The notes below the pieces were generated by a model. It had not been told where the DNA came from and ran no database searches. It saw only the letters and a list, made by a program, of their open reading frames with translations. From an uncultured Eubacteriales bacterium (GTDB lineage: Bacteria; Bacillota; Clostridia; Peptostreptococcales; Anaerovoracaceae), in contig CACZAM010000017.1 in NCBI GenBank assembly GCA_902779185.1, positions 1-37,473 of the forward strand: a stretch of 37,473 bases of DNA, in the 5' to 3' direction. A program made the position numbers and the translations under genes. Of this stretch, positions 1 to 37,473 are shown piece after piece (within the stretch, counting starts at the first letter, position 1; every line of letters starts with the position of its first letter).

Positions 1-431
1 CCAAAAAACCCCTCGCCAGACCAACTGTATCCCTTATTATATAAAACAAGTGCAGCCGCAGAGATGTCTCTCTGTCAACTACACTTTTATGGTACTAAAT
101 AACCCCCATATAGGGTTGTAAAGCCTTTCCAAGCACCACATATTCGATTACAATAAACGGGTAAGAAACGGCAGTTTTTGTCTGCACCAAAAGCAAAACC
201 ACAGAAAGAAAGATCCGCTGGCCGGAAAGCTCTTTTGCCGAAAAAGTGACGAGATTGATGACGGTTTTTGTCATTGTTGTCGATTTTATGACATGTTAAA
301 TGACGAAAAATGACGGTTGCTGTCCTTTTCGATGACGCAGCGGCACTTCTGATGACGGATAAAACGAAGCGCTTCTGGTGGAAGAACAATCCCTGCTGAG
401 AAGAGAAACTGACATGTAAGGGAGGCACAAA
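1..431. other. Gene-free region upstream of the His-rich protein gene
   Basis: No convincing coding frame is present. The left edge is AT-rich; the right half (about 247-357) holds a series of TGACG words, listed separately. I see no confident -35/-10 pair here, although the gene starting at 432 must be transcribed from somewhere in this stretch. A short inverted repeat (AACCC 101-105 / GGGTT 113-117) is too weak to call a terminator. Confidence 0.6.
247..357. repeat. Cluster of TGACG/TGACA words
   Basis: TGACG occurs at 247-251, 259-263, 301-305, 311-315, 333-337 and 353-357, and TGACA at 289-293. In six of the seven the word is preceded by A. One inverted GTCA lies at 270-273. The start-to-start steps are 12, 30, 12, 10, 22 and 20 bases, roughly whole DNA turns. 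This could be an operator array for the downstream gene, but chance is not excluded. Confidence 0.3.
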
Positions 432-794
432 ATGTGTACAGATAACGAAAACAAAGTCATTGCAGCAGACCACGAGCATGAGGTCCACGAGCACGATCAC
501 GGGCACACTCATTCGCACGAGCACTGCGGACACAGCCACACGCACACGCATGCGGACGGCACTGTCCATACACACGCTCACACTCACTCACACGCCGCAG
601 CGTCCTCGCCTGAGGAAGCACTGGCTCTTCTTAATTACATGCTCGACCACAACAGGCATCACGCCGAAGAGCTGCACGATCTTGCGCACTGCTTCGATGA
701 TGTTGCCGGCGACCTGATCCACGATGCGGTAGACAAGCTCGGTGAAAGCAACGACCTGATTGAACAGGCTCTGTCGCTGATCAAAAACGCGTAA
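432..794 (+). CDS. Histidine-rich putative metal-binding protein
   Basis: This 120-residue soluble protein has 24 histidines, 18 of them in an N-terminal tract (about residues 14-54) of alternating HxH units. The C-terminal half (about 60-120) is a predicted helical domain with a further HNRHH cluster, two more His and one Cys. A strong GGAGG at 421-425 supports the ATG. His tracts of this kind bind Ni, Zn or Co in metallochaperones and in transporter loops; a metal buffering or delivery role is inferred. I do not recognise the C-terminal domain with confidence; it may be one of the small DUFs found in clostridial His-rich proteins annotated as cobalt-related. It stands alone: a terminator follows and the next gene converges on it. 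A nickel-type CooT protein is encoded 10 kb away. Confidence 0.75.
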   Translation: MCTDNENKVIAADHEHEVHEHDHGHTHSHEHCGHSHTHTHADGTVHTHAHTHSHAAASSPEEALALLNYMLDHNRHHAEELHDLAHCFDDVAGDLIHDAVDKLGESNDLIEQALSLIKNA

Positions 795-805
795 AACACA
801 AAGTT

Positions 806-857
806 AAAAAGGCATAATAGCCTGACCTCACACTGCGGCAGTTATTATGCCTTTTTT
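806..857. terminator. Bidirectional intrinsic terminator
   Basis: The inverted repeat GGCATAATA (811-819) / TATTATGCC (843-851) is flanked by an A-run on the left and a T-run on the right, so it can stop transcription from both converging genes (432-794 on plus, 894-1826 on minus). The loop is about 23 bases. Confidence 0.75.
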
Positions 858-893
858 ATATTTCTTCTGTAAATCGGCTTAATCGATGCTCTT

Positions 894-1826
894 TTACTGG
901 ATGCCGTTGATAAGAGAGTTGAGGTCATCCGGGGAGAGTCCGTAGTCAGTATCGCCGCCCAGGCCCTGCACCGTGATCGAGTAATCCATATCGTCCACGC
1001 TCCAGATCGTCTTTGTCGCATCGCCTTCACGGTTTCCGAAGCACTTCAATTCGAGCCCCTTGATATTCTGTATCCAGTCATACTTGTACTCGCCGTAATC
1101 TCCGGATATGTCTCCCTCAGCCATCTCGCCCGACTTGTCTCCCTTGCGGATGTTCATGGAAACTGCCGGGAACTCGATCCTTGCCTCGGCCATGCCTTTC
1201 ATGCATCTGTACTGATCCACGTTTACTTCTCCAAGACTTATCACGGCTTCCCCGTCAGGGACCATGAAGAGATCAAGTCCGGCGCCTTCAGCGGCAGCCT
1301 CTGCAGAGTCGACGTCGCTCCAAGGATTTATCATTCCGACCTCTTCTCCTTCAGGCACTATGCCTGTGTACTCAAAGACCATTCCGTCAGCTATGTGCTC
1401 CTGATCCTCCTGCCATGTGAGTGTCAGAGGATCTCCATCTGTAAACGTCATGAAGCCGTGTCCGCCAGTAAATACTTCTTCCTGGGATTCAACATCTCCG
1501 TCTTCTTTATATTTATAGTCTGTCCTGACACAGTCATGGTATTCGAACTGAAGTGTTTCTGCGTCAAATGTACCGGTCATCGTCCAGACGCTGTTTTCCC
1601 AGGCGCTGCTGCCCCAGGTTACTGTAGCGCTGGCGCCGTTTCCTTCGTCTGTAGCTCCGATCATTATGTTTGCCCTGTCGCAGGCATAGTTGCCGATGAA
1701 GTTCATTACCGGATTCTGTCCGTCATCCGCAGGCTCTACAGCCTTGCTTCCACAGGCTGTGAGGCCAAGCGATAATACCATCAGCATTGCCATCATGATC
1801 GACAGCATCTTTACAGCCTTTTTCAT
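894..1826 (-). CDS. Putative lipoprotein of unknown function
   Basis: A 310-residue secreted lipoprotein. The chosen ATG (1824-1826) gives a classic lipoprotein signal: basic MKKAVK, a Met/Leu-rich hydrophobic stretch and lipobox LTAC with Cys25. A GGAGGAGAT ribosome site at 1831-1839 fits this start. A longer in-frame start at 1886 would add 20 residues ahead of the signal peptide and is less likely. The mature part is acidic, Gly/Asp-rich, probably beta-rich, with no cysteine-based metal site or known motif that I recognise. It is probably anchored on the outer face of the membrane. It follows a small membrane protein gene by 59 bases on the same strand, likely in one transcript. Confidence 0.75.
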   Translation of the reverse strand: MKKAVKMLSIMMAMLMVLSLGLTACGSKAVEPADDGQNPVMNFIGNYACDRANIMIGATDEGNGASATVTWGSSAWENSVWTMTGTFDAETLQFEYHDCVRTDYKYKEDGDVESQEEVFTGGHGFMTFTDGDPLTLTWQEDQEHIADGMVFEYTGIVPEGEEVGMINPWSDVDSAEAAAEGAGLDLFMVPDGEAVISLGEVNVDQYRCMKGMAEARIEFPAVSMNIRKGDKSGEMAEGDISGDYGEYKYDWIQNIKGLELKCFGNREGDATKTIWSVDDMDYSITVQGLGGDTDYGLSPDDLNSLINGIQ

Positions 1827-1885
1827 AGTTATCTCCTCCATAATCTCCTGTTTGATTTGTATGAGCTTCTTGTCTGCTGCCGGCA

Positions 1886-2188
1886 TCAGCCGATAATGTG
1901 GATATCTCCGACGACAGGAAGAGGATCACGTCTTCCCTGATAAGCGCTTATTGCACCCATGATATCCAGAATGAATCCCGCAATGTTTACCACTCCGGCC
2001 ACCAGCGCGCCGAGAAGCGGTATTACCGCAAACACGCCGCCTATCAGGCCGGCAAGGTCGATCACCAGAGCCTGATTCAGATGGTGCCGCATGAACGGAT
2101 CGCTCTTATCACCCATTGCATAGGCAATGAAGAATCCTATCCATGTGATGTACGCAACTGCCGCCAGAATATTTTTATTGATGTTCAT
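1886..2188 (-). CDS. Small DUF4870/Tic20-like membrane protein
   Basis: A 100-residue protein with three likely membrane segments (about 6-26, 41-62 and 64-84). The segment around residues 30-42, containing HHLNQAL, resembles the FHxxQA signature of DUF4870 and related small multi-helix proteins; the biochemical role is unknown. The ATG at 2186-2188 is preceded on the minus strand by GGGAAGGAG. It is the first gene of a probable two-gene unit with the lipoprotein downstream. Family assignment is moderate and function unassigned. Confidence 0.65.
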   Translation of the reverse strand: MNINKNILAAVAYITWIGFFIAYAMGDKSDPFMRHHLNQALVIDLAGLIGGVFAVIPLLGALVAGVVNIAGFILDIMGAISAYQGRRDPLPVVGDIHIIG

Positions 2189-2398
2189 AATGTTTTCTCC
2201 TTCCCATGGGGGAGTGATTTATACCCTTTTTATGCAGAAAAAGGGAAGCCCTTCCTGCAGAGGATTATTATAGAACATTTATACAGGAATTTGTGATTCA
2301 TTGATGAATTTTAAAGAAGCAGAGGCTTCGGGCCGTGTGTGAACGGATCTTGCCCTGATTATTGTAAAAATTTAATTAAAACTTTTCTGATAACAGGC
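2189..2398. other. Divergent intergenic region with leader hairpin
   Basis: No gene. On the minus strand a TATAAT (plus positions 2267-2272) could be the -10 of the small membrane-protein gene, but no good -35 is visible. In the resulting leader an 8-bp perfect inverted repeat (CCCTTTTT 2224-2231 / AAAAAGGG 2238-2245) would form a hairpin about 35 bases ahead of the start codon. Confidence 0.4.
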
Positions 2399-2427
2399 TT
2401 GCTATAGTGTTAACAATGTCCTATAAT
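2399..2427 (+). promoter_or_regulatory. Sigma-A promoter for the DUF5692-like gene
   Basis: -35 TTGCTA (2399-2404), a 17-base spacer and a perfect -10 TATAAT (2422-2427). Transcription would start near 2434, giving a leader of about 60 bases that ends in AGGAGGT (2483-2489). Confidence 0.75.
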
Positions 2428-2494
2428 CAGCGGCGGAAACCCAGGAGAGAGTTAGAGTTTCCATGAAAGGGTTTATAATTTCAGGAGGTATTAT

Positions 2495-3616
2495 ATGATA
2501 TTTCAGCTTTACAGCAATCACGCAATGATGCAGATCATTGGCTGGGTGCTCGTATTCTGTGGACTGATCATCATGAACGAAATCGGCAGAAAGACCAAAG
2601 CCGGCGGCATGATCATATTCGTGATTATCCCGGCTATTCTCACAGTCTATTTCATTCTCGCTCATGTCGGAATGTTCGGCGGACCGGAGAACCCTACAGT
2701 CGCATTCATGGACGGCTGGTTCCACTACTTCAAGCTCTATGCTGCTGACATCGGCTGCGTAGGTTTCATGATGATCAAGTACGAGTGGGGTCTTGGCAAG
2801 AAAGCATGGTTCAAATGGTGGCCTTGGTTCATCGTTGCAGCCAACATCATGATAGCAAACGTATCAGACATGGAGTCCGCGCTTGCTGCTTTCTCCATTA
2901 CAGGAGACTTCAGCGGAGCATGGTGGGCATCCAATGAAGGCGTATTCATCTACGGCGGCTGGTGGAACCTGCTCAACGCACTTGCAGGTATGATCAACAT
3001 CTTCTGCATGACAGGATGCGTACACCTGCTCACATCGAAGGACAAGAACATGTCCGACATGCTCTGGCCTGACATGACCATCTGGTTCATCGTAGCGTAC
3101 GATATTTGGAACTTCGAGTACACTTATCTCAACCTGCCTACACATTCGTGGTACTGCGGCGTTGCGCTTCTGCTCGCTCCTACATTCGCGAATGCTCTGT
3201 GGAACAAAGGTGCATGGATCCAGAACCGCGCAAACACGCTCGCTATCTGGTGCATGTGGGCTCAGGTAGTTCCTGCATTCCAGCTCTCCAGCAGATTCGC
3301 TGCTGCACTGCCATCGGTTTACGGCGGAGCTACAGAGCTTGGCATCACAACAATGGATCTTTATGAAAAGGCGATCGCACTCTACAATGCCGGTGCCGGC
3401 AAGACTGCACAGGCAGGACAGATCATCGCTGACATGGGCATCACAGCTGATCCGAGAGCACAGGGCGTTATAGCCATGCTTTCCATCGCTGCAAATGTCA
3501 TCTGCATTGCAGTCATAATCAAGCGTTCCATCGCAATGGGCAAGAATCCATACTCAAACGACGTTTGGGCAGGAACGAAGGATTACGAAGACGCAATGGC
3601 AAGAGCAAGAGCATAA
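2495..3616 (+). CDS. DUF5692-like polytopic membrane protein
   Basis: A 373-residue, strongly hydrophobic protein with about nine or ten membrane segments, starting at residue 10 and ending near 345, and a short polar C-terminus. It is conspicuously rich in aromatic residues, with WWPW (about 109-112), paired Trp near 143 and 155, and many Trp/Phe in the helices. It resembles the uncharacterised DUF5692 family of anaerobic Firmicutes and Actinobacteria; that name is from memory and moderate. No transport or catalytic motif is known to me. The gene has a near-consensus promoter, an ideal AGGAGGT site six bases before ATG, its own terminator, and a narrow C-ending codon choice, all suggesting high expression as a single gene. 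Confidence 0.75.
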   Translation: MIFQLYSNHAMMQIIGWVLVFCGLIIMNEIGRKTKAGGMIIFVIIPAILTVYFILAHVGMFGGPENPTVAFMDGWFHYFKLYAADIGCVGFMMIKYEWGLGKKAWFKWWPWFIVAANIMIANVSDMESALAAFSITGDFSGAWWASNEGVFIYGGWWNLLNALAGMINIFCMTGCVHLLTSKDKNMSDMLWPDMTIWFIVAYDIWNFEYTYLNLPTHSWYCGVALLLAPTFANALWNKGAWIQNRANTLAIWCMWAQVVPAFQLSSRFAAALPSVYGGATELGITTMDLYEKAIALYNAGAGKTAQAGQIIADMGITADPRAQGVIAMLSIAANVICIAVIIKRSIAMGKNPYSNDVWAGTKDYEDAMARARA

Positions 3617-3636
3617 GAAAACTTATGACGGAAAAT

Positions 3637-3668
3637 GCCGGGAATCATTCCCGGCGTTTTTTGTTTTT
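3637..3668 (+). terminator. Intrinsic terminator
   Basis: Perfect 8-bp stem GCCGGGAA (3637-3644) / TTCCCGGC (3648-3655) with a 3-base loop, followed by GTTTTTTGTTTTT. It closes the DUF5692-like gene. Confidence 0.9.
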
Positions 3669-3754
3669 CCCATAATCAAGTTGACAATTTGCATAAAATG
3701 CCGTAACGGAGCCATAAACAGAATAATTTTCTAGAGGCCTTCACTCGATTGTTT

Positions 3755-3760
3755 TATAAT
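3755..3760 (+). promoter_or_regulatory. Possible -10 box ahead of the AMP-ligase gene
   Basis: TATAAT at 3755-3760, about 48 bases before the start at 3809. No matching -35 lies 16-18 bases upstream; the only TTGACA (3681-3686) is too far away. Weak call. Confidence 0.25.
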
Positions 3761-3808
3761 CATAGCAAGCCTGTTTCAACACGATTTATATAAAAAAGGG
3801 TACCTGAT

Positions 3809-5167
3809 ATGTATAGCATATACAGAAAGTTTTCATCCTTTGAAGAGCTTGTAAACGACTTCCTTGCGCGTGACGGTATCGCGATACGATGCGGCAACAT
3901 GGAAGGCGAGACCAGCGAGGTCTCCTACAGGGATTTTGGTGAAATGATCATATCGGAATCCTTCCATGTGAAAGCAGAGTGCAGCAGTGTCGAAGTCGTC
4001 AGATACGAGCAGACCGTAGACTCTCTCGTAGATATCTTCGCCCACGTGCTTGCCGGCTGCGATGTCATTATTGCTGACCCGCGGGTTCCGGAAGGTTTTA
4101 ATGAGTATGCTGCCGAGGCGGCTGAAGCCGCAAGATTCTTCCGCGAAAATCAGAGGGACGAGTTCGGGCGCATAAAAGGTAAGGGCGGAGAAGGAGAGCT
4201 CCTTTTCTTTACATCCGGCACCACGAGCAGTTCCAAGATCGTGAGGCTCACTTCCAGGTCACTGTGCACCAGCGCCTGGAGCGGCCAGAGCATGCTCGCA
4301 TGCGGTAAGGGCGATCTGATCCTGTCCAACCTCTCTCTGTCGCACGCATACGGATTCGTATGCGCCATGCTGTGGGGACTCGCCTACGGAGCTACCGTAG
4401 CGCTTGGCAGGAGTATTCACGAGTTTACGGGCGACGCACTGTTTTTTGATCCTACCATAATACCTTCGGTCCCTTCGCAGATGGCGGACATGATCATAAA
4501 AGATGCTCTGAATCCGGGCCTCAAAACAGTTCTTATCGGAGGGGCACCATGCCCTCAGTCTGTAGTTGACGCGCTCAGGGAAAAGGGGATCCGTGTCTAT
4601 CTCGGTTATGGGCTTACGGAAACGTCCAGCGGTATCGCGATCACCCAGGATCTCGACGAGCCTTCTGCCATGTATCCATGTCCGGAAGCAGACATCCGCA
4701 TTGAAGAGGATGGCGAGATCTCCGTCGCAACACCTTGCATGATGCAGGGGTATCTGGGCAGAGAGCCGATGTTTGAAAACGGCCGCTTCTATACCGGCGA
4801 CATCGGATGGTTTGATGAAAAGGGACGGCTTCATCTGAAAGGCCGCAAAAATGATGTTCTGGTTCTTTCTGACGGAGATAAGGTTTTCTGTCCTGAATAT
4901 GAAGAGGCTCTTGAGCAGGTGAGCGGCCTCCCTGACCTGGGGGTCATACTGAAGGATGGGGACGCCGTGCTGGTAGCCGGCACATTCCCTAAAGATCCTG
5001 CTATAGCGGCTGACATAAAGAAAAAGCTTGTCAGGGAAGTTGAAAGATTCAACAACAGCATCCCGCACTCGCGCCAGATAAGTGATATCATAACAACGAC
5101 AGAAGCGCTTCCGCGTACAGTCACCGGAAAGCTGAAAAGACACGAACTTCACGAAATGTTTAAATAA
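3809..5167 (+). CDS. AMP-dependent synthetase/ligase (acyl-activating enzyme)
   Basis: A 452-residue member of the adenylate-forming superfamily, which couples ATP to a carboxylate to make an acyl-AMP and usually an acyl-CoA. Visible motifs: P-loop LLFFTSGTTSSSK (131-143), YGLTE (267-271), TGD (329-331), hinge GRKNDV (345-350) and the C-terminal catalytic Lys in TGKLKR (Lys441). It is about 50-100 residues shorter than typical acyl-CoA synthetases, mainly at the N-terminus. The P-loop lacks the usual Gly-x-Pro (SSSK instead of GxPK). No carrier domain is attached and no carrier or thioesterase gene is adjacent, so the substrate (fatty, aryl or amino acid) cannot be told. The ribosome site AAAGGG is modest. 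A shared terminator separates it from the converging MATE gene. Confidence 0.85.
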   Translation: MYSIYRKFSSFEELVNDFLARDGIAIRCGNMEGETSEVSYRDFGEMIISESFHVKAECSSVEVVRYEQTVDSLVDIFAHVLAGCDVIIADPRVPEGFNEYAAEAAEAARFFRENQRDEFGRIKGKGGEGELLFFTSGTTSSSKIVRLTSRSLCTSAWSGQSMLACGKGDLILSNLSLSHAYGFVCAMLWGLAYGATVALGRSIHEFTGDALFFDPTIIPSVPSQMADMIIKDALNPGLKTVLIGGAPCPQSVVDALREKGIRVYLGYGLTETSSGIAITQDLDEPSAMYPCPEADIRIEEDGEISVATPCMMQGYLGREPMFENGRFYTGDIGWFDEKGRLHLKGRKNDVLVLSDGDKVFCPEYEEALEQVSGLPDLGVILKDGDAVLVAGTFPKDPAIAADIKKKLVREVERFNNSIPHSRQISDIITTTEALPRTVTGKLKRHELHEMFK

Positions 5168-5178
5168 TATCTCCTATA

Positions 5179-5214
5179 AAAAAACGGCGCTTCCGCAGAA
5201 ACGCCGTTTTTTTA
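5179..5214. terminator. Bidirectional intrinsic terminator
   Basis: Stem ACGGCG (5184-5189) / CGCCGT (5202-5207), with A-run on the left and T-run on the right, between converging genes 3809-5167 (+) and 5222-6589 (-). Confidence 0.85.
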
Positions 5215-5221
5215 TTTACCG

Positions 5222-6589
5222 TCATTCTGTCGGCAGCATCCGGTTTCGGGTAATGATATAGCCGATGATAATGAAAGTGGCGTTGACTGCCCAGCTTACA
5301 GGGAAGACTATCATCAGCGACAGCCATGTATGGTAGATCTGAAAACCTGTGAACACCCAGATTATACGTACTCCGCATACACAGATGAGCGTGGTAAGGG
5401 CAGGGACCAGCGATTTTCCCAGGCCTCTCATCGCTCCCGACAGATTATCCATAATGACATTCAGTGTTTCGGCGTAGAGCAGCATCTTTACTCTCAGCAT
5501 ACCTGCTTCAATTACCTGCGGTTCGTTTGTGAATAGCCCGAGCAGCGGCCGTGCGAATATAATAAGCAGCGCCGCCAGCACCATTGTAAAGGTCCAGCTG
5601 ACAAGCAATGTTTTGCGCACCACCTCGCGGCATCTCGCATACTTTCCGGCGCCGTAGTTCTGACCTACAAATGTCACCAGTGTCTGGGTAAACGCATTTA
5701 CCACAAAGAACCCGAATATCTCTATGTTGAATGCCGCGGAGGATGCCGCCATGTAGGTGGCGCCGAGGCTGTTTATAGCGGACTGGATGCATATGTTGGA
5801 AATCGAGAAGACCGCGCTCTGCAGTCCCGCAGGCATGCCGATTTTAAGTATAGTCGTCAGATCGTCTCTGTTTATTCGGATCTTTGCGACATTGACATGT
5901 ATGATGCTGTCTTCCTTTCTAAGATAGTGGAGCAGAAGCATCGAGCTTATCACGTTTGCCAGGACCGTTGCTATGGCGACCCCGTCCACATCCATTCCCA
6001 GAACCAGAACGAAGAAAAGATTCGCGGCTACGTTGAACACGCCTCCGATGAAGAGGCAGATGAGCGGAGTCCTTGTGTTGCCATTGCTGCGGAAAATGGC
6101 AGCCTCAAAGTTGTACAGCATGATGAACGGCGCTCCGCTGAAATATAGCCTGAGGTAAGTGACTGAATAGGGTTTTACCTCGGCCGGCACTCCTAAAAGA
6201 TCGATGACCGGAGCAGCTATAAGGTTGCCGATCACTGCGACGAAAATGCCGGCCGCAAGAGCGAACGCCATTGAAGTCCGCACCGCGCTCTTTGCTTTAT
6301 CGGTGTCCCTCGCCCCGATATTGTGAGCGATCAATACGTTTGAGCCTACGGAGATCCCTACAAAGAAATTGATCAGCAATGAGACTACCGGGGTGTTGCT
6401 GCCCACCGCGGCCATCGCCTCCATGCTCGCAAACTTGCCGACGACCGCAACATCCGTTGCATTGAAAAGCTGCTGGAGCATGCTTGTCATCATGAGCGGG
6501 ATCGCAAAAAGAAGGACCTTGTCGACAATAGAGCCGCTTGTCAGGTCCGGGTCAGAAGGTATTCTCTTTTTCAAAAGACGGCTTTCCAT
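5222..6589 (-). CDS. MATE-family efflux transporter
   Basis: A 455-residue inner-membrane exporter of the MATE (NorM/DinF-like) superfamily, which expels cationic or amphipathic compounds in exchange for Na+ or H+. Twelve membrane helices in two homologous halves are expected. The N-terminal segment PLMMTSMLQQLFNATDVAVV and the second-half GxNYGAGK (about residue 309) are family hallmarks. Length is normal. No Shine-Dalgarno is visible before the ATG, but a -10-like TAGAAT lies only nine bases upstream on the minus strand (6599-6604), so the mRNA may be nearly leaderless. It lies beyond the terminator of the dehydratase genes, so it is probably a separate transcript. The substrate cannot be predicted. 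Confidence 0.9.
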   Translation of the reverse strand: MESRLLKKRIPSDPDLTSGSIVDKVLLFAIPLMMTSMLQQLFNATDVAVVGKFASMEAMAAVGSNTPVVSLLINFFVGISVGSNVLIAHNIGARDTDKAKSAVRTSMAFALAAGIFVAVIGNLIAAPVIDLLGVPAEVKPYSVTYLRLYFSGAPFIMLYNFEAAIFRSNGNTRTPLICLFIGGVFNVAANLFFVLVLGMDVDGVAIATVLANVISSMLLLHYLRKEDSIIHVNVAKIRINRDDLTTILKIGMPAGLQSAVFSISNICIQSAINSLGATYMAASSAAFNIEIFGFFVVNAFTQTLVTFVGQNYGAGKYARCREVVRKTLLVSWTFTMVLAALLIIFARPLLGLFTNEPQVIEAGMLRVKMLLYAETLNVIMDNLSGAMRGLGKSLVPALTTLICVCGVRIIWVFTGFQIYHTWLSLMIVFPVSWAVNATFIIIGYIITRNRMLPTE

Positions 6590-6640
6590 TACATTTTAAT
6601 TCTAAACCTGTTGACGCAGTAATTCCATAGGAAAGGCGCC

Positions 6641-6675
6641 GCAAAATGAAACAAGGGCATTCGGCGATGCCCTTG
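6641..6675 (-). terminator. Intrinsic terminator of the dehydratase operon
   Basis: Read on the minus strand, the stem CAAGGGCAT / ATGCCCTTG (plus 6652-6660 and 6667-6675) with a 6-base loop is followed by TTTCATTTTG. It lies 71 bases after the stop of the larger dehydratase subunit. Confidence 0.75.
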
Positions 6676-6745
6676 CTCGTATTTTACTTTATAGTTTTCA
6701 GGATTGCGCGGCAGACAAAGCTGTGGGCGAAAAGACCGAGCCAAA

Positions 6746-8350
6746 CTACCACATGTTTTCGTCAGGAATATGCTCCAGCGTCGGGTCGAGCGGCTCCTCG
6801 CGCAGCACGGTACGCATGTACTGACTGAATTCGTCGCGGATCGCCTGTCTTGTGTAGACTCTCGGATCGCAGAGGTCGTGGCATACCCACACAACGTGGA
6901 TGCCTCTTTCGCGGCCCTGCTCCTCGAACATTCCGTGGAGTCCGTCGAGAGCCTTGCAGCTCATGTGCTCCCACATCATTACCATATCGGCGTTCATGAT
7001 CTCGCAGAACTCCCAGAGCTCATCGACGAGCACTTTATATCCTCCGTGGGTACGGTTGCGCATGATCATGTTCTCGTTGAGCCACGCCATGTCGAACCAT
7101 GCTTTCTCTCTGTTCTCAGGAGTATCTTCCTCCGCGATCATGTCGGTGTTGACCATCGACAGCATGTCTGTCAGAGGCACAACGCCCCAGCAATGCATCA
7201 TCCAGTAAAGCATGTGGATGTTGTACTGCGGCTGTACGCCCCAAACTATGCATCTGTGCCTGTACTCAGGGCAGATCATGGTTTTTTTCCTGTAACCCTG
7301 CTCAACGAGCTTGCTGATCTTCTTGTCTTTCGGCGGGAAGAGAGGGGAACGTCCGCAGTTGCCCATGTAGTTTGTGTCATTGTAGAGCGAGAACACCGAT
7401 CCGACGAACTGCGGATAGTCTGTGCTGTTGGTATCGAGCCAGAATGCGCGGTGCTTCGTGGCGTCGTTTACTCTGGCAGCGCTCTCGAAGTAACGCTTCC
7501 AGTCCCACTTCTCATGAGCGTGTTCTTCGATGAACTTTACTGCTTCCTTCATGTCGTTTGCAGCGTATTCCTGCACATCATCCTCCTTGTGGCGGAGCGG
7601 TGCGGTCAGCTGGAACGTAGGAATGCCGTATTCACGCTCGAGTCTGTGGGCGATAACTCCGTTGCCCATGAGGGAGCCGTCGCATGTCGTGTTGACCTGG
7701 ACTGCGCAGCATCCGAGAACAGCGAAGTCGTCATCTATCGAGATTCCGGCCTCAGCCTCAGGCATCGGACAGACATCGCCCGGAAGTCCGAATTCCTGAG
7801 CAACGTCAAGATAGTGAGTCGTCGAGTTCTGAGTCAGCAGGTTGGCGACGAACATGGTCGGGACCTCTCTGAGGATGGCTGTCGTATCCTTGAATCCCAT
7901 CATGAACGCCGTCATGGCGTTTTCGTCTGTAAGCACGCATGTCTTTGAGAACGCTTCGTTGTTGCCCGTACGGCGGTCGCCCTTGAAGATGTTGTCCATC
8001 GTCTTGGCTACGTCGTAAATTACGAAGTTCATGGCCGTGTGCGTGATGCGCAGAGGCTCGTCTCTGAGACCGAGCGTGAACTTGTCCATCATGTAAGGAA
8101 CCGCCAGGTAGTTTGCCATCCATCTGTAGCGGAACATCGCCTTTATGTTGCGTGGTTTGGCAATGAATCTTGCGAGTATGGACATGATGTATAGCCATCT
8201 CGAATAATCGTAAAGTGTATCCTTTACGCCTCTCCATTCGCGGCGGACGAAGACCTTCGTCTTTCCGTTGGTAGGATAGAGCTTGCCGAGCGTCTGGTCG
8301 CCTTTTTTCTTTTTAGGGTTAGTGATCTTCCTGACCGTTTTGAATGCCAT
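6746..8350 (-). CDS. 2-hydroxyacyl-CoA dehydratase family protein, larger subunit
   Basis: A 534-residue protein of the HgdB/HadC D-component family (2-hydroxyacyl-CoA dehydratases, 4Fe-4S enzymes that remove water from (R)-2-hydroxyacyl-CoA by a ketyl-radical mechanism). Recognisable parts are Cys194 in DVCPMPEAEAG, the signature TTCDGS (Cys223) and the C-terminal pair MSCKALDG (Cys464) / CHDLCDPR (Cys490, Cys494), which carry the likely cluster ligands. At 534 residues it is 100 or more longer than usual; an additional basic N-terminus and mid-region account for the excess. It overlaps its partner gene by one base (TAATG) and has GGGAGGTGAG in the partner's end, so translation is coupled. 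No activator (HgdC-type ATPase) is nearby. The CoA ester substrate is unknown. Confidence 0.85.
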   Translation of the reverse strand: MAFKTVRKITNPKKKKGDQTLGKLYPTNGKTKVFVRREWRGVKDTLYDYSRWLYIMSILARFIAKPRNIKAMFRYRWMANYLAVPYMMDKFTLGLRDEPLRITHTAMNFVIYDVAKTMDNIFKGDRRTGNNEAFSKTCVLTDENAMTAFMMGFKDTTAILREVPTMFVANLLTQNSTTHYLDVAQEFGLPGDVCPMPEAEAGISIDDDFAVLGCCAVQVNTTCDGSLMGNGVIAHRLEREYGIPTFQLTAPLRHKEDDVQEYAANDMKEAVKFIEEHAHEKWDWKRYFESAARVNDATKHRAFWLDTNSTDYPQFVGSVFSLYNDTNYMGNCGRSPLFPPKDKKISKLVEQGYRKKTMICPEYRHRCIVWGVQPQYNIHMLYWMMHCWGVVPLTDMLSMVNTDMIAEEDTPENREKAWFDMAWLNENMIMRNRTHGGYKVLVDELWEFCEIMNADMVMMWEHMSCKALDGLHGMFEEQGRERGIHVVWVCHDLCDPRVYTRQAIRDEFSQYMRTVLREEPLDPTLEHIPDENMW

Positions 8351-9552
8351 TACTTCTCACCTCCCTGCAGTTTCTTTATCTCAATGCTTTCAATGAATGC
8401 CTGTACGCGGGTACGCATCTGGCCTGCACCGGCATTGATGTTGTATGGTCTGTCTACGGAGAGCACCGGGAATCCGTAATCCTCCCTCAGCATGTGCGAT
8501 CCGAGCATGCGCTCGTAAGCCCACGGGTCGCAGAACTTGACCTGTTCGTAGATGATTCCGTCTGCCTTGTACTCCTTCGCAAGGTCGTTGACATATTTCT
8601 TACGGCCGTAGACCTTCTCCATGTTCATCGTACGCGGGCACTGGCTTGCCATGGTGTAGTGGCGGCAGATCTGCGTAAGTATGTCGTCCTCAGAGTCCGG
8701 ATCTATCTCGATAGGATCTCTGCCCGGGAACGAACCGAAGCAGTATCTGTCAGCGCATACGTAAGTGCCGCACTCCTCGATCAGCTTTATCATTCCGATG
8801 TCATCGATTTCGGAACCGACCACCAGTACGCGGGCACGCCACTTCTTGCCGTCAGGCTCTCTGGTCTTCAGCTCCTCGAGCGTCTCTCTCAGCTTGTCGA
8901 TGAGCAGATACTTTGGAGCCAGGTATGTTGCCAGCGTTATCACGTGGAACTCATAACCTGTGATGCGCGGATCATCCTCCTTGCGGAACTCGCCGATCTC
9001 ACGGATGAGCCTGCAGACCTCATTGTGCTCCTCGACCGCCTTGAGCATGGCCTCTTCGGAAATGTCGATGCCGTAGTTCTCATGCAGCGGCTTGAGTATG
9101 TGATTCTGGCTCTGCAGTTTCAGGAGCGCGACACCGTTTTCGGTCGCTTTCATAGGTATCTCCATGAACTGATAAAAGAAGTTTTCCTTTCCCTCGTCCA
9201 TGGTGTGAAGCAGCTCCATGTTCTCGGCGGCACGGTTCATCATGGTGCAGCCGTCCGCCGCGATCAGGCAGTCCGCAAAGTTGAAGCCTCCCTCGATCGC
9301 TCTCTCCAGCAGCGCCCTGCTCGTCTCGCACAGAAAACTCGTCATATAGTACGTGGCGATGTCGAGCGAGCCGGTATTAGGCGCAAAAAGACGAACCGAG
9401 AACGCGTTGCCAAGGTTCATCAGGGGCTCCGGTATATTCTCGCACGTAAACGCCGCGCAGATCTTGCCGTCTTTCCTGGCCTGTTCTATCAGTTCGTTAT
9501 TTGCATTCTGCAGGAGGTTCTCAAAATACAAAAGATGCTTGAGGTCTTTCAT
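8350..9552 (-). CDS. 2-hydroxyacyl-CoA dehydratase family protein, smaller subunit
   Basis: A 400-residue protein of the same family, expected to pair with the 534-residue product to form the heterodimeric dehydratase. Likely cluster ligands are Cys75 (SFLCETSRALLE), Cys102 (AADGCTMMNR) and Cys341 (VKFCDPWAYE). The C-terminal GQMRTRVQAFIE helix is a reliable family signature. Length is normal. GGAGAAATAAT before the ATG on the minus strand gives a good ribosome site. It is the first gene of the two-gene operon, behind a promoter at 9638-9667 and a leader with a possible attenuator. Such enzymes serve fermentation of Glu, Leu, Phe or 2-hydroxy acids; lacking acyl-CoA dehydrogenase, CoA-transferase or activator genes here, I do not assign a substrate. 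Confidence 0.85.
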   Translation of the reverse strand: MKDLKHLLYFENLLQNANNELIEQARKDGKICAAFTCENIPEPLMNLGNAFSVRLFAPNTGSLDIATYYMTSFLCETSRALLERAIEGGFNFADCLIAADGCTMMNRAAENMELLHTMDEGKENFFYQFMEIPMKATENGVALLKLQSQNHILKPLHENYGIDISEEAMLKAVEEHNEVCRLIREIGEFRKEDDPRITGYEFHVITLATYLAPKYLLIDKLRETLEELKTREPDGKKWRARVLVVGSEIDDIGMIKLIEECGTYVCADRYCFGSFPGRDPIEIDPDSEDDILTQICRHYTMASQCPRTMNMEKVYGRKKYVNDLAKEYKADGIIYEQVKFCDPWAYERMLGSHMLREDYGFPVLSVDRPYNINAGAGQMRTRVQAFIESIEIKKLQGGEK

Positions 9553-9574
9553 ATTATTTCTCCTCTTCCATATT

Positions 9575-9602
9575 AAAAAATCCCTCTCATTACCAATAAG
9601 AG
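9575..9602 (-). promoter_or_regulatory. Possible leader attenuator of the dehydratase operon
   Basis: On the minus strand CTCTTATT (9595-9602), loop GGT, AATGAGAG (9584-9591) forms an 8-bp stem with one G-U pair, followed by GGA and six T. It lies inside the leader between the promoter (9638-9667) and the start codon (9552), so it would end transcription before the genes unless refolded. The stem is AU-rich and its strength uncertain. Confidence 0.35.
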
Positions 9603-9637
9603 TACTAAAACACCCTCATCAGTTTTCCTCTGATAAA

Positions 9638-9667
9638 ATATTAACCTCTATACAGGGTTTTTATCAA
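9638..9667 (-). promoter_or_regulatory. Promoter of the dehydratase operon
   Basis: On the minus strand: -35 TTGATA (plus 9662-9667), an 18-base spacer and -10 TAATAT (plus 9638-9643). It is placed between the terminator of the upstream reductase gene and the first dehydratase gene, giving a leader of about 80 bases. Confidence 0.5.
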
Positions 9668-9714
9668 GGTTTTATAAAGCGCATATTGTTTTTTTGCTTC
9701 TCTTTTATACAAGC

Positions 9715-9781
9715 AAAAAATACAAAAGCCGCAAAATCGTCAGAAGGGAAAGCGTACTCCCTCAAGGACATTTTGCGGCTT
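9715..9781 (-). terminator. Intrinsic terminator of the aldo/keto reductase gene
   Basis: A perfect 12-bp inverted repeat, AAGCCGCAAAAT (9726-9737) / ATTTTGCGGCTT (9770-9781), encloses a smaller stem, and on the minus strand is followed by TTTTGTATTTTTTG. It starts 7 bases after the reductase stop codon. Confidence 0.85.
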
Positions 9782-9787
9782 CCTTTA

Positions 9788-10933
9788 TTACTCGCCTTTA
9801 AGAAGTTCTGCAAACTTCGTCATGGTGCCCGGTATGTCGATCTGCTGCGGGCATACCGCCGCGCAGGCTCCGCATCCGATACAGGCAGTCGGAAGCTTGC
9901 TCTCGTCGAGCGCGGCAAGCGCCATAGGAGCGATAAATCCGCCTTCGCTGTATGCGTGCTCATTGTAGAGCGAGAGCAGCCTCGGGATATCGAGTTCCAT
10001 AGGACACTTCGTAGTGCAGTATCTGCATCCGGTGCAAGGCACCGTTCCGGCATTCTTTCCGGTAGTATCGTAGTGCGCCGCTGTCAGCAGTATTGCGATA
10101 TCGTCGTCTGTGAGATCTCTTCTCTCGCTGAAGAAATCGACATTCTGCTTCAGCTGTTCGAAATTGGACATTCCTGAGAGAATCATGGTGACTCCCGGCA
10201 CGGACTCAACAAAAGCGAAGGCCCAGTTTGCAGGAGTATAGTCAGGATTGCTCTTCGCGAGCAGCTTCTCTCCGCCGAGGGCTGAGCCGGCGAGCTTTCC
10301 TCCGCGCAGCGGCTCCATTACCCAGATAGGAAGGCCGATGTTGTTGAGCTCTTCGACCTTGTCTTTCGCGTTCTGGAATTCGAAATCCAGATAGTTGAGC
10401 TGTATCTGGCAGAACTCGAGATGACTGTGGTTCTTCATTATGAAGCGGTGCATGGTCTCCTGATTTCCGTGACACGAGAATCCGAGGTGGCGGATCTTTC
10501 CTTCTTCTTTCATCCTGAGCAGGAACTCCGTAAGCCCTGTGCTGTCATCGAGATACTTATCGATATTCAGCTCGCAGACGTTATGGTAGAGATAAAAGTC
10601 GAAATAGTCAGTTTTGCATTTCTCAAGCTGTTTTTTGAAAATCTCCTCATGCTTGCCGAAGTTCGACAGATCGTAGCCTGGGAACTTGCTTGCAAGATAA
10701 TAACTGCTTCTGTCGTATTTCGACAGAGCTTCTCCGACAACTGTCTCGCTGTTGCCTGCGTGATAGCCCCATGCGGTATCGTAGTAATTGATACCGTTCG
10801 CCATCGAGTAATCTACCATCTCCTGCACAGCCTGCGGATCCGGTCTTGAATCATCGCCGTCGATGCAAGGCAGCCTCATGCAGCCAAGCCCGAGGCCGGA
10901 CAGCTTAAGGTCTTTAAAATTGTTATAGTACAT
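9788..10933 (-). CDS. Aldo/keto reductase with C-terminal 2x[4Fe-4S] ferredoxin domain
   Basis: A 381-residue fusion of an aldo/keto reductase barrel (about 1-285) and a bacterial ferredoxin domain (about 295-381). The AKR tetrad is Asp52, Tyr57, Lys83 and His117. Cluster ligands are Cys300/303/306/310 (CTGCRYCTTKCP) and Cys351/354/357/361 (CIGCGACAAVCP). The family is common in anaerobes; it presumably moves electrons between ferredoxin or a flavin donor and a carbonyl or NAD(P)H, but no member of this type has a role I can assign with certainty. GGAAAGGAAT precedes the ATG. It sits directly below the cooT terminator and upstream of the dehydratase operon, each with its own terminator, so co-function with the dehydratase is possible but unproven. 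Confidence 0.88.
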   Translation of the reverse strand: MYYNNFKDLKLSGLGLGCMRLPCIDGDDSRPDPQAVQEMVDYSMANGINYYDTAWGYHAGNSETVVGEALSKYDRSSYYLASKFPGYDLSNFGKHEEIFKKQLEKCKTDYFDFYLYHNVCELNIDKYLDDSTGLTEFLLRMKEEGKIRHLGFSCHGNQETMHRFIMKNHSHLEFCQIQLNYLDFEFQNAKDKVEELNNIGLPIWVMEPLRGGKLAGSALGGEKLLAKSNPDYTPANWAFAFVESVPGVTMILSGMSNFEQLKQNVDFFSERRDLTDDDIAILLTAAHYDTTGKNAGTVPCTGCRYCTTKCPMELDIPRLLSLYNEHAYSEGGFIAPMALAALDESKLPTACIGCGACAAVCPQQIDIPGTMTKFAELLKGE

Positions 10934-10950
10934 AAATTATTCCTTTCCAT

Positions 10951-11007
10951 AAAAAGCTTTGATCATATGTTGATGCGAGCGTTGCGTAGAAGCCGTATGA
11001 TCAAAGC
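10951..11007 (-). terminator. Terminator (possible attenuator) between cooT and the reductase gene
   Basis: Perfect 12-bp inverted repeat GCTTTGATCATA (10956-10967) / TATGATCAAAGC (10996-11007), 28-base loop. On the minus strand it is followed by TTTTT (10951-10955). The 5' arm includes the cooT stop codon, and the T-run ends only 17 bases before the start of the reductase gene, leaving no room for a separate promoter after it. Read-through, or a promoter inside the loop, must supply the reductase. Confidence 0.65.
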
Positions 11008-11189
11008 CCTTTTACGATAACGTAATTATCCATCAGGTCAACTTTTTCAAGTGTACCGTCGAACGTATAGCGTATTCCCATCAGATCGGTGAAAATGATC
11101 TTTCCTCCGTCCACTCTGATATCCGCCACGTTCTTTGCCAGCAGGTTGGCATCGCTGACTTCATTCTTGTAAACCATTGAAAGACACAT
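11001..11189 (-). CDS. CooT-family nickel-binding protein
   Basis: A 62-residue protein starting MCLSMVYKNE, matching the small CooT family. In Rhodospirillum rubrum CooT is a nickel chaperone linked to maturation of carbon monoxide dehydrogenase, binding Ni(II) as a homodimer through Cys2. Cys2 is present here and is the only cysteine. The rest is a compact beta-rich SH3/Sm-like fold with VDGGKIIFTDLMG in the middle. GGAGGG on the minus strand lies eight bases before the ATG. It is the last gene of the group DUF1295 - acetyltransferase - flavoprotein - cooT, ending in a terminator that overlaps its stop codon. No CO dehydrogenase, hydrogenase or urease gene is visible, so the client enzyme is unknown. 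Confidence 0.85.
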   Translation of the reverse strand: MCLSMVYKNEVSDANLLAKNVADIRVDGGKIIFTDLMGIRYTFDGTLEKVDLMDNYVIVKGL

Positions 11190-11245
11190 ATCCGGTCCCT
11201 CCTTTACTCTTTCAGCTCTGTGTTTTATCCGAACTGTTATTTCTT

Positions 11246-11872
11246 TTACTTTCCGTCCATGAAGCTGGTAAAGCTGTCATGCTCCACCTTCGGGAGCCCG
11301 TATTTTTCCCTGGCATCCGCAAAGGCTTTGATCATGAAAGCCATGTTGCGCGCGAGATTCCTCATGACCTGAAGGCCTTCGGCATCCTTCTTTACATCTT
11401 CAGCCGTAAAGCCGTGAACCTGGTTCCAGTATGTGGATGTCGCAATAGGCATGCCGCTTATGCTGAAGTATTTGTTGAGAACATCGAACGAAGCAGTAGT
11501 GCCTCCGCGCCTTGCGCTCACCACGGCAGCTCCCACCTTCATGTGCATGTCGTACTGCGCGCTGTAGAACAGCCTGTCAAGGAACGAGATAAGGGTTCCG
11601 TTCGGCGAGCTGTAGTAGACAGGGCTTCCGACTACGAGTCCGTCTGCTTTCTCGAGCTTCGCGTTGACCTCGTTCACTATGTCGTTGAAAACACAACCGT
11701 CATGCGTAGAACAGTATCCGCATGCAGCACATCCTCTGATGCTTTTATTCCCAAGGTGGATGAGTTCTGTTTCGATACCCTCTTCATTGAATGTCTTTAT
11801 CATCTCATCAAGAGCGGTCGCCGTGCACTGGTCAGCCCTTGGGCTGCCGTTTATCAGAATTACTTTAGCCAT
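11246..11872 (-). CDS. Iron-sulfur flavoprotein / NAD(P)H-dependent FMN reductase-like
   Basis: A 208-residue flavodoxin-fold protein. NGSPRADQCTA (8-18) is the FMN phosphate loop, and GSPVYYSSPNGTLISFLDR (82-100) the second FMN segment. A compact Cys motif, Cys48-x2-Cys51-x2-Cys54-x5-Cys60, matches the 4Fe-4S site of archaeal and clostridial Isf proteins, which transfer electrons from ferredoxin to acceptors such as O2 or H2O2. Such a role, or quinone/nitro-compound reduction, is inferred. Ribosome site GGAGAAAGAGG. It lies 18 bases after the acetyltransferase and 56 before cooT in the same direction, thus probably one transcript. Confidence 0.85.
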   Translation of the reverse strand: MAKVILINGSPRADQCTATALDEMIKTFNEEGIETELIHLGNKSIRGCAACGYCSTHDGCVFNDIVNEVNAKLEKADGLVVGSPVYYSSPNGTLISFLDRLFYSAQYDMHMKVGAAVVSARRGGTTASFDVLNKYFSISGMPIATSTYWNQVHGFTAEDVKKDAEGLQVMRNLARNMAFMIKAFADAREKYGLPKVEHDSFTSFMDGK

Positions 11873-11890
11873 GATACCTCTTTCTCCTAT

Positions 11891-12520
11891 CTATTTATAC
11901 CTCTTTTCTATTTCTTCAAGATCCATGCGTTCATCCCTGAAGAAGAACTCCCGGTCGCGCTCAGATATCTCACGCATCACTCTGCACGGATTGCCGACCG
12001 CCACTACATTCGCAGGGATGTCCCTCGTGACTACACTGCCCGCGCCAATGACCGAGTCATCACCGATGGTGACTCCCGGAAGCACTATCACTCCCGCGCC
12101 CAGCCACACGCGTCTGCCTATATGCACGTCTTTGTTGAATTGCAGGTAGCCGTCTTCGCGAAGCTCCGGAAGGATAGGGTGAGCAGCCGTCACAATCGTG
12201 ACGTTAGGACCAAACTGGGTCCAGTCGCCTATATATATGTGTCCGTCATCGACCAGCGTCAGATTGAAGTTTGCGTAGATATTGGAGCCCATGTGCACAT
12301 GACTCCCGCCCCAGTTGGCGTTTAGAGGTCTCTGTATATACACATTGTCGCCGCATTCTGCAAAGACTTCCTTCATATAACGCTGCTGTTCCTCGAACTG
12401 CGAGGGCAGGAGGTCGTTGAACGCCTTCAGCCTGTCTCCGTACGGTCTCTGCTCTTCAAATATCTCCTCAGCGCCGGTGTCGTACAGCAGCCCGGCTTCC
12501 ATTCTTTCTTTTTCAGTCAT
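11891..12520 (-). CDS. Maltose/galactoside-type O-acetyltransferase
   Basis: A 209-residue left-handed beta-helix acetyltransferase of the Maa/LacA/NodL group: an N-terminal helical Mac domain (about 1-55) and hexapeptide repeats (about 70-185). The catalytic His is His114 in TAAHP. GAGSVVTRDIPANVVAVGNP (about 159-178) is the characteristic coil segment near the acetyl-CoA site. It transfers acetyl from acetyl-CoA to a sugar hydroxyl; the sugar cannot be read from sequence. Length is normal for the family. The Shine-Dalgarno is weak (AGGGACAG). Spacing of 27 bases from the DUF1295 gene and 18 to the flavoprotein gene indicates an operon. Confidence 0.9.
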   Translation of the reverse strand: MTEKERMEAGLLYDTGAEEIFEEQRPYGDRLKAFNDLLPSQFEEQQRYMKEVFAECGDNVYIQRPLNANWGGSHVHMGSNIYANFNLTLVDDGHIYIGDWTQFGPNVTIVTAAHPILPELREDGYLQFNKDVHIGRRVWLGAGVIVLPGVTIGDDSVIGAGSVVTRDIPANVVAVGNPCRVMREISERDREFFFRDERMDLEEIEKRYK

Positions 12521-12547
12521 TTCTGTCCCTGTTCTGCCGGTCCGTTA

Positions 12548-13342
12548 TCAGGCAACCAGCCATTTATATTTCGCAACGCTGTAGAGCGGTATGAATGGTA
12601 TCATGATAGGCGTTTTGTTTTTATATGCCCAGTACTCCGGGTCGTCCTTATATGTCCTGTCCTGCCGCATTTCGAGTCTGCGGGCTCCGCCGAACATCAC
12701 ATAAATGATGCCGATGTATCCCAGCAGAGCGGCGGTCCACTGCCACGCGCCCGTGTTTGAACCGATACCAATGAGAAGCACTCCCGTCCAGAAGGTCATT
12801 TCGCCCAGATAATTAGGGCATCTGACGAGTTTATACAGCCCGGTATCGACGAATCTTCCGGGTCTTTCTCTCTTTGCCAGACTTTTCTGCACATCGGCGC
12901 TGGTCTCGGTAACAAGCCCGATCGCCATTATGATGATGCCCGCTATGACCCATCCGCTCGTACCTTTACCATTCTGCAGTCTGAACAATACAGGCGAGAC
13001 CTCGCATGCATAGAGCAGAGCAGCTGAGATCCAGATACCGCATTTAGCAATGAAGGACATTCCCTTGCCGTCCTTGATCTCGGACTTCATCCTTTTGTTG
13101 TACGAACTCTTTTTGACTTCCCTGTAGGTAAGGAATCCGCCGAGTCTTAAGCCATACATCATGAACAGAACGCAGGCGATAATAAGACCTGCGTCAGCTC
13201 CGGCGCCATAAAGGCAGAGAAGCGCCAGCCCTATGGCCGCTATGGAGAACCCATAGCCTATCGATATGAACCATACATACTTTTTGAATCCTATCGCACT
13301 TACGATGACCGCAACTGCGAATATTGCTAAAAATCCGGACAT
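12548..13342 (-). CDS. DUF1295 / steroid 5-alpha-reductase-like membrane protein
   Basis: A 264-residue membrane protein with about seven hydrophobic segments and the C-terminal signature DTGLYKLVRCPNYLGEMTFW (166-185), which matches the RHPNYFGE region of DUF1295 proteins and the isoprenylcysteine methyltransferase/5-alpha-reductase superfamily; there it lines the cofactor site (NADPH or SAM). The substrate in bacteria is mostly unknown and probably a lipid or isoprenoid. His of the usual RHPNY is Cys here (RCPNY). AAGGGAG precedes the ATG. It is the first gene of the minus-strand group, 92 bases after the DUF1295-independent prmC fusion gene; I see no clear promoter or terminator in that gap. 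Confidence 0.8.
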   Translation of the reverse strand: MSGFLAIFAVAVIVSAIGFKKYVWFISIGYGFSIAAIGLALLCLYGAGADAGLIIACVLFMMYGLRLGGFLTYREVKKSSYNKRMKSEIKDGKGMSFIAKCGIWISAALLYACEVSPVLFRLQNGKGTSGWVIAGIIIMAIGLVTETSADVQKSLAKRERPGRFVDTGLYKLVRCPNYLGEMTFWTGVLLIGIGSNTGAWQWTAALLGYIGIIYVMFGGARRLEMRQDRTYKDDPEYWAYKNKTPIMIPFIPLYSVAKYKWLVA

Positions 13343-13434
13343 TGATTCTGATTACTCCCTTCTGAGGCGCTTCCGGCCCTTTCCGGTCTGCTCTCTTTGT
13401 CTGTTAAAAGTAATCTCTGTTCCCCTTTAAATCA

Positions 13435-15618
13435 TTATTTGCGTGTCGCGATGATCACACGGTCGAGATTCGCCAGATCGCGGACCACACGGGTGTCTCT
13501 GTATGTCTTTGCCTTATTGAGCAATCTCTTTACATCCGTTGCCTGCTCAGCACCGATCTCGAGAGCGAGCGTGCCTTCCGACTTGAGGTAAAGCCCGGCC
13601 TGATCAGCGATTATTCTGTAGTAATCAAGACCATCCCTGCCTCCGTCGAGAGCCATGCGCGGCTCATGATCTTTAACCTCTACATCGAGAGTGTCGATCT
13701 CTGCGCTAGGTATATACGGCGGATTGCATACGATGACATCGTAATGCTTGTCATCCGGCAGCGCGGCAAACATATCGCCAAGAAGGAATATGCAGCGGCG
13801 GTTTACTCCGTTAAGCCCGGCGTTGCTCATTGCTGTCTGAAGAGCCGCCTCGGATGCATCTGTCATGGTAACGATCGCATCCGGCACCTTTGCAGCGATG
13901 CTGATGCCCAGAGCTCCGCTTCCAGTGCAGAGATCAAGAACTTCAGGCTTTCTGAGCCCCTTCTGTTCGATGATGCCGATCACGTTCTCTGCCAGTATCT
14001 CTGAATCAAGGCGCGGTATGAGAACTGACGGGTTGACCCTGAACAGCAGTCCCATGAACTCCTGCGTGCCGAGTATGTACTGAAGAGGTACTCCCTCGAT
14101 CCTTGAGTAGATGCGCTTCTGGTATTCCTCGAAGTCGTCATCACGCATGAGCTCCTTTGCTCTGGTGATGAGCTCGGTAGTTCCAAGGCCGGTCGCATAT
14201 GACATGATCATTCTGGCCTCGTTTTTCCCGTTCGGAAGCATGCTGAGCGCGGCCCGGCCCCAGCTCAGAGCGTTCTCATAAGTCTTGATGTCTTTTGTAT
14301 ATCTGCGGGCAAGAGTCCTTGCCTTTGCCTCCATCGCTTCTCTGTCCGCGATGGCCCTTACGAGAGTGCGGCCGTCCGTCTCCTCAGGCGAAACGATCGT
14401 GTAGCCGTCGCTGTCCAGTCCATCCAGAAAGTCGATCGCGCTGACGATCTCGTCATCGCTCGCGCCGTTAGCCGGATCTTCAAATACCGTTCTCTCCTCG
14501 ATCCTTGTGAGGTCACCGATTGCCGCAGCAGCAGCTTTCTTGTTGGCTTCAGTATGAGCTTCGACATCCGCCGCCCAGGCTTCCGACTCAAGCTCTGCCG
14601 CCTTCTCCTCGGCCTTCGATCTGACCGGATTGCCATCCTTGTCGACGAAACCCTCTATCTCAGGAACGCCCGGATCCACGAGTACTGCCTTGAGTGAGAG
14701 CAGCGCGACCTCAAGCTGGTCCCTGTTCGGCTCAGCAGTCGTCAGCCTCTGGAGCTGAAGTCCCGGCCAGCTGAGTATGCGTACCAGCTTTCCATTCGAT
14801 CTGCCGGCCCATCTCAGGAGTTCAAAGCTTATGGCTGCGATCACCGGGATCAGCAGTATCCTTGAAAGTATCCTCACCGCCAGATTTGGCCAGCCAAGGA
14901 AGCTGAAGAGAAGCAGGCTTACGATGAGCACAAACACCAGGAAGCTGGTGCCGCACCTAGGATGCAGCGTGTAGAACTCTTCCGCGTTCTCAGGGCAGAG
15001 CACTTTGTCGTTCTCATAGCAGTGTATGGATTTATGTTCGGCACCGTGGTACTGGAAGAGTGTCTTTATGTCGTTCATCCTGCGTATCGACGCGACATAG
15101 GCGACGAACATCACTATCCTGAGTATTCCTTCGATCAGATTGAGCGCGAACGCGCTCTGTATCCACTTGCCCAAAAAGTTCACTACCCAGGTCGGAAGGA
15201 TAATAAAGAAGATGAGCGAGACCGCCACGGCAAAGAGAAGGGCAGTGGTCATAAGGAAGTTCCATGCGGCCTTTTCGCCGAACTTTTTATTGATCCATGC
15301 CTCCATCTTACCCGGCTCTTCGGCATACTCCTCAGGCGCGTAGGTCTCGAGTATGTCGGCGGACTCCATCAGCGTGCCCATGCCTCCGATAAGCGCGTTA
15401 ACAAACGAAACGACCCCTCTGACGAAAGGAATCTTAAGTGCAGGGGACTGTTTCTTTTTGAGTTTTGTCTTCAGATATAGTTCGCCCGAAGGCAGGCGCA
15501 TGGCAAGAGCGACCCTGTCAGGGCCCTGCATCATGACACCTTCCATGACAGCCTGTCCGCCGATCGTAGTAGGGCAGGCGCCTTTTATGAAAATTTTGTT
15601 GTAATCTATCTTAGCCAT
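13435..15618 (-). CDS. prmC: DUF1385 membrane protein fused to PrmC (release-factor glutamine methyltransferase)
   Basis: One 727-residue frame holds two proteins usually encoded by neighbouring genes. Residues about 15-313 are a complete DUF1385 domain (start GGQAVMEGVMM, HGAEHKSIHCYE at 191-202, four or five membrane segments, end LQLQRLTTAEP). A charged Ala/Glu-rich linker (about 314-440) follows. Residues about 445-727 are full PrmC: PLQYILGTQEF (511-521), SAM loop LDLCTGSGALG (561-571) and catalytic NPPY (632-635). PrmC methylates the Gln of the GGQ motif in release factors RF1/RF2; DUF1385 function is unknown. No stop or frameshift interrupts the linker. Its start follows the rho stop directly (TAAATG), with no strong ribosome site, so it is probably translationally coupled to rho. 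Unusual: it tethers PrmC to the membrane. Confidence 0.9.
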   Translation of the reverse strand: MAKIDYNKIFIKGACPTTIGGQAVMEGVMMQGPDRVALAMRLPSGELYLKTKLKKKQSPALKIPFVRGVVSFVNALIGGMGTLMESADILETYAPEEYAEEPGKMEAWINKKFGEKAAWNFLMTTALLFAVAVSLIFFIILPTWVVNFLGKWIQSAFALNLIEGILRIVMFVAYVASIRRMNDIKTLFQYHGAEHKSIHCYENDKVLCPENAEEFYTLHPRCGTSFLVFVLIVSLLLFSFLGWPNLAVRILSRILLIPVIAAISFELLRWAGRSNGKLVRILSWPGLQLQRLTTAEPNRDQLEVALLSLKAVLVDPGVPEIEGFVDKDGNPVRSKAEEKAAELESEAWAADVEAHTEANKKAAAAAIGDLTRIEERTVFEDPANGASDDEIVSAIDFLDGLDSDGYTIVSPEETDGRTLVRAIADREAMEAKARTLARRYTKDIKTYENALSWGRAALSMLPNGKNEARMIMSYATGLGTTELITRAKELMRDDDFEEYQKRIYSRIEGVPLQYILGTQEFMGLLFRVNPSVLIPRLDSEILAENVIGIIEQKGLRKPEVLDLCTGSGALGISIAAKVPDAIVTMTDASEAALQTAMSNAGLNGVNRRCIFLLGDMFAALPDDKHYDVIVCNPPYIPSAEIDTLDVEVKDHEPRMALDGGRDGLDYYRIIADQAGLYLKSEGTLALEIGAEQATDVKRLLNKAKTYRDTRVVRDLANLDRVIIATRK

Positions 15619-17136
<1,518 letters not shown>

Positions 17137-17154
17137 GTCTGTTTCTCCGCAAAC

Positions 17155-19257
17155 CTACAGTTCTTCGTTTGCTCCGACTGTTGTCAGTATCGTCTCTTTC
17201 GACTTATCCACCTGACTGACCTCAAGCTTATCCACGTCCTGTGGATCGATGGTCTCGTTCAGCGCCAGCAGAGTAGGGGAAAGATATACTGTCGACAGCT
17301 GCTTGCCGTCCATGCTGATTATCGATCTTTCAGTGAAATTGCTGCCTCTTATGTAATATCTGTCTCCGATCTTCACGAGATCCCTGATCTTTATGCTCTT
17401 GTGGCCCATCTTCATGTCGATCGGCGCGTACGGCTCCTTGCCGCCATATGCGTACTGTCTGCCATAGAGCATGTCGTATGCCAGTGCCTCCTGATCGGAA
17501 AGATACGTGCTGTCTTTTTCAGGATTGTTGGACTGCTGATAGTCGAAAATAATACCCTCGTGGTCGAGGCCGGCATCCCTTAGCAGGATCGCGCCGCTCT
17601 CATATGAATGGATGTCGCGGTCCTTCTTAGGAAGTCCGATGTTGTCCCATATCACGTAGCGCGTAGTGTACAGATCCTTCTGCTTGTAGTTCTCTTCCTT
17701 CACTTCGAGAGCAGGGATGTGGTCACCATAGATTATCATGACGGTCGGCTCACCGCTTTTCTCGATCTTTTCTATGAGATCTCCGATGAAGGTGTCCATC
17801 TCGTGACACTCGTTGAGATAGTACTCGTATTTCCACTTCGTCTCTTCATCTTCAGCGGTGACTTCGGTATACGGTTTCTTGAAAACTTTCTCCGTCGGAT
17901 AAGAGCCGTGCCCCTCGACCGATATGACATGCAGGAAATCCCTCGCTTCGGTCGATTTCATTATCTCCATGATCTCGCCCGTGAGAACCTTGTCCTTGCA
18001 CCAGTTGGTAGGAGTGAACGACACGTTGTTCATGTATTCGACGGAAGTGAATGTATCGAATCCGAGATTCGCGTAAACTTCGTTCCTGTTGTAGAAGAGC
18101 GCCCTGTGGTCGTGAAGAGCCGCGGTGTTGTATCCGTGTGAGCGCGTCACATATGCCATGCTCTCGAGCACATTCTTGCGCAGTTTGCCCTTGTAAGGAT
18201 ACTCGCCCGGTCCGAAGAACTTAGCGCTTATTCCCGTTAGCACCTCAAACTCAGTGTTGGCCGTTCCCGCACCGCAGGCCGGAACCACGAAACTGCCGGA
18301 TGTGTAATTCTTGTAAAGCTTGTTGAATACAGGCGTCGGGTCCCTTGAAACCTCAATGTTCGAGTAGTCCTGCGCTACCGTGAAGGACTCCATCTGGAGG
18401 ACAATGATGTTCGGGTGATCAGTACTGTCATCCTTTTTCTCAAGAAGTGTGTCCGTACCCTTTTTTGTTTTTTCATCGAGCAGACCGGCGATCAGCTCTC
18501 TGGAATAACCCCTCGGTCTTGATATGCCCGCGTTCACTGATGTGGAGATAAAGCAGTACGGCATTCCGTAATCCCTGTAGGCGTAATTGAGGTTTCCGAA
18601 GAACGTGCTGATTACGCCGGTCTTCTCCAGGCCGGCCGTCGCACCAAGAGCGACAGCTGCCGCAGCTAGTATCACCGCAATGCTTTTTTTATAGTGTATG
18701 TTTTTCCACTTCTCGCTCCTGATGAATATCAGCACGATGGCCGCAACGCCGAGCGCTAAGGCAACGAGAAAGAGCACTATCTGGATCTTTGAGAAATAAG
18801 TGGTCGCAATGGTAAGCCCATCTGCGAAATTGGTGAAATCATAAAGAGTAAATGGTGTCATCCTGTTCATGAGGATCACGCCGTTTGCAGTGCCCAGCCC
18901 GAGCCAGACGACCGAGACCATGAGCCATACGAACCTCCGCCTTTTGAACAGAAGGGCTATTGTCATGGTCGCAAAGATTATAAACGCGTTGTAAAGGAAT
19001 ACTACCGGATGCGTGAACACCCAGCGGATTCCCTCGATCGGACCCGTTGTGAGTCTCGCGAACTCCTCTATGTAGATATAGATCGCGAGCGCGCTAAGCG
19101 CCATGAGTCCGATGTACTTGACCTCGTGACGGTCTGCGTCAAAGTATTTTGACTCTCTTTTCGGAAAAATCCTGGAGAATGCTTTACCTATGCCCTGGCC
19201 AATCTTTCTGAAAAAAGCGGCAACCACGGCAAGGAAGCTGCGAATCCTATCCTGCAA
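17155..19257 (-). CDS. LtaS-family sulfatase-domain membrane protein (polyanion synthase)
   Basis: A 700-residue protein of the lipoteichoic acid synthase / alkaline phosphatase superfamily. About five membrane helices (48-66, 84-105, 109-128, 156-180, 190-210) are followed by an extracellular sulfatase domain (about 280-600): Glu290 (MESF), catalytic Thr332 in GTANTEFE and YGDH with Asp512/His513, the Mn2+ ligands. It probably transfers glycerol phosphate or a related group to an envelope glycolipid. After the catalytic domain comes an Ig/TIG-like segment (about 625-690). The start is TTG (19255-19257): AGGAGG lies seven bases before it, at the end of rsmA, making this start firm. Two bases separate it from rsmA; rho follows after 18. 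Confidence 0.88.
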   Translation of the reverse strand: MQDRIRSFLAVVAAFFRKIGQGIGKAFSRIFPKRESKYFDADRHEVKYIGLMALSALAIYIYIEEFARLTTGPIEGIRWVFTHPVVFLYNAFIIFATMTIALLFKRRRFVWLMVSVVWLGLGTANGVILMNRMTPFTLYDFTNFADGLTIATTYFSKIQIVLFLVALALGVAAIVLIFIRSEKWKNIHYKKSIAVILAAAAVALGATAGLEKTGVISTFFGNLNYAYRDYGMPYCFISTSVNAGISRPRGYSRELIAGLLDEKTKKGTDTLLEKKDDSTDHPNIIVLQMESFTVAQDYSNIEVSRDPTPVFNKLYKNYTSGSFVVPACGAGTANTEFEVLTGISAKFFGPGEYPYKGKLRKNVLESMAYVTRSHGYNTAALHDHRALFYNRNEVYANLGFDTFTSVEYMNNVSFTPTNWCKDKVLTGEIMEIMKSTEARDFLHVISVEGHGSYPTEKVFKKPYTEVTAEDEETKWKYEYYLNECHEMDTFIGDLIEKIEKSGEPTVMIIYGDHIPALEVKEENYKQKDLYTTRYVIWDNIGLPKKDRDIHSYESGAILLRDAGLDHEGIIFDYQQSNNPEKDSTYLSDQEALAYDMLYGRQYAYGGKEPYAPIDMKMGHKSIKIRDLVKIGDRYYIRGSNFTERSIISMDGKQLSTVYLSPTLLALNETIDPQDVDKLEVSQVDKSKETILTTVGANEEL

Positions 19258-19259
19258 AA

Positions 19260-20129
19260 TTATGCCTCCTGCAAACTGTCGGCAAGTCTTGCGAACTCTT
19301 CGAGCGTAAGGCTCTCAGCTCTGCGGCCCGGATCGATGCCCGCGCTTTCGAGCGCTTCCGACAGTGTTTTTTTGTCATATCCGCCCATTGAGGCGAGCGC
19401 GTTCAGAAGGGTCTTGCGTCTCATTGCAAACCCCGCCTTAACACAGCGAAGAAGCATCTCCTCGCTTTTCACCTCGACTCCCGGTTTATCCCTGAGATCG
19501 AGTCTTAGCACTACGGAATCCACCCCCGGAACAGGGTAGAAGCATTCCCTTGGTACATCGATGATCTCGGTGACCTCGGCGTAGTAATGGACCGGATATG
19601 TTATTGCACCCGAAGCTCTGGTACCCGGCTCGGCGGCGATCCTGTCGCCGACTTCTTTCTGCATCATCACGGTGATGCTCTTTGCACCGGTATCCGCCTC
19701 GAGCAGTTTCATAATGATCGGTGTTGTGATGTAGTAGGGGAGATTGCCGATTATGCGAAGCTCTGAAAGCCTGTGCTCCGCCATGCTTACCGCGGTCATC
19801 CCTTTGATATCCTGCTGAAGTATGTCTCCGTGGATCAGTTCCACGTTATCCATCCCGAAAGTCTTGATCCTGAGGCCTTCTATCATGTCAGGATCGAGAT
19901 CGACGGCAATGACTCTGCCCGCGCGTTCAGCGAGAGGGAGGGTCAGGGCACCTGTCCCCGGACCTATTTCGAGCACAAGAGTATCTTCAGTCACTCCGCT
20001 CTCATCAACAATGGTCTGTATGACCTCTTCATCGATGAGAAAGTTCTGACCGAGACTCTTATGAGGTCTGACCCCGGCCAGGCTTTTCGGCTTTCGCGTC
20101 TTTACCCTGTGAGTGCTCCTTTTAGCCAT
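19260..20129 (-). CDS. rsmA: 16S rRNA (adenine1518/1519-N6)-dimethyltransferase RsmA/KsgA
   Basis: A 289-residue Rossmann methyltransferase that dimethylates two adjacent adenosines in the 3' hairpin of 16S rRNA during 30S assembly. Visible motifs: KSLGQNFLID (24-33), SAM motif EIGPGTG (54-60) and catalytic NLPYY (129-133), then FYPVPGVDS and a C-terminal helical domain. Loss of this enzyme typically gives kasugamycin resistance. The start overlaps the end of the ftsB-like gene by 8 bases (ATGGCTAA), a coupling arrangement. Its end carries the ribosome site for the LtaS-like gene. Confidence 0.96.
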   Translation of the reverse strand: MAKRSTHRVKTRKPKSLAGVRPHKSLGQNFLIDEEVIQTIVDESGVTEDTLVLEIGPGTGALTLPLAERAGRVIAVDLDPDMIEGLRIKTFGMDNVELIHGDILQQDIKGMTAVSMAEHRLSELRIIGNLPYYITTPIIMKLLEADTGAKSITVMMQKEVGDRIAAEPGTRASGAITYPVHYYAEVTEIIDVPRECFYPVPGVDSVVLRLDLRDKPGVEVKSEEMLLRCVKAGFAMRRKTLLNALASMGGYDKKTLSEALESAGIDPGRRAESLTLEEFARLADSLQEA

Positions 20130-20589
20130 CGGAGTCCCCGTCCTTATCTTTATCGTCCTTATCAGACTTATCAGTCTTTTTGCTCTCTTCGGTTTCTTCG
20201 GTCTCAGCCTCTTCTTCCGGCTCTTCTTCGTCGAAAGTAAAGAGTATCTCTCCCGGATTCAGGAGCCTGAGCTGCTTTTTCGCCTGCTCTCTGATGTACT
20301 CCTGATTATTGGCGTTCTTGAGCTCCTGCTGCAGCTCATCCCGCTGCTGTTCAAGCGCGATCTGCTGCTTCTTAAGAGCGCGGTTCTCCGCCTTGAGCCT
20401 TACGATATCCTTTCCGCACATGGTGGCGAGCATAGCAAAGACGATAACACCGATGATCAGTGTGAGCAGTTTTCTCCTGCGCGTCCTGACAACGTTCTGT
20501 CTTCGTCTTTCTTCGATTCGCTTTTTCAGCTCCTCATCGTCCCACTGGACTTCCTGTGTATCAAATTGTGATTTGCGTTTTTTTGCCAA
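20122..20589 (-). CDS. FtsB/DivIC-type septum formation initiator
   Basis: A 155-residue bitopic membrane protein: basic cytoplasmic N-terminus (1-40), one membrane helix (about 41-58), a coiled coil (about 60-95, LKAENRALKKQQIALEQQ) and the family end motif LRLLNPGEILFTF (107-119). Proteins of this family bridge the divisome proteins FtsL and FtsQ/DivIB and help activate septal peptidoglycan synthesis. After the conserved part there is an unusual acidic tail (120-155, almost only Glu/Asp/Lys/Ser/Thr) outside the membrane. It lies between the M23 peptidase gene (27 bases upstream) and rsmA (8-base overlap). Confidence 0.88.
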   Translation of the reverse strand: MAKKRKSQFDTQEVQWDDEELKKRIEERRRQNVVRTRRRKLLTLIIGVIVFAMLATMCGKDIVRLKAENRALKKQQIALEQQRDELQQELKNANNQEYIREQAKKQLRLLNPGEILFTFDEEEPEEEAETEETEESKKTDKSDKDDKDKDGDSDG

Positions 20590-20616
20590 TTTCTGACCTC
20601 CGCCCGTCCGTGCAGA

Positions 20617-22512
20617 CTATGGACTGATGTAATTTCTCGGGTTCTGTGAAACATCGTTCACTCTTACCTCAAAGTGACAATGGCTTCCGAAGCTGTGTCC
20701 TGTATTGCCGACATTAGCTATATGCTGCCCCTGGTACACCAGATCTCCGATGCTTACAAACACGGCGCTGCAGTGGGAGTATCTCGTGACCACCCCGTTG
20801 CCGTGGTCGACCTCTACGCACAGGCCATGACCCGACCAGTAGTTGGCCTTGATGATCTTTCCGCCGTCAGATGCGTGTATAGGTGTACCTGTTGGCGCGG
20901 CGAGATCCATTCCTTCGTGCATGCGACCCCATCTGCCGCCCCATTCAGACGTTACTACATAGTTATCAAGAGGCACTATGAATGTTCCGGTCGCGGCGGT
21001 CTTAGGTCTTTCGGCCGTGCCGACAAGTATGATTTTGTCCTTCTTTTTCCTGATGATCTCCGGTTCAGCCGTCTCTTTTCTGTCAGTGACCTCTCCTCCG
21101 ATCTTGGTGATCTCACCCTCAAAGATCTGCACTCCGTCCTGACCTTCCTGCTCAAGGAAGGAATCGCCCTTATAGTACTCGTCAGTCTCCTTCTTTATTG
21201 TCTTGAACTCAATGATTTCCTTGAGTTTGCCTTTCTCGACCATCTGTACGCTGACCGGAGAGACGTTGTTTCTTATGCAGACTCTGTCGCCTGTTTCGAC
21301 TTCAGTGACCTGCTCCTTGTTGCTTTCATCGTATATTTCGAAATCCTCAACCCCGAATTCCGCCGCAAGGCTCTGGACGGTCTCGCCTTCCTCGACGATA
21401 TGATAAGTATTCATCAATCCGCCTTTCGTCATCTGCTCCTGCGCAGCCGCATTGCTCTGAACGCTTCCGAGGAGCACGTTGACCGGCTTTACTGAAAGCT
21501 CGTTGGTGAAATCCGCGGATACGAGTTCCATTCCTCTGTCCGGTGTAGAAAGATCGGCCTTGGTCTGGAGCAGGAGATTGTCAGCGTCATTCTGGTCCTT
21601 CACGATGGCAACCACCTTGTCGCCATCGTACACCGCATAAGCCTCCGTCTCAATATCCGTCATGTAAATCAGCTTGTTGACGACCGTATCAGAGTCGTCA
21701 GTACTTTTTCCTCTGCCGTCTACAGGATTGAATGTCACGTTCTGGTTTGCCACGAACTTTACGTCCGCCTCAGTGCTGCTGTTGTATGTGAGCTGTCTGC
21801 CGGCAACATCGAGAACATCGGTGACTTCCTCCTGACTGTTTACATATCCGAGCACCTTTCCGTTATAAGCGTATTCGTATACAGTGAACATGTCGAATAC
21901 TATGAGGATGGCGGTGATCACCATTCCCGTGATCAGGATGGCAGCACCTATGCCGCGCCTGGTATTGCTGTAGGCATCGCTGATCCTGTGAGCTCCCCTG
22001 ATGACATCCTTTCCCACCTTGACGAATGCTCCGTCGATGCCGTCCTGGACTTTATCGTGAACATTCATTACCGATGCGAAAGGATCCTTGCCGCGTCTCA
22101 GGAATTTCTCCTTGCTTCTGGCCTTGGCTTCCTCTCTTTTCCGGATCTTTTCAAGGGCTGCAGCTTTCCGGGCTTCGCTCTTTTTATCCTCGTTATCTGG
22201 CTTTTTCTGCTCAGTGCCTTCTTCAGCCTCTGATGCTTCCTGTGACTTCGGATCCTCCTTTGCAGGAGACTCTTCCATCGCATCCGCAGGAGCGTCTTCA
22301 GAGCTGACGCCGGCTTCCTCATCTTCTGCAGGATCTTTCTCGTGGAGTTCGATATCGTTGTCCCTGAGGTATCTCGCGTACGCCAAAGCTGCCGCTCTCA
22401 TCTGACTTTCATCGAGCGCGGGCATCGCTTCTTCATTCGCGGGCTGAACCTCTTCAGCTTCTGTGTTAATTTCTGTATTTACTGTTGTTTTTTCTGTTTC
22501 GTTAACTGTCAT
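20617..22512 (-). CDS. Membrane-anchored M23 peptidoglycan metallopeptidase with LysM and G5 domains
   Basis: A 631-residue cell-wall hydrolase. Order: long acidic Glu/Ala-rich cytoplasmic region (1-185), one membrane helix (about 188-208), a region resembling domains that precede G5 in clostridial endopeptidases (about 215-360), LysM (369-413, peptidoglycan binding), G5 (about 414-490) and the M23 LytM-type domain (about 510-631). Zn ligands are His532 and Asp536 (HEGMD) and His613 (HCHFE), with His580 and His611 catalytic, so it looks active. It would cut peptide cross-bridges during growth or division, which fits the FtsB-like gene 27 bases downstream. Its start directly follows the dnaD-like stop (TAAATG) without a strong ribosome site. 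Confidence 0.9.
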   Translation of the reverse strand: MTVNETEKTTVNTEINTEAEEVQPANEEAMPALDESQMRAAALAYARYLRDNDIELHEKDPAEDEEAGVSSEDAPADAMEESPAKEDPKSQEASEAEEGTEQKKPDNEDKKSEARKAAALEKIRKREEAKARSKEKFLRRGKDPFASVMNVHDKVQDGIDGAFVKVGKDVIRGAHRISDAYSNTRRGIGAAILITGMVITAILIVFDMFTVYEYAYNGKVLGYVNSQEEVTDVLDVAGRQLTYNSSTEADVKFVANQNVTFNPVDGRGKSTDDSDTVVNKLIYMTDIETEAYAVYDGDKVVAIVKDQNDADNLLLQTKADLSTPDRGMELVSADFTNELSVKPVNVLLGSVQSNAAAQEQMTKGGLMNTYHIVEEGETVQSLAAEFGVEDFEIYDESNKEQVTEVETGDRVCIRNNVSPVSVQMVEKGKLKEIIEFKTIKKETDEYYKGDSFLEQEGQDGVQIFEGEITKIGGEVTDRKETAEPEIIRKKKDKIILVGTAERPKTAATGTFIVPLDNYVVTSEWGGRWGRMHEGMDLAAPTGTPIHASDGGKIIKANYWSGHGLCVEVDHGNGVVTRYSHCSAVFVSIGDLVYQGQHIANVGNTGHSFGSHCHFEVRVNDVSQNPRNYISP

Positions 22513-23910
22513 TTACGCCTTTTCTTTATCCGCGTGCCATCTGTATGCTTCCGCAGCGCGTTCCCTGCAGCAGCTGCACACCATACCCTCGTCCGTGTAA
22601 CCGGTGTCCCTGCAAATGCTGCACCTGAACTTTCTTGTCAGGTAATCAGCCGGGAAGCCGTTTCCGGTGAGTAACTGTTTTCTTCCTTCTTCTATTGCTA
22701 TTCTTTCAGCCCTCAGCCTCTGTCTGGCATCCAGGTTATCCGAACCCGGTCTGAGCGAAAGCATCTTTGAGTTGACTCTGCTCTCCGCTTCGAATACCGC
22801 CTTCATCTCCGGCACCTTCCTGAGGACTTCCTCTATGCGCGCTTCACGCGCTTTCTCGTCTTCACTTCTTATATATTCGTAATAGTCTGCCAGCACCTTG
22901 CGGCTCACCGGACTGCCTTCACCGGCCGCTGCAGAATCGCCAGAACCGTTCTGATTGCTGTCTTTCGGGAGTCTGGTATTGACGCCGCCCTTCTCAAGGC
23001 GCCGATTTTCTATTACCTTGTTTACATATTTCAGGTTCGGTTCCCTGAGTCCCGCTGCTGCCGAGCACGCATCGAGCACTTCCGCAAGCGAGCAGTTTAG
23101 CTCATCAAACCATCTGTCCATGATCTCACGGTCTATCGGCGCAGGCAGCCTGTTGAAACCAAGCGCCCTGAACACCTGCCTGTAGCAGTCGTTCCTGCGG
23201 CTGTGTCTGTCCAGCAGTCTCTTGGCATCCTCGATCGTGCGGCATCCGTCCTCTGTCCATCTCAGCGCCACCTTGAAGATATAGTCGATGCTGTACTTCT
23301 CCAGATCAGCACAGTAGTCAATCGCAAAATCAAAGATTTCAGGCTCAATGCCGTACACCTTTATTGCGTCCTCTATCTTGGATACCTCCTGCCTGGAGAT
23401 TGTCCTTCCCGTGGTGACCTGATATTTCTCATAGAGCTCGCGGAGACGTCTGTCGATGAGCTTGTCGTTTATGACCTCGTCGAACTCCATGTCGTCTATA
23501 GAAACATATAGCGGCAGCTCTTCCTCCGCCGGCACAGCATCCGTTTCCTGCGCAGCTTCCGCCTGCGGCTCTGCCATCTTTCCGTAAAGCTCATCTATCT
23601 TGCTCAGGAAAATCACATGGCTCACTTCTTCATTGTTGCTGTCCGTTTCGCGCACTATCTTTACCAGACCTCTGGATTCCCAGTATATCCAGGCTTCCGC
23701 GATCTCGTCCACGCTGAGGCCGAGCAGCCTCGAGAGCTCTTTCCTGTCAGGCTTGAGATCATACTGTGCATGCATGAGCCCGAAAAGGAACACCTTAACA
23801 TAGTCTCCCGGCGCGTCCGGAAGGTATTCACTTATGAACAGATTCTCTATCTTGGTCCTGTGGAGAAAGATGTCCTTTCCCTTGTCCAGCGACAGTCTGA
23901 CCTTTGTCAT
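22513..23910 (-). CDS. DnaD-like replication initiation protein fused to a DnaC-type N-terminal zinc domain
   Basis: A 465-residue protein. Residues about 15-110 are a DnaD N-terminal winged helix; about 150-232 and 242-305 are two DnaD/DnaB-II (DDBH2) helical domains, the first with the YxxxxxWxxxG-like end (YIFKVALRWTEDG). Residues about 335-465 match the N-terminal half of clostridial DnaC/DnaI-type helicase loaders, ending in FPADYL and a zinc site CSIC-x11-CSC (Cys430, 433, 445, 447). The AAA+ ATPase that normally follows is missing: a stop comes at residue 465 and the next frame is the M23 peptidase. In Clostridia dnaD-like and dnaC genes are usually adjacent, so this looks like fusion plus loss of the ATPase. 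It lies five bases after dnaB, consistent with helicase loading. Confidence 0.88.
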   Translation of the reverse strand: MTKVRLSLDKGKDIFLHRTKIENLFISEYLPDAPGDYVKVFLFGLMHAQYDLKPDRKELSRLLGLSVDEIAEAWIYWESRGLVKIVRETDSNNEEVSHVIFLSKIDELYGKMAEPQAEAAQETDAVPAEEELPLYVSIDDMEFDEVINDKLIDRRLRELYEKYQVTTGRTISRQEVSKIEDAIKVYGIEPEIFDFAIDYCADLEKYSIDYIFKVALRWTEDGCRTIEDAKRLLDRHSRRNDCYRQVFRALGFNRLPAPIDREIMDRWFDELNCSLAEVLDACSAAAGLREPNLKYVNKVIENRRLEKGGVNTRLPKDSNQNGSGDSAAAGEGSPVSRKVLADYYEYIRSEDEKAREARIEEVLRKVPEMKAVFEAESRVNSKMLSLRPGSDNLDARQRLRAERIAIEEGRKQLLTGNGFPADYLTRKFRCSICRDTGYTDEGMVCSCCRERAAEAYRWHADKEKA

Positions 23911-23915
23911 AGCTC

Positions 23916-25274
23916 TTACTCTCTTGCCATGTTGCCGAATTTTACGTATCTAGGGATCCATGTCAGATTAGCTATTCCGACCGGACCGTTTCTGTGCTTT
24001 GCTATGTTGACAGCGCAGGTGAGACCCGTGCTGTCGTCGATATTAGCTCTTTCATCTTCGGAGCTGTAATAGTCGTCTCTCTTCAGGAAAATGACTACAT
24101 CGGCATCCTGCTCGATAGCTCCGGAATCTCTCAGATCGGACAGCTTCGGCATGTGATCGCCTCCGCGCTGTTCCGGGCCTCTGGAGAGCTGTGACAGCAG
24201 TATCACCGCGCAGTCAAGCTCCTTGGCCATGATCTTGATGGATCTTGTGATGGCAGCGATCTCCTTCTCACGCTGCTCTATCCTGTAGCCGCCCATGCTC
24301 ATGAGCTGCAGGTAGTCTATGACGACCAGATCGAGGTCTCCCTTCTCCTGCTTGAAACGGCGGCATTTGTTCTTCATCTCGACAGGAGTGATCACCGAAG
24401 ATTCGTCGATGACCATGTCGAGTCCGTAAAAACTGTCCTGAGCGGCGGAGAGATCTTCCCACTCCTCCATGGAAATGTTTCCCTTGTGGATGTTCTCAAG
24501 AGGAACGCTCGAAGTCATTGAAAGAAGTCTTTCACCAAGCTGTGTGTTGGCCATCTCAAGGCTGAATATCATGACTTTTTTGCCCACGGACGCCGCGTGT
24601 TCCGCCACGTTCAGTGCCCATGCAGTCTTGCCTACACCCGGTCTCGCAGCCAGTATTATGAGGTCCGTCTTCTGGAAGCCGCCGAGGATCTTGTCGACGT
24701 CCCTGAAGCCGGTCGGAATGCCTTTGTCGTTGCCGTTTTTCTCCAGTTCCTGGAGCTGCTTGATGTTCTCGAAGAGCACATCGTTGACATCAACGTAATT
24801 GTTGCGCTGAGACTTATGCGCGATCTCAAGGATCCGCTGTTCGGCATTGTCGAGTATGTCTTCAGGCGGCAGTTCTGCGGAGTAAGCCGCGTCCCTTATC
24901 GCCTCTGCCTCTGTGATGAGCTGCCTCATCTTGGACTTGTCCGATACAGTCTCTGCATAATAGCGGGCATTCGAAGGAACGATGGCCTCGTCCATCAGCC
25001 TGCTCAGATATGTGATGCCGCCCACCATGTCGGCGGTCTTTCTCTGCTTCAGAGCCGAATAGACTGTAGTTATATCAATGCCTGTACCTTTCTGCTCCAT
25101 GTCGAGCATGGTCCTGTAGATCTCCTGATGCTCCTTGAGATAGAAGTCCTCAGGTCTCAGCATGGCATTGACATCAGCCCTCGCGTCCTGATTTTTAAGC
25201 ATGGAACCCAGTACCGCTTTCTCGGCTTCTATATCCACCGGCGGAAGCAGCACATCTTTTCTTTCTTCGTCCAT
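23916..25274 (-). CDS. dnaB: Replicative DNA helicase DnaB
   Basis: A 452-residue hexameric 5'-3' helicase that unwinds DNA at the replication fork. N-terminal primase-binding domain (about 12-115), linker helix, RecA-like motor (about 180-445) with Walker A ARPGVGKT (210-217), LDLVVIDYLQLMSMG (Walker B) and SQLSRGPEQR. Length is standard (the B. subtilis equivalent is called DnaC). No intein. One base separates it from rplI and five from the dnaD-like gene; AAGGCGG upstream serves as a ribosome site. Confidence 0.97.
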   Translation of the reverse strand: MDEERKDVLLPPVDIEAEKAVLGSMLKNQDARADVNAMLRPEDFYLKEHQEIYRTMLDMEQKGTGIDITTVYSALKQRKTADMVGGITYLSRLMDEAIVPSNARYYAETVSDKSKMRQLITEAEAIRDAAYSAELPPEDILDNAEQRILEIAHKSQRNNYVDVNDVLFENIKQLQELEKNGNDKGIPTGFRDVDKILGGFQKTDLIILAARPGVGKTAWALNVAEHAASVGKKVMIFSLEMANTQLGERLLSMTSSVPLENIHKGNISMEEWEDLSAAQDSFYGLDMVIDESSVITPVEMKNKCRRFKQEKGDLDLVVIDYLQLMSMGGYRIEQREKEIAAITRSIKIMAKELDCAVILLSQLSRGPEQRGGDHMPKLSDLRDSGAIEQDADVVIFLKRDDYYSSEDERANIDDSTGLTCAVNIAKHRNGPVGIANLTWIPRYVKFGNMARE

Positions 25275-25275
25275 T

Positions 25276-25725
25276 TTATTTTCCGCCTTCGATCTTAACG
25301 ACCACCTTGGCTTTTACATCCTGGAACAGCTTGATTTCAATGGTTTCAACGCCTGTTTCCTTGATCGGCTTGTCGAGTACGATCTTTCTCTTGTCTACCT
25401 CTACGCCTGTCTGCTCCGTGATCGCGGAAGCGATCTCCTTCGAAGTTATGGCGCCGAAGAGCCTGCCGCTTTCGCCTACCTTTGTCTTTACAACGATGAT
25501 CTTGTCAGCAAGCTGATGAGCGAGATCAAGAGCCGCAGCCTTGTCGGCTTCGTACTTCTCTTTGGCCTTTGCCTTTTCTCTCTCGATGGCCTTCTTGTTG
25601 GCAGGAGTCGCCTCTACCGCGAGTCCGCCCGGTATCAGCTTGTTGCGCGCGTAACCGTCGCTTACCTTTACCACCTGACCGGCCTTACCTGTTCCCTTGA
25701 CATCCTGTTTCAAAATGACTTCCAT
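25276..25725 (-). CDS. rplI: 50S ribosomal protein L9
   Basis: 149 residues. N-terminal RNA-binding domain with the signature [17 protein letters not shown] (24-40), a long Lys/Glu/Ala helix (about 41-75) and a C-terminal domain; L9 binds 23S rRNA domain V and helps keep the reading frame. Normal length. GGAGGAAAACAT precedes the ATG. The order gdpP-rplI-dnaB is conserved in Firmicutes. Confidence 0.97.
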
Positions 25726-25749
25726 TATGTTTTCCTCCGCTTTCCCGGA

Positions 25750-27546
25750 TCATCTGATCAGTTCTATTTCCTGAGTCTTGCTCATGGTACGTCTGCGCTC
25801 TTCCTCTTCCTTGTCGAAGACTTCCTTGACGCCCTTCTTTATGCGGACGAGCACTTCTGCAAGCGGATCATCCGTCTGTACCGCAGCTGCTGTGAAGTGT
25901 CCGCCTCCGCCCATCTTCTCCATGAGCGACTGTACGTTTATTTCTCCTAAAGACCTTGCGCTTACTACGGTCTGGCCATTCAGGTTCCGTCCGAGAACAA
26001 AGGCCGCCTTTGTTCCTTTGACCGTTATGAGCTCATCCGCGACCTGCGCATTAATTATCTGTATGTTGCTGGTGGTCCCCTCAGTTATGGCGTACACGAC
26101 TCCGTCAGGTGAGAATTCCGCTCCGATGATCGCGTTTGCCTTTGCAAGGAAGTCTTCCTGCCTTACCTGGAAGAACTTTTTCACCTCTGTGCTGTCTGCG
26201 CCTCCGCGCTTGAGCCACGAGGCTGCCTCAAAGGTCCTTACGCCGGTTCTTCCCGAGAAGCTGTTTGAGTCCACCATTATGCCCGCGAGCATGGCTTCCG
26301 CTTCGAGCTTGCTGATAAAGCGCTTCTGCGAGAAGTGCTGCATCAGTTCCGCGAGAAGCTCGCTTGCCGATGAAGCGTAGCTTTCCACATAAGCCACTGC
26401 CGAATTCTGGTAAGAGTCCTCTGCCAGCCTGTGATGGTCTATGACGACCCTCGTCTTGCAGACTTCGGCCAGTTCAGGACATTCCACCAGCATCGGTCTG
26501 TTTGTATCCACGATGATGAGCAGAGACATGTCTGTCACCATCCTGAGCGCCTTCTCGGACTTGATAATGTTGTATTTATCAGTATCCGCGACCTTGTCAT
26601 AGATCGTATCGAGCGCTTCATTATGCTTATCCATGACTATGTAGAAGTCCTTGCCCAGGAATCTGCATATAGAGCTCGCGCCGATGGCTGATCCGAACGC
26701 ATCCATATCAGGCCATTTATGGCCCATGATGAACACCTTGTCGGCATCGTTTATGAGTGCCTTCATCGCGTGAGCTATGACTCTCGGCTTGCTGCGGTTG
26801 TTTTTCTCGAGCGACTGCATTGTTCCGCCATAGTAGCGTGTGCCGTCATCTGTCTTTACGACCGCCTGATCGCCTCCGCGTCCGAGCGCAAGCTCCAGAG
26901 CGGCTTCAGCAAGTTCTGACGATTCTATCAGCGATACTTTGGATATACCTATGCCCAGACTGATGGATGCCGGAAAGTCTATCTTCGACTCGAGGTTCCT
27001 CACCTCGTCTATAATGCTGAAATCCCCTTCTATCATGTGGTTCAGCTGCTCGCTGGTGGTGTACAGGACATATCTGTCGTCCCCTGTACTGATGACAGGC
27101 GACTGGAATGAGTCTCCCCACTTTCGCAGCAGACCGTCGATCTGAGCCGGTATCAGTCTCCTGAGATCCTCCGGAGAACTTGCTATAAGCTCATCATAGT
27201 TATCGATGTTGATAAATATGATGACCGCCCGCTCGTTCTCAAGCTTGTTCTTGAAAGACTCCCTGACAGTTGCTTCGTCGAAGAACACCACAATGTCTTC
27301 GTCTTCCTTGGCCTCTTCGTTTATCCAGAGCTTGAACAACTTGCCGTTACGCTCAAGGACCTTCTCTTCCGTGTTGGCCTGCATGAGCTGATCACGCTTG
27401 AAGCCCGTCATCGTGAAGAAGTTGGTTCCCACGATGTCATCATAGACAAATACGTTCTTCATGAGCGGATTAGCGCCGGTTATTATGCCCTCCGGGCTTA
27501 CGGAACAGGCCGGGATCGGAAGCGTCCTGATAAATTGAATGTCCAT
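25750..27546 (-). CDS. gdpP: c-di-AMP phosphodiesterase, GdpP-like, lacking membrane helices
   Basis: A 598-residue DHH/DHHA1 phosphodiesterase that hydrolyses cyclic di-AMP to pApA. Order: PAS-like domain (about 1-80), degenerate GGDEF domain (about 104-236, GRGGDQ in place of GGDEF), DHH domain with HxDxD-type MGHKWPDMDAFGS (His276, Asp280, Asp282), Asp347, DHH (370-372) and Asp426, then DHHA1 with GGGGH (546-550). Canonical GdpP is about 655 residues and starts with two membrane helices; here the protein begins at the PAS domain, and the upstream frame is closed by the parB gene only 12 bases away. The ribosome site GAGGAGAAG is strong, so the short form is genuine and probably cytoplasmic. 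Confidence 0.93.
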   Translation of the reverse strand: MDIQFIRTLPIPACSVSPEGIITGANPLMKNVFVYDDIVGTNFFTMTGFKRDQLMQANTEEKVLERNGKLFKLWINEEAKEDEDIVVFFDEATVRESFKNKLENERAVIIFINIDNYDELIASSPEDLRRLIPAQIDGLLRKWGDSFQSPVISTGDDRYVLYTTSEQLNHMIEGDFSIIDEVRNLESKIDFPASISLGIGISKVSLIESSELAEAALELALGRGGDQAVVKTDDGTRYYGGTMQSLEKNNRSKPRVIAHAMKALINDADKVFIMGHKWPDMDAFGSAIGASSICRFLGKDFYIVMDKHNEALDTIYDKVADTDKYNIIKSEKALRMVTDMSLLIIVDTNRPMLVECPELAEVCKTRVVIDHHRLAEDSYQNSAVAYVESYASSASELLAELMQHFSQKRFISKLEAEAMLAGIMVDSNSFSGRTGVRTFEAASWLKRGGADSTEVKKFFQVRQEDFLAKANAIIGAEFSPDGVVYAITEGTTSNIQIINAQVADELITVKGTKAAFVLGRNLNGQTVVSARSLGEINVQSLMEKMGGGGHFTAAAVQTDDPLAEVLVRIKKGVKEVFDKEEEERRRTMSKTQEIELIR

Positions 27547-27558
27547 GACTTCTCCTCT

Positions 27559-28503
27559 CTACTTGAAGGCTTCCCTCATAGCATCGATAAGTCTGTTGAG
27601 TTCATCGAGACTGTAGTACTCGAGCTCGATCTTCCCCTTGCTTTCATCGCCGGTGATGTTCACCTTTGTGCCAAGCAGCGTCATAAGTTCTCTTTCGACA
27701 GCCGTGATCTCGGCACTTTTGGCCTTATCGGCGTCAGTCGCTCTTTTGCGCCGCTTGCGCTCAGGTCTGAGCTCATCCTTGACCTTCTCGGCAAGTCTTT
27801 CGGTCGCCCTTACGGACAGGTCATTGCGGATGATCTTATCGGCGATCTCTTTCTGCCTTGCCTTGTCAGGGATATTAATGATGGTTCTTCCGTGTGCCGC
27901 GGACATTTGTCCGCTGGACACGTACTGCTGGATCTCTTCCGGCAGTTTGAGCAGCCTTATGCTGTTCGTGATGTAAGTGCGGCTCCTTCCGAGCGAAGCA
28001 GATACCTGCTCCTGTGTGAAGCCGTACTTCTCGGTCATCGATTTCAGCCCGAGAGCCTCTTCTATAGGATCGAGGTCTTCTCTCTGCATGTTTTCGATGA
28101 TGGCGACAATGGCATTCTGCCTGTCGTCGAAGTTCCTTACAATACATGGAACTGTTCTCAGACCTGACATTCTGGCCGCGCGCCATCTTCTCTCGCCGGC
28201 GACCAGCTCGTAGCCGTTGGTGCTCTCCCTGACTATGAGAGGCTGAATGACCCCGTTCGCTGTGATAGAGCTGGCCAGCTCACCGAGTTTCACCTCGTCA
28301 AAATTCTTACGAGGCTGCGCGCTGTTTGGTCTGATGTCATTTATGTCTATATATAGGACCCTGTCTTCATTTTCGGCATTGTCCGCCGCTTTTGAAGAAA
28401 CGCCTTCTTCTCCGGCTTCTTCGGTTCTCCTCTTTTCTTCTACAGGGGCCGCGTCAGCAAAGAGCGCGTCTAATCCCCTCCCGAGTCCTGCTTTCCTGGC
28501 CAT
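27559..28503 (-). CDS. parB: Chromosome partitioning protein ParB (Spo0J)
   Basis: A 314-residue CTP-dependent DNA clamp that loads at parS and recruits SMC/condensin. It has the ParA-stimulating N-terminus GLGRGLDALF (6-15), CTP-binding N domain with GERRWRA (103-109) and ENMQREDLDP, a helix-turn-helix (about 162-185) that reads parS, and a C-terminal dimerisation domain. parS-type sites lie just beyond parA. Its ATG overlaps the parA stop by one base (TAATG). Confidence 0.96.
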   Translation of the reverse strand: MARKAGLGRGLDALFADAAPVEEKRRTEEAGEEGVSSKAADNAENEDRVLYIDINDIRPNSAQPRKNFDEVKLGELASSITANGVIQPLIVRESTNGYELVAGERRWRAARMSGLRTVPCIVRNFDDRQNAIVAIIENMQREDLDPIEEALGLKSMTEKYGFTQEQVSASLGRSRTYITNSIRLLKLPEEIQQYVSSGQMSAAHGRTIINIPDKARQKEIADKIIRNDLSVRATERLAEKVKDELRPERKRRKRATDADKAKSAEITAVERELMTLLGTKVNITGDESKGKIELEYYSLDELNRLIDAMREAFK

Positions 28504-29291
28504 TACTTCTTCGCTCTCTTTCTTGCTCTTTCTCTGGCGAGAAATTCCTTGGTGAACTCCATGTATGCCTTGGCGCCCTGCGCTTTCGGGTCATAATCAA
28601 TTATCGGCTTGCCGTAACTCGGAGCTTCCGCAAGCCTTACGTTACGAGGAATTATCGTATGGTACATGGCCGGTCCGAAGAAGTTTCTTACGTCTGCGAC
28701 AACAGCCTGGGAGAGGTTGGTTCTTCCGTCGAACATACTCAGTATGACTCCGTCTATATAAAGATCCGGATTCAGTCTCTCTTTTACCTTTTCGATGGTA
28801 CTGATGAGCTGGCTGACTCCCTCAAGAGCATAGAATTCGCACTGGATAGGGATGAGAACACTGTTGACGGCTGTAAGCGAGTTGATCGTAAGAATGCCCA
28901 GCGAAGGAGGGCAGTCCACCAGAATATAATCATAATCTTCTCTTACAGCATCAATGACCCTCTTGAGCCTGCGTTCGCGGCCCTCAAGCAAAGCAAGCTC
29001 AACCTCTGCGCCCGCAAGATCAACGCTTGCAGGTATGAGGAAGAGGTTCTCAGTATTCGTTGGCAGAACGGCTTTTCTCACATCAAAGTCCGTGTCGATA
29101 AGCGCATCATAGAGTGTGCTCTTCAGAGTCCTCTTGCGTATTCCGATACCGCTGGTCGTATTTCCCTGCGGATCGATATCCACCATAAGGACCTTCTTCC
29201 CCCTGCGCGCCAGACACGCTGCCAGATTGATGTTGGTGGTCGTTTTTCCGACGCCGCCCTTTTGATTGAAAATAGCAATAGCCTTGCCCAT
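28503..29291 (-). CDS. parA: Chromosome partitioning ATPase ParA (Soj)
   Basis: A 262-residue Walker-type ATPase with deviant Walker A KGGVGKTT (11-18, signature Lys at 11), DIDPQGN and VDCPPSLG motifs, and no N-terminal HTH, so of the chromosomal Soj type. It binds DNA non-specifically as an ATP dimer and works with ParB in origin segregation and DnaA control. The minus-strand leader has TATAAT (29338-29343), two small hairpins, and GGAGGT before the ATG. Confidence 0.96.
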   Translation of the reverse strand: MGKAIAIFNQKGGVGKTTTNINLAACLARRGKKVLMVDIDPQGNTTSGIGIRKRTLKSTLYDALIDTDFDVRKAVLPTNTENLFLIPASVDLAGAEVELALLEGRERRLKRVIDAVREDYDYILVDCPPSLGILTINSLTAVNSVLIPIQCEFYALEGVSQLISTIEKVKERLNPDLYIDGVILSMFDGRTNLSQAVVADVRNFFGPAMYHTIIPRNVRLAEAPSYGKPIIDYDPKAQGAKAYMEFTKEFLARERARKRAKK

Positions 29292-29304
29292 TAATTACCT
29301 CCTG

Positions 29305-29343
29305 CGGGACATAGTTCCCGATTAAACACTTCCGTGTATTATA
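29305..29343 (-). promoter_or_regulatory. parA promoter -10 and leader hairpins
   Basis: On the minus strand TATAAT (plus 29338-29343) lies about 46 bases before the parA start; the -35 is poor. Two short inverted repeats follow: ACAC/GTGT (29326-29337) and CGGGA/TCCCG (29305-29320). The second ends just before the AGGAGG and could affect its access. Confidence 0.4.
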
Positions 29344-29483
29344 CTGCAATTATGGCGCAGTTTTCTACTTCTTATAGTGGTTTTACTGTGATGATTCGGT
29401 GATTTTAGTGGCCTTTAATAAATGCATAATGCAAATTGTGCCGTACGGCTTCTCTAACCACAATATATAGACTCTAGCAAAAT

Positions 29484-29499
29484 TGTTCCACGTGAAACA
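29484..29499. other. parS site, ParB-binding palindrome
   Basis: TGTTCCACGTGAAACA, matching the parS consensus TGTTNCACGTGAAACA without mismatch. The flanks extend it to a 26-base palindrome (29479-29504) with one mismatched pair. It lies about 190 bases upstream of parA. Confidence 0.93.
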
Positions 29500-29542
29500 A
29501 TTTTAATAAGCACAGGTAAACCCTTTGCTGTTTTTCGAATGA

Positions 29543-29558
29543 TGTTTCACATGAAACA
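29543..29558. other. Second parS-like site (one mismatch)
   Basis: TGTTTCACATGAAACA differs from the parS consensus only at the central G (A here). It is 44 bases from the canonical site and ends three bases before the rsmG stop codon. Binding may be weaker. Confidence 0.7.
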
Positions 29559-29561
29559 TTT

Positions 29562-30218
29562 TTATTTGGAAATAATAAGGAGGACGTGTCCGGAGATATC
29601 TTCCGGGACATCTTTATAGGATTCTATATAGGAAAGACGGGCTTTATTCTTCTTTAGAATTCTTGAAGCCTGGGCAAGTTCTTCATCATAGTTTTCGCCC
29701 TTATAGGCAATGAAGGACCCGCCTTTTCTGACAAAGGGGAGGCACCAACCTGAAAGCTTTTCAAGATTGGCAACCGCTCTGGAAACACAGACATCAAATG
29801 CTCCGTTGTATTCCGGCTTTTTAGAGATCTCCTCAGCGCGCGCATGCACCGTTTGGAGATTAGATATATTAAGCGTTTGCGCGAACTCATCTATAACTCT
29901 GAGCCGCTTGAGGGTAGAGTCGAGCAGGGTAAAGTCTTTTTCCGGACTTACTATCGCAAGAAGTGCTCCGGGAAAGCCTGCGCCTGTCCCGACGTCTATG
30001 ATCTTTTCAGCCTCTTTATATTCAGGCAGATCAACTATGGCAAGCGAATCCAGCACGTGCTTTACCAGCGCTTCGTTAGGATCTCTTACTGCTGTAAGAT
30101 TGATATGCTCATTTCTTACCAGCACAAGATCGAGGTAGGCGAGGAGGGTGGAAGACTTCTGCTTACCGAATTTTTCTATAAGCTGTTCTGTAATTTCGGG
30201 ATCGAATCTTTTATCCAT
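29562..30218 (-). CDS. rsmG: 16S rRNA (guanine527-N7)-methyltransferase RsmG
   Basis: A 218-residue methyltransferase for m7G527 in the 530 loop of 16S rRNA. NLTAVRDPNEALVKHVLDS (40-58) and SAM motif DVGTGAGFPG (75-84) are characteristic, followed by VSRAVANL. Normal length. It follows mnmG by nine bases, the classical gidA-gidB order; the ribosome site is weak, so coupling is likely. Confidence 0.95.
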   Translation of the reverse strand: MDKRFDPEITEQLIEKFGKQKSSTLLAYLDLVLVRNEHINLTAVRDPNEALVKHVLDSLAIVDLPEYKEAEKIIDVGTGAGFPGALLAIVSPEKDFTLLDSTLKRLRVIDEFAQTLNISNLQTVHARAEEISKKPEYNGAFDVCVSRAVANLEKLSGWCLPFVRKGGSFIAYKGENYDEELAQASRILKKNKARLSYIESYKDVPEDISGHVLLIISK

Positions 30219-30227
30219 ATTGCCTGA

Positions 30228-32231
30228 TTACAAAGTTTTCTGACTTTTCGAGCGCATCTCTTTTTCAAGATATACGAGCAGTACGTTTATATCGGCAGGG
30301 GAGACTCCTGAAATACGGCTGGCCTGTCCGACGGTAATAGGGCGGATATCCGAAAGCTTCTGTCTGGCTTCAAGTCTGAGCCCTCCGATTGAATTGTAAT
30401 CAAGGGTCTCGCTCAGCTTCTTATCTTCAAGACTTCTGAGTTTTTCCACCTCATTGATCTGCTTCTGGATGTATCCGTCATACTTCAGAATGACTTCTAC
30501 CTCAGTCTTCTCATTCTCCGTAAGGGAAGGGCGGGTATCGTCATCTATTTCTTCTAAATCCTTATAATAGATGGCAGGTCTCTTCAGAATATCTGCAAAG
30601 CTTTGATTTGCGGTTTCTTTGAGATCCTTCTTTTTTCTTTCTAGCTGATCTTCTTTATCCGGATCACCGGCGCATTCTTTCTCGGCTTTACGGATCTCGT
30701 GCTCGTAAAGGAATTCCCTGAAAGTGTCTATATCGACCCTTTTGGTTCTTAGCCTTGCGACTTCTGCGTCTACCTTGTCTTTCTTTTCAAGATATCTTCT
30801 GTATCTCTCCTCAGTGACCGTACCGTATTTGTATCCGATCTCTGTAAGTCTTCTGTCGGCATTGTCCTGTCTGAGAAGCAGTCTGTATTCAGCCCTGGAA
30901 GTCATTATACGATATGGTTCATTGGTTCCCTTAGTGACAAGATCGTCAATGAGAACGCCGATATATGCCTGATCGCGTCTCAGCACCAGTGGTTCTTTAT
31001 CCCTGAGCCTGCAGACGGCATTTATACCGGCAATAAGGCCCTGCGCTGCAGCTTCCTCATATCCCGAGCTTCCATTGAACTGGCCGGCACAGAACATGCC
31101 ATCAACAATCTTGCTTTCAAGGCTCGGTTTAAGCGAAAGGGGATCAACGCAGTCATATTCAATTGCATACGCCGGGCTAAGAATTTCAGCATGTTCAAGT
31201 CCCGGAATGGTGGCATAAAAAGCATGCTGTACATCCTCCGGCAGGCTGGAGCTCATGCCTTGTATGTACATAAGATCGGTGTCAAGACCCTCAGGCTCAA
31301 CAAAGAGCTGATGCCTCTTTCTGTCTTTGAATCTCGATACTTTGTCCTCGATAGACGGACAATATCTCGGGCCGACTCCGACTATATTTCCGGAGTACAT
31401 TGCTGATTTTTCAATATTATCAAGAATGATCTTATGAGTAGTCTCGTTGGTATATGACAGCCAGCAGCTGATCTGGTCGATATCGTATGTTTTGTCCTCA
31501 TTCAGGAAACTGAACGGAACTATCTTCTCGTCGCCCTTCTGCTCGGTCATCGCATCATAGTTGAGGGTATCCTTATGCATCCTGGCAGGAGTACCCGTCT
31601 TAAACCTTCTTATCGGGAACCCGAGCTCCCTGAGATTTTCGCCCAGCTTAGTCGCCGGTCTGAGTCCCGAAGGACCGGAGATGCGTATATCATCGCCTAT
31701 GAATATCTTTCCGGCAAGGAAAGTTCCGGTGCAGATTATGACCTCTTTGCATGAGTACTCCTTGCCCGAAGCGGTCCTGACTCCCGTGACAAACTTTTCC
31801 ACAGGTTTTCCGGAATCCTTGCACTCACTGCGTTCCGCCAGCACCAATTCTGTAATTTCATCCTCGATGAGCTCAAGATGTTCCTGTTCGCGGATGGTCT
31901 TCAGCATCTCCTGATGATACTTTTCCTTGTCCGCCTGAGCCCTAAGGGAATGCACGGCAGGCCCCTTTGAAGTGTTGAGCATCTTGGACTGGATGAAGGT
32001 CTTGTCGATGTTGAGACCCATCTCTCCGCCGAGAGCATCTACCTCTCGCACGAGATGCCCCTTGCCTGTCCCGCCGATCGACGGATTGCACGGCATCATG
32101 GCTACCGAGTCCATATCAGTACAGAACATTGCGGTCTCAATGCCGAGGCGCGCGCAAACAAGACCGGCCTCGCATCCAGCGTGGCCGGCTCCAATTACTA
32201 TTACATCAAACTTCTTCACAGCATGTTTCAT
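30228..32231 (-). CDS. mnmG: tRNA uridine-5-carboxymethylaminomethyl modification enzyme MnmG
   Basis: A 667-residue FAD enzyme that acts with MnmE to modify U34 of tRNAs reading split codon boxes. The FAD loop GAGHAG is at 14-19; signature [23 protein letters not shown] is present but spans more than a short motif, and the [12 protein letters not shown] and C-terminal MnmE-binding helices are intact. I start at ATG 32229-32231; a longer open frame to 32525 runs through the antitoxin gene and encodes no MnmG-like residues. No Shine-Dalgarno precedes this ATG, and an extended -10 (TGTTACAAT) sits only about 10 bases upstream, so the mRNA is probably nearly leaderless. A toxin-antitoxin pair separates it from mnmE. 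Confidence 0.94.
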
Positions 32232-32241
32232 AATTACCGAT

Positions 32242-32268
32242 ATTGTAACACATTTGCCGGCTTGACAA
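32242..32268 (-). promoter_or_regulatory. mnmG promoter
   Basis: On the minus strand: extended -10 TGTTACAAT with TACAAT at plus 32242-32247, and TTGTCA at plus 32263-32268 with a short 15-base spacer. Its -35 overlaps the -35 of the divergent toxin-antitoxin promoter. Confidence 0.5.
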
Positions 32269-32290
32269 AAATAGTGCTTTGAGTTAATGT
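32262..32290 (+). promoter_or_regulatory. Promoter of the toxin-antitoxin pair
   Basis: Perfect -35 TTGACA (32262-32267), a 17-base spacer and -10 TAATGT (32285-32290). The -10 overlaps the first operator palindrome, as expected for an autoregulated pair. Confidence 0.6.
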
Positions 32291-32310
32291 ATATACATAG
32301 GTATATACAT
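32287..32310 (+). promoter_or_regulatory. Paired palindromic operator of the toxin-antitoxin pair
   Basis: GTATATAC occurs at 32289-32296 and 32301-32308, each self-complementary and followed by AT, 12 bases apart. The first extends to ATGTATATACAT (32287-32298). The pair lies between the promoter and the ribosome site and is the likely binding site of the AbrB-fold antitoxin. Confidence 0.65.
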
Positions 32311-32327
32311 TTGTGAAGGTGAATGCA

Positions 32328-32603
32328 ATGACTACAAATATCCGAGCATGGGGAAACAGCCAGGGGATTTATATCCCGAAAAAACTTCTTCAGGAAGCTT
32401 CTTTGAGTGTGAACGACTCTGTTGAAATAAGTGTTGTTGACGGAGCTCTGATAATTCGCAAAAATGCATCGGAAGCGATAAGGAGGGAAGCTCTGGCATC
32501 GCTTCGCGAGATACGCAGTGCCCACAGGAGCAGCTCATCTGACATAAGCAACGACTACAGAATCGAAAGAAACGAGCACATCGATGAAAAATACGGAAAA
32601 TAA
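32328..32603 (+). CDS. AbrB/MazE-family antitoxin
   Basis: A 91-residue protein with a SpoVT-AbrB swapped-hairpin DNA-binding domain (about 3-46): [19 protein letters not shown] (3-21) is the typical MazE/VapB start. The C-terminal half (about 50-91) is charged and probably disordered until bound to the toxin. ATG 32328 is preferred over an upstream in-frame GTG at 32313 because GAAGGTGA sits just before it. It overlaps the toxin gene by 20 bases. It presumably neutralises the PIN toxin and represses its own promoter at the GTATATAC boxes. Local base composition is more AT-rich than the neighbours, consistent with acquisition. Confidence 0.88.
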
Positions 32604-33024
32604 GGTTCCTAAAGTATTCCTTGATACGAATATCCTTCTGGATTATATACTGTTCAGAAACGATGAAGCTCTGGCTGCAGAGTATATATTCGATTCTTCA
32701 CTGGATCTCAAACTGAAGATATACATTGCTGCGCATTCACTGACGAATATTTTCTATGCACTCAGAAAAGCGTTCCCGATTGAAGAGCAAAACCAGGTGA
32801 TCCGGCTTCTCTGCTCGCTGTGTACTGTTCAGCCAATCAACGCTGAGAATATAGAAAAAGCAATCGATTCCGCTTATACATCTGATCTTGAAGATGCTCT
32901 CCAGATCCAATGCGCCATCGAAAGCGATTGCGATTATTTCATTACACGTGATCAGGCGCTTTTTAAAAAGTGTCCAATAAAAACGCTTCTTCCTCACGAG
33001 CTGGTCCGCGAACTATCTCTTTAA
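32584..33024 (+). CDS. PIN-domain toxin (VapC-like ribonuclease)
   Basis: A 146-residue PIN-domain protein. Acidic active-site residues: Asp14 (VFLDTN), Asp20, Asp104 (SDLEDALQ) and Asp123 (ITRD), the usual Mg2+-binding set, so it appears intact. VapC-type toxins cleave tRNA or rRNA when the antitoxin is degraded. It lies downstream of, and overlaps, the antitoxin, without its own strong ribosome site, which keeps toxin synthesis tied to the antitoxin. Only seven bases separate its stop from the converging mnmE stop, with no terminator between them. Confidence 0.88.
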   Translation: MKNTENKVPKVFLDTNILLDYILFRNDEALAAEYIFDSSLDLKLKIYIAAHSLTNIFYALRKAFPIEEQNQVIRLLCSLCTVQPINAENIEKAIDSAYTSDLEDALQIQCAIESDCDYFITRDQALFKKCPIKTLLPHELVRELSL

Positions 33025-33031
33025 AAACTCA

Positions 33032-34453
33032 TCATTTTCCCAGGCAGAATTTGCTGAATACCTTGTCGAGTATCTCTTCGCCTACTTCCTCACCGATGAT
33101 CTTCCCCAGAGACTCATATGCATAATGTGCTGAAAGTTCAGCAACTTCAACGGGTTCGCCGTTTCGAAGCATGTTTATGGCTTCATCGATATCGACAGAA
33201 GCTTTCCTCAGCAGGTGCACATGTCTCTCATTTGTGACGATATTTGTCTCTTTTGCATTGATGCTGCTGAGATCGTACATCTCACCGATCGCCTCTGACA
33301 CTTTTCTGGCTGCTTCAAGCGCGCCCTTGCCTACGAGAGACGTGCTGATGATCCTTACACCCGGGAGTCTTTCAAGAACAGCTTCCTCAGAAATCGACTG
33401 TCCGAGGTCCTCTTTGTTTATAACAACCAGGATGTTGTCTTTACTCATCTTTTCTATGAAAGAGAGTATCCTGCTGTCATCCTCATCGAGTGTATGGCTT
33501 CCGTCGAGCACGAGTATAACAAGATCCGCGCCTGCTATCGCCTGTGTAGTCCTCTCTATGCCGATCTGCTCTACTTTATCATCAGAATCGCGCATGCCGG
33601 CTGTATCAACGAGAACGATCGGGATCCCGCCCATTGAGGCGCTTTCTTCGACTGTATCCCTCGTTGTTCCCGGTACATCCGTGACTATGACACGTCCTTC
33701 GCCGAGTATGGCATTCATGAGGGAGCTCTTACCGGCATTAGGCTTGCCTACGATTACGGCTCTGACTCCCTCACGGGCGATCCTTCCGATACGAACCGTA
33801 TCCAGAAGCTCTTCCACATCCGCATGAACCCATCTGAGCTGATCTATCAGTTCATTGTAGGCTCCGTTTTCATCTCCGTAATCCTCATCGTAATCCTCAT
33901 CCGGATAGTCGATGTCTACGGCCATCTGTGCAAGCACGTCAAGCAGGGCCTCTCTGATCTCCTGTATGTTCTCACTCAGTCTTCCGGCGCGCTGTCCCTC
34001 AGCAATTTCAAGGGAAAGATCACTTTTTGCCTTGATGATATCTATTACTGCCTCAGCCTGTGAGAGGTCCATTTTACCGTTGAGAAACGCCAGCTTTGTG
34101 AATTCTCCGGGGTCTGCCATCCTTACAGCAGGAAGCCCTGAATCGAGGACAGCGGCAAGTATCGCTCTGAGAGAAACATTGCTGCCGTGTCCCTGTATCT
34201 CAAGCATGTCCTCACCCGTATACGATGCCGGAGCCTTCATATACAGGAAAATCCCCTCGTCAATGATCTCAGCATTTGAGTCTGCGCTGTCTTTTACTAT
34301 CTTGCCAAGATATGCGTGTCTGGGTTCTATTTCTTCGGGACACGAAAGCATGAGCCTCTTCATGAGGTTCCCGCTTTCAGGGCCGCTGACCCGTACTATC
34401 CCTATGCCGCCCTCGCCGGGCGCTGTTGAAATAGCAGCAATGGTATCTGCCAT
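33032..34453 (-). CDS. mnmE: tRNA modification GTPase MnmE
   Basis: A 473-residue GTPase partner of MnmG. N-terminal tetrahydrofolate-binding domain with TAPGEGGIGIVRVSG (10-24), helical domain, and an inserted G domain with P-loop GKPNAGKS (236-243), DTAG and NKED; the C-terminus is the diagnostic FCLGK (469-473). An acidic stretch at 181-195 (DIDYPDEDYDEDYGDE) is normal. Normal length. It follows deoB by 21 bases in the same direction and is cut off from mnmG by the toxin-antitoxin pair. Confidence 0.96.
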   Translation of the reverse strand: MADTIAAISTAPGEGGIGIVRVSGPESGNLMKRLMLSCPEEIEPRHAYLGKIVKDSADSNAEIIDEGIFLYMKAPASYTGEDMLEIQGHGSNVSLRAILAAVLDSGLPAVRMADPGEFTKLAFLNGKMDLSQAEAVIDIIKAKSDLSLEIAEGQRAGRLSENIQEIREALLDVLAQMAVDIDYPDEDYDEDYGDENGAYNELIDQLRWVHADVEELLDTVRIGRIAREGVRAVIVGKPNAGKSSLMNAILGEGRVIVTDVPGTTRDTVEESASMGGIPIVLVDTAGMRDSDDKVEQIGIERTTQAIAGADLVILVLDGSHTLDEDDSRILSFIEKMSKDNILVVINKEDLGQSISEEAVLERLPGVRIISTSLVGKGALEAARKVSEAIGEMYDLSSINAKETNIVTNERHVHLLRKASVDIDEAINMLRNGEPVEVAELSAHYAYESLGKIIGEEVGEEILDKVFSKFCLGK

Positions 34454-34474
34454 AGTTCTGTTGCTACCTTCCTG

Positions 34475-35641
34475 TTATTCAGTGATATCTGCCAGGAACG
34501 AAGTCCCGTCTCCGCGGTATTCCATGCCGAAGTAATCTGCGATCGTTGCCGCCATATCAGCAAAAGTATCGCGGGTGCCGAGGTCGACACCTTTTTTAAG
34601 TGATGGTCCCCATATGAGGCACGGAATATCTTCTCTTGTGTGGTCGGTTCCCTTGTATCCCGGATCGCAGCCGTGATCGGCCGTCACAATCAGAATATCC
34701 TCAGGACCCATCTTCTCCATCAGCTCGCCGAACTGCTTATCCGCTGTGTTGAGCGCCTTAGTGTAGCCCGGAATGTCCCTTCTGTGGCCGTAGATCATGT
34801 CAGTGTCTACCAGATTCACATAGCAAAGGCCTTCGAAAGCAGCATCAGCGAGGTCTATAGTCCTTACCATGTTGGCTTCATTTCCCTTGTTGGAGTAGCT
34901 GAACATGACGCTTTTGCCTGCGAAAATATCGTAGATCTTGCCTACGCCGATAGTCTGGAACCCCTCTTTTTTCAAGGCGTCCAGCACTGTCTCGCGAGGC
35001 GGCTGCAGGCTGAAGTCGTGACGCCTTACAGTCCTCTGATAAGGCCATTCGCCCTCGAACGGTCTGGCGATGATGCGGCCTACGCCGTGTTCGCCCTGCA
35101 TTATCTCTCTTGCCTTGTGGCAGATATCATAAAGCTCTTCGATTGGCACAACATCTTCATGAGCAGCTATCTGCATAACGCTGTCAGCGCTCGTATAAAC
35201 GATGAGATCGCCTGTCTTCACATGATGTTCGCCGTAATCCCTGATTACATCCGTGCCTGAGTAAGTCTTGTTGCATACGATTCCCCTGCCTGTGACCTCG
35301 GACAGTTTGTCGAGTATCTCCTGAGGGAATCCTTCGTAATATGTAGGCAGCGGTTTCGGCGAGACCATTCCCGCCATCTCCCAGTGTCCTACCGTTGTGT
35401 CCTTGCCGCGGGATTTTTCATGCATGCGGCAGTAGCAGCCGTCTATCTCCTCTTTAGGATCGAAGAACGATGTTCCGGCAATATTATAAAGGCCCATCTT
35501 TGCCATGTTAGGCACATCCAGCGCGCCGCTCTTATAGCAGGTCCCGAAGGTATCGGCTCCGAAATCGCCGAAATCCGCCGCATCAGGAGCTCCGCCTATG
35601 CCCGCGCTGTCGAGCACTATCCAGAAAACTCTCTTGCCCAT
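34475..35641 (-). CDS. deoB: Phosphopentomutase DeoB
   Basis: A 388-residue alkaline-phosphatase-superfamily enzyme converting (deoxy)ribose 1-phosphate to the 5-phosphate. Metal-site motifs include VLDSAGIGGAPDA (9-21) with Asp11, GKDTTVGHWEMAG and TADHGCDPGYKGTDHTRE. Normal length. It links the phosphorylase gene, four bases upstream, with DeoC. Confidence 0.96.
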   Translation of the reverse strand: MGKRVFWIVLDSAGIGGAPDAADFGDFGADTFGTCYKSGALDVPNMAKMGLYNIAGTSFFDPKEEIDGCYCRMHEKSRGKDTTVGHWEMAGMVSPKPLPTYYEGFPQEILDKLSEVTGRGIVCNKTYSGTDVIRDYGEHHVKTGDLIVYTSADSVMQIAAHEDVVPIEELYDICHKAREIMQGEHGVGRIIARPFEGEWPYQRTVRRHDFSLQPPRETVLDALKKEGFQTIGVGKIYDIFAGKSVMFSYSNKGNEANMVRTIDLADAAFEGLCYVNLVDTDMIYGHRRDIPGYTKALNTADKQFGELMEKMGPEDILIVTADHGCDPGYKGTDHTREDIPCLIWGPSLKKGVDLGTRDTFADMAATIADYFGMEYRGDGTSFLADITE

Positions 35642-35645
35642 TTAT

Positions 35646-36440
35646 CTACCTTCCATTTCTTTCCATTTCTTTATCCTCAGCTATCATCATGCGTATCGCC
35701 TCGATGGCAACGCGGATAGCGAGGTCTGTGTCATGCTCCTGCGGATTTGGCAGACCGGCCTTCTCTCTCTCCTGGTTAGCAACTACCAGGAATACCGAGC
35801 CGACTCTGAGCCTGCGGTAAGCGCCTACAATAAAGAGCGCTGCCGATTCCATCTCGGAAGCCTTGCATCCCATGCGGAGCCATGCGTCCCACTTTTCGAG
35901 AAGCTCATGACTGTTAGGGAGAGCCTCCGGCATATGCTGACCATAGAAAGCATCCTTGCACTGTACCACTCCCGTGTGGTAGTCAGCTCCGAGCTTCTTA
36001 GCAGCCTGAACCAGCGAAGCAGATACTGTTACGTCGGAAACCGCCGGATATTCGATCGGGCAGTACTCCTTGGAAGTTCCCTCCATGCGGACCGCGCCTG
36101 TTGCTACCACAACGTCGCCGCCCTTTACGTCGATGTCCATGCCTCCGCAGGTACCGACTCTGATGAATGTCTTGCCGCCGACATTGGCGATCTCCTCGAG
36201 AGCTATGGAAGCCGATGGACCTCCCACTCCGGTACTAGTGCAGCTTACTTTTACTCCGTCAAGATAACCTGTATAAGTTACATATTCACGGCTGTCAGCA
36301 ACCTTCTCCGCGTTGTCGAAATATGCCGCGATCTTTGGGACCCTGTGCGGATCTCCCGGCAGGATGACATACTCACCGACGTCTCCCGGCCTTAATCCTA
36401 CGTGATACTGATAGCCTGCGCCTTCCGTGTAATCTACCAT
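35646..36440 (-). CDS. udp: Uridine phosphorylase-type nucleoside phosphorylase
   Basis: A 264-residue PNP/UDP-1 family enzyme that splits pyrimidine (deoxy)nucleosides with phosphate. [12 protein letters not shown] (27-38) and [15 protein letters not shown] (69-83) hold the phosphate/ribose site, IRVGTCGG (93-100) the base site and EMES (about 194-197) the ribose hydroxyl contact. Substrate preference for uridine is likely from length and the GVGGPS motif, though purine use is not excluded. It lies 17 bases after deoC and four before deoB. Confidence 0.88.
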
Positions 36441-36457
36441 AATGACACCTCTGTTAT

Positions 36458-37114
36458 CTATTTCTCCGCATTCTTCGCTGCTTTAACTACTCTGCTGGTT
36501 CCGAGCCTTTTTGCTCCGATATCAAGGAACTTCTCAGCATCTTCAAGACCGCTGATCCCGCCCGAAGCCTTGACCTTTACGCCTTCACCAACGTTCTTCA
36601 CCATGAGATCAACATCCTCGAATGTCGCTCCGCCTCCGCCGAAACCGGTCGAGGTCTTGATGAAGTCTGCTCCGGCAAATGTAACTATCTCGCAGAGCTT
36701 AACCTTCTCTTCATCGGTCAGCATGCATGTCTCGATAATGACCTTGAGGATATGGTCGCCGCAGATCTCCTTGAGCGTACGTATCTCATTTTCTATATCA
36801 TCCCATCTGCCGTCCTTTGCCCAGCCGATGTTGATGACCATGTCGATCTCATCAGCGCCGTTGTCGAGAGCATCGCTCGTCTCGAAAGCCTTGACCGCTG
36901 TTGTGTTATAGCCATTAGGGAATCCGATGACTGTGCAGATCGGAAGTCTTGCCCCGATATACTCCCTTGCCTGAGCAACATACCCCGGCGGGATACAGAC
37001 GCTTGCCGTCTCGTATTTGATGCCGTCATCGATCAGCGCTTTGATGTCTTCCCACTTCGCTGTCTGAGCAAGAAGTGTATGGTCGACGTATTTAAGAATG
37101 TCTTTTGTTTCCAT
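36458..37114 (-). CDS. deoC: Deoxyribose-phosphate aldolase DeoC
   Basis: A 218-residue class I aldolase that cleaves deoxyribose 5-phosphate to acetaldehyde and glyceraldehyde 3-phosphate. The Schiff-base Lys is Lys153 in FIKTSTGF, with Lys182 (VKASGG) and Asp91 completing the site. YVDHTLL (9-15) is the family start. AAAGGAGACGG on the minus strand precedes the ATG. It is the first gene of the operon deoC-udp-deoB(-mnmE). Confidence 0.96.
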
Positions 37115-37183
37115 ATCCCGTCTCCTTTATTAAAACCAATTTCCTAACCAATATCTGCTGAACAAGCATATTCTTACAAAATA

Positions 37184-37189
37184 AGTATA
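37184..37189 (-). promoter_or_regulatory. Possible -10 box of the deoC operon
   Basis: On the minus strand TATACT (plus 37184-37189) lies 69 bases before the deoC start; no good -35 is present, so an activator or another promoter is possible. Confidence 0.3.
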
Positions 37190-37224
37190 CTACGAAACAT
37201 CTTCCTATTGTTATCCATTAATAA

Positions 37225-37253
37225 TAAAAAAGGCGGAAGCCGGAGCTTCCGCC
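37225..37253 (-). terminator. Intrinsic terminator after the ABC permease gene
   Basis: Perfect 9-bp stem GGCGGAAGC (37232-37240) / GCTTCCGCC (37245-37253) with a 4-base loop, followed on the minus strand by a T-run. It separates the permease gene from deoC. Confidence 0.88.
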
Positions 37254-37278
37254 AAAGATATTATTCTGAAGGGATGGT

Positions 37279-37473
37279 TTAACGCATGCCCTTGTCGTAT
37301 GGTATTCCTTCTGCCTTCGGAGCTCTGGAGTTCTTGGATGTGAACGCAAGAACGATGAGCGAGATGATGTAAGGCAGCATGTTGTATACCGTGCTCGGGA
37401 TGTTCATCGCAGCCAGGAACGGGATTCCTGTGTATACGTTGGACAGAGCTCTGAAGAGTCCGAAGAGCAGTGC
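37279..37473 (-). CDS. ABC transporter permease, nucleoside (BMP-type) family, C-terminal end
   Basis: Only the last 64 residues lie in the window; the gene continues past the right edge. They include a final hydrophobic helix (LPYIISLIVLAF) and the tail SKNSRAPKAEGIPYDKGMR, very like the C-terminus of NupQ/YufQ-type permeases that import nucleosides together with a BMP-family lipoprotein. Its position directly upstream of deoC-udp-deoB supports a nucleoside substrate. It ends at TAA (37279-37281), followed by a terminator. Confidence 0.85.
   Translation of the reverse strand, partial: ALLFGLFRALSNVYTGIPFLAAMNIPSTVYNMLPYIISLIVLAFTSKNSRAPKAEGIPYDKGMR

Follow-up and report, generated by a model that had tools for sequence, protein, structure and literature searches.

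A DnaD/DnaB-type initiation protein fused to the N-terminal domain of DnaC without an AAA+ motor: a candidate ATPase-free helicase loader of Anaerovoracaceae

In helicase loaders of the DnaC/DnaI type, the AAA+ motor binds single-stranded DNA, docks on partner initiation proteins and restrains the loaded helicase. It is an old question whether this motor is needed for the opening of the helicase ring or only for timing and restraint. In DnaI of Bacillus subtilis, the N-terminal zinc domain contacts and holds the helicase; the AAA+ domain contains a cryptic site for single-stranded DNA and is the part through which DnaB(Bsu) reaches DnaI (PMC13326638, PMC3791466). In C. difficile, the protein CD3653 has the domain layout DDBH1-DDBH2-DDBH2 (PMC5204125). 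A few species are reported to contain neither dna[CI] nor dciA (PMC5109545).

The window analysed here is a stretch of 37,473 nucleotides from an uncultured Eubacteriales bacterium of the Anaerovoracaceae (assembly GCA_902779185.1, contig CACZAM010000017.1, forward strand). It contains a gene in which a DnaD/DnaB-type initiation protein and the N-terminal domain of a clostridial DnaC are joined in one reading frame and the motor is absent.

Architecture and neighbourhood of the fusion gene

The fusion gene starts with ATG and its reading frame is open throughout (Table 1). Profile scans assigned residues 159-230 to the DnaD domain (TIGR01446 DnaD_dom, 2e-13), residues 161-230 to PF07261 (DnaB_2, 4.4e-19, matching in two stretches) and residues 340-456 to positions 9-126 of the 330 positions of NF005304/PRK06835 ("ATP-binding protein", 2.8e-18), the clostridial DnaC model. 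The remaining positions of NF005304, comprising its AAA+ part, are missing, and the protein stops nine residues past the match. As in DnaD/DnaB(Bsu) initiation proteins, a DDBH1 winged helix and DDBH2 domains (PF07261/TIGR01446) are present. The N-terminal Cys4 domain of clostridial DnaC, expected of a DnaC/DnaI loader, was found as well; an AAA+ domain with Walker motifs was not found in the gene by profile scans. PF05258 (DUF721, DciA) did not match the protein up to an E-value of 1. All 56 aligned members (56/56), scanned individually, matched both TIGR01446 and NF005304, thus the fusion is not a chance event.

The first-pass annotation had described the gene as DnaD fused to the zinc domain of DnaC with loss of AAA+, and had pointed to a CSIC-x11-CSC motif preceded by FPADYL. 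Both motifs are in the protein, FPADYL standing ahead of the Cys4 motif, and the fusion, the Cys4 domain and the missing motor were likewise confirmed. The N-terminal part, however, has the layout of B. subtilis DnaB and not that of DnaD; since this DDBH1-DDBH2-DDBH2 arrangement is found in B. subtilis DnaB and in C. difficile CD3653, "DnaD" is better read as "DnaD/DnaB-type". Judged by its four cysteines, the C-terminal domain probably binds zinc.

Table 1. Coordinates of the fusion gene, its parts and its neighbours in the window, and of three fusion loci in family f50. Split DnaC: DnaC encoded by a frame of its own.
Feature	Position	Strand	Evidence
Fusion gene, 465 aa, DnaD/DnaB-type initiation protein + DnaC N-terminal domain, without AAA+	22513..23910	(-)	ORF and profile matches
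DDBH1 winged-helix domain, aa 1-110	23581..23910	(-)	
First DDBH2 domain, aa 161-230	23221..23430	(-)	PF07261
Second DDBH2-like domain, aa about 233-310 (boundaries set by eye)	22981..23214	(-)	PF07261 matching in two stretches; predicted helices 226-308; dN/dS 0.038
Linker at fusion point, aa 311-338	22897..22980	(-)	pLDDT <50 at aa 309-331; dN/dS 0.311
DnaC-type N-terminal domain, aa 339-465	22516..22896	(-)	NF005304 positions 9-126; domain model; dN/dS 0.107
Cys4 motif C430-x2-C433-x11-C445-x-C447	22570..22623	(-)	Cysteines invariant in 56/56 and 65/65 aligned members and in 36/36 split DnaC
dnaB, replicative helicase, 5 bases upstream of fusion	23916..25274	(-)	TIGR00665, 7.4e-145
G5-domain M23 peptidase gene, directly after fusion	20617..22512	(-)	PF01551, 1.7e-28; context
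f50 fusion locus L255	2677-3900	(+)	
f50 fusion locus L256	3559-4866	(-)	
f50 fusion locus L257	3883-5142	(-)	

The AlphaFold model of the whole fusion protein reached a mean pLDDT of 81.8 and a pTM of 0.38. Its predicted winged helix aligns with the N-domain of DnaD (2v79) and its predicted helical domain with the DDBH2 structures 2zc2 and 2i5u. More helices are modelled up to residue 308, followed by low confidence at residues 309-331. The C-terminal domain is predicted to consist of three long helices, the four-cysteine loop and a final helix, with a mean pLDDT of 86.6 when modelled alone. For this domain, no solved structure was matched by sequence or by fold; no DnaI chain appeared among the fold matches, which excludes nothing. 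Pfam DnaI_N did not match the window protein, two split DnaC proteins or four other fusions.

As stated in the first-pass annotation, the end of dnaB lies five bases upstream of the fusion and the next gene encodes a peptidase. The first base of this M23 peptidase gene directly follows the fusion stop, so that no remnant of a motor can lie between the two genes. A sequencing error or a truncated gene was ruled out on the same ground and because 104 of the 109 family genomes are alike. Among the best 80 of 284 fusion loci, dnaB precedes the fusion in 76 (the other four start at a contig end), and a similar M23 peptidase protein is encoded near the fusion in 68. Instead of a short gap, 235-365 bases separate the end of dnaB from the fusion match in 13 loci, including that of Emergencia (L133, L169, L170, L176, L177, L180, L181, L182, L190, L192, L193, L197, and L198).

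Distribution of the fusion and of separate loaders

The family of the window, Anaerovoracaceae by its named members, is denoted f1, and f9 is a related family of the same order. A search for the same fusion across relatives, as proposed in the first-pass annotation, matched 104 of 109 f1 genomes, from 87 of 91 genera, and all three f9 genomes (3/3); it was matched in all 60 f1 genomes that reach 90% completeness and do not exceed 5% contamination. The DnaD part and the DnaC-N part lie in one frame in 102 of the 104 matching f1 genomes, and in the other two (G145 and G113) the fusion is broken over two contigs. Internal stops were listed in seven of the 104 genomes and were rejected as interruptions: each is the regular stop of the gene, behind the Cys4 motif, and in these seven genomes the two parts share a frame and AAA+ is not matched. 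No fusion match was obtained in the f1 genomes G097, G127, G132, G135, and G166 (60-89% complete) nor, within the genus of the window, in G010 and G021, the latter being 92% complete and 7% contaminated. The DnaC-N domain was matched in 44 of 47 genus genomes and was missing from G021, G010, and G063 (counted from the listing). The loci named in this work are the best 80 of 284, of which 55 and 64 entered the alignments A2 and A3, respectively. Among these 80, the closest records belong to Mogibacterium sp. and Clostridiales, many of them from ruminant gut; Emergencia timonensis and Mogibacterium kristiansenii, placed by NCBI in the family Anaerovoracaceae, are also included.

Three genomes of family f50, from the same class and another order, carry a DnaD/DnaC-N fusion in frames of 408-436 aa without AAA+ (Table 1). 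These genes are located beside SbcC/SbcD-like genes (YhaN/YhaO-like, by reading), a neighbourhood that differs from that in f1, and no dnaB match was found at the three loci. The C-terminal domain was matched in seven of nine sampled f50 genomes, two being without a match, and three of the seven were read. In a tree of 59 loci calculated from the DDBH and DnaC-N pieces, all f1 and f9 fusions formed one clade (support 99-100); f1, f9, and f50 each had a support of 100, and the f50 fusions were placed among the split families, apart from f1 and f9. The trees are unrooted, they were calculated from the two proteins that also define the trait, and locus L238 was left out of both. A single origin of all fusions was rejected, as f50 did not group with f1 and f9. 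On the tree made here, fusion with loss of the motor arose at least twice.

Selection on the kept domain was assessed with 14 sequences (the window and 13 close relatives; 91 pairs, 67-82 of them usable per region). The median dN/dS was 0.107 for the DnaC-N domain versus 0.311 for the linker, and 0.108, 0.054, and 0.038 for the three DDBH domains; the values are rough because the pairs are near synonymous saturation (dS about 1). The kept DnaC-N domain is under purifying selection. The residues C430, C433, C445, C447, D435, G437, and G442 are identical in 23 of 23 fused rows from three families. Split DnaC N-domains share 20 conserved positions as far as the last cysteine; 16 of these are each retained by 12 or more of 17 f1 rows, the exceptions being positions 340, 363, 373, and 410. 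Past the last cysteine, split DnaC continues toward the AAA+ domain; there, positions 450, 452, and 456 are retained in 4, 0, and 7 of the 17 f1 rows and in 0, 1, and 0 of three f9 rows, respectively, and in no f50 rows.

Full DnaC above the curated cut-off was found in none of the 47 genus genomes, none of 11 f1 and three f9 genomes, and none of the 10 genomes behind named loci. The genome of the window itself, which is 79% complete, did not contain a complete DnaC/DnaI above the cut-off. In the other families of the order, full DnaC was found above the cut-off in 70 of 74 genomes; G200, G206, G208, and G222 from families f5 and f7 (G206 being 97% complete) had none above it. A model of the DnaC AAA+ domain found no match in 80 fusion loci (best 80 of 284) up to 6 kb on each side; as a control, it found its target in its six source split loci and in all of 31 other split loci. 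The split form was seen in 21 of 21 loci from ten other families, in which a DnaC frame with N-domain and AAA+ domain comes after the DnaD-like frame at a distance of at most about 100 bases, and the two frames often touch or overlap. These 21 loci, and 16 more, were chosen for matching the DnaC N-domain.

DciA (PF05258) was found in none of the 109 f1 genomes. It was found above the cut-off in one of the 47 genus genomes, G005, in a frame that is cut by the contig end (L100:2-508 (-)) and lies beside genes of a branched-chain amino-acid ABC transporter (by reading). The GC content at this locus (0.517) resembles that at the fusion locus (0.511), and the frame may or may not stem from contamination. 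Given these counts, DciA as a replacement loader was rejected. The first-pass annotation had named a complete DnaC/DnaI elsewhere in the genome and relatives in which an AAA+ part follows in frame as evidence that would speak against its reading, and had proposed a search for dciA. Neither of the former came to light in the genomes and loci given above, and the only DciA-like frame above the cut-off is the one at the contig end in G005.

Relocation of the motor within the genome of the window was rejected, as its only PF01695 hit above the cut-off adjoins an IS21-type transposase (by reading). Within the genus, PF01695 scored highest in G031, where the hit also adjoins an IS21-type transposase (by reading). 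In the genome of the window, an IS21-type transposase (by reading) stands beside an istB-like frame of only 202 aa (L001:2169-3500 and frame G000:C2:156042-156596). Two DnaA-sized frames of 453-470 aa matching PF01695 were observed in each of G003 (C31 and C8), G015 (C22 and C41), and G029 (C24 and C18), and are possibly two DnaA paralogues. Finally, a short divergent DnaC was observed in family f2 (L237 and L238, from G047 and G058), with frames of 321 and 312 aa that scored 232 and 223 bits, little above the cut-off (215 bits); perhaps this is another loader on its way to reduction.

Proposed function and alternative explanations

The spread of the fusion, the absence of full DnaC and of DciA from the family genomes searched, the linkage to dnaB, the kept positions, the dN/dS values, the two origins on the tree and the published precedents all argue for a loader without its own ATPase. 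We therefore propose, with modest confidence, that the fusion is probably the chromosomal helicase loader of Anaerovoracaceae and f9, with loader and co-loader in one ATPase-free chain. The DDBH1-DDBH2-DDBH2 part would bind DnaA and single-stranded origin DNA and would oligomerise, like B. subtilis DnaD/DnaB, and the C-terminal domain, formerly the N-domain of DnaC, would grip the DnaB helicase and help in opening the ring. The contact of this domain with DnaB is assumed by analogy with Bacillus DnaI. The covalent tether may substitute for the AAA+ motor: if the helicase-holding domain is fused to a co-loader that binds DNA and DnaA, the AAA+ link would not be needed for delivery. Loading would be powered by binding energy and by the ATP cycle of the helicase itself, and the fusion may be released upon binding of single-stranded DNA or primase. 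In the first-pass annotation, the gene had been read as a possible ATPase-free loader as well. That motor and DciA were not found and that the architecture is conserved and under selection supports this reading in part, whereas loading without an ATPase is a step that we infer, as are the binding of DnaA and DnaB, ring opening and release.

A loading step without a loader ATPase is plausible because, in E. coli, the helicase-binding domain of DnaC on its own stimulates DnaB unwinding almost as much as whole DnaC does (PMC8213410). This is a precedent of principle only, since the N-domains of DnaI and E. coli DnaC are not homologous (PMC3791466). Further observations count against an ATPase-free loader: ATPase mutants of E. 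coli DnaC stimulate DnaB much more weakly (PMC8213410), the loader alone is insufficient in C. difficile and primase is needed (PMC5204125), and an IstB/DnaC-like ATPase is present in 12 of 20 f1 genomes (by frame length; see below). In the case of the E. coli mutants, an inactive motor could be worse than none.

A second explanation, which we regard as possible and rather unlikely, is that the fusion acts as a recruiter only. It would bring DnaB to the origin, and the AAA+ domain of DnaA, primase or the helicase would open or hand over the ring. This would fit with DnaA being, among AAA+ proteins, the nearest relative of DnaC that remains in the two single-contig genomes checked, with the direct contact of DnaB(Bsu), a DDBH protein, to DnaA (PMC13326638) and with the primase requirement of helicase activation in C. 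difficile (PMC5204125). Against it, the retained piece is the whole clostridial DnaC N-domain, and the E. coli helicase-binding domain, though non-homologous, stimulates DnaB on its own (PMC8213410). Weighing the precedents against the E. coli mutants, the non-homology and the need for primase, we prefer the ATPase-free loader.

It appears improbable that another, unrecognised ATPase or a non-homologous loader performs the loading and that the fusion is an accessory co-loader. The homology search covered DnaC/IstB and DciA models, by which novel loaders would be missed, but the motor appears to have been lost in the same way in two lineages. Moreover, in the single-contig genomes G158 and G165, every PF01695 hit up to an E-value of 0.001 was DnaA, PhoH, Lon or a sigma-54 regulator.

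There is very little to recommend a supply of the motor in trans by DnaC-like ATPases of prophages or other mobile elements. In 20 more complete f1 genomes, the PF01695 search listed an IstB/DnaC-like protein besides DnaA in 12 and none in eight (by frame length); two of these eight are the single-contig genomes G158 and G165. DnaC-like ATPases of 281-335 aa do exist in G142, G131, G082, and G103, the four examined among the 12, and in G022, which came from the genus search, but in all five the nearby genes are of phage or plasmid type (RusA, RepA_N, serine recombinase, RecT, and terminases). Least credible of all is a vestigial C-terminal domain in cells whose helicase loading needs no loader: the motor is gone, but the dN/dS of the domain is far below that of the linker and its four cysteines, D435, G437, and G442 are invariant across three families.

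Significance and comparison with known systems

If the fusion is indeed an ATPase-free loader, cells could do without the loader motor where the helicase grip is attached to the initiator scaffold. It seems that the motor was removed twice in evolution and that the helicase grip was kept, and neither DciA nor full DnaC was found in the larger of the two groups. Because there are isolates, among them Emergencia timonensis and Mogibacterium kristiansenii, the question of what the motor is for can be tested with a few purified proteins. Our analysis suggests a new way of starting chromosome copying in a family of gut bacteria, and the fusion adds a lineage to the map of helicase loaders (PMC5109545). 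The first-pass annotation had considered the arrangement undescribed, and no description of the fusion was found in the accessible portions of open-licence papers. Within the same portions, what was not found in print is the combination of a DnaD/DnaB-type protein with DnaC-N and the route by which an AAA+ loader is stripped to its grip. Whether this represents a further class of chromosomal loader, in which a DnaC grip sits on an origin-binding co-loader in one ATPase-free chain that evolved at least twice in Clostridia, is finely balanced, and we lean only slightly towards it.

The functional class as such is known already, from the ATPase-free loaders DciA, lambda P, and DopE. SPP1 G39P is a further loader without an AAA+ motor. 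To our knowledge, lambda P, SPP1 G39P, and DopE contain neither DDBH domains nor a DnaC-type Cys4 domain. Lambda P and DopE are described as loaders without an AAA+ motor in PMC13326638. DciA (DUF721) is likewise a chromosomal helicase operator without an AAA+ motor; its domain is different, and PF05258 was the profile that matched in none of the f1 genomes. The B. subtilis proteins DnaD and DnaB(Bsu), which act with DnaI, have the DDBH1 and DDBH2 folds in common with the fusion. In B. subtilis the tail of DnaB(Bsu) binds the AAA+ domain of DnaI, whereas the fusion has lost this domain and has a covalent link instead. The clostridial pair of DnaD-like protein and DnaC/DnaI, represented by CD3653-CD3654 of C. 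difficile, has the same kind of DDBH1-DDBH2-DDBH2 protein and the same kind of DnaC N-domain, encoded by neighbouring genes. In C. difficile the two parts are separate proteins, with the AAA+ motor on DnaC, whereas in Anaerovoracaceae they have become one protein and the motor is gone.
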